Position numbers and translations under genes: made by a program. The notes beneath the pieces were generated by a model. The model did no database searches, was not told the origin of the DNA, and saw only the letters and a program-made list of their open reading frames with translations. Positions 1 through 64,000 of a stretch of DNA of 64,000 nt are shown here, in pieces. The stretch comes from Methylolobus aquaticus. GTDB lineage: Bacteria; Pseudomonadota; Gammaproteobacteria; Methylococcales; Methylococcaceae. The DNA lies in contig SEYW01000014.1 of the NCBI GenBank assembly GCA_004168015.1, positions 47,439-111,438 on the forward strand, written 5' to 3'. How positions within the stretch are numbered: the first letter of the stretch is position 1; each line of letters opens with the position of its first letter.

Positions 1-2
1 AA

Positions 3-59
3 ATCGCCGACATCGGCGTCTGGCTGATTCAACGGCTCGCGCCCCCGGGCCCGGCGTGA
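3..59 (+). CDS. C-terminal fragment of an upstream gene (partial)
   Basis: One forward frame is open from the window edge and ends at a TGA at 57-59. The visible tail reads IADIGVWLIQRLAPPGPA, which looks like plausible protein rather than noise, but 18 residues are too few to assign a family. The 82 bases between this stop and the MoxR start show no obvious gene. It may belong to the same transcript as the MoxR gene. It could also be a chance open frame. Confidence 0.3.
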   Translation: MADIGVWLIQRLAPPGPA

Positions 60-141
60 GCCGGTCGGGCGGACGCTCACGATGCGCTGAACCGCCGGGC
101 CCGGCATAATAGGCGGCTACGCCAACCAGTCCATTCACTGC

Positions 142-1152
<1,011 letters not shown>

Positions 1153-1210
1153 AGCAGGTGCTGCATCACGGGGCCGGCCATCGCCCGTGTCACGACAGAA
1201 GAGGACCGAC

Positions 1211-1852
1211 GTGCAAGCCTTTCAACATGAGTTCATAGAGTACGCCCTGGGTTGCCAGGTCTTGCGCTTCGGCGATTTCACGCTGAAGTCCGGTCGCCGG
1301 AGCCCATACTTCTTCAATACCGGCCTGTTCGACAGCGGGGCCCGCCTCGGTCGTCTGGGCCGGTTCTACGCACAGACGGTTCAGTATCATGGACTGTCCG
1401 CCGACGTGATCTACGGGCCAGCGTACAAAGGCATACCACTGGCCTGCGCGACGGCGATTGCGCTGGCCGACGAGACCGGGCGGGAGATTCCGTTCGCCTT
1501 CAATCGCAAGGAGGCGAAGGATCATGGCGAAGGCGGGATGCTGGTCGGCGCGCCGCTGGCAGGCCGGGTGCTAATCATCGACGATGTGATCACGGCGGGC
1601 ACCTCCGTGCGCGAATCGGTGGACATCATCCGCGGCGCCGGGGCCGAGGCCACCGGTGTGCTGATCGCGCTGGACCGCCAGGAAAAAGGACAGGGCGACC
1701 TGACCGCGGTGCAGGAAGTCGAGAAGTCCTTCGGTTTGCGCGTCTATCCAATCATCACGCTGGAACACATCGTCGCGTATCTCGAACAAGCCGGCCGCGA
1801 AGCCGAGCTGGCCCGCATTCTGGAGTACCGCTCGCAAGCCGCTGCGGGTTGA
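1211..1852 (+). CDS. pyrE: Orotate phosphoribosyltransferase
   Basis: The protein converts orotate and PRPP to orotidine 5'-monophosphate in pyrimidine synthesis. [18 protein letters not shown] near the N-terminus and the PRPP-binding stretch [13 protein letters not shown] are diagnostic. I chose the GTG at 1211. It gives 213 residues, the length of the E. coli enzyme, and GAGG at 1201-1204 sits six bases upstream. An in-frame GTG at 1187 would add eight residues but has no visible ribosome site. In many gammaproteobacteria pyrE is next to argB. Here argB lies 2 kb away on the other strand, with a beta-helix gene between them. Confidence 0.96.
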
Positions 1853-2080
1853 CCGGTTAACGGGCTCAACGCGTCGTTCTGCCGCTTGGCGAGCGAAAGC
1901 GGTCGCTCGGAGCCGTCTGGCATGAGCCCTGCCGGTCCCGGCCATGCCGTCGGCCTGCGGCCGTCAACCGCCCGCGGGACGGCTACGGACCGGAATCCCG
2001 TGGCGGCCCCAACGAACGGCTACCTCGCGTCGCAGCTGCCTCTAACCCTGCTCGTCAGTCGCAGACGGAGCGCAAGGTCG

Positions 2081-3703
2081 TTGAATTTTCTACGCAAACT
2101 GGCACGATCGATCGTGATCTTGCTGATGAGCGCTGCGGCCTCCGAGGCCGCAGACTATTTCGTCAGTCCGGCCGGTGATGACCTGAATCCTGGGACTGCC
2201 CGGACCCAGGCGTGGCGCACCATCGGGCGGGTCAATCAGGCTGTCTTCGGCCCGGGGGACCGTGTTCTGTTCGAAGGCGGAAGGACCTTCTTCGGCAGTC
2301 TGTACTTTGATCCCTCGGATCAGGGTACGGCCGCAAGTCCTATCGGGGTCGCGTCCTACGGCGTGGGGCGCGCTTCCATCCATTCCGGTGCGAATTTCGG
2401 GTTTTTTGCCTATAACGTAGGCGGCTACGTTTTGCGCAACATCGATTTCGTCGGTGACGGACCGGCGCTGAACAGCGATAGCGGCATTGTCTTCTACAAC
2501 GATCGGCCCGACCGTCGGAGGCTTGATTACCTTAGGGTCGACCGCGTTGCAGTGACCGGGTACGGGCAATACGGGCTGTTAATCGCGGCGTTGAACAAGA
2601 GCGGGTATCGCAACGTCCGGGTATCCAACGTAGACAGCCATCACAATGCGCTGGCCGGGATTACGGTGTCGGGCCATTTTTCCACTTCGCTGCTCGGCTA
2701 TGCCCACCAGAACATCCGTATCGATCATTGCCGTGTTTGGCAGAACTCCGGTCGTGCCGGGCTTTCGTCCCATTCAGGCAGCGGGATCATCATGTCGGAC
2801 GTGGATAACGGACTCATCGAGTATTCGGTCGCGTATGAGAACGGCGCGCTGAACACCGCCAACGGCGGTCCGATAGGCATCTGGGCCTGGGATGCCAATC
2901 GCATCGTCATTCAGCACAACGAGTCCCACCACAACCGGACTTCCTCCCAGACGGATGGTGGCGGCTTCGATCTGGATGGCGGTATGACCCGCTCGGTGAT
3001 GCAGTACAACTACTCCCATGACAATGACGGCGCGGGTTATCTGTTGGCGCAGTTCCCGACGGCGCGGCCTTTTTCCGGGAACACCATCCGCTACAACATC
3101 AGTCAGAATGACGCGCGGAAGAACAGCTTCGGGGCCATCCATGTCTGGAACGGTGGCAGCGGGATCGAGCGCTGCGAGATCCATAACAACACGGTCTATG
3201 TCAGCCCGGCACCCAGCGGTACGCCGAGAGCCGTGTACTTCCAGACCTCGGCCCGCGACCTTCATGTTCGCAACAATATCCTGATAACGACTGGCGACTT
3301 GAGGCTCGTGGATGCCGTGGTGGGACAGACCGGTGTGCTATTCCAGGGAAATGACTACTGGTCGAGCGGTGGTAACTTCAGGGTGCGGTGGGAGGGGGCC
3401 GAGTATTGGGCTCTGACCAACTGGCGAGGGACCACGGGGCAGGAGAAGCTCGGCGGTGGTCCGGTTGGTTACCGTATTGACCCGCGGCTCGTGAATGCCG
3501 GGGGAGGTGGCACCCTGAATGATGCCACCCGACTCCCAAACCTGAGCGCCTATCGGCTGCAAGCCGGGTCGCTGCTGATCGATAGCGGTCTGGATCTTCC
3601 GGTGCTGTTCGGATTCGACGACGGTAGCCGCGATTTCCATGGCACGGCGCTGCCGCAAGGGGACCGGGTTGATATCGGCGCACATGAGGCCACGTCACGC
3701 TGA
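2081..3703 (+). CDS. Secreted right-handed beta-helix protein
   Basis: This is a 540-residue predicted exported protein. A basic stretch, a hydrophobic core (SIVILLMSAAASEA) and then ADYFVSP look like a signal peptide with cleavage after EA. The opening ADYFVSPAGDD.NPGT..AWRTI is the usual entry to DUF1565/pectate-lyase-like parallel beta-helix proteins. Repeated coils with N, H and hydrophobic ladders (RNIDFVGDGP, IRIDHCRVWQNSG, IVIQHNESHHN, MQYNYSHDNDG) fit that fold. Such proteins often bind or cleave polysaccharide. No catalytic site can be assigned. The start is uncertain. I chose TTG at 2081 because it begins the signal peptide; the frame is open further upstream without a convincing start. 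Its base use looks less GC-rich than its neighbours, and it separates pyrE from argB, which suggests acquisition. Confidence 0.75.
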   Translation: MNFLRKLARSIVILLMSAAASEAADYFVSPAGDDLNPGTARTQAWRTIGRVNQAVFGPGDRVLFEGGRTFFGSLYFDPSDQGTAASPIGVASYGVGRASIHSGANFGFFAYNVGGYVLRNIDFVGDGPALNSDSGIVFYNDRPDRRRLDYLRVDRVAVTGYGQYGLLIAALNKSGYRNVRVSNVDSHHNALAGITVSGHFSTSLLGYAHQNIRIDHCRVWQNSGRAGLSSHSGSGIIMSDVDNGLIEYSVAYENGALNTANGGPIGIWAWDANRIVIQHNESHHNRTSSQTDGGGFDLDGGMTRSVMQYNYSHDNDGAGYLLAQFPTARPFSGNTIRYNISQNDARKNSFGAIHVWNGGSGIERCEIHNNTVYVSPAPSGTPRAVYFQTSARDLHVRNNILITTGDLRLVDAVVGQTGVLFQGNDYWSSGGNFRVRWEGAEYWALTNWRGTTGQEKLGGGPVGYRIDPRLVNAGGGGTLNDATRLPNLSAYRLQAGSLLIDSGLDLPVLFGFDDGSRDFHGTALPQGDRVDIGAHEATSR

Positions 3704-3769
3704 ACAGATTTCGAACTCCGAGGCAGCTTGGCTGCGGCGTTGCCCGGAACCGCGCAGAGCGAGCCGCGA

Positions 3770-5089
<1,320 letters not shown>

Positions 5090-6184
5090 ATGAAGATTTT
5101 ACATGTCGAAGGAGGCCGCAACTTCTATGGCGGTGCGCAGCAGCTCTTCTATCTGTTGCAGGGCTTGTCGGCGCGGGGCGTCGAGAACGCGCTGGTCTGT
5201 CCGCTCGGCTGCGAGTTGGGGCGCAGGGCAACGCCGTTCGCCGCCGTGCATGAATTGCCGATGGGAGGCGACCTGGATGTGCGCCTGATTGCGCGCCTCG
5301 GCCGGGTCATTCGTTCGGTCGGACCCGATCTGGTCCACCTGCACAGTCGCATCGGGGCCGACGTCATGGGCGGACTCGCCGCCCGCCTTGCCGGCGTGCC
5401 GGTGGTCCACTCCCGTCGTGTCGATAATCCGGAGTACCCGCTCGTCGTGGCACTGAAGTACCGTCTGTTCGACCGTGTCATCGCGATTTCGGAAGAGATC
5501 GGCCGGGTGAAGCGAGCCGAGGGGCTACCCGCGGCGAAGCTGCGGTGCGTGCACAGTGCGGTTGATCCCACGCCCTATCTCGCGCCGCCGGAGCGGGAAT
5601 GGATGCGCGCGGAGTTCGGCCTGCCTCCGGAAGGGCCGATCCTCGCGGTCGTCGCGCAGTTGATCGGGCGGAAGGGGCACCGCTACCTGCTGCAGGCGCT
5701 GCCGCGCCTGGTCGTGCGCTTCCCGAACTTGTCGGTGCTGTTCTTCGGCAAGGGCGCATTGGAGCAGGAACTGCGAGAAGCCGCGGCACAGGCCGGTGTT
5801 GCCGAACGGGTGCACTTTGCCGGGTTCCGCAGCGATCTGCCGCGCATCCTGCCCTGTCTGGACCTGCTGGTACATCCGGCGCTCGCCGAGGGCCTGGGCG
5901 TCTCGCTGCTGCAGGCTGCCAGCGCCGGCGTGCCTATCGTGGCGTTTCGTGCCGGCGGGGTGCCGGAAGTCGTGCGGGACGGCGACAACGGTCTGCTCGT
6001 GGAACCCGGCGACGTCGATGGTCTCGCGGCGGCGGTCGAGACCGTGCTGGCGGATCCCGCCAAGGCGCGTGCCATGGGCCTTGCCGGTCGTGCGCTGGTC
6101 CAGCGGGAGTTTTCGGTCGATCGGATGGTGGAGGGAAATCTCGCGGTCTATCGCGAGTTGCTGGCTGAACGCGGCAGGTCGTGA
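5090..6184 (+). CDS. GT4-family glycosyltransferase
   Basis: This 364-residue GT-B enzyme probably transfers a sugar from an activated donor to a surface glycan or lipid at the cytoplasmic membrane. The N-terminus MKILHVEGGRNFYGGAQQ is a classic start for family 4 enzymes. The donor-binding half contains AVVAQLIGRKGH and HPALAEGLGVSLLQAASAGVP. The second glutamate of the usual E-x7-E motif is replaced by glutamine. The ATG at 5090 starts exactly at the conserved beta strand; the frame is open 53 codons further upstream but that extension is not protein-like. Donor and acceptor are unknown. Confidence 0.9.
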   Translation: MKILHVEGGRNFYGGAQQLFYLLQGLSARGVENALVCPLGCELGRRATPFAAVHELPMGGDLDVRLIARLGRVIRSVGPDLVHLHSRIGADVMGGLAARLAGVPVVHSRRVDNPEYPLVVALKYRLFDRVIAISEEIGRVKRAEGLPAAKLRCVHSAVDPTPYLAPPEREWMRAEFGLPPEGPILAVVAQLIGRKGHRYLLQALPRLVVRFPNLSVLFFGKGALEQELREAAAQAGVAERVHFAGFRSDLPRILPCLDLLVHPALAEGLGVSLLQAASAGVPIVAFRAGGVPEVVRDGDNGLLVEPGDVDGLAAAVETVLADPAKARAMGLAGRALVQREFSVDRMVEGNLAVYRELLAERGRS

Positions 6185-6226
6185 GGCATCCGGCGTGGCG
6201 CGTAGGCAGTCGGCCGTAGGTTCTGC

Positions 6227-6232
6227 TATAAA
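6227..6232 (+). promoter_or_regulatory. Possible -10 element for thyX
   Basis: TATAAA lies 43 bases upstream of the thyX ATG in an otherwise GC-rich gap. No convincing -35 hexamer stands 16-18 bases upstream, so this is a weak call based on composition and position. Confidence 0.25.
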
Positions 6233-6274
6233 GGCGCGGCGCACCCTTGTACCGCGCTGCGACCCGAGACCGAC

Positions 6275-6979
6275 ATGATGACATTCGATCCCTTAGGCGA
6301 TGGCATTTCCCGTGTGGAGCACCTCGACCACATGGGCGACGATCTGCGCGTGGTCAACGCGGCGCGGATCAGCTTCGATCGTGAGAGCCACCTCGAATGC
6401 GATGACACCGGCCAGTGGCTGCAGGATCAGGATGAGAAGCTGATCGGTTTCCTGGCCGAGAACGAGCACGTGAGCCCGTTCTTTCATCCGCAGATCTGCC
6501 TGCGCATCACGATGCCTTCCTTCCTGGCGCATCAATGGTGGCGTTCGACGGTCGGCGTCTCGCGATCGGAAGTCTATCGGCGCTATGTCGTTGCGGAACC
6601 GGAATGCTACCAGCCCCCGCACTGGCGTCTGCGCGCGCAGCGACCCAAGGCGGGCAGCGGTACCGGAGAACTTGGTGCGGAGCGGCAGGCCGCCCTGTCG
6701 ACCGAGGTCGAACGCTTGTACCGCGACATCAAGAAGCTGTACGGCCAGATGATTCAGGAAGGCGTCGCGCCCGAACTGGCGCAGGCCGTGCTGCCCCAGG
6801 CCACCTACACGCGCTGGATCGAGACCGGTAGCCTGCATTACTTCGTCCGCGCATACGGGCTGCACACCGGCCCTATGGCCCAGCGCGAGCTGAGGCTTTA
6901 TGCCGAGGCCGTCGGCGAGATCGTCGCCGGGCTGTTCCCGGTCTCGTGGAAGGCCCTGACCCGTCACTCGGCAGCGTGA
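6275..6979 (+). CDS. thyX: Flavin-dependent thymidylate synthase with a divergent signature
   Basis: This 234-residue protein is related to ThyX, which makes dTMP from dUMP using methylenetetrahydrofolate, FAD and NADPH. Family features include the N-terminal VVNAARISFDRES, HVSPFFHPQICLRITMP and the C-terminal QAVLPQATYTRWIETGSLHYFVRAY. The canonical RHR-x7-S signature is not present in that form. The aligned segment is RSTVGVSRSEVYRRYV at residues 90-105, with no RHR triplet and a tyrosine where the motif serine is expected. I believe related RSTVG variants occur in some phage and bacterial ThyX proteins, but cannot check this here. Two ATG codons (6275 and 6278) are possible starts. No thyA is visible in this window. 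Confidence 0.85.
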   Translation: MMTFDPLGDGISRVEHLDHMGDDLRVVNAARISFDRESHLECDDTGQWLQDQDEKLIGFLAENEHVSPFFHPQICLRITMPSFLAHQWWRSTVGVSRSEVYRRYVVAEPECYQPPHWRLRAQRPKAGSGTGELGAERQAALSTEVERLYRDIKKLYGQMIQEGVAPELAQAVLPQATYTRWIETGSLHYFVRAYGLHTGPMAQRELRLYAEAVGEIVAGLFPVSWKALTRHSAA

Positions 6980-7091
6980 AAGGTCGGTGCACGGAGCCGA
7001 CGAAGCGGCAAACCCTCTGCCCCATCCGCCTTGCTCCGACGTGTTGCGGCGGGTCTGACCAAGACGACGTCGCCCGCGCGGAGCCGCGCGG

Positions 7092-7901
7092 ATGAGCACG
7101 AATCCGACGATCGCGAGCATTTTCGCGGCCGCTGCCGTCGATCCCGATCGGCTCGCGGCCGCGGAATCACGTCCCGAGCCGCGGAGCCGTTACCTCATCG
7201 CGATGACGCCGCGTTCCGGAAGCAGCTGGCTCTGCGCCGCCCTGAAGGCGACGCGTCGTTTCGGCAGGCCGGACGAAGCGCTCAACGCAGCGCACATTCC
7301 CAACGTTCTGAAGCGGGTTCCGGGCCATACCCCCGAGGTCTATCTCCGGAATGTCACCCGTGCCTGGAGCAGCCGCAATCGGGTGTCGGGCCTGAAGGTC
7401 AGCTGGTTCCAATTCAGGGATTTCGAGGCGGCCATGCAGGATCGTTCCTACCTTGCCGGATTCCGCTGGATCTATCTGACGCGTCGTGACCTGGCGGCGC
7501 AGGCAGTATCGCTCTACAAGGCGGTCGAAACCTCTGTCTGGCATACGAACGTCAGCCACGCCGACGCGGCGCTAAGAAAGCTGGAAGCGCTGGACTACCG
7601 CTACGAGGCCATCGCCGAGTGGTACCGGCACATCGTGGAACAGGAGCGTGGTTGGCAGGCCTACTTCTTCCGGAGACGCATCTTCCCGCTCTGCCTCAGT
7701 TACGAGGACGTCGAATACGACCTGGCAGGGGCCGTGAAGCGTATCGCCACCTTTGTCGGTGTCAACCCGGACAATGTGTCGCTTCCGGCCGAGCCGACCG
7801 TCTTCCGCAAGGTCAGCGATGAGCGCAATGGCGAGTGGGCGAGGCGCCTGTTGCTCGATCTGCAACGCGACGCCGATTCCCGGCGCCAGCCTGCTCGATA
7901 A
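7092..7901 (+). CDS. Stf0-type sulfotransferase
   Basis: This 269-residue protein should transfer sulfate from PAPS to a hydroxyl group, probably on a carbohydrate. YLIAMTPRSGSSWLCAAL near residues 35-52 is the 5'-phosphosulfate-binding loop. WIYLTRRDLAAQAVSLYKA near 125-143, followed by TSVWH, matches the Stf0 (trehalose 2-sulfotransferase-like) family better than eukaryotic-type enzymes. The acceptor is unknown. A second, unrelated sulfotransferase lies in the glycan operon at 14.5 kb, so a sulfated surface glycan or glycolipid is a reasonable guess. The gene converges with ccmC. Confidence 0.82.
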   Translation: MSTNPTIASIFAAAAVDPDRLAAAESRPEPRSRYLIAMTPRSGSSWLCAALKATRRFGRPDEALNAAHIPNVLKRVPGHTPEVYLRNVTRAWSSRNRVSGLKVSWFQFRDFEAAMQDRSYLAGFRWIYLTRRDLAAQAVSLYKAVETSVWHTNVSHADAALRKLEALDYRYEAIAEWYRHIVEQERGWQAYFFRRRIFPLCLSYEDVEYDLAGAVKRIATFVGVNPDNVSLPAEPTVFRKVSDERNGEWARRLLLDLQRDADSRRQPAR

Positions 7902-7960
7902 GTGCCGCGCGTTACGCTTCCCTGTGCGGGCGGCGGCATGGAGAGCGCCGCTGAACGCAG

Positions 7961-8692
7961 CTACCCCAGCAACTCCTCCACCCATGCGCTGCGGCGTTCC
8001 CGCTCCAATACCTCGGTGCGTGCGCGCATCAATACCAGCGTAAAAAAGTAGAACTGGAATGCCGCCGCCATCAACAGCAGCGGCAAGAGCATCGACAGGT
8101 GGATGGATGGCTTGTCGAACTTGGTCACCGTGGGTCCCTGATGCAGTGTGTTCCACCACTCGACCGAGTAGTGGATGATCGGGATGTTGACGACCCCGAC
8201 CAGAATCAGCACGCCGCCAGCCCGGCCCGCGGCGCGCTTGTCGTCGATCGCGGCGACCAGGGCGATATAGCCGAGATACAGGAACAGCAGGATCAGTTCC
8301 GAGGTCAGGCGCGCGTCCCAGACCCACCAGGCACCCCACATCGGTTTGCCCCACAGCGAGCCGGTGGCCAGTGCCAGGAAGGTGAACGAGGCGCCCAGCA
8401 CTGCGGAACTGCTGGCCATCACGTCCGCGAGCTTGATGTTCCAGATCAGGTGTATCGCCGCGGCGACCGCCATGAACACATAGACGAACAGCGACATCCA
8501 GGCGCTGGGCACATGGATGAACATGATCCGGTAGCTCTCGCCTTGCTGATAGTCGGGCGGCGCGACGAAAAGACCGAAATAAAGCCCGGCAACCATGAAC
8601 AGCACGGTGAGCGCCGCGAGCCACGGAATCATTTTCCCGGCAATGCGGTAGAAGTGCTTGGGCGAGGCGAATTTGTGCAGGAAAGTCCACAT
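7961..8692 (-). CDS. ccmC: Haem exporter/chaperone CcmC
   Basis: This 243-residue inner-membrane protein loads haem onto CcmE in system I cytochrome c maturation. It has about six membrane segments and the periplasmic tryptophan-rich WWD region MWGAWWVWDARLTSELILLF. Histidines in FIHVPSAW and near PIIHYSVEWWNTLH fit haem ligation. It starts four bases after ccmB ends. It is the last gene of this ccm unit: the opposite-strand sulfotransferase begins 60 bases beyond the stop, so no ccmD-ccmI genes follow. Confidence 0.96.
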   Translation of the reverse strand: MWTFLHKFASPKHFYRIAGKMIPWLAALTVLFMVAGLYFGLFVAPPDYQQGESYRIMFIHVPSAWMSLFVYVFMAVAAAIHLIWNIKLADVMASSSAVLGASFTFLALATGSLWGKPMWGAWWVWDARLTSELILLFLYLGYIALVAAIDDKRAAGRAGGVLILVGVVNIPIIHYSVEWWNTLHQGPTVTKFDKPSIHLSMLLPLLLMAAAFQFYFFTLVLMRARTEVLERERRSAWVEELLG

Positions 8693-8696
8693 GGCG

Positions 8697-9374
8697 TTAG
8701 CTCAAACTGATGCGCAAGGCCGCGGCGACGGCGAAGGGTGCCAGCGTGACACCGAGCGCCAGCAGCGCGGCCAGCAGGTATAGCTGACCGGCGACCGGAA
8801 GTCCGGCGGCGGCAGCGGAAACGGCGCTGGTCGCAAAGATCAGCACCGGGATGTAGAGCGGCAGGATCAGCAGCGTCAGCAGGAGGCCGCCCCGCCGCAG
8901 GCCCACCGTCAAAGCCACACCGACCGCTCCGATCAGGCTCAGCAGCGGAGTCCCGATCGCGAGACTCGCGACCAATACCTTGACCGCCGTCGCCGGCATC
9001 GAGAGGAGCAGGCCCAGCAGCGGGGCCAGCAGCACCATCGGCAGGCCGCTGACGAGCCAGTGTGCCAGCACTTTGGCGATCACGAGTATCGGCAGTGGCT
9101 GCGGGCTCAACAACAGCTGTTCCAAAGAGCCGTCGTCGAAATCGGTGCGGAACAGGTTTTCCAGCGAAAACAGGGCCGCGAGCAAGGCCGCGATCCAGAT
9201 CACGCCGGGTGCGATCTGCCGCAGCAGGTTCACGTCCGGGCTGACGCCGAGAGGGTATAGCGTCACGATCATCAGGAAGAAGATGAGGGGATTGGCGAGT
9301 TCTCCGCGATGGCGAAAGGCCAGCATCAGATCGCGCCGGAGCAGCGCCAGGAAGGCGGCGACGAGACTGTCCAT
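8697..9374 (-). CDS. ccmB: Haem ABC transporter permease CcmB
   Basis: This 225-residue membrane protein is the permease partner of CcmA. Together with CcmC they release holo-CcmE during cytochrome c biogenesis. The sequence is strongly hydrophobic with about six helices. The N-terminal LRRDLMLAFRHRGELANPLIFFLMIVTLYPLGV and the following FRTDFDDGSLEQLLLSP are typical of CcmB. It begins one base after the ccmA stop and ends four bases before ccmC, so the three genes are surely cotranscribed. Confidence 0.95.
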   Translation of the reverse strand: MDSLVAAFLALLRRDLMLAFRHRGELANPLIFFLMIVTLYPLGVSPDVNLLRQIAPGVIWIAALLAALFSLENLFRTDFDDGSLEQLLLSPQPLPILVIAKVLAHWLVSGLPMVLLAPLLGLLLSMPATAVKVLVASLAIGTPLLSLIGAVGVALTVGLRRGGLLLTLLILPLYIPVLIFATSAVSAAAAGLPVAGQLYLLAALLALGVTLAPFAVAAALRISLS

Positions 9375-9375
9375 G

Positions 9376-10014
9376 CTACGCCAGCACCAGGCTGCGGAGC
9401 GGGCCGGATACCTCGATCGGCTGGTGCGAGGTCAGCACGGCCAGTCCGCCCCGGTCGGCATGCCGATCTAGCAACTGCCGGACTAGGGTCAAGCCTCGGG
9501 TATCGAGCGCCGTGAACGGCTCATCCAGGATCCACAAGGGAGCGGCGCTGAGCAGCAGACGGCTCAGCGCCGTGCGTTGCCGCTGCCCGGCCGAAAGTAT
9601 GCGCGTCGGCGCATCCTGATACCCGTCCAGCCCCACGGTCGCCAGGGCGTGCGTGATCGCGTCGTCATTGGCTTCCAACCCCGCCAGCGTGAGCCACAGA
9701 CGCAGGTTTTCCAGGGGAGACAAGTCCATCTTCAGGCCACCCTGATGTCCCAGGTAGATCATCTCGGCACAATACTCGGCGCGGCGGCGGGCGATGGCGT
9801 GCCCGCGCCAGACGACGCTGCCTTCGCTCGGCAGGCTGAGGCCGGCGAGGATACGCAGCAGGCTGGTCTTGCCGGCTCCGTTGGCGCCCTCGACGGCAAG
9901 CAACTCGCCGGCAGCCAGGTCGAAGGACAGGTCGCAGAACAGCAGACGGTCGCCTCGAATGCATTCCAGGCCCTGTGCTTGCAGCTCCGCGGCATCGGGT
10001 GACGGCTTACCCAT
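9376..10014 (-). CDS. ccmA: Haem ABC transporter ATPase CcmA
   Basis: This 212-residue ATPase powers the CcmABCD complex. Walker A is GANGAGKTSL, the signature is LSAGQRQRTALSR and Walker B is LWILDEPFTALD. I chose the ATG at 10014 (MGKPSPDAAELQAQGLECIRG), which places the first beta strand at the usual distance and gives the family length. The frame remains open for 43 more codons upstream, but these are not conserved-looking. It is the first gene of ccmABC. Confidence 0.94.
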   Translation of the reverse strand: MGKPSPDAAELQAQGLECIRGDRLLFCDLSFDLAAGELLAVEGANGAGKTSLLRILAGLSLPSEGSVVWRGHAIARRRAEYCAEMIYLGHQGGLKMDLSPLENLRLWLTLAGLEANDDAITHALATVGLDGYQDAPTRILSAGQRQRTALSRLLLSAAPLWILDEPFTALDTRGLTLVRQLLDRHADRGGLAVLTSHQPIEVSGPLRSLVLA

Positions 10015-10542
10015 CGGGTCTTGTTGGGGAAGTACGGTGGGAATTCTGTTGGGGAACGCCTCACCGTTCCCCATCGCGTGCCGCGCTTGCGCGGTCAGCG
10101 CGCATGATAGCGGTTGCGGGCAGCGGGTCAAAGCGCGGTGCACTGCGTGGACCGGGCACCGGGCGCGTCGCTACGGAGCCCCGCTGCGACCCCGTAAGGC
10201 CCTTCGCCTTATCCGGATGATGATCCGGACCGCTGCCTTTACTGTCGCAGCGACAGGCCCGGCACGACCACTGGCCGGTCCTCGGCAGCCGGCGCTCGGG
10301 GTATCGGTCCGCTTGATGCGGCCTGGGCAGGGAAGGCGGGCTACAATAGCCGCCGCGGCAGGGCGCCTAAAGTGTCCGGTGCTGACACGGACCGCGCAAG
10401 CTGCGGTCCCGTTTGGCGGTTCAACCGGTGCTGCGTACCATCCGCCATCGTGACGAGCCGGCCCTGTCGTGGACGATCTGAAGAGACTCCAAGGGAGCAG
10501 GAGCGACCGCAACATTTCCGTTTTGACTGATCTGGACTGCAC
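10015..10542. other. Divergent intergenic region ccmA / apeB
   Basis: About 530 bases without a supported gene. It should hold promoters for ccmABC (reverse) and the aminopeptidase (forward). TACAAT at 10342-10347 is the best forward -10 candidate, but the nearest TTGATG (10313-10318) is 23 bases away, too far for a normal sigma-70 promoter. Nothing else stands out. Confidence 0.5.
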
Positions 10543-11844
10543 ATGATCATCACGCCCGACGTTCGCGCCCATGCTCAGGCGCTGCTCGATTTCATCGATG
10601 CGTCGCCCAGCCCCTGGCACGCCGTGGCCGTCATGGCGCGCGCGCTGGAGGCCGCAGGTTTTCGTGAACTGGACGAAGCGCAGACCTGGAGCCTAGCCCC
10701 GGGCGATCGGCACTATGTCATTCGCGGAGGTTCGTCGCTGGTGGCTTTCGTTGCCGGTGTGCAGCCGGTCGAGGAAGCCGGTTTCCGGATCGTCGGTGCG
10801 CACACGGATTCTCCGGGGCTGCGCGTCAAGCCGCGACCGGCCGATACCGCCGGCCGCTTGATCCGGGTCGGTGTCGAAGTGTACGGCGGTCCCATCCTCG
10901 CGACCTTCGCCGATCGGGATCTGGGCCTGGCGGGGCGCGTGAGCCTGAGGAGCGCCCAGGGCGTGGAGACGCGCCTGGTGCTGATGGACCGACCTTTGCT
11001 GCGCCTGCCGAACCTGGCGATACACATGAACCGCAAGGTCAACGAGGACGGCCTGAAGTTCAACCGGCAGACCGAACTGCCGCTGCTGCTGACGAGTGCC
11101 GGCGATGCGCCGGCAGATGACGTCTTTCTGCGTCTGCTCGGCGCTGCCGCTGGCTGCAGCGGGGGCGACATCCTCGGTCTTGAGCTCAATGCGTTCGACA
11201 CCCAGCGCGGTGCGTTCTGGGGAGCGAATGAGGAGTTCATCGCGAACAGCCAGCTCGACAACCTCGCCTCGTGCCATGCCGGCTTCGTCGCGTTGATGGG
11301 CGCCGCACCGTCGCCCGTGACCTGTGTCGGAGCTTTCTTCGATCACGAGGAGATCGGCAGCGAAAGCGCGAAGGGCGCTGCCGGCAGCCTGTTGTCCGAC
11401 GTGCTGGAGCGCATCGTCCAGGCCGGCGGCGGCAGCCGCGAGGGCTTGCGGCGTGGTCTGGCGCGGAGTCTGATGCTCAGCGCGGACATGGCGCACGCAT
11501 TCCAGCCGAATTTCCCCGGCGCCTACGAACCGGGGCACCTGGTTGCCGTCAATGCCGGGCCCGTCATCAAGAGCAACGTCAATCAGCGCTACGCGACCGA
11601 TGGCGTTGGCGCGGCGCGGTTCGCGCGCCTGTGCGAACGCGCCGAGGTGCCCTATCAGATGTACTGCCATCGCAGCGACCTCGCCTGCGGGAGCACGATC
11701 GGCCCCATGACGGCGGCGCGCCTGGGGCTGGATGTGATCGACGTCGGCAACCCGATGTGGGCGATGCACAGTATTCGGGAGAGTGCGGGCGTCCTGGACC
11801 ATGCCTACCTGCTGCGCATGCTGCACGAATTCTTTGCCGGCTGA
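10543..11844 (+). CDS. apeB: M18-family aminopeptidase
   Basis: This 433-residue cytosolic metallopeptidase removes N-terminal residues, typically acidic ones in this family, and uses two zinc ions. GAHTDSPGLRVKP near residue 85 carries the first His-x-Asp metal ligands. Further ligands lie in DHEEIGSES and in GNPMWAMHSIRES near the C-terminus. CHRSDLACGSTIGP is the family's substrate-site segment. Length and motif order match bacterial ApeB. The gene stands alone, with large gaps on both sides. Confidence 0.95.
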   Translation: MIITPDVRAHAQALLDFIDASPSPWHAVAVMARALEAAGFRELDEAQTWSLAPGDRHYVIRGGSSLVAFVAGVQPVEEAGFRIVGAHTDSPGLRVKPRPADTAGRLIRVGVEVYGGPILATFADRDLGLAGRVSLRSAQGVETRLVLMDRPLLRLPNLAIHMNRKVNEDGLKFNRQTELPLLLTSAGDAPADDVFLRLLGAAAGCSGGDILGLELNAFDTQRGAFWGANEEFIANSQLDNLASCHAGFVALMGAAPSPVTCVGAFFDHEEIGSESAKGAAGSLLSDVLERIVQAGGGSREGLRRGLARSLMLSADMAHAFQPNFPGAYEPGHLVAVNAGPVIKSNVNQRYATDGVGAARFARLCERAEVPYQMYCHRSDLACGSTIGPMTAARLGLDVIDVGNPMWAMHSIRESAGVLDHAYLLRMLHEFFAG

Positions 11845-11913
11845 TGCGCCGCCGTAACCATTCACCCCCCCTCTGCTGGGTAGTGGGAGAGCGGGTCGGG
11901 AGGGCGAGACCGG

Positions 11914-11933
11914 CTGCGGGAGGGAACCCGCAG
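11914..11933 (+). terminator. Weak hairpin after apeB
   Basis: CTGCGGG at 11914-11920 pairs perfectly with CCCGCAG at 11927-11933 across a six-base loop, 70 bases after the apeB stop. There is no U tract, so a factor-independent terminator is doubtful. Confidence 0.25.
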
Positions 11934-12029
11934 GCTAGCCTCCAGGGACGGATTCACGGCGTGTCTCGGGTTCCCCGCCCGCTTCCGCGAGGGGGAGACC
12001 TGAACCGTTACTGCGCCGCCGGGCCATTC

Positions 12030-12058
12030 TTGACAACTTTACCGGGCGGGCGCATCGT
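12030..12058 (+). promoter_or_regulatory. Possible promoter of the glycan operon
   Basis: A perfect TTGACA (12030-12035) is followed 17 bases later by CATCGT (12053-12058), a poor -10. It lies 40 bases upstream of the first glycosyltransferase gene in the only sizeable gap before the operon, so position supports it more than sequence does. Confidence 0.3.
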
Positions 12059-12097
12059 TCCTAAGCCCACGAGGCACCCTCTCCATCTCCACGCCTG

Positions 12098-13318
12098 TTG
12101 CACGCATTGATTCAGGACGAACCACACACAGCCCCGACACCGGTGGTGCTGTTCATTCCCAGCTACGGCGATGGCGGTGTCGAACGCAACTTCGTGTTTC
12201 TGGCCAATGGCCTCGCGAATGCCGGGTATCCCGTCACGCTGATGGCCAGCGCCGACCGCTGCGTGTTTCTGGAACAGTTGCACCCCAAGGTCGAGCTGTG
12301 CCGCCTTGCGGGCGCAAGTGAGAGCGATCTGGCAGCCGAGCTGCTGGCCTTCCTGACCGGTCAACCGCCCGCGGTCGTGATGACGGGCCAGCATCGTGAT
12401 GACTGCATCGCGATGACCGCCAAACGCCAACTCGATCGAGGCGGCCACCGTTTTTTCATCAGCGTCGGGACGCCCTTGTCGCAACAGGCGCGCGAAAGCC
12501 ATCCGTTCTGGCCCAAGCGCTGGTGGTATCGCCGTCGTCTGCAAGCCCTTTTTTCCCGCTGTGACGGCCTCATCGCCAACGCGCAGGGCGTCGCACGGGA
12601 CCTGACCGCATTTCTCGGCGTTACGCCGTCCCGCATCGCCGTCGCCCCGAACCCGGCCGTGCCGCCGGATATCCTCACGCGGGCCGCGGCGCCGGTGGGC
12701 CATCCCTGGTTATCCGATACGGCGATACCGGTGGTCATGGCCGCCGGGCGCCTGAGCCGCGTCAAGGACTTTCCAACGCTGCTGGAGGCTTTCGCGCGGC
12801 TGTGTGCCATGCGCCGGTGTCGTTTGATGATCCTGGGGCAGGGGCGACAGCGGCGGAAGCTGGAGCGACTCGCGCGGACGCTGGGCGTGGCCTCCGACGT
12901 CGAGTTCACCGGTTTCGTGGACAATCCCTATGCCTATCTGGCCCGGGCGTCGGTGTTCGTCGTGTCGTCGTTGAGGGAAGGCGGGCCGAACGTTCTGATC
13001 GAAGCCCTGGCCTGCGGGACTCCGGTGGTCGCAACCGACTGCCCATACGGCCCGCGCGAGATCCTGGAAGGCGGGCGCTGGGGAGCACTGGTCCCGGTGG
13101 GCGATGCGCCGGCGCTGGCGGAGGCGATCGACGCCGCCCTGTGCGACCCGCTGCCGGGTGCGGCGTTAAAGCGGGCGGCCGAACGTTACTCGGTCGAGCA
13201 AAGCACCCGCAGCTATCTGCAGGCATTCGGCCTCCTGCCACCGTCGAACCCGGCAGTTCCCGCCGCCGATACTTCGCTGCCAAACTGGGTTGCCAATGCC
13301 GGCGGAGCGGTCCGATGA
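12098..13318 (+). CDS. GT4-family glycosyltransferase, first gene of glycan operon
   Basis: This GT-B glycosyltransferase of up to 406 residues begins its fold at VVLFIPSYGDGGVERNFVFLANGLANAG. The donor site contains SLREGGPNVLIEALACGTPVVATDCPYGPREIL with an intact E-x7-E motif. That pattern is common in enzymes adding sugars to O-antigen, capsule or LPS core. The start is uncertain: there is no ATG, and I list the TTG at 12098, though a GTG at 12143 directly before the first strand is possible. Its stop overlaps the ATG of the next glycosyltransferase by four bases. The two proteins are paralogous, with the same TDCP.GPREIL segment. Confidence 0.88.
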   Translation: MHALIQDEPHTAPTPVVLFIPSYGDGGVERNFVFLANGLANAGYPVTLMASADRCVFLEQLHPKVELCRLAGASESDLAAELLAFLTGQPPAVVMTGQHRDDCIAMTAKRQLDRGGHRFFISVGTPLSQQARESHPFWPKRWWYRRRLQALFSRCDGLIANAQGVARDLTAFLGVTPSRIAVAPNPAVPPDILTRAAAPVGHPWLSDTAIPVVMAAGRLSRVKDFPTLLEAFARLCAMRRCRLMILGQGRQRRKLERLARTLGVASDVEFTGFVDNPYAYLARASVFVVSSLREGGPNVLIEALACGTPVVATDCPYGPREILEGGRWGALVPVGDAPALAEAIDAALCDPLPGAALKRAAERYSVEQSTRSYLQAFGLLPPSNPAVPAADTSLPNWVANAGGAVR

Positions 13319-14439
13319 GCGTGCCGGAGCCGCGGAAGCTGGCCGTGTTCATTTCGTTTTCCGGGACCGGCGGTGTCGAGCGGATGGTCCTGAATCTGTT
13401 GCCCGATATCGTGAACGCCGGTGTCAAGGTCGATCTGCTGGCCATCGAGCGGTATCCGACGCCCGAACTCAAGAAGCTGGGTGACTACGGTGTGCGTCGT
13501 ATCGATCTCAACGTGCGCCATTCCTCACTGGCGGTGCCGGCCTTGATGCGCTACCTGCGGACCAGCCGGCCGGCTGCTCTGCTGGCGGCGAAGGATCGCG
13601 CGATCCGTGCCGCCGTGGTGGCCCGCAAGCTCAGCGGTGAACGCGAGCGTGTGCGCTTGGTCGGGCGCCTCGGCACGCATCTTTCCGCGGCCCTGGAACG
13701 CAAGCCGGCGCCGTTGCGCTGGTTCCGCACCGGGCCGATGCGGCTGATTTACCAGGGCGTGGACTGTGTCGTGGCGAACTCGGAGGGTGTGGCCGAGGAC
13801 ACGCGCCGACTGACGCGGTTGCCCGATGAGCGCGTGATCGTGATCCGCAATCCCGTCGTGACTCCGGCGCTGGACGTACTGGCGCAGGAGCCGGTCATGC
13901 ATCCGTGGTTTCACACCGGGGCCCCGCCAGTGATCCTGGGCGCCGGCCGGCTCACCGTTCAGAAGGATTTTTCGACGCTGATCCGCGCATTTGCCCGGGT
14001 TCGGGTGCGGCGCCCTTGTCGTCTGGTGATCCTGGGGCAGGGAGGGCTGCGGTCGGAGCTGGAGGCGCTGGTTCAATCGCTGGGTGTCGGTGATGACGTG
14101 TGGATGCCCGGGCATGTGACGAATCCCTACGCCTTCATGGCCAAGGCCGCGGTGTTTGCGTTGTCCTCCGCCTGGGAAGGGAGCCCCAACGTGCTGACCG
14201 AGGCGCTGGCCGTGGGCACGCCCTCGGTGGCGACCGACTGCCCCAGCGGTCCGCGCGAGATTCTGCGCGGAGGAGAGTTCGGACGCCTGGTGCCGGTCGG
14301 CGATGCGGCGGCGCTGGCGGATGCCATCCTCACGACGCTGGACCGGCCCTTGCCGGGCCCGGTGCTGCGCCAGGCGGTTGCCGAATACTCCTGTCACGTC
14401 AGCGCCCGACGCTATCTCGAAGCCTTACATCTGATCTAG
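13315..14439 (+). CDS. GT4-family glycosyltransferase, second gene of glycan operon
   Basis: This 374-residue paralogue of the preceding gene starts LAVFISFSGTGGVERMVLNLLPDIVNAG. It has the donor motif SAWEGSPNVLTEALAVGTPSVATDCPSGPREIL with both glutamates. The ATG at 13315 overlaps the upstream stop (ATGA), and GGAG lies seven bases before it, so translation is probably coupled. The pair may add consecutive, similar sugars to one surface glycan. Donor and acceptor cannot be read from sequence. Confidence 0.92.
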   Translation: MSVPEPRKLAVFISFSGTGGVERMVLNLLPDIVNAGVKVDLLAIERYPTPELKKLGDYGVRRIDLNVRHSSLAVPALMRYLRTSRPAALLAAKDRAIRAAVVARKLSGERERVRLVGRLGTHLSAALERKPAPLRWFRTGPMRLIYQGVDCVVANSEGVAEDTRRLTRLPDERVIVIRNPVVTPALDVLAQEPVMHPWFHTGAPPVILGAGRLTVQKDFSTLIRAFARVRVRRPCRLVILGQGGLRSELEALVQSLGVGDDVWMPGHVTNPYAFMAKAAVFALSSAWEGSPNVLTEALAVGTPSVATDCPSGPREILRGGEFGRLVPVGDAAALADAILTTLDRPLPGPVLRQAVAEYSCHVSARRYLEALHLI

Positions 14440-14458
14440 CGTCCTGACCCACGGTGCC

Positions 14459-15145
14459 ATGCTGCTATCTCTTCGCTACCGATTCCTGTTCGTGCATATC
14501 GCCAAGACCGGCGGCACCAGCGTGCGCGACTCGCTCGGCTGGTATAAGTGGACCGATCCCTACCGGTTCCCGCAATTCCTGTGCAGCAAGCTCAGCGGGC
14601 TTACCGGGCATCGGATCGGCGCCAAGTTCCCGCGCCACGCGAAAGCCATCGCCGCGCAGGAGATGCTGCCCCGCGAGGTCTACGAGCAGTTGTTCAAGTT
14701 CGCCTTCGTGCGGAATCCATGGGATCTCCAGGTCAGCTCCTACCATCACATCCGCCGTGAGCGGCCCGACCTGATGACGGGCATTCCCGACTTCGCGGCT
14801 TTCCTGCGCTGGAAGTTCGATCCGCAGCGCCCCCCGCAATATCATGCCGACATGTCGACCGTGGTCCAGAGCGACTACCTGATCGACCTGCATGGCTCCC
14901 TGATCGTGGATTACGTGGGGCGCTACGAGCATCTGGTCGAGGATTTCGAAACGGCTTGCCGCAAGATAGGAATACGCGCGCCAAAACTCCGTCACAGCCG
15001 CCGCGCGACGGACCGGACCCGCGATTACCGCAGCTATTACGACGACGCCTCGGCAGCCCTGATCGCCGAACATTACCAGGCCGATTGCGAGCGCTTCGGC
15101 TACCGCTTCGATGATCCTTCGGTCTGCCTGCTGACGGGGGAATAG
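14459..15145 (+). CDS. Sulfotransferase-family protein in glycan operon
   Basis: This 228-residue protein has the PAPS-binding loop FLFVHIAKTGGTSVRDSL at residues 9-26 and the 3'-phosphate site KFAFVRNPWDLQVSSYHH near 78-95. These place it in the carbohydrate sulfotransferase family (sulfotransfer_2 type), different from the Stf0 enzyme at 7.1 kb. It sits 19 bases after a glycosyltransferase and 42 bases before a GT9 enzyme, so the likely acceptor is the glycan made by this operon. No membrane anchor is visible, suggesting a cytoplasmic reaction on a lipid-linked or nucleotide-linked intermediate. Confidence 0.82.
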   Translation: MLLSLRYRFLFVHIAKTGGTSVRDSLGWYKWTDPYRFPQFLCSKLSGLTGHRIGAKFPRHAKAIAAQEMLPREVYEQLFKFAFVRNPWDLQVSSYHHIRRERPDLMTGIPDFAAFLRWKFDPQRPPQYHADMSTVVQSDYLIDLHGSLIVDYVGRYEHLVEDFETACRKIGIRAPKLRHSRRATDRTRDYRSYYDDASAALIAEHYQADCERFGYRFDDPSVCLLTGE

Positions 15146-15187
15146 CGTGACCCTTTCGGCTGGTGTGCCGCAGCCCATGCGGTGGTC

Positions 15188-16291
15188 ATGAGCAAGCGGC
15201 GCCCGTCGCCGCCTGTGCCCGATAGCATTCTGATCATCCGGCTCAGTGCGATCGGCGACATCATCATGGCCTCCGGCGTGATTCCGTGTCTGCGCGCCGC
15301 TTTTCCCGCGGCGCGCATTGCCTGGTTGACCGAGGCCGGCAACGAGGCTTTGCTGCAGGCCAATCCGCGCCTCGACCGGGTCTTCGTCTGGCCGCGCCGA
15401 CGCTGGCGTGAAGACTGGAAGGTGGGCCGCCGCCGGGCCGTCTGGCGGGAATTCCATCAGCTCCGACAGGAGTTGAGGGGTCAGCGCTTCGACTGGATCC
15501 TCGACTTGCAGGGCTTGCTGAAGAGTGCGCTGTGGGCGCGGCTGGCTGGCGGCCGCCGCCGCATCGGGCTCGGCTCGAAGGAGGGTTCGCAGTGGTTGAT
15601 GACCGAGGTCGTCGACCGGCCGACCGAGAGCCCGCTGATCGGCAAGGAATACCGTCATCTGATGAACGTCCTGGCCGCCGCGCCGGAACGATTCGCGATG
15701 GACATGGCGGTGTCGGCCGAGGCCGATCGCCACGCCTCCACGTTGTTGCACGGGTCCGGTGTCGTGGGACCGTTCGCGGTGTTCTGCCCGTTCACGACGC
15801 GGCCGCAGAAACACTGGTTCGACGAGCGTTGGGTGGAACTGGCGGTGCGAACACGCCGGGAGGCGGGCCTGGTGCCAGTGCTCGTTGGGGGGGCGGGCGA
15901 CCGGGAGCGCGCCGCAGCGATCGTGCAGTCCAGCGTTGGCGCTGCAGTCAACCTGTGCGGCCGGACCCGGCTGGACGAGTGCGCCGCGGTGATCCGGAGG
16001 GCTGCGCTGGTGGTCGGCGTCGACACCGGAATGACGCATATGGGCATCGCGATGGGTCGGCCGAGCGTGACGCTGCTCGGTTCGACCGACCCGTATTTCG
16101 AGACCGGCACCGCCCATGGTCGGGTGCTCTATCACCGGCTGCCCTGCTATCCCTGCTACCGCCGGCCGACCTGCGGGGGTGAATTCACCTGTATGCGGAT
16201 GCATACCGTCGAAGGCGTGTTCGACACGATGCAAGCGCTGCTGGCAGGGGCCGAGGCCGTTCCAACCGATCGTCAGGAGGGCAAGAGCTAA
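15188..16291 (+). CDS. GT9-family glycosyltransferase (heptosyltransferase-like)
   Basis: This 367-residue protein resembles ADP-heptose:LPS heptosyltransferases. ILIIRLSAIGDIIMASGVIPCLRAAFP opens the first Rossmann domain. FCPFTTRPQKHWFDERWVELA and VVGVDTGMTHMGIAMGRPSVTLLGSTDP form the donor site. Such enzymes usually build the inner core of lipopolysaccharide. A C-terminal cysteine cluster (LPCYPCYRRPTCGGEFTC) is typical of the family. I chose ATG at 15188; a GTG two codons earlier is also possible. Its stop codon abuts the asparagine synthase start with no gap. Confidence 0.9.
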   Translation: MSKRRPSPPVPDSILIIRLSAIGDIIMASGVIPCLRAAFPAARIAWLTEAGNEALLQANPRLDRVFVWPRRRWREDWKVGRRRAVWREFHQLRQELRGQRFDWILDLQGLLKSALWARLAGGRRRIGLGSKEGSQWLMTEVVDRPTESPLIGKEYRHLMNVLAAAPERFAMDMAVSAEADRHASTLLHGSGVVGPFAVFCPFTTRPQKHWFDERWVELAVRTRREAGLVPVLVGGAGDRERAAAIVQSSVGAAVNLCGRTRLDECAAVIRRAALVVGVDTGMTHMGIAMGRPSVTLLGSTDPYFETGTAHGRVLYHRLPCYPCYRRPTCGGEFTCMRMHTVEGVFDTMQALLAGAEAVPTDRQEGKS

Positions 16292-18109
16292 GTGTGCGGA
16301 ATAGCGGGAATCGTGCTGCGAGGTGCGGGGGTAACCGAGAACATGCTCGAGCCGATGGCGCAGCAGATGCGCCATCGCGGGCCCGACGGCTTCGGCTTTT
16401 TCACACACGAGGGTTTCGGCTTGGTGCACACGCGCCTGTCGATCATCGACCTGAGCGGCGGACGTCAACCGATTCTCGGCGACGATGGCCAACTCGCCGT
16501 CGTTGCGAACGGCGAGATCTACAACTACATCGAACTGCGCGACGAACTGGAACAGTCCGGTCGGCGCTTCGCCACACATTCCGACAGCGAGACCATTCTG
16601 CATGCCTACGCGGAGGACCCGGTCGACTTCGTCGCACGCCTGCACGGCATGTTTGCGTTCGCACTGGTCGACGCTCAGCGGCGGAAACTGGTCCTGGGTC
16701 GTGACCGGCTCGGCATCAAGCCGCTGTTCTACGCGGTCCTTCCCGACCGCGTGCTGTTCGGTTCCGAACTGAAGGCCATCCTGCCTTTACTGCCGGCTGC
16801 CCCGGCGATCGCTCCCGAGGCGCTGTCCGAATTCCTGCACGACCACTGTGCGATCGGCGAGCAGACGATCTTTCAGGGAATTCGGCGCGTCGCGCCGGGT
16901 GAAATCATCGAGATCGATGCCGACTTGCGAATCCGTCGCCGGACCTACTGGTCGGCGCTCAGCGTCAGGCCACGCGCGATCGATTTCACCGAAGCCGATG
17001 CGGAGTTCGAGGCGCTGTTCGAGCAGGTGATGCGCGAGCATGTTCGCTCCGACGTGCCCTATGGCCTGTTCCTGTCCGGCGGCAACGACTCGGCGATCCT
17101 GCTGGCCATGCTGAGCCGCTTCCAGAGCCAGCCGGTACGGACCTTTTCGATCGGCTACCGCGACGCCGCGATGAAGGACGAACTGGACGACGCCGAGCGG
17201 ATCGCCGCCGTATTCGGCAGTCAGCATTCGTCCCTGCGGGTCGACCGTTCCGCACTGTTCCGACGCATCCCGCATACCATCTGGGCCGCCGACGACTTGA
17301 TGCGCGACTATGCCAGTCTGCCGACTTCGGCTCTGTCGGAGGCGGCCGCGCAGGAACTGAAGGTCGTGTTCAGCGGCGAGGGCGGCGACGAGGTCTTCGC
17401 CGGATACCGCCGCTACCGCCAGCCGGCGCTGGCCTGGTGGTTTCGAAACCTGCTCGCGCCGGGCTCCGGCGGCTTCCGGACCCGCAGCGACTGGTGGCGG
17501 CGGCGCTCGCAGCATCTGCTCGGGCCGCAACTGGCTGCGCTGCGCCCGCGCTTTCGCGACCCCTACATCAGGGCCTGGCAGAGCGCACCGGCCGACTGGA
17601 GCCATTTGACGCATTGCCAGTACACCGATATTGCGACCGATCTGGCCGACAGCCTGCTGGTCAAGGTCGACCGAATGATGATGGGGTTCGGGCTCGAAGG
17701 GCGCGTGCCGTTTCTGGACCATCGCGTCGTCGAGTTCGGTCTGTCGCTGCCCGACGCGCTGAAGAGCGACGGCCGCGAACCGAAGATCTTCCTGCGCCGC
17801 TGGGCCGAAAAGTACCTGCCCAGGGACCATCTGTACACCAAGAAACGCGGCTTCACGGTGCCGGTCCGCGAATGGCTCAGCGGCCCTTTTCTGGATGGAC
17901 TCGAGCACAAGCTGATGCGCAACGCTGCCGTCCGTGAATGGTTCGAACCCAGCCGCCTGCCGGCATTGTTCGCCGCGCAGCGTCGCAAGGGGAACGCCGG
18001 CCGCGAACTTTTCTGTCTGATGCAGTTTGCGATCTGGCATCGGCTGTTCATCGAGCGGCCCGGAAGCCAGCCCGGTGTCGACGAGGATCCGCTGGACTGG
18101 ATTGCCTGA
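16292..18109 (+). CDS. asnB: Glutamine-hydrolysing asparagine synthase
   Basis: This 605-residue class II glutamine amidotransferase starts at GTG 16292, immediately after the GT9 stop, giving Met-Cys-Gly-Ile with the nucleophilic cysteine at position 2. The glutaminase domain has RHRGPDGFGFF and NGEIYNYIELR. The synthetase domain has the ATP loop LFLSGGNDSAILLAML, with asparagine at the variable position, and the later SGEGGDEVFAGYRRY. In surface-polysaccharide operons, AsnB-like enzymes often amidate a sugar acid or lipid intermediate rather than making free asparagine. Its place as last gene of this glycan operon makes that possible here. Confidence 0.92.
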   Translation: MCGIAGIVLRGAGVTENMLEPMAQQMRHRGPDGFGFFTHEGFGLVHTRLSIIDLSGGRQPILGDDGQLAVVANGEIYNYIELRDELEQSGRRFATHSDSETILHAYAEDPVDFVARLHGMFAFALVDAQRRKLVLGRDRLGIKPLFYAVLPDRVLFGSELKAILPLLPAAPAIAPEALSEFLHDHCAIGEQTIFQGIRRVAPGEIIEIDADLRIRRRTYWSALSVRPRAIDFTEADAEFEALFEQVMREHVRSDVPYGLFLSGGNDSAILLAMLSRFQSQPVRTFSIGYRDAAMKDELDDAERIAAVFGSQHSSLRVDRSALFRRIPHTIWAADDLMRDYASLPTSALSEAAAQELKVVFSGEGGDEVFAGYRRYRQPALAWWFRNLLAPGSGGFRTRSDWWRRRSQHLLGPQLAALRPRFRDPYIRAWQSAPADWSHLTHCQYTDIATDLADSLLVKVDRMMMGFGLEGRVPFLDHRVVEFGLSLPDALKSDGREPKIFLRRWAEKYLPRDHLYTKKRGFTVPVREWLSGPFLDGLEHKLMRNAAVREWFEPSRLPALFAAQRRKGNAGRELFCLMQFAIWHRLFIERPGSQPGVDEDPLDWIA

Positions 18110-18255
18110 CCGGCACTAACGGCTGCCGGCCGCAAGCTGTCCATGGTGCTCGACCGTGCTTTCCTAGATCCATCGTCTCCCCTTCGGCGGCGAACAGGGG
18201 CCGGCGTCGTGCGCTGCCATGGCCAATGCTGGGCTCATTTCCCCCCGAGGTCGCG

Positions 18256-19965
18256 ATGACGGGCAGTTTCGATCGCCTGCTGCTGCTTGCGCGAATCCGA
18301 CTCGGGGCGCGGTTCGGTCGCATACCCTCGCATGGCATGTTGGTCTGGGCCGCGCTGATCGGCATGGGCGGCGGTCTCACGTCAGCCCTTTTCCGCGAGG
18401 CCAATATCGGGTTGAAGTGGCTGTTGACGGGGCAGTCCGGCGATATCGTCGCGATTGCGGAAAGCCTGTCGCCGGGGATGCGACTGTTTATTCCGACCGT
18501 GGGCGGGATCGGCGCCGGCATCGCGCTGGCGGTGGGGGCACGGCTTTTTCGCGGCATGCGAGCGCAAGAGTATCTGGAAGTGATCCGGCTCGGCGACGGG
18601 GTCATCCTGCTGCGGCCGACGCTCGCGCGGCTCGTCTCTTCGCTGTTGTCGATCAGTTCCGGCACGTCGATCGGGCGCGAGGGCGGGATGGTCCAGTTGT
18701 CCGCCCTGATGGCATCGACCGTGGGCCGCCTGTTCCGGGTCTCCAAGCCGCAACTTCGCCTGCTGGTTGCCTGTGGCGGGGCCGCGGGCATCGCCTCCGC
18801 CTATAACGCGCCGCTCGCGGGAGCCCTGTTCATCGCCGAAATCGTGCTCCAGTCGCTCGCGATTGAAGCGCTCGGACCCCTGGTCGTCGCATCGGTAGCG
18901 GCCACGCTGACCATCCGGCACTGGATCGGACTACGGCCCATCTTCACCTCCCCCGAGCTTGCCGCGCCCGCCGACGTCGACGTGCTGCCGGTGCTCGGAC
19001 TCGGTCTCCTCGCCGGTCTGCTCGCACCGGCGCTGCTGGGCTTGCTGGGGGCAGCCACCCGCGCCTTTCAGTGTTCGCGGCTGCCGCTGCCGATCCGTCT
19101 CGGTCTGGGTGGGTTCCTGGTCGGTCTGATGTCGGTGAACACGCCCGAGATCTGGGGCAACGGTCATGCGGCCACGACCGCGCTGCTGGGCGGACAGCTC
19201 GAGGCGGATTTCGTCCTGCATCTGCTGATGCTCAAGGTCCTGGCGACCGCTATCGCCGTCGGTTCGGGCGCCGTGGGCGGGGTTTTCACGCCGACGTTGC
19301 TTATGGGCGCTGCGGCCGGCTGGTTGTACGGTGAGGGTCTGCATCTGGCATTACCCGGGTTGGCAACCCATGCGGTGACCTTTGCCGCGCTCGGCATGGG
19401 AGCCTTGTTGTCGGGCACGACGCACGCGCCGCTGATGGCGATCGTGCTGGTCTTCGAAATGACGCTGGATGCCAATCTCCTGTTCCCACTGATATTGGCG
19501 GCGATGACCGCGCGCTATGTGGCCGCGGCGATCCGGCCGTCGTCCGTTTATGCGCATTCCCTGGGCACGGGACAGGCGCGGCTCCCGTATCTGCTGCATG
19601 TCGAGGACCTGCAGACGCGGCCGGTTGCCACAGTCCGCGACGACGTTTCGGCGGAACAGGTCAGAGAGATCTTCTGCCGGTCTGCCGTCCAGCATGTCTG
19701 GGTCGTCGACGCATCCGGGCGCTACCGGGGAGCGATAGCGCTGCACACGATGAAGCGCTTTCTCGGTCACGACGATCTTCGACACATCAGGGCTGCAGCG
19801 GTTTTCCTGGAAGACGATGTGCCGGCGATGCGCAGCGGCGCGCCGTTGACCGATGCACTCGCCGCTTTCTCGCGAACCGGCGTCGAGCGCCTGCCGGTGG
19901 TGGGAGCGAACGGCGTCCTGCTGGGGGAAATCAGCAAGACCGATGTACTGCTCTCGCTGGCCTGA
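18256..19965 (+). CDS. ClC-family chloride channel/transporter with two CBS domains
   Basis: This 569-residue membrane protein has about ten to twelve helices. ClC features are SISSGTSIGREGGMVQLSALMAS, AYNAPLAGALFIAEIVL and VGSGAVGGVFTPTLLMGAAAGW. The gating glutamate of the GREGP motif is kept, but proline is glycine. After residue ~430 a cytoplasmic tail contains two CBS repeats (VATVRDDVSAEQVREIF and AVFLEDDVPAMRSGAPLTDALAAF), which usually sense adenine nucleotides. The arrangement resembles ClcB-like bacterial proteins. ATG 18256 has GAGG five bases upstream; ATG 18226 is a less likely alternative. Confidence 0.93.
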   Translation: MTGSFDRLLLLARIRLGARFGRIPSHGMLVWAALIGMGGGLTSALFREANIGLKWLLTGQSGDIVAIAESLSPGMRLFIPTVGGIGAGIALAVGARLFRGMRAQEYLEVIRLGDGVILLRPTLARLVSSLLSISSGTSIGREGGMVQLSALMASTVGRLFRVSKPQLRLLVACGGAAGIASAYNAPLAGALFIAEIVLQSLAIEALGPLVVASVAATLTIRHWIGLRPIFTSPELAAPADVDVLPVLGLGLLAGLLAPALLGLLGAATRAFQCSRLPLPIRLGLGGFLVGLMSVNTPEIWGNGHAATTALLGGQLEADFVLHLLMLKVLATAIAVGSGAVGGVFTPTLLMGAAAGWLYGEGLHLALPGLATHAVTFAALGMGALLSGTTHAPLMAIVLVFEMTLDANLLFPLILAAMTARYVAAAIRPSSVYAHSLGTGQARLPYLLHVEDLQTRPVATVRDDVSAEQVREIFCRSAVQHVWVVDASGRYRGAIALHTMKRFLGHDDLRHIRAAAVFLEDDVPAMRSGAPLTDALAAFSRTGVERLPVVGANGVLLGEISKTDVLLSLA

Positions 19966-20241
19966 CCGATCGCACACCCGACGCTGGATGGGCTAAAGCG
20001 ATTGGCACGCGCACGCCGCCTTCCTTCCTTTCTTCCTTGCGCGGCGCCCGCGACCGTGCCGGTTAGTCACGGTAGGCCGGGGGGCGGGTCGACACCATCA
20101 AGGTCATTTCCAGCGGCATCCAACGGGCGACCGGTAGATACCGTGTGCCGCGCGCACGGATGAGGTCTGACGTCTGCCGCCCCGGATTCTGCACGGGGTG
20201 GTAAGCTTTGCCTGACCGATCTCCGTTTTCCGGAAGCGCTC

Positions 20242-20838
20242 ATGAGTACGCCGCAAACCGTCCTGTCGATGACCGCTGACGAATTCCTCGAATGGGAACA
20301 GACCCAGTCCGAGAAGCACGAGTATGTCGACGGCTTCGTGTATCCGGTCTACGCGATGGTGGGTGCGCGCGATGCGCATGTGACCGTGGCGGGCAATGTA
20401 TTTGCCGAGCTCCTCGCCCATTTGCGCGGCGGTCCGTGCCGGGTGTACATCAGCGACATGAAGCTGCGCGTCGACGCCGCGAACGTGTATTTTTATCCCG
20501 ACGTGTTCGTGACCTGCGATGCGCGCGACCGCTCCGATCCGCTGGCAAAGCGTCACCCTAGCCTGATCGTCGAAGTCCTGTCGGATAGCACCGCGGCTTA
20601 CGACCGCGGCGAGAAGTTCGCACTTTACCGCCAGGTCGATAGCCTGCAGGAGTACGTGCTGATTGACCCGCTCCGGTTCACGGTCGACTGTTTCCGGCGC
20701 GATCCGTCCGATCACTGGGTGTTGTATCCGTTCGCCGGCAGCGACACGCTCGAATTGGCAAGCGTCGGTTTCAAGGCACCGCTGGCCGCGCTGTTCGAGG
20801 ACGTCGAGTCTGCGCTACCGGTACCGAATTCCGATTAG
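20242..20838 (+). CDS. Uma2-family (DUF820) putative endonuclease
   Basis: This 198-residue protein belongs to the Uma2 family, which has the PD-(D/E)xK nuclease fold. EFLEWEQTQSEKHEYVDGFVYP, then YYPD-like VYFYPDVFVTCD and PSLIVEVLSDSTAAYDRGEKFALYRQ, give the usual Asp/Glu-x-Val core followed by a basic helix. These genes are abundant in cyanobacteria and scattered elsewhere. Their biological role is unclear, and many are thought to be mobile or selfish. It stands alone between the ClC gene and msbA, with 276 and 156 base gaps. Confidence 0.88.
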   Translation: MSTPQTVLSMTADEFLEWEQTQSEKHEYVDGFVYPVYAMVGARDAHVTVAGNVFAELLAHLRGGPCRVYISDMKLRVDAANVYFYPDVFVTCDARDRSDPLAKRHPSLIVEVLSDSTAAYDRGEKFALYRQVDSLQEYVLIDPLRFTVDCFRRDPSDHWVLYPFAGSDTLELASVGFKAPLAALFEDVESALPVPNSD

Positions 20839-20994
20839 CCTGCCGCTCCCGGCCCAAGCGCGCCCCCAGCCATTTCGCTCGCAGTCCACCCAGCCTCCGG
20901 CACCGCTCTCGGGCTTCCGGCCGGGCCATGCGCTGCCACGGCATTTGGCGGCTTTCGCGTATCATTGCGTCTTTTTGCGCGTGCCCAATCGACC

Positions 20995-22821
20995 ATGACC
21001 GGCCAGTCCGACTCCCAGCAGACCCAAACCGGTCTCGCCATCTACCGCCGCCTCCTCGCCTACGGGATGCCGTACTGGAAGATGTTCGCCATCTCGGTCG
21101 TCGCGATGATCCTGTACGCGATGCTGGGGCCGGCGTTCGCGAAGCTGATCCAGCCGCTTATCGACGGCACCTTCATCGACAAGGACCCGGCCGTCATGCG
21201 CAACGCACCGTGGATCCTGCTCGGTCTGTCGCTGGTGCGGGGTGTCACGGGTTTCGCCGGGGATTACTGCTCGGGCTACGTCAGTCGCCGCATCATCGCC
21301 AATCTGCGCCGCGACCTGTTCGACCAACTGCTGTATCTGCCCTGCAAATACTACGACCGTTCGTCCTCGGGCCAGTTGTTGTCCCGTCTGCTCTACAACA
21401 CCGAGCAGGTTTCGAATGCGTTGACCACCGGCCTCGTCTCGGCTTTCAAGGATGCACTGACGATCATCGGCCTGACCGCGTTGATGATCTACGAAAACCT
21501 GATCCTGTCGACCGTGTTCATGCTGGTCGGGCCGCTGCTGGTGTTCAGCATCCGCTTCGTCAGCAAACGTTTCCGGAACATCAGCGCGCGCATCCAGGAG
21601 TCCATGGGGAATGTCAGCCATGTGGCTCAGGAGGTCATCGATGCGCACCGCATCGTCAAGGTCTTCAACGGCAGCGACTACGAGACCGAGAAATTCGCCC
21701 GTGAGAACGAGAGCAACGCGCGGCGCTACCTGCGGTTGATCTCGACCGACTCCCTCAGCAGTGCCGTGATCCAGTTCATCTATATCAGCGGCTTCGCGGC
21801 GATCCTGTATGTCGTCTCGTTGGAGTCGGTGCGGCAGACCATCACCCCGGGCAGCCTGATCGCGTTCGTGGCCGCGATGGCAATGATGCTGAGCCCGATC
21901 AAGCGGCTGATCAGCATCATGAGCACGATCCAGAAAGGGATCGCGGCCGGCGACAGCATCTTCGAGATGCTCGACACCGAGCGCGAACACGATACCGGCA
22001 CGCTGGAACTGGATAGAATCGAGGGACACATCGAATACCGGGCTATCAGCCTGAGCTACAACGAGGACCAGCAACCGGCGCTCAGCGACGTGAACCTGAC
22101 CATTGAAGCCGGCAAGACGGTCGCTCTGGTCGGGCAATCGGGCAGCGGCAAGACCTCGCTGGCCCGACTGCTGCCGCGCCTGTACGAGCCGACAGCGGGG
22201 GAAATCCGGATCGACGGTCATGCGATTCGGGATCTGACGCTTGCCAACCTGCGCGGCCACATTGCCTACGTCGGCCAGGAAGTCACGCTGTTCAACGACA
22301 CGGTGGCGAACAACATCGCCTATGGGCGGCGCGGTGCAGTTTCGCCCGAGGAGATCCGCGAGGCGGCGCGCGCCGCGCATGCCATGGAGTTCATCGAGGC
22401 CTTGCCGCAGGGTTTCGAGACGATGGTCGGGCAGCAGGGACTGATCCTGTCGGGTGGCCAGCGGCAGCGCATCGCGATTGCCCGCGCGTTGCTGAAGAAC
22501 GCGCCGATCCTGATTCTGGATGAGGCAACCTCGGCGCTCGATGCCGAGTCGGAGCGCCATGTACAGGCGGCCCTGGACATTCTGATGGCCAACCGGACCA
22601 CGCTCGTCATCGCGCACCGACTGTCGACCATCCAGAACGCCGACGAGATTTGTGTGCTGCGTGACGGGCGGGTCGTCGAGCAGGGAACTCATGCCGAGTT
22701 GCTCGCGGCTCACGGCGCGTATGCCGATCTCCATGCGTTGCAGTTCGGTCATGCCACCGGCGGCAGCCTCCGGCGCAGCGCGCCCGCTGCGGTCCAGGCG
22801 TCGCCGAATCCCGCCGTTTAA
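20995..22821 (+). CDS. msbA: Lipid A export ATPase MsbA
   Basis: This 608-residue half-transporter flips lipid A-core across the inner membrane. Six N-terminal helices precede the ATPase domain. Walker A is VGQSGSGKTSLARL, the signature is LSGGQRQRIAIARALLKNAP and Walker B is ILILDEATSALD, followed by VIAHRLSTI. The ATG at 20995 starts MTGQSDSQQ; a ten-residue upstream extension is possible but unconvincing. In many gammaproteobacteria msbA is followed by lpxK. Here the next gene is an unrelated small membrane protein. The nearby glycosyltransferases fit a role in outer-membrane assembly. Confidence 0.95.
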   Translation: MTGQSDSQQTQTGLAIYRRLLAYGMPYWKMFAISVVAMILYAMLGPAFAKLIQPLIDGTFIDKDPAVMRNAPWILLGLSLVRGVTGFAGDYCSGYVSRRIIANLRRDLFDQLLYLPCKYYDRSSSGQLLSRLLYNTEQVSNALTTGLVSAFKDALTIIGLTALMIYENLILSTVFMLVGPLLVFSIRFVSKRFRNISARIQESMGNVSHVAQEVIDAHRIVKVFNGSDYETEKFARENESNARRYLRLISTDSLSSAVIQFIYISGFAAILYVVSLESVRQTITPGSLIAFVAAMAMMLSPIKRLISIMSTIQKGIAAGDSIFEMLDTEREHDTGTLELDRIEGHIEYRAISLSYNEDQQPALSDVNLTIEAGKTVALVGQSGSGKTSLARLLPRLYEPTAGEIRIDGHAIRDLTLANLRGHIAYVGQEVTLFNDTVANNIAYGRRGAVSPEEIREAARAAHAMEFIEALPQGFETMVGQQGLILSGGQRQRIAIARALLKNAPILILDEATSALDAESERHVQAALDILMANRTTLVIAHRLSTIQNADEICVLRDGRVVEQGTHAELLAAHGAYADLHALQFGHATGGSLRRSAPAAVQASPNPAV

Positions 22822-22867
22822 GGTGCCGCCGCTTCGAGGCACTCAAATGTCAGCTAAATCCGGGATA

Positions 22868-22896
22868 TTGCGGTTTCGCGGGTTTCGCCATAAGGT
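22868..22896 (+). promoter_or_regulatory. Candidate sigma-70 promoter for the Ala/Pro-rich membrane protein
   Basis: TTGCGG (22868-22873) and TAAGGT (22891-22896) are separated by exactly 17 bases. Transcription would start near 22903, at the first bases of a strong hairpin, and would run about 88 bases to the ATG at 22991. Spacing and position make this one of the more credible promoter calls in the window. Confidence 0.45.
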
Positions 22897-22901
22897 GTAG
22901 C

Positions 22902-22934
22902 GGCCGAGGCGCCGAACCAGGGGGCGCCTCGGCC
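22902..22934. repeat. Perfect 12-bp inverted repeat, predicted 5' leader hairpin
   Basis: GGCCGAGGCGCC (22902-22913) and GGCGCCTCGGCC (22923-22934) are perfect complements around a nine-base loop. No T-run follows on the forward strand, so it is not a standard terminator of msbA, which ends 80 bases earlier. Because the predicted start site falls at its left edge, it may form a 5'-terminal stem-loop on the next mRNA. A bidirectional or Rho-assisted terminator is the alternative. Confidence 0.6.
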
Positions 22935-22990
22935 ACGAAAAACGCGCAAGCAATCTAAAACGACAAACAATCCTGGAGAGGAGAGAGAAC

Positions 22991-23491
22991 ATGTTCGAGT
23001 TGGTAGCGGGCTTGACGGTGGTATTCGCCGGTTATGTTTTATACGAGGTCTTCAAGACGGTTTCGGAAACCAACCGCCGGCCTCCCGTAGCCGGTCCGGC
23101 TCAGGAGAAGGCCAAGCTCCCGCCCGAGGCCAAGGCTGCTGCGGCCAAGCCGGTCGAGGTGCCGAAGCCTGCTGCCGAGCCAGTGCCCGAGCCGGTTGCT
23201 GAAGCCACCGCGCCGCCGCCGGCCGCCGAAGCCGCCGCGGAGCCTGCATCGGCGCCGATCTCGGCTCCGCCCACCGACAAGGTGATCTCGACGTTGCGCA
23301 ACCCTGCCACCGGCGAGACCTGCCCCGTGCCGACGAATTACCGCTTTGCCAAGAAGTGGGTCAAAGATGCGCTGGTTGCCGAAGGCTTGCTCGACCGGGT
23401 CTACAAGGCAGCGGATCTCGATGACGTGGGTTCGCAGCAGGTCAAGGAGGCGATCGGACGGCTGAAGAGCATCGAGAAATATCAGGGTTGA
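22991..23491 (+). CDS. Membrane-anchored Ala/Pro-rich protein with a C-terminal helical domain
   Basis: This 166-residue protein of unknown function has one N-terminal membrane helix (LVAGLTVVFAGYVLYEVF, residues 3-20). A disordered linker rich in Ala, Pro, Glu and Lys with PxP-like repeats spans about 35-95. A compact C-terminal domain (KVISTLRNPATGETC to the end) contains helices such as YRFAKKWVKDALVAEGLLDRV. The ribosome site GGAGAGGAGAGAG, directly upstream of the ATG, is the strongest in this window. With the candidate promoter and leader hairpin it suggests high expression. The layout resembles a periplasm- or cytoplasm-spanning tether. I do not recognise the C-terminal domain. Confidence 0.85.
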   Translation: MFELVAGLTVVFAGYVLYEVFKTVSETNRRPPVAGPAQEKAKLPPEAKAAAAKPVEVPKPAAEPVPEPVAEATAPPPAAEAAAEPASAPISAPPTDKVISTLRNPATGETCPVPTNYRFAKKWVKDALVAEGLLDRVYKAADLDDVGSQQVKEAIGRLKSIEKYQG

Positions 23492-23499
23492 AACAACCC
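23485..23499. terminator. Short hairpin overlapping the stop codon between convergent genes
   Basis: GGGTTG-AAA-CAACCC overlaps the last codons and stop of the preceding gene and faces pilR, which converges from the right. A second small stem (GCCGC-TCCG-GCGGC, 23511-23524) follows. Neither is followed by a T-run, so termination is only a possibility. Confidence 0.3.
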
Positions 23500-23584
23500 G
23501 CTTGAGTCCCGCCGCTCCGGCGGCGAAGGACTATTGCAGACGGGGTATCACAGCAGGGTCTCGGGCGGCCGCTTTCGGCCGTCG

Positions 23585-24928
23585 TCATTCCAGGCCCAGT
23601 CGCTTGAGGCGGTAGCGCAGCGACCGGAAGGTCAGCCCCAGCACGCGTGCCGCCGCCGTCCTGTTCCAGTGCGTTTTCTCCAGCGCCTCCAGAATCGCGC
23701 GTTTCTCCACGTCGTCGATATAACGGTCCAGCGGCATCGAACGGTCGTAGGGCGCGGCTTCCGTCGACCGACCCGCGTCGGTTCCCGCTTCGAGCAGCAG
23801 GTCGCCAGGCTTGATCTCGGTCTCGTCGCACATCGCGACGGCGCGTTCAAGAATGTTCTCCAGTTCGCGGACGTTGCCCGGGAACGCATAGGCGGCGAGT
23901 CGATCGAGGGCGGCTTGACTGAGCCGTAGGCCGGGCAGACCGTTTTCGGTCGCGATCCGCGCCAGAATGCGTTCGGCCAATTGCGCGATATCGCCACCCC
24001 GGTCACGCAGCGGCGGCACGTGCAGTTCGATGACATTGATCCGATAGAAGAGATCCTGGCGAAACGCTCCGTCGCGCACCGCTTCGGTCAGATTCGTGTG
24101 TGTCGCACTGAGGATCCGCACGTCGACGCGAATCTCCTTGGGATCGCCGATTCGCCGCACGGACTTTTCCTGGATCGCGCGCAGCAGTTTGACTTGCAGC
24201 GACAGTGGCAGGTCCCCGACTTCGTCCAGAAACAGGGTCCCGCCATCCGCGGCCTGGAACAGGCCTTCCTTGTCGCTTGCTGCGCCGGTAAAGCTGCCCT
24301 TGCGGTGGCCGAAGAACTCGCTTTCCATCAGTTCCCCCGGAATCGCGCCGCAGTTCACCGCAATGAACGGCTGGTCGGCCCGCGGGCTCTTGCTGTGGAT
24401 CAGGCGGGCGACCAGATCCTTGCCGGTGCCCGATTCACCGGTGATCAGGATGGGTGCCTGGCTGCGGGCGAGCTTGACGATGGTGGCGCGGATCTGCCGC
24501 ATCGCCGGCGAGTCACCGATCAGTGTGTCGCGCGACCGCCGGTCGATGTGGTCGCTGTGCAGACTGAGCTTCAGTCCGACCTCGACCAGACGGCGCAATA
24601 CTTCGAGGTCGATCGGCTTCGGGACGAAGTCGAAGGCGCCGCTCTTCAGTGCCCGGATCGCGACGTCCATGTTGCCGTACGCGGTGATGACAGCCACCGG
24701 CAGGTTCGGGTACCGCTGCTGGATCATCTCGACGAGGTCCAGTCCATTGCCGTCGGGCAGCTTCATGTCGGTCAGGACCAGATGCACGGTGCCGCTGTCG
24801 ATCAGCGCACGTCCCGTGGCCAGATCCTCGGCGGACTTGACGGTGACCCCCATGCGGCGGAGCGTGATGCCGAGCAGTTCCCGAATGTCGGGCTCGTCGT
24901 CGATGATCAGTACGACCGGTTCAGTCAT
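23585..24928 (-). CDS. pilR: NtrC-family sigma-54 response regulator, PilR-like
   Basis: This 447-residue regulator should activate sigma-54 promoters, classically the type IV pilin gene. The receiver domain (1-120) has Asp54 in VLTDMKLPDG as phosphoacceptor. The AAA+ domain (about 135-370) has Walker A GESGTGKD and the sigma-54 contact loop as GSFTGA rather than GAFTGA, and Walker B is GGTLFLDEVGDLPL. The C-terminus carries a Fis-type helix-turn-helix (WNRTAAARVLGLTFRSLRYRLKRLGLE). It starts two bases after the kinase gene ends, so the pair is cotranscribed. No pilin gene is within the window. Confidence 0.92.
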   Translation of the reverse strand: MTEPVVLIIDDEPDIRELLGITLRRMGVTVKSAEDLATGRALIDSGTVHLVLTDMKLPDGNGLDLVEMIQQRYPNLPVAVITAYGNMDVAIRALKSGAFDFVPKPIDLEVLRRLVEVGLKLSLHSDHIDRRSRDTLIGDSPAMRQIRATIVKLARSQAPILITGESGTGKDLVARLIHSKSPRADQPFIAVNCGAIPGELMESEFFGHRKGSFTGAASDKEGLFQAADGGTLFLDEVGDLPLSLQVKLLRAIQEKSVRRIGDPKEIRVDVRILSATHTNLTEAVRDGAFRQDLFYRINVIELHVPPLRDRGGDIAQLAERILARIATENGLPGLRLSQAALDRLAAYAFPGNVRELENILERAVAMCDETEIKPGDLLLEAGTDAGRSTEAAPYDRSMPLDRYIDDVEKRAILEALEKTHWNRTAAARVLGLTFRSLRYRLKRLGLE

Positions 24929-24930
24929 GT

Positions 24931-26628
24931 TCAGATCGCCGGGTTCTGGCCGTCAGCCAGGCAAAGGCGGAACTCGCTGCCATCGCTGAGCGGCCGATAG
25001 TCGATCCGGGCCTGGTTGAGTTCGGCCAGTTCGCGTGCCACGTAGAGCCCCAGGCCCACGCCGCTGCGTGACGTCGTGAAGAAGGGTTCGAAAATCTGAT
25101 CGGCGGTCTGTCCATCGATGCCCCCGCCGTGGTCCACCACGGCCAGGCAGGGGCGACCGTCTCGTGCGTCCGCTTCAAGGCGTATCTCCAGCATGGTTTT
25201 GTCCGGTCGCCCGTATTTCATCGCGTTGGTGCACAGATTGTCCAATATTTGCCGGAGATGGCTCGGATCGATCAGCGCGCACAGCGAGCGTTCGGCGCCG
25301 CGCAGCGCGAAGGGCGGAGCGGACAGATCGCGCTCCTCGGTGAAGTCATCCAGAAACCGGCTGACCCAGGGGCCCAGTTCCACGCGTTCGCGCTGGGTGC
25401 TGCGGCCGCGCGACAGTTGCAGGACGTTCTCGACGATTTCGTTGACGCGTTTCGAGTGGCGCAGAATGATCTCGAGGAGGCGCTGATCCTCCCCGCTCAG
25501 GGCATCCGACTCCGTCAGGAGCTGAGCGGCATGGTGGATAGCGCTGAGCGGGTTGCGCACTTCGTGCGCAATGCTGCCGGTCAGGCGGCCGAGCGACGTC
25601 AGCTTGCTATGTTGCACGCGCTGTTTGTGGACGGCTTCGTCTTCGAGCATGACCATGTTCAGCGCGGGGTCCGAATGCAGCAGGCGCGCGAACCGGGCAT
25701 GGACCGGCTGGCCGTTCGGCGAACGCAGCGTGCCGGAGGCCTCCGAATCCTGTTGGGACCATTCCACATAAGCCTGCTGGAATACCGGGTTGAGATCCTT
25801 GACGGAGGCGACCGAAGCACCCGCCCCGAGCAGGCGTCGCGCCGCAGGGTTGGCGGTCCGGATGCGTTGCTGGTCGTCCAGCACGAGGATGCCGGACTGG
25901 AGATGGTCGATGATGAAGGCGTTCAGCTGACGCAGCGTTGCCAGGTCGTGGCTGCGCTGGGCGGCCAGCAACTGGCTCTGCTCCGCACGCGCCGACAGTG
26001 CCGTGGCCAGCAGTGCGACGGCGAAGAACGCCGCGCCCAGCAGACCCGCCGAGGTCAGGGACATCGCCGACGGCAGCACGCCCAGCCCGATGGACAACTC
26101 CTGCGACAGCACGGCAATGCTCGCGACCGCCGCAAAGCCCAGGGCGCAGCGTCCCCCGGTAAGGATGCCGCCCGCAGCGACGGTGCAGGCCATCAGGATC
26201 CCGAGTCCTCCGGACACGCCGCCCGAGGCGCTCATCAGCATCGCGATCAGCGCGATGTCAGTCAGCACCTGCAGGTTGACCTGGGTCGTGTACTGAGGAC
26301 GGCGCAGCGCGACCAGGGGTGCACTGAGCAGTGCGGTGATCAGACACAGGCCGGAAACCGTGGCGAAGCGTTGGGGATCCTGCACGTCCACCAGCGAGGT
26401 CAAGCGGCCGAGCCACAGGGGCACGACGAACGCGAACCCCAGTACGCCGCGGTAGCCGACGTACAACACCAGCGATCGCCAGGCCGGATCGACCTGCACC
26501 CGGTAATTCGGGGAAAAGGGACAGGGCGTCAGATAAGCGCCCGGGTCGGCTGCATCGGGAGTCGCAACGCCGTCTTCGGCGCCGTTGACGGTGGATGTCT
26601 TCGTTCCTTCGAGCGAACCCGTTGCCAT
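24931..26628 (-). CDS. pilS: Membrane sensor histidine kinase, PilS-like
   Basis: This 565-residue kinase has about six N-terminal membrane helices, as in PilS. A PAS-like segment (AFIIDHLQSGILVLDDQQRIRTANPAARRLLG) is followed by the phosphoacceptor helix LTGSIAHEVRNPLSAIHHAA, and then an ATPase domain with NLCTNAMKYG, DHGGGIDGQ and GVGLGLYVAREL. It would phosphorylate the adjacent PilR-like regulator. I chose ATG 26628; a GTG at 26685 would add 19 residues with no supporting ribosome site. The gene is divergent from sucC, and the 126 bases between them must hold both promoters. Confidence 0.9.
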   Translation of the reverse strand: MATGSLEGTKTSTVNGAEDGVATPDAADPGAYLTPCPFSPNYRVQVDPAWRSLVLYVGYRGVLGFAFVVPLWLGRLTSLVDVQDPQRFATVSGLCLITALLSAPLVALRRPQYTTQVNLQVLTDIALIAMLMSASGGVSGGLGILMACTVAAGGILTGGRCALGFAAVASIAVLSQELSIGLGVLPSAMSLTSAGLLGAAFFAVALLATALSARAEQSQLLAAQRSHDLATLRQLNAFIIDHLQSGILVLDDQQRIRTANPAARRLLGAGASVASVKDLNPVFQQAYVEWSQQDSEASGTLRSPNGQPVHARFARLLHSDPALNMVMLEDEAVHKQRVQHSKLTSLGRLTGSIAHEVRNPLSAIHHAAQLLTESDALSGEDQRLLEIILRHSKRVNEIVENVLQLSRGRSTQRERVELGPWVSRFLDDFTEERDLSAPPFALRGAERSLCALIDPSHLRQILDNLCTNAMKYGRPDKTMLEIRLEADARDGRPCLAVVDHGGGIDGQTADQIFEPFFTTSRSGVGLGLYVARELAELNQARIDYRPLSDGSEFRLCLADGQNPAI

Positions 26629-26655
26629 CGCGGTGCAGTTTTCGCAGGACTTGGC

Positions 26656-26661
26656 TAAAAT
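26656..26661 (+). promoter_or_regulatory. Possible -10 element for sucCD
   Basis: TAAAAT differs from the sigma-70 consensus at one base and lies in an A/T-rich patch 94 bases upstream of sucC, between the divergent pilS and sucC genes. No good -35 hexamer is visible at the right distance. Confidence 0.3.
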
Positions 26662-26754
26662 GCCGTTTCGCAAAGATTTTAGCACTCGCGGCCCGTAAAC
26701 GGCCTGTTCCGGCAGCGCAAACCACGCCGGATAACGCTCTTCGGTTCCACACTG

Positions 26755-27918
26755 ATGAACCTACACGAATACCAATCCAAAGCCCTGTTCGCCGACTACG
26801 GCATCGACGTCCCTCGGGGGCAGGTCGCCTTCTCGGCGGAACAGGCCTGCGCGGCAGCGATGGCGCTCGGCGGCGACCGCTGGGTGCTCAAGGCGCAGTC
26901 GCATACCGGTGGTCGAGGTAAGGCCGGCGGAGTCCGCGTCGTCGAAGGCCTGGACTCGGTGGCCGCCGTCGCGTCGGAGCTCTTGGGGATGCGCCTGGTG
27001 ACGCACCAGACCGGCCCTGCGGGGCTTCCGGTCAGCGGGGTACTGGTCGAGGAGGTCCGGCCGATCGCGCGCGAGCTCTACTTGAGCGCGCTGGTCGACC
27101 GCGCCAGCGCCCGGATTCTGTTCATCGCATCCGAACAGGGCGGCATGGACATCGAGGCCGTGGCGGCGGAGCAGCCCGAGGCGATCCTGACCTGCAGTGT
27201 CGACCCGGTGGTCGGCCTGCAGGCCTACCAGACCCGCGACCTGGCCTTCGCGATGAAGCTGCAGGGCGCGCAGGTGGCCGCGCTGGGGCGCATCATGCAA
27301 GGACTCTACCGGTTGTTGCTCGACAAGGATCTGAGCCAGGTCGAGGTCAATCCGCTGATCGTGAACGAGGCGGGGCAGCTGCTGGCGCTGGATGCAAAGA
27401 TCAACATCGACGACAACGCCCTGTACGCGCATCCGGACCTCGTCGAACTGCGGGACCTGTCGCAGGAAGATGCCACCGAAGCCGCCGCGCGCGAGCACGG
27501 GCTCAGCTATGTCACCCTCGACGGCGAGATCGGCTGCATGGTCAACGGCGCCGGCCTCGCGATGGCGACCATGGACATGGTGCGGCTGCACGGCGGCATG
27601 CCGGCGAATTTCCTCGACGTCGGTGGCGGCACGACTGCGGCCAAGGTCGCCGAGGCGTTCAAACTGATCCTGGCCGACGACAAGGTCAAGGCCGTGCTGG
27701 TCAACATCTTCGGCGGCATCGTCCGCTGCGACCTGATCGCCGAGGGCGTCATCACGGCCGTGAAGGAGGTCCATGTCGCGGTGCCGGTGATCGTCCGGCT
27801 CGAGGGCACCAATGCCGAGGCCGGCAGGACCATGCTGGCCGAATCGGGACTCGCGATCATCGCTGCAGCCGACCTGGACGAGGCGGCCAGCAAGGCAGTG
27901 GAGGCAGCACGCGCATGA
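26755..27918 (+). CDS. sucC: Succinyl-CoA synthetase (ADP-forming) beta subunit
   Basis: This 387-residue subunit, with SucD, interconverts succinyl-CoA and succinate with formation of ATP or GTP in the citric acid cycle. [17 protein letters not shown] and [15 protein letters not shown] mark the ATP-grasp domain. [20 protein letters not shown] and [18 protein letters not shown] lie in the ligase/CoA part. The length is nearly identical to the E. coli enzyme. Its stop overlaps the sucD ATG by four bases. A malate-CoA ligase beta subunit is the closest alternative family; the motifs fit SucC better. Confidence 0.95.
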
Positions 27919-28787
27919 GCATTCTGATCGATCGTTCGACGCGGCTGATCTGCCAGGGCTTTACCGGCAAACAGGCGACGTTCCACTCCGAGCAGTGTCT
28001 CGCCTATGGCACGCAACTGGTCGGCGGTGTCACGCCCGGCAAGGGTGGCACGACCCACCTCGGCCTGCCGGTCTACGACACGGTGCGGCAGGCGGTGTCC
28101 GGCACCGGGGCCACGGCCTCGATGATCTACGTCCCGCCGCCGTTTGCCGCCGATGCGATACTCGAGGCGGCCGACGCCGGCATCACGCTGATCGTCTGCA
28201 TCACCGAAGGCATACCGGTGCTGCAGATGATGAAAGTGAAAAATGCCCTGCGCGGTTATCCCGATGTCCGGCTGATCGGCCCGAACTGCCCGGGGGTGAT
28301 CACGCCGGGCGAATGCAAGATCGGCATCATGCCCGGTTTCATTCACATGCCGGGCTCGGTCGGCATCGTGTCGCGCTCCGGTACGCTGACCTACGAGGCC
28401 GTGTTCCAGACGACACGCGCCGGTCTCGGGCAGAGCACCTGTGTCGGTATCGGCGGCGATCCGATCAAGGGGCTGGATTTCATCGACGTGCTGGCCTTGT
28501 TCCAGGCCGATGAGCAAACCCGCGGCATCATCCTGGTCGGTGAGATCGGGGGCAGTGCCGAGGAAGAAGCGGCCGAGTACATCCGCGCCCACGTCACGAA
28601 GCCGGTCGTCGGCTATATCGCCGGCCTGACCGCTCCGCCGGGCAAGCGCATGGGCCATGCCGGTGCCATCATCACCGGCGGCAAGGGGACCGGTCAGGGC
28701 AAGGTCGCCGCGCTGCAGGCGGCCGGCATCGCGGTGGTCGATTCGCCGTCCGCGATGGGGCGCCGGATGTCGGAGCTGCTGGCCTGA
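27915..28787 (+). CDS. sucD: Succinyl-CoA synthetase alpha subunit
   Basis: This 290-residue subunit carries the phosphohistidine and the CoA site. [27 protein letters not shown] is the usual start. [34 protein letters not shown] and [13 protein letters not shown] (active-site histidine) are all present. The ATG overlaps the sucC stop, giving coupled synthesis of a 1:1 complex. nadE follows 46 bases later and may be cotranscribed. Confidence 0.96.
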
Positions 28788-28833
28788 AGCCTCCCGCTCT
28801 CCGAATGCGATCGCACGCGTGGGGTGCCGGGCG

Positions 28834-30453
28834 ATGAACCTCCGCATCGCGATCGCACAGCTCGACTTCCTCGTCGGTGACGTGGCCGGCAACAGCCGCC
28901 GCGTCCTCCAGGCAGCCAGCGAGGCGCGCGACCGCCTTGGGGCGCACGCCGTCGTCTTCCCCGAACTCACCTTGTCGGGCTACCCGCCCGAGGACCTGAT
29001 CCTCCGGCCCGATTTCCTGCGCTGTGTCGACGACGCGCTGCAGGGGCTCGCGGCCCAGGTGCGGGGCATCGACGTCATCGTCGGCTTTCCGGAGCGTCAG
29101 GTCGGCATGCCCTACAACAGCGCCGCGGTGCTGCGGGAGGGCAGGGTGCACTGCATCTACCGCAAGCAGGCCTTGCCGAACTACGGCGTGTTCGACGAGA
29201 AGCGCTATTTCCTGCCCGGCGCCGATGCCTGCGTGTTCGAACTGCATGGCGTACCGGTGGGGCTGACGATCTGCGAGGACATCTGGCTGCCGGGGGCCGT
29301 CGAGGGCGCGGCCGCGGCCGGCGCACGGCTGGTGCTGAACCTCAACGCCTCGCCGTTTCAGGTCGGCAAGGGCGATGACCGCGAGCGGGTGGTCCGTGAT
29401 CGCGTCACGATGGCGGGCGTGCCGGTCGTTTACGCGAACCTGGTCGGTGGCCAGGACGAACTCGTTTTCGACGGCTCGTCCTTCGTCATGAACGCCGCCG
29501 GGTCGGTCGCCGCCCGAGCACCTGCCTTCGAGGAAGCGCTGTTCGCGGTCGATTTCGCCTGCACCGCGTCTCCCGAACCGCTTTCCGCCACGGTGACGCC
29601 GCCGCTGGAAGAGACCGCCGCCGTGTACCAGGCGCTGGTGACCGGTATTCGCGACTATGTCACCAAGAACCGTTTTGCCGGCGCGGTGTTGGGTTTGTCC
29701 GGCGGCATCGATTCGGCCCTGACGCTCGCGCTGGCGGCGGATGCACTGGGAGCCGGGAACGTCGAGGCGGTGCTGATGCCGTCGCGCTACACGGCCGACA
29801 TCAGCGTGACCGATGCCGAGGAGCAGGCCGAACTGATGGGCGTTGCCCACCATGTGATTCCGATCGAGCCGGCTTTCCGCACTTTCACGGAGACCCTGGC
29901 CGACACCTTCGAGGGTCTGCCCGCCGACACCACCGAGGAGAACATCCAGGCCCGCTGCCGGGGCGTGATCCTGATGGCCATCTCGAACAAGAAGCGCAAG
30001 ATCCTGCTGACCACCGGCAACAAGAGCGAGATGAGCGTCGGCTACGCGACCCTGTACGGCGACATGGCCGGCGGCTTCGCGCCGCTGAAGGACGTGCCCA
30101 AGCTGCTGGTCTACCGCCTGGCGGATTATCGGAATGGGATCTCGCGCGTCATTCCGCAGCGGGTCATCGACCGGCCGCCTTCGGCCGAGTTGCGGCCGGA
30201 CCAGAAGGACGAGGACTCGTTGCCTCCCTACGATCTGCTCGATCCCATCCTGGCCTTGTACGTCGAGGAAGACTGCTCGGTCGAGGACATCGTCGCCGCA
30301 GGCTATCCCGAGGACGCGGTCCGGCGGGTGGCCTGGCTGGTCGACAGCAACGAGTACAAACGCCGCCAGGCCCCGCCCGGCGTCAAGATTTCCCGGCGGG
30401 CCTTTGGACGCGACCGCCGCTATCCCATCACCTGCGGGTATGGGCGGTGCTGA
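28834..30453 (+). CDS. nadE: Glutamine-dependent NAD+ synthetase
   Basis: This 539-residue two-domain enzyme makes NAD+ from nicotinic acid adenine dinucleotide using glutamine-derived ammonia. The N-terminal nitrilase-like domain has the Glu-Lys-Cys triad in VVFPELTLSGYPPED, CIYRKQALPNYGVFDEKRYF and GLTICEDIWLP. The C-terminal synthetase has the ATP loop GLSGGIDSALTLALAADALG and KSEMSVGYATLYGDMAGGFAPLKDV. ATG 28834 starts MNLRIAIAQLDF, the conserved first strand. The last residues (ITCGYGRC) deviate from the common ending, and only the tail is affected. Confidence 0.95.
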   Translation: MNLRIAIAQLDFLVGDVAGNSRRVLQAASEARDRLGAHAVVFPELTLSGYPPEDLILRPDFLRCVDDALQGLAAQVRGIDVIVGFPERQVGMPYNSAAVLREGRVHCIYRKQALPNYGVFDEKRYFLPGADACVFELHGVPVGLTICEDIWLPGAVEGAAAAGARLVLNLNASPFQVGKGDDRERVVRDRVTMAGVPVVYANLVGGQDELVFDGSSFVMNAAGSVAARAPAFEEALFAVDFACTASPEPLSATVTPPLEETAAVYQALVTGIRDYVTKNRFAGAVLGLSGGIDSALTLALAADALGAGNVEAVLMPSRYTADISVTDAEEQAELMGVAHHVIPIEPAFRTFTETLADTFEGLPADTTEENIQARCRGVILMAISNKKRKILLTTGNKSEMSVGYATLYGDMAGGFAPLKDVPKLLVYRLADYRNGISRVIPQRVIDRPPSAELRPDQKDEDSLPPYDLLDPILALYVEEDCSVEDIVAAGYPEDAVRRVAWLVDSNEYKRRQAPPGVKISRRAFGRDRRYPITCGYGRC

Positions 30454-30554
30454 CGGCCATTGGGCCACGATCTGCGCCGACTGCGCAGTTCTGAAAAGCC
30501 ACAGACCGCCGTAAGGCGCCCATCCAAAACCGTCTCGCGAGGCGTTGGAGCCGA

Positions 30555-33500
30555 ATGAAGGATAAGGAAGTTCTTCACCAGCCGATTGTCCTGATCGTCG
30601 ACGATTCGCCCGAGGATCGACACACCTGTCGCACGTTCCTGGATACCGGGTATCGGGTGTCGGAAGCCGACACGGGCCAGGCGGGTCTTGAACTGGTCCG
30701 GCGTCTGAAGCCAGATTGCATCCTGCTCGACTACCGTCTCCCCGATTTCGACGGTCTCGAGTTTCTCGAGGCGCTGCATCAGGACCCGTCATGTGAGCGG
30801 CCCGCGGTGGTGGTGCTGACCGGCCATGCCGATGTGACCTTGGCGGTCGCTGCCTTGCAAGCGGGAGCCAGCGACTTCATCGAGAAGGACCACATCACCG
30901 CGCTATCGATCAAACAGGTCGTGGCCAGGGCCATCAGCAACGTGCAGTTGCGTCGTGACCTCGACCGTCAACGCCAGTGGCTCGATGCGACGTTCGCCGG
31001 CGTTGCCGACGGCGTGGTGGCGGTGGATGCGGCGGGCCGAGTGACGCTGTGCAACCAGGCCTTCGGCGAACTGAGCGGATGGTCACTGGCCGAAGCCATG
31101 GGGCAGCCAATCAATGAGGTTCTGGCGTTCACGCAGGACGGGTCGGCTAGTTATTGGCGGCAGACACTCCGGCAAATCCTGAGCGGTGAGCGGCAGGTAG
31201 CAACGCCCCGCTGGTCGGGCCAGTTGATCGCACGGAATGGGAGCCGGCGTTCGATCGCCTTCAAACTGGCCCCGATCCTCGCCCAGAGCAATACAGACAC
31301 GGGCGTGGTGATCACGCTGACTGATGTCGGCGAGATTGATGAGGCGAGACAGGCCTTGACGGAGCGCGAGTGGTGGCTACGGCTCGCGTTGGAAGCTTCC
31401 GGTGTCGGTTGCTTCGACTGGAACCTGGAGACCGGATCCGTGACCTGTGACCGGCAGCACGAAGCGCTCTGGGGGTTCCGGCCAGGGGAAACGATGGGTG
31501 CCTACGCGGATTTCGCGCGACGCGTCCATCCGGACGACCTGCCCATGGTGGAGGCCGCCGTGGCTCAAAGCCGGGCCGAACGGACGCACTACTGCTGCGA
31601 ATTCCGGGTCGTCTGGCCCGATGGCAGCGAGCACTGGGTGGTCGGTCGGGGCGAGTTTTCCTACCGGGAGGATGGTAGCGCGCTGCGCATGCGCGGCACC
31701 GTGGTCGAAGTGACGCAGCGCAAGCTGGCCGATGCCGCCTTGCAGGCAAGCCGGGAACTGTTGGCAAGGATCATCGAGAGCGCGCCGTCGGCAGTTTTTG
31801 CGATGGATCGCGAGCATCGTTTCACGCTAACCAACCCGGCCCACTTGTCTACCTGTCGGCTGCAGCCGGATGCTCTGATCGGGCGCACCGGACGCGACGT
31901 TTTCCCCGCCGCGACGGCCGAGCGGCTTTGGGCCGACAACGAACAAGTCATGCGTACGGGGCAAGCGTTGCAACTGGAGGAGGAACTGGTCCTTGCCGAT
32001 GGTACCCGTATCGACGTCATCACGATCAAGTTCCCGTTGCGCGATGTGGAGGGCGTGATTGTCGGCATGGGTGGCGTGGCCACGGATGTCTCCGAGCTCA
32101 AGCGTGTGCGGCAGGCCCTGTTTGCCGCCGAGCAGCGCTTCCGCCTGGCGATGGAGGTCACCCAGGATGGAATCTGGGACTGGGATATCACGACCGGGAA
32201 TACCTACTACAGTCCGGCCTATTTCGGAATGCTCGGCTACGAGCCCGGAAATTTCCCCGAATCCTTTGAGACGTGGACCGACTTGTTGCACCCCGAGGAG
32301 CGGGAAGCGGTTACAGCCGGGGCTCTGCACCTGTTGGCGACCGCCGGCGAGTACCAGCTGGAATTTCGAATGCGTACGCGGGCGGGTTCCTATATCTGGG
32401 TCATCAGCCGCGGGAAGGTTGTCGCGAGGGATGCGGAAGGGAATCCCCTGAGGGTGATCGGGACGCATATCGACATCACCGGGCGCAAAGCGGCGGAGCA
32501 GGCACTGAGGATCAGCGAGGAGGGTTTGCGCCTTGCACTGGATGCCGCGCAGATGGGAACGTTCGATTGGGACCTCGTGACCGGGCGTGTCGCTTTGTCG
32601 CCCCGGCAAGAAACGCTCTCGGGCTTTTCGCCCGGCGAGTTCGACGGCACCTACGCGGTGGCAACGCAACGGGTCGACCGTAACGACCTGCCTGCCGTCG
32701 AAAGAGAGTTGGCCCGTTGCCGGGCCGCGCGCGAGCCTTTTTCGTTGGAATATCGCGTGAACTGGCCGGACGGGAGCAACCATTGGGTGAGCGCTCTGGG
32801 CGAATTCGAGTATGCGAGCGACGGTACGCCGCTGCGGCTGCGGAGGGTGACGATGGATGTCTCCGACCGCAAGGCGCGCGAAACGGCGCTACGTGAGGCG
32901 GAAGCATGGCGCCTGGCGTCACGCTACACGCGCTCCCTGATCGAGACGAGCCTGGACCCGCTGGTGACCATCAGCGCCGACGGCGTCATCACCGATGTCA
33001 ATCGAGCGACCGAAGACGCTACCGGATATCCCCGTGCGCAACTGATTGGCAGCGACTTCGCGGACTATTTCACCGAGCCGGCCCAAGCCCGCGCCGTTTA
33101 CCAGCAGGCCTTTGCGGAAGGTCGTGTGCGGGACCAGCAGCTGACCCTCCGGCATACGTCCGGGCAACTGACGGACGTGTTGTACGACGCCTCTGTTGTC
33201 CGCAGCGAAGACGGCGGTATCCAGGGTGTTTTCGCCGCCGCTCGCGACATCACGGCCCGTCTTCGCGCCGAAGCCGCGCTGCGGGTCAGCCAGGCGACCT
33301 TGCAGCGCGCCCAGTCCGTTGGGCAGATCGGCAGTTGGCGTCTGTGTCGCGACTCCGAGGTTTTCGAAATTTCCGAGGAGACGGCCAAGCTGTTCGATCT
33401 CCCGGGTGACCGGCCCGTCAGTTTCACCGAATGGTTCGCTCGTGTTCATCCCGACGATCAGGCGGGCGTTGCGGCGGCCTGGCGGGATGCCTTGCGCGGT

Positions 33501-35258
33501 GCGCCATACGAGAGGGTCTACCGCATCGTCGTTCGGGGTGAGATCTTCTGGATCAGGGCCCTCGCGGAACTGGAGTTCGACGAAAGCGGCACGCTGTTGA
33601 GCGGCGTGGGCACGGCGCAGGACGTCACACGGCTCAAGCGGGCGGAATTCGAGGTCCGGCGAACTGCCCAACGCCTGCAGTTGGCTACCGAAGCGGCGGA
33701 TATCGGAATTTGGACCTGGAGTTTTGCTGATGACCGCCTGAATTGGGACGACCGGCTTTTGGCCTGGTACGAGGTGCCGGACGGCATGCGCGAGACCGGG
33801 CCTGACTACGCATTCTGGCGATCACGGGTTCATCCCGACGATATCGAACGTATAGAAGCCAATTTTTCGGCTGCCAGGCTTGCGCAATCCGTCTGGTCGG
33901 GCGAATTCCGCATCCTGTTGCCGGGGGGGCGGGTCCGCTACATCGAATCGGCCGCGCTGTTCGAATATCACCCGGATGGCGCAGCGGTGAGGATGGTCGG
34001 GATCAACCGCGATGTAACGGCGCAGCGTGCGCTCGAGGAGAACCTCCGGGAGGCGAGGACTGCAGCCGATGCAGCGAACGAGGCCAAAGGTGCTTTCCTG
34101 GCCAATGTGAGTCACGAGATTCGGACACCCATGAATGCGATCCTTGGCTTCGCACAACTGTTGGAGAAGGATGCGCTCACTCCCGAGCAGCGCGGGATGG
34201 TGCGGCGGATACGCACCGCCAGCGAATCATTGATGGGCCTGCTCAATGACATCCTCGACTTTTCCAAGATCGAGTCAGGCCGTTTCGCCCTCGAGCGGCA
34301 GCCCTTCTCGCTCGACGGAGTGTCGTCCAATGTCATCGGACTGCTGCGCTCGATGGCCGTCGGCAAAGGCCTGGAACTGAGGTTCGACATGCCGGCCAAC
34401 TGCGATATCACACTCCTCGGGGACGCGGGCCGACTGGAACAGGTGCTCGTCAATCTGACCAGCAATGCGATCAAGTTCACCGACCAGGGCAGCGTCGAGG
34501 TACGGGTGATCGCGAAGGAGGTGACCGGGACCCAGGCGCGCCTGCGCTTCGAGGTCCGCGATACCGGCATCGGCATCTCGCAGGAACAACAGGACGCCCT
34601 GTTTACGCGCTTCACGCAAGCCGATGGCAGCATCACCCGCCGCTACGGCGGGACGGGCCTCGGGCTTTCCATCAGCAAGCACCTCATCGAAGCAATGGGC
34701 GGAACGCTCGGCTTCGACAGTACCCTGGGCGTCGGCAGCACCTTCTGGTTCGAAGCGAGTTTCCCGCTGGCCCCCGCGGACGCCCTGTTGGAAACGGCGG
34801 TGGCGTCTGCGCCTTTGACCGTGACCGGTCCCAGGCTGAAGGGACTGCAGTGCCTCGTGGTCGACGATAGCGCGATGAACCGCGACCTTCTGCAATACCT
34901 GCTGCAGCGGGAGGGGGCTGAGGTTGACGTTGCCGCCGATGGTCGCGCGGCGCTGGAGTACCTGCGTGCGCGAAGTCAGCCCGTCGATGCCGTTCTGATC
35001 GATCTCCAGATGCCAGTGATGGATGGACTCGAGTTGATCGGTGCAATACGCGGTGAACTCGGTCTGAGCGGGCTGCCTTTGATCGCCGTTTCGGCTGCGG
35101 CGGGACGGAAGCAGCGGCAGGCGGCAGAGAACGCTGGCGCCAACGACTTCCTGCTCAAACCGGTGGACCTGGAGACATTCGTCACCACGCTGCTCCGCTG
35201 GACGCAACCCGCCGTGCCAGTCGTGACGGCGCCGGACCCAAGATCGGGAACGGATTGA
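30555..35258 (+). CDS. Very large cytoplasmic hybrid histidine kinase (REC - about eight PAS - HK - REC)
   Basis: This 1,567-residue protein has no membrane segment. An N-terminal receiver domain (about 10-125, phosphoacceptor Asp59 in [10 protein letters not shown]) is followed by roughly eight PAS-type sensor domains between 140 and 1165. Several are of the PAS_3 kind with HPDD and a final LR..G...DVT motif. The kinase core has the phosphoacceptor His1187 in [17 protein letters not shown], then [10 protein letters not shown] and [17 protein letters not shown]-terminal receiver has Asp1483 in [16 protein letters not shown] four bases before ATG 30555 supports the start. No output regulator is adjacent, so it probably signals to a partner elsewhere through phosphorelay. 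Confidence 0.93.
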
Positions 35259-35572
35259 GGCCTCCCGGTTCCGTTGCCTTTACGCCCTTTTTTGATCCGC
35301 ACTGAAGTTGACACCGAGGGATTTGGCTGGCGACCGGGATAGTGCGGCCGCCAACCGGCCAGACACATTGCGCGGGCGCGTATTGGCCGGATTGGTCCGG
35401 GTGCATCGATTCAAGGACTCCTTCACGATGAAAGGACGGTACAAGCGTCTTCGGCCCCGTTGCGGCGAAACCGTGGGATGCGAGGGGCTGGCCGTTCGGG
35501 GGAACTCCGGAGGCGCCTGCTGCGGTGATCTTCCTCCGGGTGATTGACAAAGAGACGTTGCCTTGCAGAAGT
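35259..35572. other. Intergenic region after the hybrid kinase
   Basis: About 310 bases with no supported gene. A six-T run at 35289-35294 follows an imperfect GC-rich stem near the kinase stop and could be a weak terminator. TTGACA occurs twice (near 35308 and 35544), but neither has a fitting -10 upstream of the next start codon. Confidence 0.5.
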
Positions 35573-36577
35573 ATGGATTCACTGAACACGTCGCCGATCA
35601 TGTCGCTCGACCACGGTTTTCCCTTCGATCCCACCTACGGCTACGACCTGGACGCCTTGCTGGCGGTGAGCCCGCCCGAGCCGCCGCCGGATTTCGCCGC
35701 CTTCTGGTCATCCCGCTACGCGAGAGCGAGGGAGCAGCGCCCCGCGGCTGAACTCCGCCCGGCGGGTTGGGCGGATGAGCGTTTCGAGGTCCATGACCTG
35801 AGTTACGAATCGACCGGGGGCATGCGCATCGGCGGCTGGGTACTGGCGCCGCGCAGGCTGCCGATCCGGCGCGGTTTCGTGATCGGTCACGGTTATGGCG
35901 GGCGGGAGAGCCCGGATCTGGACCTGCCCTTCGACGATGCCGTGCTGTTCTTTCCCTGCGCCCGCGGGATTTCGCGGAGTCGCTGCACAGGCTTGCCCGA
36001 GGCGCCCAACGAACACGTGCTGTGGGGCATAGACGATCGCGAACGCTATGTGCTGGGCGGCTGCGTGGACGATGTCTGGGTCGCCGTGACCGCGCTTGAG
36101 GAATTGTTTCCCGGCGCCCGCGGACGCGTGGGCTACCTGGGCATCAGCTTCGGCGGCGGCATCGGAGCGATGGCCGTGCCCTGGGACGAGCGGATCGCCA
36201 GAGCGCATTACAACGTTCCGAGCTTCGGACACCAGGCCTTGCGCCTGAGCTTGCCCACGATCGGTAGCGGCGAAGCCGTGAAGCGGTACCGGCAACAATG
36301 CGGTCACATTCCGGAAACCTTGCGTTACTACGATGCCGCCGTGGCATCCCGTTTCACAACGGTGCCGGTCCATGTGGCGGCGGCGTTGTTCGACCCGGTC
36401 GTCGCGCCACCCGGTCAGTTCGCCGTCTACAACGCGCTGCCCGCTGACAAGCGACTGTTCGTGCTGGACGCCGGTCATTTCGATTACCCCCGCCGCGTGG
36501 AGCAGCAACGGATGCTGCTGGCGGAACTCGAGCAATTTTTTGGGTGCGATGAATCGCGAATATCACCGTTGGTATAG
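35573..36577 (+). CDS. Alpha/beta hydrolase of the acetyl xylan esterase (CE7-like) type
   Basis: This 334-residue protein is a predicted esterase. The nucleophile elbow is GYLGISFGGGIGAM, the acid is likely Asp in ALFDPVVAPPGQFAVYNAL and the histidine is in LDAGHFDYPRR. The region VIGHGYGGRESPDLDLPFDD, followed by FPCARGISRS, fits the acetyl xylan esterase/cephalosporin deacetylase family. There is no signal peptide, so it acts in the cytoplasm. ATG 35573 or 35600 could be the start. The 3' end overlaps the next esterase gene by 29 bases, and a T6 run lies just before the overlap. The substrate is unknown. Confidence 0.82.
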   Translation: MDSLNTSPIMSLDHGFPFDPTYGYDLDALLAVSPPEPPPDFAAFWSSRYARAREQRPAAELRPAGWADERFEVHDLSYESTGGMRIGGWVLAPRRLPIRRGFVIGHGYGGRESPDLDLPFDDAVLFFPCARGISRSRCTGLPEAPNEHVLWGIDDRERYVLGGCVDDVWVAVTALEELFPGARGRVGYLGISFGGGIGAMAVPWDERIARAHYNVPSFGHQALRLSLPTIGSGEAVKRYRQQCGHIPETLRYYDAAVASRFTTVPVHVAAALFDPVVAPPGQFAVYNALPADKRLFVLDAGHFDYPRRVEQQRMLLAELEQFFGCDESRISPLV

Positions 36578-37277
36578 CCACCGGCTCGGTCGCGACATGG
36601 AGTTGCTGATCTTCGGTCACGCCGGCGCGAAAGTGCTGGTGTTTCCGACCCGCGACGGGCGTTTCTACGAATACGAGAATCTCCGGCTGGTGGACAGCGT
36701 CCGGCACAAGCTGGAGGCGGGGCAGTTGCAACTGTACTGTCTGGATAGCCTGGACCACGAGAGCTTCTACTGCTTCTGGCGCCACCCGGCCGACCGCATC
36801 CGGCGCCACATGCAGTTCGAGGATTACGTGCTGAACGAGGTGCTGCCGCTGATGGCCGCCAAGAACGGCCATCCGTGCACCATTGCCCACGGCTGCAGCC
36901 TCGGTGCGTACCACGCCGTGAATATCGCATTTCGCCATCCGCACCTGTTTCGCAAGGTCTGCGCGCTGTCAGGCCGTTATGACCTGACGCTGGGCATCGA
37001 GCACTTCCGCAACCTGTTCGATGGCTACTACGACGAGAACGTCTACCACCATACTCCCAGTCACTTCCTGCCGAACCTCGGTGACCACGGGCGGCTCGAT
37101 CACTTGCGCGCCATGGACATCGTGCTGGTCATCGGCGACGAAGACCCGTTCCTCGGCAACAACCTGAACCTGAGTCAAACCCTTTGGGAAAAAGGTATCG
37201 GGCATTCACTGCGCACCTGGCACGGTCGCGCCCACCAGGGTTCCGCCTGGCGCGGCATGGTTCCGGCCTACCTGTGA
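36549..37277 (+). CDS. Esterase D-like alpha/beta hydrolase
   Basis: This 242-residue hydrolase of the putative-esterase (PF00756-like) type has a nucleophile in TIAHGCSLGAYHAVNIAFRHP, an acid in VIGDEDPFLGNN and a histidine in TWHGRAHQGSAW. The N-terminus MNREYHRWYSHRLGRDMELLIFGH looks complete. The start lies inside the 3' end of the preceding hydrolase, in the +1 frame, so translation is probably coupled. The two proteins are different hydrolase families and may act in sequence on one substrate, but nothing nearby identifies it. Confidence 0.82.
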   Translation: MNREYHRWYSHRLGRDMELLIFGHAGAKVLVFPTRDGRFYEYENLRLVDSVRHKLEAGQLQLYCLDSLDHESFYCFWRHPADRIRRHMQFEDYVLNEVLPLMAAKNGHPCTIAHGCSLGAYHAVNIAFRHPHLFRKVCALSGRYDLTLGIEHFRNLFDGYYDENVYHHTPSHFLPNLGDHGRLDHLRAMDIVLVIGDEDPFLGNNLNLSQTLWEKGIGHSLRTWHGRAHQGSAWRGMVPAYL

Positions 37278-37415
37278 GCGCAGGCCGAGCGAAAAATGAC
37301 CGCGCGTGATTCGCGGCGTGGTACTTGTGTGGCTCCGCAGCCCGCGACAAGACACCCTCTTCTCTGGCAAACCCGGGTGGCGCTCGCGGCCGAAGCGCAT
37401 CTCGGGGTCAGGGTG

Positions 37416-37472
37416 TTTCGTGCGCATGGCGCACGAGAGGCCTCTGCTGTAGCGAGCGCCATGCGCACGAAA
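37416..37472. repeat. Nested inverted repeat between convergent genes
   Basis: TTTCGTGCGCATGGCGC (37416-37432) and GCGCCATGCGCACGAAA (37456-37472) are perfect 17-base complements around a 23-base centre. The left arm also belongs to a smaller hairpin (TCGTGCGC-ATG-GCGCACGA), and the centre contains AGAGGCCTCT. It lies between convergent genes, where a bidirectional terminator is expected, but no T-run follows on either strand. The nested dyad also resembles REP-like elements. Confidence 0.6.
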
Positions 37473-37488
37473 TCACTGAAAGCGGCCT

Positions 37489-38220
37489 TCAGGGCCGCGC
37501 GTGGACCGTCGCCAGCGGATCGGGCCGCTTCAGGAAGCCCGGCAGGTGATTCACGTCTTCCCAGAATGACGCGCCGCTGAGCGGCACGATGGGGTTCGCC
37601 GCGGTCCGCGACAGGGCCGGAATCCAGTCGGCCGGTATTGCATAATTCCGCCCGGCCTTGCCGGCGGTCAGGAAGGTTGCGAGACCGATCAGCCGGCCGC
37701 GCTCACTGAACAGGCCGCCCCCGCTCCCGCCCTGCACGAAGTCGGTCGACGTCTCGATGACCGGCGCACCATCGAATGGATGCAAGCCCTCGACCCGCCC
37801 CACCGAAAACGACATCCCGAGCGCGCGCGGAAACCCGTAGAAGTACACTTCCTCGCCCACCGACAGGTCAGCGGCACTGCCGAGTTGCGCCTGCGGCACG
37901 GGCAGCCCCGGGACCGTCAACAGGCAGAGATCGTGGCGCGGGTCCGCCTGCTGCGCGGTGACGCGGTAACGGACAGGCCCTTTCGCAACGACGATGGTGT
38001 GGGCCAGTCGGGTCACGTGACAGTTCGTCGCCACGTGGTCGCCGCCGATTGCGACGCCCGATCCGAAGAACATCGGTCCGCCCTCCGGGTAGGCATGGAT
38101 CTGCACGACGCTCAAGGACAAGCGATGATCCACCTCGGCCATGCCGTCGGAACACGACAAGGCCATGGAAAAGGCTGTTGCGATCGAGCATGCACGCTGC
38201 ATTGAAGCCGCTCCTGTCAT
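37489..38220 (-). CDS. Exported trypsin-like serine protease without PDZ domain
   Basis: This protein of up to 243 residues has a signal-peptide-like N-terminus (MQRACSIATAFSMALSCSDGMAE) and an S1 protease fold. The catalytic triad is His in VATNCHVTRL, Asp in DPRHDLCLLTV and Ser in FVQGGSGGGLFSERG. It resembles the protease half of DegP/HtrA-like proteins, but the chain ends soon after the catalytic serine region and has no PDZ domain. It probably acts in the periplasm. The start may be the ATG at 38220 or the one at 38202. It is divergent from the EF-G paralogue. Confidence 0.85.
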   Translation of the reverse strand: MTGAASMQRACSIATAFSMALSCSDGMAEVDHRLSLSVVQIHAYPEGGPMFFGSGVAIGGDHVATNCHVTRLAHTIVVAKGPVRYRVTAQQADPRHDLCLLTVPGLPVPQAQLGSAADLSVGEEVYFYGFPRALGMSFSVGRVEGLHPFDGAPVIETSTDFVQGGSGGGLFSERGRLIGLATFLTAGKAGRNYAIPADWIPALSRTAANPIVPLSGASFWEDVNHLPGFLKRPDPLATVHARP

Positions 38221-38320
38221 TGGTAACCCAGCACAATTTTGGAGTGGTCCTCGGGGCGTAAGTTCGCCGGTAACACGGGGTACGACCTTGAGGCCATAGC
38301 CGCGACTTCGCCCCAGCCTT

Positions 38321-38326
38321 TATACT
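38321..38326 (+). promoter_or_regulatory. Possible -10 element for the EF-G paralogue
   Basis: TATACT (one mismatch to TATAAT) lies 39 bases upstream of the GTG start in an A/T-rich patch. No matching -35 was found at 16-18 bases; TTGAGG at 38288 is too far away. Confidence 0.3.
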
Positions 38327-38364
38327 GCGCCGATTAAATTCTGGTGAATTTCGAGGGATGAACC

Positions 38365-40404
38365 GTGGCTGCATACACTGCAGAAAACATACGCAATATT
38401 GCGCTGGTTGGACAGGCCAGTGCAGGCAAGACCAGTCTGGTCGAGGCCTTGCTGTTCCATGCCGGCGCGAAACCGGTCAAGGGTAGCGTCGAAAAGGGCG
38501 ATACCGTCAGTGATTTCGACGCCCTGGAACAGCGCCACCAGCATTCACTCCAGGTTTCGGTGGTCGGTTTCGACTTCGCGGGGCGGCGGATCAACCTGAT
38601 CGACACGCCGGGCTATCCGGACTTTCTCGGCCAGACCCTCAGCGCCCTGTCGGCGGTCGAGACCGTCGCGGTCGTGGTCAATGCCCAGACCGGCATCGAG
38701 CCCATGACCCGGCGCATGATGGACTGGGTGGCCCATCAGCACGTGCCGTGCATGATCCTGATCAACAAGATCGATGCCGAGCCTGATCGGCTCGCCACGC
38801 TGCTGGAAGAGATTACGGAGGCGTTCGGGAAGGAATGCCTGCCGCTGGATCTGCCGACGGATCATGCCGAGCGCGTCGTCGACGTCGTGGCCCACAACGA
38901 TGGGTCCGCGGATTTTTCGTCCGTGTCCGAGGCGCACGCGGCGTTGCTGGAACAGGCGGTCGAGGTCGACGAGGCGGCGACCGAGCAATACCTGTCGCAG
39001 GGCGACATGAACCCCGACGAACTGCATGCCCCGTTCGAGAAGGCGTTGCGCGAAGGGCACCTGATCCCGGTGTGCTTCGTGTCCGCGCGGAGCGGCGCCG
39101 GTGTGCCGGAACTGCTGCAAGCGCTCGCCGACCTGGCGCCGAGCCCGCTGGAGGCCAATCCCTATCCGTTCATCGCCGAAGCCGATGGCAAGGGTGAGCA
39201 GCTCTGGGCCGAACCGAACGCGGACGCGCCGCTGCTGGCCCATTTGTTCAAGCTCGAATTCGATCCGTTCATCGGCAAGATCGGGCTGGTGCGCATTCAT
39301 CAGGGCCGTCTCCGCAAGGGTTCGCAGATACTGGTGGGGCGCGATGGCAAACAGGTGAAGCTGGCTCATCTGCTTCGCATCAGCGGCAAGGAGCACCAGG
39401 AGATCGATGAAGCGGAAGCCGGCGACATCTGCGCCGTCGCGAAGATCGAGGAGGTCGAGCAGGACGTCGTGCTGCACGAGAAGCACGAGCAGGATGCAGT
39501 TGCCGCGCCGCAGTTGTCGTATCCCACGCCGCTGGTCGGTTTGGCGTTGAAGGCCAAGCGCCGCGGCGATGAGCAGAAGATCACCGAAGTCCTGCACAAA
39601 CTCGTGGCCGAGGATCCCGGTCTGCGGATCGAGTACGACATGACCGCCAACGAGACCGTGCTGCGCGGTCTCGGCGACTTCCACCTGCGCGTCGCACTGG
39701 AGAAGCTCGACGAGCGCTTCCACGTGGAGGTCGAAACGCATGCTCCGACCATCCCGTACCGGGAGACCATCACCAAGCCGGCCGATGGTTTCTGCCGCCA
39801 CAAGAAGCAGACCGGCGGCGCCGGGCAGTTCGCGGAAGTCGCGCTGCAGATCGAGCCGCTGCCGCGTGGAGAGGGCTTCGAGTTCGTCAATCGCATCGTC
39901 GGTGGAGCCATTCCCGGAACGTTCATTCCTGCGATCGAAAAGGGCGTGCGTCAGGTCATGGCGTCCGGGGCGCTGGCTGGCTTTCCGTTGCAGGATGTCC
40001 GCGTCACGGTCGTTGACGGCAAGTATCACGCGGTCGATTCCAAGGAAATCGCCTTCGTGACGGCCGGTCGCAAGGCCTTTCTCGATGCGGTCGACAAGGC
40101 CGGGGCGGTCGTGCTGGAGCCGATGGTCGATCTGGAGGTCAGCGGTCCGGGCAGTTCTGCCGGCGGGATCTCCGGCGACCTCTCTTCGCGCCGGGCGCGC
40201 ATCAGTGGGACCGACGCCGGCCCGAATGGCGAGGTCATCATCCGGGCCCTGGCGCCGCTGGCCGAACTGCAGGAATACGGTTCGCGGGTCAAATCGCTGA
40301 CCGGTGGCGAGGGGAACTGGGGCATCCAGTTCAGCCATTACGAACCGGCTCCGCCCGCCGTGCAGAAGGAACTGGCCGGCAAGCACAGGCGGCAGGAGGA
40401 CTGA
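38365..40404 (+). CDS. Elongation factor G-like GTPase
   Basis: This 679-residue translational-GTPase paralogue starts at GTG 38365 behind GAGGGA. The P-loop is VGQASAGKTSLVEALL (G1 at residues 16-23) instead of the AHIDAGKTT type of true EF-G. G3 is DTPGYPDF and G4 is LINKIDAEPD. Domain II, the domain IV core (HKKQTGGAGQFAEVAL, GGAIPGTFIPAIEKGVRQ) and a domain V end are present, so the architecture is complete. This matches the widespread proteobacterial EF-G-like group of uncertain function, distinct from FusA. No ribosomal protein or tufA gene is nearby, which also argues against it being the housekeeping factor. Confidence 0.9.
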   Translation: MAAYTAENIRNIALVGQASAGKTSLVEALLFHAGAKPVKGSVEKGDTVSDFDALEQRHQHSLQVSVVGFDFAGRRINLIDTPGYPDFLGQTLSALSAVETVAVVVNAQTGIEPMTRRMMDWVAHQHVPCMILINKIDAEPDRLATLLEEITEAFGKECLPLDLPTDHAERVVDVVAHNDGSADFSSVSEAHAALLEQAVEVDEAATEQYLSQGDMNPDELHAPFEKALREGHLIPVCFVSARSGAGVPELLQALADLAPSPLEANPYPFIAEADGKGEQLWAEPNADAPLLAHLFKLEFDPFIGKIGLVRIHQGRLRKGSQILVGRDGKQVKLAHLLRISGKEHQEIDEAEAGDICAVAKIEEVEQDVVLHEKHEQDAVAAPQLSYPTPLVGLALKAKRRGDEQKITEVLHKLVAEDPGLRIEYDMTANETVLRGLGDFHLRVALEKLDERFHVEVETHAPTIPYRETITKPADGFCRHKKQTGGAGQFAEVALQIEPLPRGEGFEFVNRIVGGAIPGTFIPAIEKGVRQVMASGALAGFPLQDVRVTVVDGKYHAVDSKEIAFVTAGRKAFLDAVDKAGAVVLEPMVDLEVSGPGSSAGGISGDLSSRRARISGTDAGPNGEVIIRALAPLAELQEYGSRVKSLTGGEGNWGIQFSHYEPAPPAVQKELAGKHRRQED

Positions 40405-40416
40405 TACGTTCGCCGA

Positions 40417-40458
40417 CAGCCTGCCCTGCGGCGCTCGCTGCAAGGCCCGGGCAGGCTG
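40417..40458. terminator. Terminator-like inverted repeat after the EF-G paralogue
   Basis: CAGCCTGCCC (40417-40426) and GGGCAGGCTG (40449-40458) are perfect complements enclosing 22 bases that can form a smaller stem. It begins 13 bases after the stop codon. No T-run follows, so Rho-independent termination is not assured. Confidence 0.4.
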
Positions 40459-40582
40459 CCTTGGCGCAGTGGCTGGACGGCTCCGTTTCCTGCGTCAGTA
40501 GGCATACGCAATTCACTCCGGTGGCCGGTGATCGTCCAGTGACGGTTGCCAGGGAGTAAACGCAAGGAACCACTGCATTGTT

Positions 40583-40594
40583 CGAACGCGTTCG
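40583..40594. promoter_or_regulatory. Candidate operator palindrome CGAACGCGTTCG
   Basis: A perfect 12-base palindrome 110 bases upstream of the first transglutaminase/amidoligase gene, close to TACAGT (40615-40620), which could be a weak -10. The CG-only character of the core means chance occurrence is possible in this GC-rich genome. Confidence 0.25.
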
Positions 40595-40704
40595 CCCGGA
40601 CCCATGAAAATCCGTTACAGTACGGCTTCGCCCCAGGAAAACCGTCGGTCTCTCGCCACCCGCGCCGCGGCCGACCTGCGCAGCCTTTCGGAGAAGAATC
40701 GTAC

Positions 40705-43700
40705 GTGGCAATACATGTCGCCATCGAGCACAGCACCTCTTATCGATACGACCGTACGGTCTCGCTTTCCCCGCATGTGATCCGTCTGCGTCCCGCGCCG
40801 CACGCGCGGACGCCGATACACGATTATCGCCTCGACATCACGCCGGCCGATCACCGCCTGTACTGGCAGCAGGATCCCTTCGGGAACACCATCGCCCGGG
40901 TGGTTTTTCCGGGCAAGGTCGACGAACTGAAGATCGACGTGCGTCTGGTCGCCGAGATGACGGTGATCAACCCGTTCGACTTCTATGTCGAGAAATACGC
41001 CGAGCACTTTCCGTTTCAGTACGAGCCGCTGTTGAAGCGGGAACTCGAACCGTACTTCGAACTGACCGAGAGCGGTCCGAAGCTGATGGCCTGGCTGGAG
41101 AAGGTCGACCGGCGCAAGATGCGGATCGTCGACTTCCTGGTCGCGATCAACCAGCGCCTGAAGGACGACATCGACTACACGATCCGCTTCGATCCCGGTG
41201 TTCAGACCGGCGAAGAGACGCTGACCAAGGCACTCGGCTCGTGCCGCGATACCGGCTGGCTGCTGGTGCAGATCCTCCGCCATATGGGGCTGGCCGCGCG
41301 TTTCGTGTCCGGCTACCTGATCCAGCTGACGGCCGATCAGAAGTCCCTGGATGGCCCCTCGGGGCCCGAGGAGGATTTCACCGACCTGCATGCCTGGGCG
41401 GAGGTTTTCATTCCGGGTGCCGGCTGGATCGGGCTCGATCCGACCTCGGGACTGTTTGCCGGGGAAGGGCATATCCCGCTGGCCTGCACGCCCGACCCGG
41501 TGAGCGCCGCGCCGCTGACCGGCGCCAGCGACAAATGCGAGGTCGAGTTCGGCTACGCTAACGTCGTCAAGCGGGTGCTGGAAGACCCGCGTGTAACCAA
41601 ACCTTACACCGAAGCGCAATGGGCCGATATCCAGCATCTGGGCCATCAGGTCGATGCGGAACTGCGGGTGCTCGACACGCGCCTGACGATGGGCGGCGAG
41701 CCGACCTTCGTTTCGGTCGACGACATGGAAGGTCCCGAGTGGAACACCGAGGCGCTCGGTGCCGACAAGCGGCGGCGCGCCGGCGTGCTGCTGAAACGCT
41801 TGCGCGCGGCCTTCGGCCCCGGCGCCCTGTTGCATTTCGGCCAGGGTAAATGGTACCCGGGCGAGCCATTGCCGCGTTGGGCCCTGGGCTGTTTCTGGCG
41901 CACCGACGGACAAGCCTTGTGGAAGGACGAAAAGCTGATCGCCGATGCCGAGCGCGATTATGGTGTGGGGCCGGAACAGGCCAGAACGTTCGCGGAACGG
42001 TTGACCGAGCGCCTCGGCATCGATCCGAGATACCTGGTCAACGGCTATGAGGACTGGGTCTACTATTTGTGGCGGGAGGCCAACCAACCGGTCAATCTCG
42101 ACCCGATCGCGATTCCCTGGGCACCGCAGTTCCGCGACGACCTGAGCCTGGTGCTGGCGCGCGGACTGGACCAGCCGGTCGGACTCGCGCTGCCCTTGCT
42201 GTGGGACTACGCCGCTGCCGGCTGGCGCTCCGGTCTGTGGCGGTTCGCGCGGGAGCAGATGTACCTGACCCCTGGCGGTTCGCCGATGGGCCTGCGCCTG
42301 CCCACGCACGAACTGCCCTGGGCCGTCGAGGTCGAGCAGGAGGTCCTGATCAGCGCGCCCTCGCCGCAGCGCTCGCCGAACGTCGGAGCCCTGCCCGGCG
42401 CGCGACCCGCCCCAGCCTCGCCCGCGCCGGACGTCCGCGCGCCGCTCGCGGCCGACGAACGGCCGGAGGTCATCCGGCAGCGCTACCGGACCTGGGAGGG
42501 GATCCCGCATACCGCGCTGTGCATCGAACCCCGCGGCGGCTGCCTGCACCTCTTCATGCCGCCGCTGAACACGCTGTGGCATTACGCGAACCTGCTCGAA
42601 GCGATCGAAGCGACCGCGGCCGAACTCGGCCTGCCGGTGCTGATCGAGGGCTACGAACCACCGGGATCGCCGGAACTGAAGGTGCTGAAGGTCACCCCCG
42701 ACCCGGGCGTCATCGAGGTCAACATCCATCCGGCATCGAGCTGGGAGGAACTGGAGCACAACACCGTCACCCTGTACGAGGAGGCGCGCCTGTCGCGCCT
42801 GGCGACCGAGAAGTTCATGCTGGACGGGCGCCATACCGGGACCGGAGGCGGCAACCACGTGACGCTGGGCGGTCCCACACCGCAGGACAGCCCTTTTCTC
42901 CGGCGCCCGGATCTGCTCCGGTCGCTGGTGACCTACTGGCAGCATCATCCCTCGCTGTCGTATCTGTTCTCCGGCACCTTCATCGGCCCCACCTCACAGG
43001 CCCCGCGGCCGGACGAGCGCGGCAGCCGTTTGCTCGCCGAACTGGATGTGAGCCTGCGCGAAATCGAGCACATCGCCGCGCCCTGGCTGCTCGACCGGGC
43101 CCTGCGGAATTTCCTGGTCGACGGCACCGGCAACACACACCGCGCCGAGTTCTCCATCGACAAGCTGTACTCGCCGGATTCCGCTTCGGGTCGGCAGGGG
43201 TTGCTGGAGTTTCGCGCTTTCGAAATGCCGCCGCACGCACGGATGAGTCTGGCCCAGATGCTGCTCCTGCGGGCCATGGTCGCGTATTTCTGGCGCGAGC
43301 CCTATCGGCACTCGCCGGTGCCCTGGGGCACCTCGCTGCATGATCGTTTCCTGCTGCCGCACTACGTCTGGAGTGACTTCGGAACGGTCATCGAGCAGCT
43401 CAAGCGGGCCGGCTATGCCTTCGACCTGGCCTGGTTCGAGGCCTTTCTCGAGTTTCGCTTTCCGGTCTGCGGCCGTGTCCACTACGCCGGTGTCGAACTC
43501 GAACTCCGTACGGCGCTCGAACCCTGGCTGGTGTTGGGTGAGGACGCTACGGCGCACCGTCAGGCGCGGGTGGTCGACTCGGCGGTCGAACGGCTGCAGG
43601 TGCGTTGCCGCAATCTCGATCCGGAGCGTTTCCTGGTCACCTGCAATCGGCGCCGTCTGCCGTTGCAGCCGACGGCCAACAGTGGGGACTATGTCGCGGG

Positions 43701-44073
43701 TGTGCGGTTCAAGGCCTGGAAGGCAGCCTTCGGACTCCATCCTACGGTCGAAGTGCATGCGCCTCTGGTATTCGACATCGTGGACCGGCAGCTGGGCCAT
43801 TCGGTTGGCGGTTGCGTCTATCATGTCGCCCATCCGGGCGGGCGCGCCTACGACACCTTCCCGGTAAACGCCTACGAAGCCGAGTCGCGCCGCGTGTCCC
43901 GTTTCTGGGATTGCGGGCATACCGCCGGCGATGTCCCACCGCCACCCTGGGTCCAGGGTCTTTCCGGGTTTCATGAAGGCAAACTGGCCGCCGCCTGTTA
44001 CGAACCGCCGCCGGAACCACCCAATCCGGACTACCCGTGCACCCTCGATCTGCGCCGCCTGGGGGCCTCATGA
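40705..44073 (+). CDS. Transglutaminase-like / DUF2126 putative amidoligase fusion (intact catalytic residues)
   Basis: This 1,122-residue protein joins a transglutaminase-like cysteine peptidase domain (about 1-300) to a DUF2126 domain (about 310-1122). The Cys180/His229/Asp245 triad is visible in GSCRDTGW, DLHAWAEVF and GLDPTSG. DUF2126 has been proposed to be a glutamine-synthetase-fold COOH-NH2 ligase. Conserved-looking sites are MGGEPTFVS (Glu332), RHTGTGGGNHVTLGG and TGNTHRAEFSIDKLY. The combination suggests making or cutting peptide or isopeptide bonds on a protein or peptide. GTG 40705 with GGAG upstream starts the conserved VAIHVAIEHSTSYRYD. Its stop overlaps the next gene. The typical alpha-E and ATP-grasp partner genes are not adjacent. 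Confidence 0.9.
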   Translation: MAIHVAIEHSTSYRYDRTVSLSPHVIRLRPAPHARTPIHDYRLDITPADHRLYWQQDPFGNTIARVVFPGKVDELKIDVRLVAEMTVINPFDFYVEKYAEHFPFQYEPLLKRELEPYFELTESGPKLMAWLEKVDRRKMRIVDFLVAINQRLKDDIDYTIRFDPGVQTGEETLTKALGSCRDTGWLLVQILRHMGLAARFVSGYLIQLTADQKSLDGPSGPEEDFTDLHAWAEVFIPGAGWIGLDPTSGLFAGEGHIPLACTPDPVSAAPLTGASDKCEVEFGYANVVKRVLEDPRVTKPYTEAQWADIQHLGHQVDAELRVLDTRLTMGGEPTFVSVDDMEGPEWNTEALGADKRRRAGVLLKRLRAAFGPGALLHFGQGKWYPGEPLPRWALGCFWRTDGQALWKDEKLIADAERDYGVGPEQARTFAERLTERLGIDPRYLVNGYEDWVYYLWREANQPVNLDPIAIPWAPQFRDDLSLVLARGLDQPVGLALPLLWDYAAAGWRSGLWRFAREQMYLTPGGSPMGLRLPTHELPWAVEVEQEVLISAPSPQRSPNVGALPGARPAPASPAPDVRAPLAADERPEVIRQRYRTWEGIPHTALCIEPRGGCLHLFMPPLNTLWHYANLLEAIEATAAELGLPVLIEGYEPPGSPELKVLKVTPDPGVIEVNIHPASSWEELEHNTVTLYEEARLSRLATEKFMLDGRHTGTGGGNHVTLGGPTPQDSPFLRRPDLLRSLVTYWQHHPSLSYLFSGTFIGPTSQAPRPDERGSRLLAELDVSLREIEHIAAPWLLDRALRNFLVDGTGNTHRAEFSIDKLYSPDSASGRQGLLEFRAFEMPPHARMSLAQMLLLRAMVAYFWREPYRHSPVPWGTSLHDRFLLPHYVWSDFGTVIEQLKRAGYAFDLAWFEAFLEFRFPVCGRVHYAGVELELRTALEPWLVLGEDATAHRQARVVDSAVERLQVRCRNLDPERFLVTCNRRRLPLQPTANSGDYVAGVRFKAWKAAFGLHPTVEVHAPLVFDIVDRQLGHSVGGCVYHVAHPGGRAYDTFPVNAYEAESRRVSRFWDCGHTAGDVPPPPWVQGLSGFHEGKLAAACYEPPPEPPNPDYPCTLDLRRLGAS

Positions 44074-47000
44074 CGCAACGCATCGCCCTGACCGCCCGGA
44101 TCGCGGAGAACTTCGAGCGCCGGGTACAGCTGTCCACGCATTGGCTGCGACTGCGGCCCGCTCCGCAGGCGGGCGGCATCGAGGCCTATTCGCTGCGGGT
44201 CGACGCCGAGCCGCATTTCCTGAACTGGCTCCGCGACCCCTACGAGAATCATCTGGCGCGACTCGACCTGCCGGAACCGGTGTCATCCCTGGGGTTCGAT
44301 CTCGAGATCATCGCGGCGCTGGAGCCGTCGAATCCGTTCGATTTCCTGACCGATCCCTATGCCGCCAACTATCCGTTCCAGTACCCTGATCAGCTCAGGA
44401 AGGAACTGGTGCCCTATCTGCGGATCGACCAGCCGGGGCCCTGGCTGACGGATTGGCTCGGCAGTCTCGACCGTTCGCCGCAGTACATCGTCGAAAAGCT
44501 AAACGGGATATTGGCCGGCGTCCACCAGCCCATCGCTTCGGTTGGGGAGAGCCGTCCGGGCTGGGTCGACATCGAAGGGCTGCTGGCCCGTGGCTCCGGT
44601 TCCCCCTGGGAAACCGCCTGGCTGATGACGCTGACCCTGCGCGGTCTCGGCCTCGCGGCCCGGTTCACCTCGGGTTATCGGGTCTGGCTGTCCGCAACGG
44701 ATGAACTCCCGGACGTGGTCAGTCCGCATGCCTGGAGCGATGTGTTCCTGCCGGGTGCCGGCTGGATCGGCCTGGATCCGGCCAGCGGCCTATACACCTC
44801 GGAGGGCTACATTCCGCTCGCCTCCGCGCCCGATCCGCTGCGTACCGTGCCCATATCGGGTTACCACGAGGCTTGCCCTAGCGAGATCAGCACCACGGTC
44901 AGCGTACGACGTCTGATCCCCGCGCCGCCCGAGCAGCCGGTGGATGGGGCAGCCTGGCGCGATATTCGGGCCGTTGGCCGGCGCGTCGAAGCCGATCTCG
45001 CGTCGGCCCGCCTGAATCTGACCGTTGGGACCGGCTTGTCCTTCGTTTCGATGGAGTATCCAACGGCAACGGAATGGACGACCGGCGCTCTCGGACCGCA
45101 CAAGCGGCAGATTGCCGAGATGCTGCTGCCGGCACTCGCCAGCCATTGCGGCGCCGGGGGCGTCATGCACATCGGGCAGGGCGAGTGGTTCAGCGGCGAG
45201 GAGCTGCCACGCTGGCGCCTCGGCTGTTATCAGCGGGCCGACGGCCAGCCGATATGGAAGAACCCCGATCTGTTGGCATGGCGCCGCCGCCGGCCGATGA
45301 ACATCCAGTCGGAGGATGTGCGGTTCTTCGCGGAGTCACTGGCGCAAGTGCTGCGCGTCCCGGCGGATCACGTGATGGCCGCTCACGAAGACAGCCTTCA
45401 TCAGTTGTGGGCCGGCCGACTCGGCACCGGGTACATCCCGTCGCCGGCCGATCTGCGGGATCCGGAGCGTCGTCGCGCCGTCGCCGCCTGCCTGTCGAGG
45501 CGTCAGGGCGAGCCCGCGGGCTATGTGCTGCCCTTGCGCTGGGATCGTGTGCTGCAGCGTTGGTCCAGTGGCCGCTGGTCCTTTCGGCGCGAAGGCTTGT
45601 TCCTCATTCCCGGCAAATCGCCGCTGGGTTTCCGGCTTCCCATCGAAAGCTTGCCGGCCGGTGATGCCGGTCCGCTCGATACCGAACACGAACGCTGTCA
45701 GACCGAAGAGCGTTCGCTGCTGCCCCAGGATTGCGGCGAGCTCAGCGCCCGTTATTCGACCGTGGGTCCGCCCAGCGATGCGATGGAGGAGGCCGATGGC
45801 CCCTTGTCCGAGGCTGGCCGCCCCCCGCGCACCGCGCTTGCGCTCGAGTTGCGCGACGGTCAGCTATTCGTCTTCATTCCGCCGCTGACGCATCTCGAGC
45901 ATTATCTGGACCTGATCGGCGCGGTCGAGGCCACCGCGCGCGAGACGGGCATTCCGGTGATGTTCGAAGGCTATGAACCGCCCGAGGATCATCGTCTGCG
46001 GCGGCTGGTCATCGAGCCGGAACCCGGTGTCCTGAAGGCCTGGCTACCGGAGCTGCCGGGCTGGACCGCACAGATGCAACTGGTCGTCGCGGCTTACGAC
46101 GAGGCGGAGCGACTGGGGTTGCGCGCCGAGCGCATCATCGGTGAAGGTCGGCGCGTGCCGCCGGGCGGCGGTGCCGAGCTGACCCTGGGAGGAGAAAATC
46201 CCGGCAACAGCCCGTTCCTGCATCGGCCGGAACTTCTCCGCGACCTGATCGTTTTCTGGCAACGCCACCCGTCCCTGTCCTATCTGTTCGCCGGCCGCCT
46301 GGTCGGTCCGGACGGACCGGCGCCGCGCCCCGACGAAGGTCGCGACGATGCCCTGTACGAACTCGGGCTGGCGCTGGAGCGCGTCCCGAGCGGCGAGAAC
46401 CTGATGCCCTGGGTGCCGGACCGGCTGCTGCGCCACCTGTTGGCCGATCCTGCCGGCAACATGAAGCGCGCCGAGATCCGGATGGATCTGCTGTACGCGC
46501 CGGACCGGCCGAGCCTGCGCTTCGGCAAACTGGTGCTGCGTTCCTTTGAATCGGTGCCGGACCCAAAGCTGGCCGCGCTGCAGTCCCTGCTGGTTTCGGC
46601 ATTGATCGCCGCGCTGGCGAAGAAGCCCGAGGCGGGGCGGTTCATTCGCTGGGGTGAGGCGCTGCACGATCGCTTCATGCTGCCGCGCCTGCTGTGGGAG
46701 GATTTCCGCAGCGTACTCGCGGTGCTCTCCGACGCGGGTTATCCCTTGCAGGAGGAGTGGTTTCTGCCGATCGTCGAGTTACGCTTCCCGGTTCTCGGCA
46801 CGACCCAGATCGGTGACGTCACGCTGGAGTTGCGGACCGCCCACGAACCCTGGGCGCTGCTCGCGGAGGAGAGTTGCGCCGGCGGCGTCACCCGCTTCGT
46901 CGATGCCGCGAACGAGCGGGTGCAGGTGCGTTGCCTCGGTCTTACGCCCGGCCGCTACAGTGTCTTCTGCAACGGCTTCATCGTGCCTTTGCACGAGACC

Positions 47001-47378
47001 GGGATCCAGGGCGAGTACGTTGCCGGCGTGCGGTACAAGGTCTGGAATCCCCCGTCGACGCTGCATCCGACGGTTTACCCGGTCAGCTCACTCGTCGTCG
47101 ACCTGATCGATAACTGGACGCGTCGCATCGCGGGCGGATTTACCTACTATCCGCCCCGTCCCGGCGTGTGGGGTTCGGCCGGTACGTCATGGACCAGTCC
47201 GGCCGTCGATGCGACCCCGCGGCGCCAGCAGCGGCGGCAGCCGTTGACGAACGTGCCGCCCTGGAGTGTCGGTGGCAAGTTCCTGCCGTTCGGCAGCGCC
47301 ACCGAGGTGCCGCCGGTTCCGGTGGAGCACCTGCGGCCGGATGCGCCCTACCTGCTCGATCTGACCCACTGGACCTGA
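44070..47378 (+). CDS. Second transglutaminase-like / DUF2126 fusion with apparently inactivated domains
   Basis: This 1,102-residue paralogue of the preceding gene aligns along its whole length, but key residues are changed. The nucleophile segment GSCRDT becomes GSPWET (Pro179), although His220 (SPHAWSDVF) and Asp236 (GLDPASG) remain. In the DUF2126 half MGGEPTF becomes VGTGLSF (Gly322), HTGTGGGNH becomes RVPPGGGAE and NTHRAEF becomes NMKRAEI. The frame is intact over 3.3 kb, so it is not a pseudogene. It looks like a conserved pseudoenzyme. ATG 44070 overlaps the upstream stop (ATGA), so the two products are probably made together and may form a heteromer. Confidence 0.88.
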   Translation: MTQRIALTARIAENFERRVQLSTHWLRLRPAPQAGGIEAYSLRVDAEPHFLNWLRDPYENHLARLDLPEPVSSLGFDLEIIAALEPSNPFDFLTDPYAANYPFQYPDQLRKELVPYLRIDQPGPWLTDWLGSLDRSPQYIVEKLNGILAGVHQPIASVGESRPGWVDIEGLLARGSGSPWETAWLMTLTLRGLGLAARFTSGYRVWLSATDELPDVVSPHAWSDVFLPGAGWIGLDPASGLYTSEGYIPLASAPDPLRTVPISGYHEACPSEISTTVSVRRLIPAPPEQPVDGAAWRDIRAVGRRVEADLASARLNLTVGTGLSFVSMEYPTATEWTTGALGPHKRQIAEMLLPALASHCGAGGVMHIGQGEWFSGEELPRWRLGCYQRADGQPIWKNPDLLAWRRRRPMNIQSEDVRFFAESLAQVLRVPADHVMAAHEDSLHQLWAGRLGTGYIPSPADLRDPERRRAVAACLSRRQGEPAGYVLPLRWDRVLQRWSSGRWSFRREGLFLIPGKSPLGFRLPIESLPAGDAGPLDTEHERCQTEERSLLPQDCGELSARYSTVGPPSDAMEEADGPLSEAGRPPRTALALELRDGQLFVFIPPLTHLEHYLDLIGAVEATARETGIPVMFEGYEPPEDHRLRRLVIEPEPGVLKAWLPELPGWTAQMQLVVAAYDEAERLGLRAERIIGEGRRVPPGGGAELTLGGENPGNSPFLHRPELLRDLIVFWQRHPSLSYLFAGRLVGPDGPAPRPDEGRDDALYELGLALERVPSGENLMPWVPDRLLRHLLADPAGNMKRAEIRMDLLYAPDRPSLRFGKLVLRSFESVPDPKLAALQSLLVSALIAALAKKPEAGRFIRWGEALHDRFMLPRLLWEDFRSVLAVLSDAGYPLQEEWFLPIVELRFPVLGTTQIGDVTLELRTAHEPWALLAEESCAGGVTRFVDAANERVQVRCLGLTPGRYSVFCNGFIVPLHETGIQGEYVAGVRYKVWNPPSTLHPTVYPVSSLVVDLIDNWTRRIAGGFTYYPPRPGVWGSAGTSWTSPAVDATPRRQQRRQPLTNVPPWSVGGKFLPFGSATEVPPVPVEHLRPDAPYLLDLTHWT

Positions 47379-47434
47379 TCATCCCCATCCCGGCCAGAGC
47401 CTTTCTGCTGGCCGGCGATGGGGAGGGCGTTCGG

Positions 47435-47950
47435 TCAACGGAACATGTCGCGCATCATGCGTGTCAGCCGTTTCGGAAAGAATTCGATGGCGCCGTCGCC
47501 GACTGCCAGCAGATGTTTCAGGAGTTCGAACACATCCTGATCGCCGGCCCAGTGCCGCCGCACGGCGGCGGCGACCTCGGGCTTCTCGGTTTCCAGAAAC
47601 TTGTTCAGCGCGACGATGATCACGATCAGGTCGTCGACCCAGCCGGCAATCGGCAGCGCGTCCGGGATCAGATCGATCGGGCTCATCACATAGACCAGCG
47701 CGGCAATCAACGCGCCCTTGTTCTCGGAGGGGACGCTTTTGTCGAGCAACAGGCTGACGCCCAGGTGGAAAAGATCCGGCAGGGTCGACAGGTATTCGAC
47801 CAGGCCCCCGAAAGCCGACGACTGCGGTGGCCCAGGCGCTTTTCGGCGCGCCAGCGAATGGCGGATCCGCGCGCGCAACCGTTGATAAAAATCGAAGTAG
47901 GCCGACCCGTCTCGGGTGGCGGTGAGAACCACGGCCTTGCTGTCGGACAT
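47435..47950 (-). CDS. YkvA-like DUF1232 protein
   Basis: This 171-residue protein has the DUF1232 core GALIAALVYVMSPIDLIPDALPIAGWVDDLIVIIVAL, a hydrophobic hairpin with the characteristic SPIDLIPD. The family is widespread and of unknown function, probably membrane-associated. ATG 47950 (MSDSKAVVLTATRDG) is the likely start; the frame extends 35 codons upstream but overlaps the gene before it. It follows a small membrane-protein gene by 85 bases on the same strand. Its 3' end converges with the amidoligase operon, with 56 bases between the two stops. Confidence 0.85.
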   Translation of the reverse strand: MSDSKAVVLTATRDGSAYFDFYQRLRARIRHSLARRKAPGPPQSSAFGGLVEYLSTLPDLFHLGVSLLLDKSVPSENKGALIAALVYVMSPIDLIPDALPIAGWVDDLIVIIVALNKFLETEKPEVAAAVRRHWAGDQDVFELLKHLLAVGDGAIEFFPKRLTRMMRDMFR

Positions 47951-48035
47951 TACTGGGCTCGCTCGGGATGGGGTGCTGCCGCCGGACCAGCGTAATGGTG
48001 CCCCGGCCGAAACGCAATCCGCGCGGGTCGGTGGG

Positions 48036-48431
48036 TCAATGTCCTCGCAATCCACGGGCCAGAAAGCCGATCCCGCCGGCCAGCAGACTCAGCATGATCA
48101 GCGTGTTGAAGAGACTCGTGGGTTGGAAGTAGAAATGCAGGTTCATGACGATACCCGTCACGACGATGACCAGCCCCGCGGCCAACAGTAACCAGCCGGC
48201 GGGCGACTTGCCATTGAAGAACAGCACGCCCACGCCCAGGATCAGCGGAACCAGCGACAGTCCCATGGCGTTGTATCCCCAAAGTTGCCAGTACCCGCTG
48301 CTCACCGTCACCTGACTGGTTAGCAGGTACAGTGCCGCGGTGGCCATCAGGACGCCGACGACGAACTCGCCCAGGCCGCCGGGCGTGCCGCCCGGTCCCT
48401 CGAATCCGCTCCGGCCATCGTTCTCTGCCAT
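48036..48431 (-). CDS. Small multi-pass membrane protein
   Basis: This 131-residue protein of unknown function has a Gly-rich N-terminal tail (about 1-22) and four hydrophobic segments: LGEFVVGVLMATAALYLLTS, GLSLVPLILGVGVLFF, GWLLLAAGLVIVVTGIVM and LIMLSLLAGGIGFLARGL. ATG 48431 (MAENDGRSGFEG) is preferred over an upstream extension that is Arg/Pro-rich. It precedes the DUF1232 gene on the same strand and is divergent from btaA. I recognise no family with certainty. Confidence 0.75.
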   Translation of the reverse strand: MAENDGRSGFEGPGGTPGGLGEFVVGVLMATAALYLLTSQVTVSSGYWQLWGYNAMGLSLVPLILGVGVLFFNGKSPAGWLLLAAGLVIVVTGIVMNLHFYFQPTSLFNTLIMLSLLAGGIGFLARGLRGH

Positions 48432-48577
48432 CTGCAATTCACCGTTATTCTGGCGATACCCACTGCGCGGGCGCATGTTAGCACGCGGCGTCGTCTGTGC
48501 TGCGACGGCAAGTCGCGTTGGCGGTGCGCCTTGCCGGAGATGTTCAGGCAATCGTATTGTCACATCCGACGTGTATC

Positions 48578-49801
48578 GTGCCGAAAACCCAAATCCAGAG
48601 GATTCCGGCCCTGAAACACGAACCGACTCTGACCGAACGCGTCGATCAACGAATATTCGACGCGATCTACTCCCGTTCCCTTGTCTACAACACGTGCTGG
48701 GAAGATCCGGCCGTGGACCGCCGGGCCCTGCAACTCGGACCGGACGATAGGATGCTGGTCATCACCAGCGCCGGTTGCAATGTCCTCGACTACGCGCTGA
48801 CAGGTCCCCGCCATATCTATGCCGTCGATGCGAACCCGCGGCAGACCGCCTTGCTGGAACTCAAGCTGGCGGGTATCCGCCGGCTCGATTTCAGCGATTT
48901 CTTTGCGACGTTTGGCCAGGGGTACCACGCTCACTTCCCGGAACTCTACCGGGATCTGCTGCGCGCCGAGCTTTCCGAGTTTGGGCGCGCGTTCTGGGAC
49001 CGTAACGCCGGCTGGTTCGTCAGCCGCCAGGGCAGTTTCTACTACCATGGCCTGTCGGGGCTGGTGGCTCGTCTGTTCCGGACTTATCTGGCGATGCGGC
49101 CGCGACTGGCCGAGCCGGTGCTGGCGCTGTTCGAGACGCAGAACCTCGAGGAGCAACGCCGCCTCTACGACGAGCACATCCAGCCGCAGCTCTGGCACCG
49201 CGGCCTGAACTGGGCTTTGTCCCGGCAACTGACGATGAGCCTGCTCGGGGTGCCGACCGCGCAGCGCCGTGAGGTTCAGGCACAGCATGCCGGAGGCGTC
49301 GCCGGGTTCGTGCGCGACTCGATCGAGTATGTGTTCCGTCAACTGCCGGTCTGGAATAACTATTTCTGGAGCGTCTACGTGCGTGGCCGCTACGGCGAGG
49401 CGTGCTGTCCGGAGTATCTGAAACGCGACAATTTCCTGGCCCTGAAGGGCGGTCTGGTGGATCGTATCAGTGCGCACACCTGCACCGTGACGAGCTTCCT
49501 GCACGCTACGCCCGAGACGCTCTCGCGCTTCGTGTTGCTGGACCATATGGACTGGATGTCCAGTGTGAACCCTGTCGCGCTGCGCGAAGAATGGGAGGCC
49601 ATCCTGGACCGTGCGGCGCCGAATGCCCGCATCATCTTCCGCAGTGCGCACGCGCGGCCGGCCTACCTGGAGCAGCTCGAACTCGGCGGACAGCGTCTGA
49701 AGGACCGGCTGCGGTTCGACGACGCGCTGGCGGCGCGCCTGCAGACCGAGGACCGCGTGCATACCTACGCCGGCTTCCACATTGCCGACGTGCCGACATG
49801 A
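48578..49801 (+). CDS. btaA: BtaA-like S-adenosylmethionine:diacylglycerol 3-amino-3-carboxypropyltransferase
   Basis: This protein of about 407 residues (DUF3419) should attach the 3-amino-3-carboxypropyl group of SAM to diacylglycerol, the first step to the betaine lipid DGTS. The N-terminal VYNTCWEDPAVDRRAL is the family hallmark. The SAM fold follows as MLVITSAGCNVLDYALTGPRHIYAVDANPRQTALLELK. The pairing with a BtaB-like methyltransferase, whose ATG overlaps its stop, strengthens the call. The start is uncertain: no ATG is available, and I list GTG 48578; GTG 48497 would add 27 residues. Confidence 0.88.
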   Translation: MPKTQIQRIPALKHEPTLTERVDQRIFDAIYSRSLVYNTCWEDPAVDRRALQLGPDDRMLVITSAGCNVLDYALTGPRHIYAVDANPRQTALLELKLAGIRRLDFSDFFATFGQGYHAHFPELYRDLLRAELSEFGRAFWDRNAGWFVSRQGSFYYHGLSGLVARLFRTYLAMRPRLAEPVLALFETQNLEEQRRLYDEHIQPQLWHRGLNWALSRQLTMSLLGVPTAQRREVQAQHAGGVAGFVRDSIEYVFRQLPVWNNYFWSVYVRGRYGEACCPEYLKRDNFLALKGGLVDRISAHTCTVTSFLHATPETLSRFVLLDHMDWMSSVNPVALREEWEAILDRAAPNARIIFRSAHARPAYLEQLELGGQRLKDRLRFDDALAARLQTEDRVHTYAGFHIADVPT

Positions 49802-50502
49802 GCGCCGCGTCCGATTTGCGGGTCGTGCTGCACATGCTCCGGGGCATGCCGCGCAGTGGCGATGCGGCATCGCGGCTGCAAGCGTTTTACGCGCCGCAGG
49901 CCTCAGCCTATGACGACTTCCGCGAGCGCCTGCTGCAAGGCCGCCGCGAGTTGATCGAGCAACTCGAACTGCCGCGGTGCGCCCGCGTCGTGGAACTCGG
50001 GGCCGGCACGGGCCGCAATCTGGATCACTTCGGCCAGCGGCTCAACGCGTTCGAATCGGTGGACCTGGTCGACCTGTGTCCGGCGCTGCTGGCCGAGGCC
50101 CGGCAGCGCGCGGCGCCGTTTCCGAACGTGCGGGTGGTCGAGGGGGACGCGACGAGCTATCGCCCCGCGCACTCCGTCGACTGCGTGATCTTTTCATACA
50201 GCCTGACGATGATCCCCGACTGGAACGCCGCGCTGGGCAACGCCATGGCGATGCTCAAGCCGGGCGGCTTGCTGGCCGTTGTTGATTTCACCGTTTCTCC
50301 ACAGCAGGGCCGGCTGGCCAGCCTGTTCTGGCGCGCGTGGTTCGGCCACGATGGCGTGCGACTGAACGCGGAGCATGTGAGCGCTCTCCGCGGGCTATGC
50401 CGTGACCACGCGGTCGAAGAGCGTCGAGCGCCGATTCCTTATCTGCCGGGCCTCCGGGTGCCGTACTACCTGTTCATTGGTCGCGCCGGGTTCGCCGCAT
50501 AA
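49798..50502 (+). CDS. btaB: BtaB-like SAM-dependent N-methyltransferase
   Basis: This 234-residue class I methyltransferase should add three methyl groups to the amino nitrogen of diacylglyceryl homoserine to give the betaine lipid. Motif I is VVELGAGTGRNLDHF and the acidic loop is DLVDLCPALLAEAR. The segment IFSYSLTMIPDWNAAL resembles known BtaB proteins. The ATG overlaps the btaA stop by four bases, so the enzymes are coupled. In bacteria these lipids usually replace phospholipids under phosphate limitation. Confidence 0.88.
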   Translation: MSAASDLRVVLHMLRGMPRSGDAASRLQAFYAPQASAYDDFRERLLQGRRELIEQLELPRCARVVELGAGTGRNLDHFGQRLNAFESVDLVDLCPALLAEARQRAAPFPNVRVVEGDATSYRPAHSVDCVIFSYSLTMIPDWNAALGNAMAMLKPGGLLAVVDFTVSPQQGRLASLFWRAWFGHDGVRLNAEHVSALRGLCRDHAVEERRAPIPYLPGLRVPYYLFIGRAGFAA

Positions 50503-50624
50503 CCCCCGATAGACAATAGAGCCGGGGCTGCGCCGCCGCGCAGTGTCGGCCCATCACGCACCGCGCCATCGTCTTTCGTGGTCACTGCGCTGACCCGAGT
50601 GTACGGTGCGGCCTTCGTATCCCC

Positions 50625-52097
50625 ATGCTGCCGCGATCAACTATGCCATTCACTCAGGTCCGCCTCCGCCAACTCTTCCTCGGCGGCTTCCTCCGAGCCA
50701 TCGGAGTTGAAGAGATCTATCGCCGTACTGCGATGGTGCCCGAAGGCCCCGCATCGGGCGCTTTGCTGCGGGCGGAACTGCAGAAGCTCCTGGAACGGGT
50801 CGATCGATTCAACCCATTTTTCAGGGGGCGCTTCCGGGCTTTCCTGGGCCAGACCGAAAAGGCGACGGATGCCGACTTCTTCCAGCGTTACGCCCAGTTG
50901 CCGGTATTCACGAAGGACGATTACCTGGATGCCGGGGTCGCCGTCATGGATGCCGCCTATCAGAACCGTCTCGAAGAACTGACACTGCGTTTCGGAACAA
51001 CCGCCTGGGGACTGTTCCGGCAGCTTCGGTCGACGGATTTCGTGTTGCCCATGTGCACCGGCGGCACGACCGCCGAACCCCTGGTGGTGCGGATGAACAA
51101 GGAGCACACGTTCGCGCTACTGTTCAGTTTCTTCGCGTGTTGGCGGCGCATGGGCTGGGAACTGGGGCAACGCGTGCTGGTGTTCTACCCGGCGGGCACT
51201 TATAACATCGACGAACTCGCAGCGTTCAACCGCCTGGGCGCGATGACCGGCTTCCGGATCATGCTGTTCAGCCATCTGGATGAACCCACGATCGAGCATT
51301 TACTGTCGGAAATGGATGCGTTCCGGCCGGAACTGCTGCTGATCTTCCCATCGCCGATGAACGTGATCGCCCAGACGATCCGCCGCCGGGGATTGCGGCT
51401 CGGGCATCAGCCGCGCCTAATCAATGTCAGCGGTGAAACCTTTTTCGACTGTCAGCGCAGCAATATCCAAAGCGTGTTCCCGCGCAGCCGGATAGAGGAT
51501 TCGTACGGCTCGGTGGAGTTGGGCGAAATCGCTCACCAGGCGGGGAATGCCCTTGAGGTGTTCGGGCACCTCGCCTATGTGGAGACGGTTGGGCAGGGGA
51601 GCGATCTCGGCGAGGCAGTCATCACCCGCCTGGGGCTAAGCGCGTTTCCCTTCATCCGCTATGCGATGAAGGATCTGTTCAGGGCTGGGCCGCGCCCCGA
51701 GGCACACCTTGGCTTGTCGCAGATCGCCTGGATCGAAGGCAAGAACACCACGTTCCTGAGCTTTGTCGGAGGTCGGCGCATTCATGCCTCCTTCTTCAAC
51801 CGCTTGGTCAACGAAGTCAACGCCGGGGTCGGAGACGCGATCGCCGAAATCAAGGTCTACGAACGCGGTGCGCAGCGGCTGGAGATTCAGCTGATCCTTC
51901 GTAATCCGGGCGCGGAGGAGGCGATCCGTGATGCGCTGCAGCGGCGGATCCATGAGCAACTAGGTCCCGAGGTCGACTGCGCAATCCGGTTCGTGGATGC
52001 CATCGATCACGATTACCGGCGGAAGTACCGGCCGATCGAGCGGGACATCGATACGGAGTGGGCGGGCGGGGTCATGGGGCGGGTTGGCGTGGTCTGA
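50625..52097 (+). CDS. PaaK/CapK-like AMP-dependent ligase
   Basis: This 490-residue protein belongs to the phenylacetate-CoA ligase-like adenylate-forming family. The phosphate-binding loop is LPMCTGGTTAEPLVVR. Further family segments are VNVSGETFFDCQRSNIQ and EDSYGSVELGEIAHQ, and a small C-terminal domain ends near DHDYRRKYRPIERD. It likely activates a carboxylic acid as an acyl-AMP, but the acid is unknown. It lies 122 bases after btaB and 116 bases before a methyltransferase gene. No phenylacetate pathway genes are nearby. ATG 50625 is used; ATG 50643 is also possible. Confidence 0.8.
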   Translation: MLPRSTMPFTQVRLRQLFLGGFLRAIGVEEIYRRTAMVPEGPASGALLRAELQKLLERVDRFNPFFRGRFRAFLGQTEKATDADFFQRYAQLPVFTKDDYLDAGVAVMDAAYQNRLEELTLRFGTTAWGLFRQLRSTDFVLPMCTGGTTAEPLVVRMNKEHTFALLFSFFACWRRMGWELGQRVLVFYPAGTYNIDELAAFNRLGAMTGFRIMLFSHLDEPTIEHLLSEMDAFRPELLLIFPSPMNVIAQTIRRRGLRLGHQPRLINVSGETFFDCQRSNIQSVFPRSRIEDSYGSVELGEIAHQAGNALEVFGHLAYVETVGQGSDLGEAVITRLGLSAFPFIRYAMKDLFRAGPRPEAHLGLSQIAWIEGKNTTFLSFVGGRRIHASFFNRLVNEVNAGVGDAIAEIKVYERGAQRLEIQLILRNPGAEEAIRDALQRRIHEQLGPEVDCAIRFVDAIDHDYRRKYRPIERDIDTEWAGGVMGRVGVV

Positions 52098-52213
52098 GAA
52101 TGCGTTCACCGAAGCGCTGGGCAGGCCGTTTGGCCTCCTGGAGGCAGGGGCAGCAGAGCCGGTGCGTCTGCACTAGAATCGCTTCCGTAGTTGAAATAAC
52201 TTCGGAGCAAATC

Positions 52214-52957
52214 ATGTCCGCCTCGTCGTCCTCTGTGTCCCCAGCGATCGCTCATCCTACCGTCGAAGAGTTTTTCGAATCGACCTGGGCGGCCTACGCG
52301 GCGATCCTCGACAACAACTACATGTGTCATCGGGAGATTTTCGATGCGCTCGGGAACTACCTGGAGTCCCATTATCGCGGCCGGCCATTCTCGCTGATCG
52401 ACCTCGGTTGCGGCGATGCCCGCTTCATCGCAAAGGCGCTGCGGGGGACGGCCGTCAATCGCTATGTCGGCTACGACATCGCTGACACGGCCCTCGTCGA
52501 GGCTGGCCGCCAACTTGGCCGTCTCCCCTGCACAGTGGAACTGCAGGAAATCGATCTGATGGATGCGCTCCGTTCCGGCGACGAACGGTTCGACGTCGTG
52601 TTCACAAGCTTTGCGGTGCACCATTTGGAGACGTCGGAAAAGGCGGAATTCTTTCGACAGGCCGCGCGGCGCGTCGCACCCGGTGGACTGCTGGTGATGA
52701 TCGACGTCATGCGCGCGGAAGGAGAGGATCGCATTGCCTACCTGCAACGCTATATCGGCCGGGCCCGGGCTCAATGGACGAATCTGACCGAGAACGTCAT
52801 CGATGCGGTGTGCTGCCATATCGATGACCGGGACTTTCCGGAAGCGCCCTCGGCGCTGACCCGTATGGCCGCTGACGCCGGTTTCGGCGCACCGACCGTC
52901 CTGCCGGCCTATTGCGACCATCACACTCTGATCTGGCAGCTGACCGACGCGGGGTGA
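52214..52957 (+). CDS. SAM-dependent class I methyltransferase
   Basis: This 247-residue enzyme has motif I as SLIDLGCGDARFIAKAL, an acidic strand at YVGYDIADTALVEAG and motif IV/post-I as FDVVFTSFAVHHLETSEKAEFF. VAPGGLLVMIDVMRAEGED follows. The HHLETSEK type is common in small-molecule methyltransferases. GGAG six bases before ATG 52214 supports the start. It may act with the upstream PaaK-like ligase. The substrate is unknown. A 7-base-stem hairpin follows the stop codon. Confidence 0.85.
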   Translation: MSASSSSVSPAIAHPTVEEFFESTWAAYAAILDNNYMCHREIFDALGNYLESHYRGRPFSLIDLGCGDARFIAKALRGTAVNRYVGYDIADTALVEAGRQLGRLPCTVELQEIDLMDALRSGDERFDVVFTSFAVHHLETSEKAEFFRQAARRVAPGGLLVMIDVMRAEGEDRIAYLQRYIGRARAQWTNLTENVIDAVCCHIDDRDFPEAPSALTRMAADAGFGAPTVLPAYCDHHTLIWQLTDAG

Positions 52958-52959
52958 AC

Positions 52960-52977
52960 TCCGGGCGCATGCCCGGA
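52960..52977 (+). terminator. Hairpin directly after the methyltransferase gene
   Basis: TCCGGGC-GCAT-GCCCGGA forms a perfect seven-pair stem with a four-base loop, two bases after the stop codon. There is no T-run, so its efficiency as a terminator is uncertain. Confidence 0.35.
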
Positions 52978-53352
52978 TCAGGCGATGGTCGGTGGCTCGA
53001 TCGCTCGATGGCGTGTCGTCAAGATCCTGCTCATGTTTCCTGAACGGATGTCGTCGTAAGGCCTGTCCTTTATGCGCTAGGTCTCGCCTGGCCTGGCCGC
53101 TCCGGTGCCTTCGCCGGCGGCGTTCCCAGTGCCGCCTGCCCGCCTCTGCCGAGCCCTGCCGCCAGGGCTTTCGTGGTCCGTTAGTGTCATTGCCGCATTC
53201 TTCTTAGCCTTAGCTCGCCATCGAGTCATCGCGTTCACGGCTGGGAATGCCACCGTGGCCGGTTTCCACTCCAACGGAACCTTGCCCCCGGCGATGCACG
53301 GTGCGCTGGTCCTCGCGCTGGGGTCACTCAATTGACGCGCGGCGCGTGTTCC

Positions 53353-53395
53353 GCAAATGATGCTGATTGCACATGTAAATGCGACCGGATATCAT
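53353..53395 (+). promoter_or_regulatory. Fur-like box overlapping a candidate promoter of the siderophore locus
   Basis: Bases 53353-53371 match the 19-base E. coli Fur consensus at 11 positions. TTGCAC (53367-53372, 3/6) and TATCAT (53390-53395, 5/6) are spaced by 17 bases and would form a sigma-70 promoter whose -35 lies under the Fur site. This is the only A/T-rich patch in a 600-base gap, and it points at the acylase gene. The match is moderate, so this is a prediction. Confidence 0.4.
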
Positions 53396-53593
53396 CTGGG
53401 TTCAAATCTTGTCCAGATGGACCGTGCCGCGCAAAGAATCCAATGTCCCGTTTTGAAAATCAAGGACAGCCCCGAGTCCGAGTGCATTGGTTGGGGTGCT
53501 TCTGTAGGCAATACGGCAGGTCGTTGCGTCAGGTCATCCGGCGCTTCGCCCATGGGGTTCCTTCGTGATCGCATGGGTGGCGGAGTTCGCGCC

Positions 53594-55948
53594 GTGAAGA
53601 TCTGGGTGATCGTCTTGATGCTGGTGAGTGCCCGCGCCGGCGTCGCTGCAAGTGAACATTCTCGCGCCGTCAAAGGCATTGCCGCCTCGGTGGAGATCGT
53701 TCGCGACGGGGAGGGGATACCCCATATCTTCGCGGACACCGAAGCCGATGCGTATTTCGCGCTGGGCTACGTGCACGCGGAAGATCGTCTCTGGCAGATG
53801 GAAATGAACCGGCGCTCGGGGTCGGGGACGCTCGCCGAACTGTTGGGTGCCTCGGCACTGTCTGAGGATCGTTTGATCCGAACCGTGGGATTGAGACGTG
53901 TGGCGCAGGCCAATCCACCGCACTTGGATGCCGCGACACGGGAGATCCTCGCCGCGTACGCCGCCGGCGTGAATGCTTACCTGGGGCAGGTCACGGTGCT
54001 GCCGCCCGAGTTCCTGGTGGCTCGCACGACACCTCTGCCGTGGAGTCCGGAGGACTCCCTGACCTGGATGAAAATGATGGCGTGGACGCTGTCCGGCAAC
54101 TGGTGGGAAGAGTTGCTGAATGTCCGTCTGCGTGAACAGCTCACGGCGCGCCAGGTGGCAGAGCTGCTGCCGCCTTATCCCGGCGATCAGCCTCGGCTGC
54201 TGCCCGATCCCGGGGGTTTGTACGGGTTTCAGTCCAATCGCGCCGACGCGCTGCTGGCGGTGGGCTCCCGCAGCCGACCGCATAGCCGCGGCTCCAACAA
54301 CTGGGTCGTCAGCGGGGCCAGGACGAAGCATGGCAAGCCCTTGCTGGCGAATGACCCGCATACCCGGCTCAGCGCGCCTTCACTCTGGTACTTCGCGCAT
54401 CTGCACGCTCCGGCACTGAACGTCATCGGGGCCACGTTGCCTGGCGTGCCGGGGGTATTCCTCGGTCGCAACGAGCGTGTCGCGTGGGCTTTCACGAACA
54501 CCGGCTCGGACACGCAGGACCTCTACGTCGAACGACTGGTTGACGATGAGGGTGACCGCTACGTCACGCCGGGCGGAGCGGCGCCCTTCGAGCGTGTCGC
54601 GGAACGGATAGCGGTGCGTGGCGCCGCGGCCGAGACGCTGCCGGTGCGGATGACCCGGCACGGCCCGGTCATCTCGGATGTTGTCGAAGAGGCGGCCGGC
54701 CTCAGCCCGCGCGGGTCGGTCATTGCCCTCGGCTGGGTCGGACTGAGGTCCGACGATCTGACGGCGCAGTTCATGCTGCACGCGGCGAAGGCCCGCAGCG
54801 CGGGTGAGTTGCGCGAGGCCGCGCGCTTCCTGCATACCCCGCAGCAAAACGTCGTGTTTGCGGACGTGGATGGCACGATTGGTTTCGTTGCGGCGGGCCG
54901 CGTGCCCGTCCGCAAGCCGCGGAACGAGTTGATGGGCCTGATGCCTGCGCCGGGCTGGGACGAGCGTTACGACTGGGATGGTGTGATCGCTTTCGAGCAA
55001 CTGCCGGCGTTGGGCAATCCACCAGATGGAAAGATCGTGACGGCCAACCAGAAGGTCACACCGCCCGACTATCCGTTCTGGATCACCTCCGGTTGGTTTC
55101 CGCCCTATCGCGCGGATCGCATCGCCGAACTCCTGGACCGCACCCCTCGGCATGACATCGCCTCCTTCGCGGCGATCCAGTCGGACGTCAAGAATCCGGT
55201 GGCCGGGCAACTGCTGTCCGATCTGCTGCAATGGGAGCCCGTCGGCGCGAAGGAGCGAGCTGCCGTGGCCGCTCTGCGGGCATGGGACCGCAGGATGACG
55301 ACCGATAGCCGGGAAGCTTTACTTTTCGTGGAGTGGCTCCGGCAGCTCGACGGCGTCCTGCTGAAGGACCGGCTCGGCGAACTGTACCAATGGCTGGACG
55401 ACTACAACCCGGTGTTCCTGAAGAACGTGCTGAGTCGCCATGATGACCCCTCAGGCTGGTGTGGACCGCCGACGTCCGATGGCCAGCCGGCCTGTCGCAA
55501 GGTCGTGGAGTCGGCGCTGAGCTTGGCGCTGGCCGAGCTCGAGCGTCGGTATGGCTCGGATCAGTCGCGGTGGTCATGGGGGCGGGCACACGTGATTCGC
55601 TCCGGGCATCTGCCCGCCGGTGCGCTCGGATTCCTCGGGCGCTGGCTGGATTTTCGGATTCCGGGGCCGGGGGGGCGAGATACCGTCAATGTCAGCGGTT
55701 ATGCCTTCGATCCCGAATCCGGTCTGTACGTAGGAGATACCGGGGCGAGTTTCCGGGCTATTTATGACTTGGGCAACCCGGATGAGTCAGTCTTCATTCT
55801 GAACACGGGGCAGTCGGGAAATCCATTGTCTTCCCATTATGGCGACATGGTCGACGACTGGCGCGATGGGCGCTATGTCCCGATGCGCACGGATCGGCGA
55901 GCGATCATCGAACACGCCAGGGATCGCTTGATCCTGAGTCCGGGTTGA
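53594..55948 (+). CDS. Periplasmic penicillin acylase-family (PvdQ-like) amidohydrolase
   Basis: This 784-residue N-terminal-nucleophile hydrolase precursor is expected to self-cleave into two chains. A signal peptide is present (MKIWVIVLMLVSARAGVAA). SVEIVRDGEGIPHIFADTEADAYFALGYVHAEDRLWQMEMNRR is the classic alpha-chain start. Ser234 in GSNNWVVSGARTKHGKPLLANDPH would be the new N-terminus of the beta chain and the nucleophile. GTG 53594 is chosen for the GGAG eight bases upstream and the signal peptide; ATG 53573 and ATG 53552 are alternatives. In pyoverdine synthesis PvdQ removes the fatty acyl chain in the periplasm. The downstream fatty-acyl ligase NRPS makes that role likely here. Lactone or penicillin cleavage cannot be excluded. 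Confidence 0.88.
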   Translation: MKIWVIVLMLVSARAGVAASEHSRAVKGIAASVEIVRDGEGIPHIFADTEADAYFALGYVHAEDRLWQMEMNRRSGSGTLAELLGASALSEDRLIRTVGLRRVAQANPPHLDAATREILAAYAAGVNAYLGQVTVLPPEFLVARTTPLPWSPEDSLTWMKMMAWTLSGNWWEELLNVRLREQLTARQVAELLPPYPGDQPRLLPDPGGLYGFQSNRADALLAVGSRSRPHSRGSNNWVVSGARTKHGKPLLANDPHTRLSAPSLWYFAHLHAPALNVIGATLPGVPGVFLGRNERVAWAFTNTGSDTQDLYVERLVDDEGDRYVTPGGAAPFERVAERIAVRGAAAETLPVRMTRHGPVISDVVEEAAGLSPRGSVIALGWVGLRSDDLTAQFMLHAAKARSAGELREAARFLHTPQQNVVFADVDGTIGFVAAGRVPVRKPRNELMGLMPAPGWDERYDWDGVIAFEQLPALGNPPDGKIVTANQKVTPPDYPFWITSGWFPPYRADRIAELLDRTPRHDIASFAAIQSDVKNPVAGQLLSDLLQWEPVGAKERAAVAALRAWDRRMTTDSREALLFVEWLRQLDGVLLKDRLGELYQWLDDYNPVFLKNVLSRHDDPSGWCGPPTSDGQPACRKVVESALSLALAELERRYGSDQSRWSWGRAHVIRSGHLPAGALGFLGRWLDFRIPGPGGRDTVNVSGYAFDPESGLYVGDTGASFRAIYDLGNPDESVFILNTGQSGNPLSSHYGDMVDDWRDGRYVPMRTDRRAIIEHARDRLILSPG

Positions 55949-56146
55949 GTGTCTCCATGCGCGGTTCCGGGTCATTTAAAGCGAAACAGGCGCCCATCCG
56001 CTTCGAGCGGGATGCCTCGGCAGCGGGCAGAGTCCGGTCCCTATGAATAGGTTGCTTGGACATGGGTGTGAGCGTTCTGGGAATGCCGCGGTTCGATTCA
56101 GCGAGGCGCAGTGCTCTGTGGTTAATCATGAACCGAGGTTTAGAGA

Positions 56147-57478
56147 ATGAAAGGAATCCTGGACATTGCAGGTATCGGAATCGGTCCGTTCAACCTGAGT
56201 CTGGCCGCCCTGATGGCACCCCTGTCCGAGGTGTCGGCGCGCTTCTACGAGCGGCGCCCGAGCTTCGATTGGCACCCGGGGATGATGCTTCCCGGAACGC
56301 AGATGCAGACGTCCTTTCTGAAGGATCTGGTGACGCCGGTCGACCCGACCAGCCCCTACGGTTTCCTGGCTTACCTCGTCCGCAAGGGTCGCTTTTATCG
56401 GTTCGTCAATGCCGATTTTCCACGCGCCAAGCGAGCGGAGTTTGCCGACTACCTCCGCTGGGTGTCCGAGCAGGTGCCGAATCTGGTCTTTCGGAAGAGC
56501 GTCGAGGAGGTCAGCTTCGACGACCAGGGGTTCCTGCTCTCCTTCGGCGAGGCAGCACCACAGCGTAGCCGCCATCTGGCCGTCGCGATCGGTCATCGGC
56601 CCCATGTGCCGGATTGGGCGCGTTCTCACCTCGGCCGGCATTGCCTGCACAGCCACAGCTACATGACCGCACCGCTATCCGTCGAGAATCGCCGCGTCAC
56701 CATCGTCGGGGGAGGGCAGAGCGGTGCCGAGATTTTCCTCGACCTGATGGGCGGAACGCGCGGCCGGCCGGTCGACGTCGTCTGGGTGACGCGCCGCCCG
56801 GGCCTCGATCCGCTTGATGAGACGGCGTTCACGAACGAATACTTCACGCCGGATTACGTGCGGCATTTCCACCGACTGCCCGAATTGCATCGGCACAACC
56901 TGGCGACGGCGCAGAAGCTGACCGGGGACGGTGTGTCCCCGGCCACGTTGCAGGCCTTGTCGCAGTACCTGTATGAACGGGATTTCCTGGACGTGGACGG
57001 TGCCAGGGTGCCCTACCGGATCATGACGCACCGCGAGGTCCGGGGCATGGCCCGTGAGCGGACGGGCTTTCGCCTGGACATGGCGAACGTGTTCGATGAG
57101 TCCCCGGAGCACATCGGCGCCGACATCGTGATCCTCGCGACCGGTTATCGATACGCCTGGCCGGAATGCCTGGCGCCCCTGGATGCGCACATCGAGCGGG
57201 ACGGTCAGGGCTTTCCCATCCTGTCCGAGGACTATGTCGCCCGCTGGGACGGCCCGGCAGCACATCGGATCTACATGCTGAATGCCGGGCGTAATAGCCA
57301 TGGTGTTGCCGATGCGCAATTGAGCCTGACCGCGTGGCGCTCTGCGGTGATCATCAACAGTCTGGTTGGTCGGGCGGTCTATGCCGTTGACCCGCAGCCT
57401 TCCCCGGTGCATTGGTCCGGGGGGAGACCGGACAGTCAGGCCGGCGGGCTGGAACCCCGGCTGCAGGTTTGGAAATGA
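56147..57478 (+). CDS. IucD/PvdA-family L-lysine or L-ornithine N-monooxygenase
   Basis: This 443-residue flavoenzyme hydroxylates the side-chain amino group of lysine or ornithine, the first step to a hydroxamate. The FAD site is IAGIGIGPFNLSLAAL (residues 7-22) and the NADPH site is VTIVGGGQSGAEIFLDLM. ATGYRYAWPE lies near the C-terminus. The stretch FDWHPGMMLPGTQMQTSFLKD and the later DETAFTNEYFTPDYV look closer to lysine N6-hydroxylases (IucD type) than to PvdA. GAGG eight bases before ATG 56147 supports the start. The ATG of the acetyltransferase overlaps its stop. Confidence 0.92.
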   Translation: MKGILDIAGIGIGPFNLSLAALMAPLSEVSARFYERRPSFDWHPGMMLPGTQMQTSFLKDLVTPVDPTSPYGFLAYLVRKGRFYRFVNADFPRAKRAEFADYLRWVSEQVPNLVFRKSVEEVSFDDQGFLLSFGEAAPQRSRHLAVAIGHRPHVPDWARSHLGRHCLHSHSYMTAPLSVENRRVTIVGGGQSGAEIFLDLMGGTRGRPVDVVWVTRRPGLDPLDETAFTNEYFTPDYVRHFHRLPELHRHNLATAQKLTGDGVSPATLQALSQYLYERDFLDVDGARVPYRIMTHREVRGMARERTGFRLDMANVFDESPEHIGADIVILATGYRYAWPECLAPLDAHIERDGQGFPILSEDYVARWDGPAAHRIYMLNAGRNSHGVADAQLSLTAWRSAVIINSLVGRAVYAVDPQPSPVHWSGGRPDSQAGGLEPRLQVWK

Positions 57479-58497
57479 GATCGCTCGAATTCGTCGGGCG
57501 ACTGCCGGGCGGCGACTCGTTGCAACTGACGATCACCGGTGACGACTGTCAGTTCCGTTGTGGTGATGCGGCCGGTGTGCGGTTGCTACTTCGGCCGCTT
57601 GGCTCGGACGCGGTGGCTCTGCGCCTTACGCAGCCGCCGCGATTCGAGTTAGCGCGGCCGCAGGTCGGCCTAATGCTGCACGCGTTGTTCGAAGCCTGCC
57701 CCGGCCTGGCTGAGGTCCGGCTCGACGGGCCGGAATGGTCCGGGCGTCTGGAGAGTTTGTCGCAGACCGGATTGATCGAGCTGCCGGATGCTTCGAACGC
57801 ACCTGCGGTTGCGCGCCGTGCGCTGGTGCGACAACTGCCCCGTTTCTGGCTGACTCAGCCGCGCGAACCGTTTCCACTCGCCTACACGGTGACGGGCGGC
57901 AAGCGTCATCCGATGCGCCCGCCGATTCCGGGCGGTGAGGTCTATCGCCGCCATGTGGCTCAACTGAATAGTCAGCTGTCGTTCGAGACGGTAGATCCGA
58001 CGCGGCATCTCGACGCGTTTCATCGCTGGATGAATGATCCGCGCGTCGCGAGCTTCTGGGAACTGGCCGGCACGCGTGAGGAACATCAGGCCTACCTGGG
58101 CAAGGTGCTCGCGGACCGCCATATGCATCCGGTCGTCGGCTGCTTCGACGGCCACCCGTTCGGTTATTTCGAGATCTACTGGGCCAAGGAGGACCGGATC
58201 GCGCCGTATTACGCGGTCGACGATTACGATCGTGGGATCCACATGCTCGTCGGAGAGCCGGCGTTTCGGGGGGCGCATCGGGTGGCCGCCTGGTTGCCGT
58301 CGCTGGCCCATTATCTGTTCCTGGACGATCCCCGGACGCGCAATGTGGTCGCGGAGCCGCGCGCCGACAACGCCAAAATGATCGGTTATCTGCAGCGCGC
58401 GGGGTTTTACAAGGAAAAGGAGTTCGATTTTCCTCACAAGCGGGCGGCCATGATGATATTGCCGCGCGAGGTTTTCTTCGATCAGTTCTGTATCTGA
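57475..58497 (+). CDS. IucB-type siderophore acetyltransferase
   Basis: This 340-residue GNAT-family protein should acetylate the N-hydroxy amine made by the preceding monooxygenase, giving an N-acetyl-N-hydroxy hydroxamate. The C-terminal catalytic part (about 175-340) has FHRWMNDPRVASFWELAGT, VVGCFDGHPFGYFEIYW and VAEPRADNAKMIGYLQRAGF, all typical of the IucB/RhbD/AlcB group. ATG 57475 overlaps the monooxygenase stop (ATGA). The N-terminal 150 residues are the usual less conserved domain. Acyl groups other than acetyl are possible. Confidence 0.88.
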   Translation: MRSLEFVGRLPGGDSLQLTITGDDCQFRCGDAAGVRLLLRPLGSDAVALRLTQPPRFELARPQVGLMLHALFEACPGLAEVRLDGPEWSGRLESLSQTGLIELPDASNAPAVARRALVRQLPRFWLTQPREPFPLAYTVTGGKRHPMRPPIPGGEVYRRHVAQLNSQLSFETVDPTRHLDAFHRWMNDPRVASFWELAGTREEHQAYLGKVLADRHMHPVVGCFDGHPFGYFEIYWAKEDRIAPYYAVDDYDRGIHMLVGEPAFRGAHRVAAWLPSLAHYLFLDDPRTRNVVAEPRADNAKMIGYLQRAGFYKEKEFDFPHKRAAMMILPREVFFDQFCI

Positions 58498-58626
58498 CAG
58501 GCCCGTGGACGGGCGGTCGGCGATGGGGGCGGATTGTGAGGAGAATGCTGACGGCAGGACCGGCTACCGGCTGCAATGCCGGGCGGCCGTACCTGGGTTT
58601 TGAACTGCGACAAACTTTGACAAGCG

Positions 58627-58839
58627 ATGATATTCGACGACGAAGACGCGATTTTCAATGTAGTGGTCAACCACGAGGAGCAATACTCCATATGGCCGGA
58701 TTACCGCGAGATTCCAAATGGTTGGACAGCCGTGGGTGTTAGCGGCAAGAAACGGGAATGTCTGGCTTACATCGAGCAGGTGTGGACCGACATGCGTCCG
58801 TTGAGCCTGCGCAAGGCCATGGACGAACAGGCAGGCTGA
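58627..58839 (+). CDS. MbtH-like NRPS accessory protein
   Basis: This 70-residue protein has the MbtH signature: [23 protein letters not shown] near residues 15-37, then [19 protein letters not shown]. MbtH proteins bind adenylation domains and are often needed for their solubility and activity. The stop codon shares a base with the thioesterase start. Its presence fits the NRPS that begins 1.8 kb downstream. Confidence 0.96.
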
Positions 58840-59612
58840 TGCAGCCCAGCAGCCCGCATCGCCTGCAGCTGTTCTGTTTCCCGCACGCCGGTGCGAGCGC
58901 CCTGGGCTACAGTCGCTGGCAGCGTCGTGTGTCGCAGGATGTCCGGATCGTCCCCGTCGAGCTGCCGGGCCGGGGACGGCGCTGGGGGGAAGCCCTGTGC
59001 CGCGACATCGGGTCGGTCGTCGACGATCTGGCCGGCTCGCTCCGCCGGGAGATCGCTGGGCCGTATGTGCTGTTCGGTCATAGCCTCGGGGCACTGTTGG
59101 CCTTCGAGGTGGCGCACGCGCTTCGCGCAGGCAAGACGCCGATCCCCGTCGCCTTGTTCGCATCCGGCTGCAGTGCCCCGACGTTGCGCGATTCCGACCG
59201 TTACGCGGCCGAGCGCTCCGACGCCGAGCTGATCGCGGAACTGTCGGACTTGGGCGGCACCTCGGCCGAAATCCTCGCGAATGCGGAATGGATGGCCATG
59301 ACGCTGCCGGTGCTGCGGGCCGACTATCGTGTCTGCGCCAGCTATCGCCCTGTGCCGCGTCTGCCCCTAGCCTGTCCCTTGCATGTGTTTGGCGGGCGGA
59401 ACGATGAAACGACGCGCGATCGTCTCGCGGCATGGTCGTCCGAGACCTCGGGTCCGTGCACGATCGACTGGTTCGATGGCGGGCATTTTTTCCTGCACGA
59501 CGCCGAGGTCGAGCTGCTGGGTTTGATTGTGCGTTACGCCGATCAATCTCTGGCGCGGCAGCGGTCAGAGGAATCGCGCGCGGGTCAGAGCGATACCGTG
59601 GCCCGCCTATGA
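58839..59612 (+). CDS. Type II thioesterase of the NRPS locus
   Basis: This 257-residue alpha/beta hydrolase should release wrong or stalled acyl groups from carrier domains. LQLFCFPHAGASALGYSRW is the family start. The nucleophile is in LFGHSLGALLAFEVA and the histidine in WFDGGHFFLHD, with the acid expected in HVFGGRNDETT. The ATG at 58839 overlaps the MbtH stop, and its own stop overlaps the next start, so synthesis is coupled across three genes. Confidence 0.93.
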   Translation: MQPSSPHRLQLFCFPHAGASALGYSRWQRRVSQDVRIVPVELPGRGRRWGEALCRDIGSVVDDLAGSLRREIAGPYVLFGHSLGALLAFEVAHALRAGKTPIPVALFASGCSAPTLRDSDRYAAERSDAELIAELSDLGGTSAEILANAEWMAMTLPVLRADYRVCASYRPVPRLPLACPLHVFGGRNDETTRDRLAAWSSETSGPCTIDWFDGGHFFLHDAEVELLGLIVRYADQSLARQRSEESRAGQSDTVARL

Positions 59613-60583
59613 GTACTGCCGACCCGTTCACGGTGCTCCCGTTCACCGATAGCGGTCTGCCGCTGCTGATTCGGGCGGATGCGCCCTCGGTGTCGCTGCA
59701 GGGCACTTTCCCGCTGCTGCAGCGGCTGATCGACGAGCATCTGCCCCGTTGCGGCGGTCTGCTGTTCCGTGGTTTCGAGGTCGATGGTATCGAGGGCTTC
59801 CGCGGGTTTGCCGCCGGCTTCGGGCATCCGTTGCTGAACTACGAGTTCGGTTCCACGCCGCGCACCGAACTGGGCGGGGGTGTGTATACGTCGACGGAAT
59901 ACCCGCCGCATCAATCCATTCCGCTGCACAACGAACAGGCGTACACCCGCGAATGGCCGATGAAGATCTGGTTCTATTGCGCGATTGCGCCGGAGCAAGG
60001 CGGGGAGACGCCGATCGCCGACAGCCGGGCGATCTATCGCCGGATCGATCCGGCGATACGGTCGCGTTTCGCGGAGCGGGGCGTCATGTACGTGCGCAAT
60101 TACGGCAACGGTCTCGATGTGCCCTGGACCCAGGTGTTCAACACCACCGACCGGGCGCGTGTCGAGGCTTTCTGCCACTCGCACGCCATCGTGTGCGAGT
60201 GGCGCGAGGACGGCGACTTGCGGACCCGCCAGGTCTGCCAGGGCGTTGCGCGTCACCCCCGTACCGGCGATCGGGTCTGGTTCAACCAGGCTCATCTGTT
60301 CCATACGTCCAACCTCGCGCCCGAGATTCGTGAATCCTTGCTGGCCGTCGTCGACGAGGACGAACTGCCTCGGAATGCCTACTACGGCGACGGTTCGCCG
60401 ATCGAGGAGACGGTGCTGGACGAAATCCGCGCGGTGCTGCGCGAGGAGCAAGTCAGGTTTCCGTGGGTCGCCGGGGATGTCCTGATGCTGGACAACATGT
60501 TGACGGCCCATGCCCGCGCTCCGTTCAAGGGTCCGCGGCGCATCGTCGTCGCGATGGCCGAACCCTGCCGTGAAGCAAACTGA
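59609..60583 (+). CDS. TauD/SyrP-like Fe(II)/2-oxoglutarate-dependent hydroxylase
   Basis: This 324-residue dioxygenase carries the iron ligands as His-x-Glu in SIPLHNEQAYTREWP and a distal His in DNMLTAHARAPFKGPRRIVVAM, with arginine to bind 2-oxoglutarate. FRGFEVDGIEGFRGFAAGFG and GGETPIADSRAIYRRI are typical of the TauD family. In acyl-peptide siderophore loci such enzymes usually beta-hydroxylate aspartate, sometimes histidine, as an iron ligand. The ATG overlaps the thioesterase stop. Hydroxylation of a free or carrier-bound residue cannot be told apart from sequence. Confidence 0.87.
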   Translation: MSTADPFTVLPFTDSGLPLLIRADAPSVSLQGTFPLLQRLIDEHLPRCGGLLFRGFEVDGIEGFRGFAAGFGHPLLNYEFGSTPRTELGGGVYTSTEYPPHQSIPLHNEQAYTREWPMKIWFYCAIAPEQGGETPIADSRAIYRRIDPAIRSRFAERGVMYVRNYGNGLDVPWTQVFNTTDRARVEAFCHSHAIVCEWREDGDLRTRQVCQGVARHPRTGDRVWFNQAHLFHTSNLAPEIRESLLAVVDEDELPRNAYYGDGSPIEETVLDEIRAVLREEQVRFPWVAGDVLMLDNMLTAHARAPFKGPRRIVVAMAEPCREAN

Positions 60584-60641
60584 CTCCCGACTCGCGTTCG
60601 AGTCTCGGACCCACCACCCAGTCAGCGAAAAGAGACCCACC

Positions 60642-63600
60642 GTGCACGCACGCCAGGCGAGAAACATCGTGGAACTGCTGCGGCAGCGCGCCGACCTTCA
60701 TCCGGAACGGCTCGCGCTGCGTGTGCTCGCCGATGGCGCGTCCGCGGAGTCGTCGCTGTCCTATGCGGCGCTCGACCAGGCGGTGGTTACGCTGGCGGCC
60801 GAACTGCAGTCGCGGCTTGAAGTCGGCGACCGGGTTCTGCTCGCTCTGCCGACCGGCATGGACTATGTCACCGCCTTCCTGGGCTGTCTCTACGCCGGCG
60901 TCATCGCCGTGCCGGCCCACCCACCCGAGTCGTCGCGGTCGCAGTTCCACGAGCGGCTGCGGGCCATCATCGAGGATGCCGCGCCCCGGTTGATCCTGAC
61001 TCACAGCGCCCTCGTCGAGGCGGTCGCCATCGCCCTGTCGCCGGCGATGATCGCCGTGGGTGCCGAGATCGTTGCCGTGGATGCGCTGGGCGATGCCGAC
61101 GGGGGCACGGCGTGGCGGATGCCACGGCTCGCAGCGGATGCCGTCGCGTTCCTTCAGTACACGTCCGGTTCGACTTCCTTCCCGAAAGGGGTGGTCGTGG
61201 GCCATGACAACCTGATCGCCAACGAAACTGCGATTCAGCAAGGTTTCGGCATTGGCGAAGAGGACGCGTTCGTCAGCTGGCTGCCGCTCTACCACGATAT
61301 GGGGCTGGTTGGGGGCTTGCTGCAACCCTTGTTCAGCGGTATCGCTCTGACCCTGATGTCGCCGCAGCACTTCCTCGAACGCCCCGTGCGCTGGCTGGAG
61401 GCCGTGGCGCGTTTCGGCGGTACCGTGAGCGGGGGGCCCGACTTCGCGTTTCGTCTGTGCGTCGACCGGATTACCGACGCGATGGCGGATGGCCTCGACC
61501 TTTCGGCTTGGCGCGTGGCGTTCTGTGGCGCGGAGCCCATCCGTCACGAAACGATGCGGACCTTCGCGGAGCGCTTCCGCGCGCAACGACTGAACCCGCG
61601 TTCCTTATATCCCTGCTATGGGCTGGCGGAGGCCACGCTCCTGGTCACCGGAGGAACCCCGGGGGAGGGCGTCATCGCCCGCGCCTGCGATACCGAAAGC
61701 GACCCTGCCGCCGTGGACCCGAAGTTTCTCATCGACTGCGGTTATGCTCAGCCGGACCATGCGGTCGCGATCATCGACGGATCGACTGGCCTGCCGGTAG
61801 CGGAAGGCGAGGCCGGGGAAATCCAGATCGCCGGGCCCAGCATCGCCCGGGGGTACTGGGGAAAGCCCGACGCCACCGTCGAGACCTTCGTCCAGAGAGC
61901 GGGGAGAACCTGGCTGCGAACCGGAGACCTCGGATTGCTGGATGCCGGCCGGCTGTTCGTTACCGGTCGGCTCAAGGATCTGATCGTGATCTGTGGCCAA
62001 AACATCTATCCACAGGACATCGAGCTCGCCATAGAACAGGAAGTCGAGCTGATCCGCCGGGGTCGTGTCGCCGCGTTTCCGATCGACCGCGGCGGCACCG
62101 AGGGCATCGGTATTGCCGCCGAAGTCAGCCGGAACGTGCAGAAGCGCACGCGGCCCGAGGTGCTGTTCGACGCCATCGGCCGGGCCGTGGCGATGCGGTT
62201 CCACGAACCGGTTGCCGGCATTCTGTTGCTGCAACCGGGCGCGCTGCCGAAGACGACGAGCGGTAAGCTACAGCGTTCGGCCTGTGCCCGCGCTTGGCAC
62301 AACGATTCCCTGGAGCGCTTCGCACGGTATGAGGCCGCGCCGGGCGGCATTGCAGCGGGCGAAGGTGACGAACCCGCGAGCCCGACCGAACGCCTGGTCG
62401 CGGCGACATGGCGCGAGGTGCTGGGTCTGAGGCGGGTTGCCGCGAGCGACAATTTCTTCGCGCTGGGTGGGCAGTCGATCTCCGCGATCCAGGTCTGCAG
62501 CCGGCTGGCCGCGAAGTTGGGTGTTACGGTCGAGCCGTCCTGGTTGTTCGAAGCCGGCAACCTGCGCGACTTGGCGGCCGATCTCGACCGGATGGGTGCC
62601 GTCGGGGCTCGGCCGCCGATGGTGCGCACCGACGCGATGGACCACTTGCCGCTCAGCACCGGTCAGCAAAGCCTCTACGTGCTGTGGTCGTTGTCGCCGG
62701 AATCGGCGGCATATCACATGGCGGGCGGGGTGCGGCTGCGGGGAGCGGTGGATGCGGCTGCGGTGCGACGGAGTTTCGAGCTGTTGTGCGAGCGGCATGA
62801 GCAGCTGCGGACGACGTTCGACGCGGCGGACGGCCAGCCGTTCCAGCGGATTGCCGTCAATGCCGCGGTGGCGTGGCGGGAACTGGACTTGTCGGCGGGC
62901 GGTGGCGGTGAAGCCTGGGATGAGGTGCAGCGGCAGGCGCTGAGCGCGGCGGACGCGCGGGCGCCATTTGATCTGGCCGCGGGTCCGCTGTGGCGGGTGA
63001 CCTGGGTGCGGCTCGGGTCTGAGGTCCACGAACTGTGGCTGACGCTGCACCACCTGATCGGGGACGGCTGGTCGCTGCAGCGGCTATTGGACGAGTTCGC
63101 GGCGGTGTACGCGGCGCAGACCGCGGGGCAGGCCGTGACATGGCCGCCGGTGCCGGTGCGGTATGTCGACTATGCGGTGTGGCAGCGCGCGTGGCTGGAG
63201 GCCGGGGAGGGCGCACGGCAACTGGACTACTGGCGAGCGCAACTCGGCGACGAGCCGGCGCCGGCGCTGCTGCCGGTGACGGCGGCGGAGAGCGACGCCG
63301 GCGGGCGGTTGACATTTGCCCTGCCGGAGGCATTGAGCGCCGGCGTGGGGGCGCGGGCCCGAGCCGCGGGGGTGACGCCGTTCGTGGTGTTGCTGACGGC
63401 CTTCAAGGCGCTGCTGTACCGGAACAGCGGAGTGAGCGACCTTCGAGTCGGCGTCCCGCTGGCGAACCGGCACCGGGCGGAGACCGAGTCGGTCTTCGGC
63501 TACTTCGTCAACACGGTGGTATTCCGCACCGTGGTACACGGCAGCCTGACGTTTGACGAGCTGTTAATGCGGGTGCGGGAGACGGCCGTCGGCGCGCAGG

Positions 63601-64000
63601 CCCATCCCGACCTGCCATTCGAGCAGTTGGTGGAAGCGCTGCAGCCGGAGCGGAGCCTGGAGCGTAATCCGTTGTTCCAGGTCATGTACAACCACCAGGT
63701 ACGGGACGTCCGCGCGCTGGAGAGCACGACCGGATTGCGGGTCGAGCCGGTGGTGCGGGACAGCGGAGCGGCGCAGTTCGACCTCAGTCTCGACACCGAG
63801 GATGACGGGGCGGGCGGTCTCAGCGGCTTCTTCACCTACGCGGTGGCGCGGTTGGCGGCGGCGACGGTGGAGCGGTTCGCGGCGCAGTACATCGCGCTGC
63901 TGGACGCGCTGGTGAGCGATACCTCGCGCCGGTTGGGGACAGTGGACCTGTTGGTTGGCGCGGAGTGGAGCGCGCTGACGGAGTGGAACCGCGGGGCGTG
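60642..64000 (+). CDS. Nonribosomal peptide synthetase, N-terminal part (FAAL - PCP - C - A...), runs off the window
   Basis: This open frame has 1,119 codons to the window edge and no stop. It begins with a fatty-acyl-AMP ligase domain (about 1-575): FLQYTSGSTSFPKGV near residue 170, LPLYHDMGLVGG and YPCYGLAEATLLV. A carrier domain has Ser612 in FFALGGQSISAIQ. A condensation domain (about 655-1100) has the HHLIGDG active site at residues 803-809. The last visible residues (LTEWNRGAW) are the entry to an adenylation domain. A fatty acid would thus be loaded and joined to the first amino acid, as in PvdL and cupriachelin-type synthetases. GTG 60642 is chosen; AGAG lies upstream and no better start is visible. 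Confidence 0.93.
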   Translation, partial: MHARQARNIVELLRQRADLHPERLALRVLADGASAESSLSYAALDQAVVTLAAELQSRLEVGDRVLLALPTGMDYVTAFLGCLYAGVIAVPAHPPESSRSQFHERLRAIIEDAAPRLILTHSALVEAVAIALSPAMIAVGAEIVAVDALGDADGGTAWRMPRLAADAVAFLQYTSGSTSFPKGVVVGHDNLIANETAIQQGFGIGEEDAFVSWLPLYHDMGLVGGLLQPLFSGIALTLMSPQHFLERPVRWLEAVARFGGTVSGGPDFAFRLCVDRITDAMADGLDLSAWRVAFCGAEPIRHETMRTFAERFRAQRLNPRSLYPCYGLAEATLLVTGGTPGEGVIARACDTESDPAAVDPKFLIDCGYAQPDHAVAIIDGSTGLPVAEGEAGEIQIAGPSIARGYWGKPDATVETFVQRAGRTWLRTGDLGLLDAGRLFVTGRLKDLIVICGQNIYPQDIELAIEQEVELIRRGRVAAFPIDRGGTEGIGIAAEVSRNVQKRTRPEVLFDAIGRAVAMRFHEPVAGILLLQPGALPKTTSGKLQRSACARAWHNDSLERFARYEAAPGGIAAGEGDEPASPTERLVAATWREVLGLRRVAASDNFFALGGQSISAIQVCSRLAAKLGVTVEPSWLFEAGNLRDLAADLDRMGAVGARPPMVRTDAMDHLPLSTGQQSLYVLWSLSPESAAYHMAGGVRLRGAVDAAAVRRSFELLCERHEQLRTTFDAADGQPFQRIAVNAAVAWRELDLSAGGGGEAWDEVQRQALSAADARAPFDLAAGPLWRVTWVRLGSEVHELWLTLHHLIGDGWSLQRLLDEFAAVYAAQTAGQAVTWPPVPVRYVDYAVWQRAWLEAGEGARQLDYWRAQLGDEPAPALLPVTAAESDAGGRLTFALPEALSAGVGARARAAGVTPFVVLLTAFKALLYRNSGVSDLRVGVPLANRHRAETESVFGYFVNTVVFRTVVHGSLTFDELLMRVRETAVGAQAHPDLPFEQLVEALQPERSLERNPLFQVMYNHQVRDVRALESTTGLRVEPVVRDSGAAQFDLSLDTEDDGAGGLSGFFTYAVARLAAATVERFAAQYIALLDALVSDTSRRLGTVDLLVGAEWSALTEWNRGA

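Follow-up and report, generated by a model that had tools for sequence, protein, structure and literature searches.

Gene organisation of the locus

The window analysed here (the whole stretch of DNA, 64,000 nucleotides) is part of contig C9 of a 3.39 Mb assembly that is 89.5% complete. Two adjacent genes on its forward strand, designated A' and B, encode proteins that are 41% identical to each other. The genes and the motifs referred to below are:

40705..44073, + strand: A', a transglutaminase-DUF2126 fusion of 1122 aa with all named motifs intact (open reading frame and Pfam)
41236..41250, + strand: GSCRD of A', with the transglutaminase Cys180
41692..41709, + strand: GGEPTF of A' (residue 330; Glu332)
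42709..42732, + strand: VIEVNIHP of A' (Glu671, Asn673)
42832..42858, + strand: HTGTGGGNH of A' (residue 710; Asn717, His718)
43132..43152, + strand: NTHRAEF of A' (residue 810; His812)
44070..44073, + strand: ATGA, four bases in which the stop of A' overlaps the start of B
44070..47378, + strand: B, paralogue of A', 1102 aa, with changed amidoligase motifs and the transglutaminase Cys replaced by Pro
44598..44612, + strand: GSPWE of B, Pro179 where A' has Cys
45027..45044, + strand: GTGLSF of B (residue 320) at the GGEPTF site
46029..46052, + strand: VLKAWLPE of B at the VIEVNIHP site, Glu replaced by Lys
46152..46178, + strand: RVPPGGGAE of B (residue 695) at the HTGTGGGNH site
46458..46478, + strand: NMKRAEI of B (residue 797) at the NTHRAEF site

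Both frames are open over their full length. A' starts with GTG. The listed frame of B opens at 44037; its start was set at the ATG at 44070 because the near-copy P0003 and other homologues begin at the motif MT.RIALT. Each protein matches Bact_transglu_N, Transglut_core and DUF2126 of Pfam above the curated cut-offs and so has the domains of the fusion family, DUF2126 scoring 1200 bits in A' and 820 bits in B. The preliminary description of two tandem proteins of about 1,100 residues with the same architecture is borne out by these domains, by the lengths and by the ATGA overlap. None of the NCBIfam models matched A' or B, and a defence system was rejected as PADLOC models gave no match to either protein. 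A sequence search with A' as query found no solved relative. Searched against plasmid records, B gave 233 matches, none of which reached 60% identity; the highest value was 40.8%.

A' is 99% identical to a Methylotetracoccus oryzae protein; we take Methylotetracoccus to be a methanotroph and the source organism, very likely, to be methane-oxidising. The pair lies downstream of an EF-G-like gene and is followed, past a gap, by a DUF3419 and methyltransferase pair.

Residues retained and replaced

The transglutaminase triad of A' (Cys180, His229, Asp245) is complete and, as had been described, accompanied by GGEPTF, HTGTGGGNH and NTHRAEF. Further motifs of A' are LHA, LDP, GQGKWYPGE and LLEFRAF, which in B read PHA, LDP, GQGEWFSGE and KLVLRSF. 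In the B of the window the triad retains His and Asp but has Pro in place of Cys, so that this protein does not have the residues of an active papain-like transglutaminase. At the NTHRAEF site N, R, A and E are kept and the His is lost. The earlier account of the losses in B is thus correct for Pro179, GTGLSF, the intact frame and the motif changes, but overlooked these retained residues.

Eight polar motif positions, chosen after seeing which motif positions B changes, were followed through an alignment of 164 A-type and 132 B-type sequences (near-copies P0003 and P0123 excluded from the counts). At pair loci the two types were labelled by GGEPTF, and the tree described below agrees. A' has all eight residues and the B of the window has none; judged by them, A' would rank as an active member of the fusion family and B only as a paralogue. 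All eight are present in 164/164 A-type proteins. Among the B sequences 116/132 keep none, 14 keep one and two keep two, which is the maximum. Taken singly, the A residue is found in seven of the 132 B sequences for Glu332, one for Lys382, none for Glu671, one for Asn673, none for Asn717 or His718, seven for His812 and two for Glu835, and the Glu671 site is Arg or Lys in 130. Since these changes are common to 132 B sequences, they are not due to chance.

A protein search with B returned 235 matches, the best 120 of which were listed, one being the window's own near-copy. None of the other 119 listed has Glu at site 671, where 117 have Arg or Lys, and none has a complete GGEPTF, its Glu being found in two (P0118, labelled Pirellulaceae, and P0119). 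The triad His is kept in 115/119 and the Asp in 119/119 of these listed matches. The Cys is kept in 17/132 B sequences of the alignment, 16 of them with His and Asp as well; elsewhere the site is mostly Pro or Ala. Loss of the Cys is therefore not universal, and only the amidoligase half is constantly changed. The expectation that B homologues would always lack the same residues thus held for the amidoligase motifs, but only for the most part for the Cys.

In a less selective count, 211 columns have one residue in at least 99% of A-type proteins, 88 of them polar and 123 others. Columns kept in less than 10% of B number 28/88 among the polar and 17/123 among the others (Fisher p 0.002), while at 37/88 polar columns the A residue is found in at least 90% of B. 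Hence the fold and many polar positions stay in B and the named motifs go. B also has near-invariant residues of its own, where Pro23, Thr664 and Arg698 of A become Thr, Glu and Gly, respectively. The B of locus L147 was excluded from the column count and from these B-specific residues.

The N-terminal half of both A' and B is predicted to adopt a transglutaminase fold and the DUF2126 half a glutamine-synthetase fold. For the latter, Foldseek gave a structural match with weak E-values (0.0055 for A', 0.0018 for B), and hhalign of DUF2126 against 30 glutamine synthetases from relatives returned probabilities below 1%, with no usable alignment or residue mapping.

Conservation of the pair

Thirteen of the 38 genomes of the family (own genome included) have an intact B, in each case directly downstream of A' on the same strand, and two more have fragments of B at contig ends. 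In a sample of 369 genomes of the class, 63 of which had a match, pairs were found in the own genome and in three genomes of three other families, again A' followed by B. The order (101 genomes sampled, 48 of them matching) and the phylum (398 sampled, 103 of them matching, with only two candidates scored in each genome) yielded no pair outside the own family. The pair is therefore rare and patchy.

The best-scoring matches returned as sequence by the family, class, order and phylum searches amount to 86 loci: 16 with A' and B, two in which a contig end truncates B, and 68 that best match the canonical protein, here called canonical A. The latter comprise 63 with a frame of at least 1000 aa, three split or cut copies and two transglutaminase-only proteins of about 300 aa; no B was found in their fetched flanks. 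Within these 86 loci every A' had its B, and the sole B genes without an A' were those at contig ends. A scan of contigs with B as query gave 80 loci among the matches listed, each one canonical A and none B. The 80 loci L009-L088 served as A reference only. All 80 carry GSCRD and an open reading frame with GGEPTF, and 67/80 have the exact string TGTGGGNH; their GGEPTF frames together with L148-L155 supplied 32 canonical A sequences.

The proposal that the two genes are conserved as a pair was thus upheld, all 16 intact B genes of the sampled genomes lying directly downstream of an intact A'. An ATGA-type junction is present in 11/13 pair loci, and gaps of 90 and 238 bases separate the genes in L143 and L146. 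When the 120 listed B proteins were compared with 120 listed A proteins, 28 B proteins had an A counterpart from a genome of equal longest-contig size; with the sizes offset by 1 to 50 in either direction, the mean number of matches was 0.35. These size-matched pairs include records labelled Polyangiales and Pirellulaceae, which are labels of metagenome bins in which adjacency was not read base by base, and one pair with the consecutive tags RL701_4467 and RL701_4468. B thus occurs in four of the families sampled, as well as in bins that bear the labels of other phyla.

Evolution of A' and B

In a tree of 126 proteins, B forms one clade (SH-aLRT 100) and all 41 A' fall into a single group, with support 93 when drawn at 46 rows and 100 at 49 rows, which nests inside the canonical A proteins. 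The A' group also holds five A-type rows without known neighbours, among them P0213, the A' of L147. A single B clade was again obtained from a 44-row tree under a mixture model. The split that gave rise to B may lie within the A' lineage or earlier: constraining A', three near-A' rows and B together gave a log-likelihood 1.9 higher (p-AU 0.53).

The distances among A' and among B are correlated (r 0.94 over 36 pairs; none of 2000 permutations reached 0.94), those of B being twice those of A'. The comparison used 36 of 41 pairs, 27 of them joined by equal longest-contig size, and omitted four near-copies and L147 (long branch). Such a correlation is also expected when two genes are inherited as one unit, even without contact. 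Over seven overlapping genome pairs dN/dS was 0.06-0.17 for B and 0.035-0.10 for A', synonymous sites being near saturation in the distant pairs, and no stop interrupts B in the 16 intact pairs. Together with the distances, dN/dS indicates that B is constrained, evolves faster than A' and is inherited with it. B is under purifying selection and has a single origin.

Relation to the Anbu system

The four-gene system of Anbu, alpha-E, ATP-grasp and transglutaminase proteins was reportedly first predicted by Iyer et al. in 2009. Roles in peptide synthesis and protein tagging have been proposed for it (PMC5666114, PMC6376114). In the parts of the sources available to us, neither peptidase nor amidase activity was detected for Anbu, co-expression of the operon gave no specific complex of its proteins, and the sole activity reported was phosphate release from ATP by the ATP-grasp protein (PMC6376114); the physiological substrates of Anbu are there called unknown (PMC6376114), and substrates and interactors are named as a future task (PMC5666114).

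In the window no Anbu, alpha-E or ATP-grasp gene lies beside the pair, as the preliminary description had remarked, but its picture of missing neighbours does not extend beyond the window. The same assembly has alpha-E and CP_ATPgrasp_2 adjoining each other on contig C37 and two Anbu-like genes on C1 and C19, so that the components are present at genome level. In relatives the pair touches them: Anbu is directly upstream in L143 and L146, and in one genome (G001, L193) alpha-E and ATP-grasp follow a B fragment on the opposite strand. An alpha-E match was found in 18/18 genomes carrying B or a B fragment. Five genomes of genus g13 (G024, G027, G028, G029, G030) have canonical A besides the pair, hence the pair does not always replace it. 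Anbu and alpha-E occur without a full-length transglutaminase-DUF2126 protein in 10/38 family genomes and therefore need not work with A. The own genome also encodes a solo DUF2126 protein (C15, 706 aa); this type belongs to a large family elsewhere and adjoins the pair at one locus (L208), so that a third subunit of this kind is no more than a lead.

Discussion

A' has the domains, domain order and length of the canonical transglutaminase-DUF2126 protein of Anbu operons (PF08379, PF01841 and PF09899) and, with its eight residues kept, falls within the diversity of that family. What differs is the surroundings: the 63 full-length canonical loci include none with B and 48 with Anbu, ATP-grasp or alpha-E in the fetched flanks, whereas here a changed paralogue follows and those neighbours are elsewhere.

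We consider it probable that A' is the working enzyme and B a non-catalytic subunit of one hetero-oligomer, holding, completing or activating A'. B is likely a non-catalytic partner because the pair is side by side in every sampled genome with an intact B and the two proteins diverge in step. The reading of B as an inactive partner, already advanced in the preliminary description, gains from a conserved B of single origin, always beside A' and deprived of its amidoligase residues; it loses some of its generality in that the Cys is not always gone. The ancestral A probably self-associated. After a tandem duplication one copy would have kept the chemistry, making A' a predicted working transglutaminase-amidoligase, and the other would have become a dedicated structural or regulatory subunit. 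The residues replaced in B are putative ligands of metal, ATP or substrate. The pair would serve the Anbu/alpha-E/ATP-grasp peptide-ligation system, whose other parts are encoded elsewhere in the genome.

Six positions show one residue in at least 95% of the 41 A' that is rare in the 32 canonical A. At one of the six, the aligned helix position 786, picked after looking at the data, Gln is found in 28/32 canonical A, Glu in 41/41 A' and Arg in 115/132 B. As a lead, this Glu/Arg pattern would suit a new contact between A' and B. A bolder version, in which one ligase lineage of the Anbu system has split into an obligate live/dead heteromer, the dead subunit setting activity, substrate choice or assembly and position 786 marking the interface, seems to us somewhat less likely than not.

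The retained polar columns mean that B may still bind a ligand. Along with its own near-invariant residues and the purifying selection on it, they favour a neofunctionalised stand-alone protein (for instance a binding protein, or an enzyme that has acquired a new site) that lies beside A' by virtue of a common pathway. We think this rather unlikely, as adjacency in 16/16 intact cases, the frequent ATGA overlap, the correlated divergence and the fact that the sampled genomes yielded no intact B lacking A' speak against it. The B sequences with a full Cys-His-Asp triad (16/132) may catalyse with their transglutaminase half. It is nonetheless improbable that this half, with triad His and Asp so widely kept, is the working part of B, with the changed amidoligase half serving for docking or simply carried along, since the window's B and 114 others of the 132 sequences are without the Cys and transglutaminase activity cannot therefore be a general function of B.

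The same genetics would be seen if B, instead of acting as scaffold or activator, were an inhibitor that held A' inactive pending some signal, as a dead paralogue could in principle cap or poison an oligomer; the present data fit inhibition and activation alike, and we regard the inhibitory role as highly improbable. A decaying duplicate, a pseudogene in progress, would account for B diverging twice as fast as A', but is scarcely credible given how widely B is distributed (four families in the samples, plus the bins carrying labels of other phyla), and was rejected on the low dN/dS and the intact frames.

Returning to a non-catalytic B beside a working A', dead paralogues kept with an active one are familiar from the trypanosomatid prozymes of AdoMetDC and deoxyhypusine synthase and from the QTRT2 subunit. 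A' and B share with these the conservation of a changed paralogue together with an intact one; the families are unrelated to A' and B, and activation by B would be a putative further likeness. Another case is RloB of Pseudomonas, a transglutaminase described as inactive, which carries seven fused transmembrane helices and has an ATP-grasp protein as its partner (PMC12239564). It resembles B in its inactive transglutaminase domain within an ATP-grasp operon, but in the part of its description available to us neither a DUF2126 half nor an active twin is mentioned (PMC12239564). The solo DUF2126 protein resembles B in its DUF2126 half with some motifs changed, but is without a transglutaminase domain and keeps EINSAP and NSHRAEL, which are changed in B. 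From glutamine synthetase and gamma-glutamylmethylamide synthetase both A' and B differ as 1100-aa fusions with a weak Foldseek match and no usable profile match. In a literature search on DUF2126 and Anbu-type ligases, none of the titles and abstract openings listed mentioned a tandem or dead copy; Iyer et al. (2009) was outside the scope of this survey, and a prior mention is possible.

The components of the Anbu four-gene system are present in this genome and touch the pairs of three relatives. The difference is that here the operon is dispersed and an extra, apparently non-catalytic subunit has been added. The A'-B pair is real and conserved and is not a new kind of system; on the best reading, B is a prozyme-like dead subunit that one lineage of Anbu-associated ligases has gained. 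If so, a glutamine-synthetase-fold case would join the prozyme-like systems. Should the ligase depend on a non-catalytic partner in some lineages, A' and B would be a defined pair for co-purification, and, in a system as widespread as the proteasome-related Anbu system, canonical A alone against A' with B would offer a natural comparison for finding the reaction.

Domain variants and neighbouring genes

Cysteine occupies the transglutaminase position in a subset of the 132 aligned proteins of B, the paralogue with changed amidoligase motifs (P0030, P0051, P0057, P0066, P0072 and 12 further rows), although the amidoligase motifs of these proteins are changed all the same. This cysteine may have been either kept or regained.

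Besides B and A', the fusion with intact motifs, the genome of the window (G000) encodes a third DUF2126 protein, in which the HTGTGGGNH motif is altered. Full-length relatives of this solo protein were found in six of the 41 genomes, all six of which carry the A'B pair, and at one locus (L208) such a relative lies immediately 5' of A'. The solo family is large elsewhere. In genus g13, a MinD/ParA-like protein of 231 to 249 aa is encoded directly 5' of A' at six pair loci (L137, L138, L139, L140, L141 and L144).

L005:8307-10427 (contig C15 of G000), minus strand: solo DUF2126 protein, 706 aa
L137:8757-9506 (genus g13): MinD/ParA-like protein, immediately 5' of A'

Other genes of the window include the following, of which the DUF3419 and methyltransferase genes resemble the BtaA-BtaB betaine-lipid pair.

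30555-35258, plus strand: hybrid sensor kinase, 1567 aa, which contains a response regulator as well as several PAS domains
48497-50502, plus strand: DUF3419 protein, then methyltransferase
53357-55948, plus strand: penicillin-amidase-type protein
56147-57478, plus strand: lysine/ornithine N-monooxygenase, next after the penicillin-amidase-type gene

The Anbu system in the family

Anbu and alpha-E were found, and the full-length transglutaminase-DUF2126 protein was missing, in ten family genomes (G005, G006, G008, G009, G010, G011, G013, G014, G015 and G016); the Anbu system therefore persists in these genomes without its usual ligase fusion.
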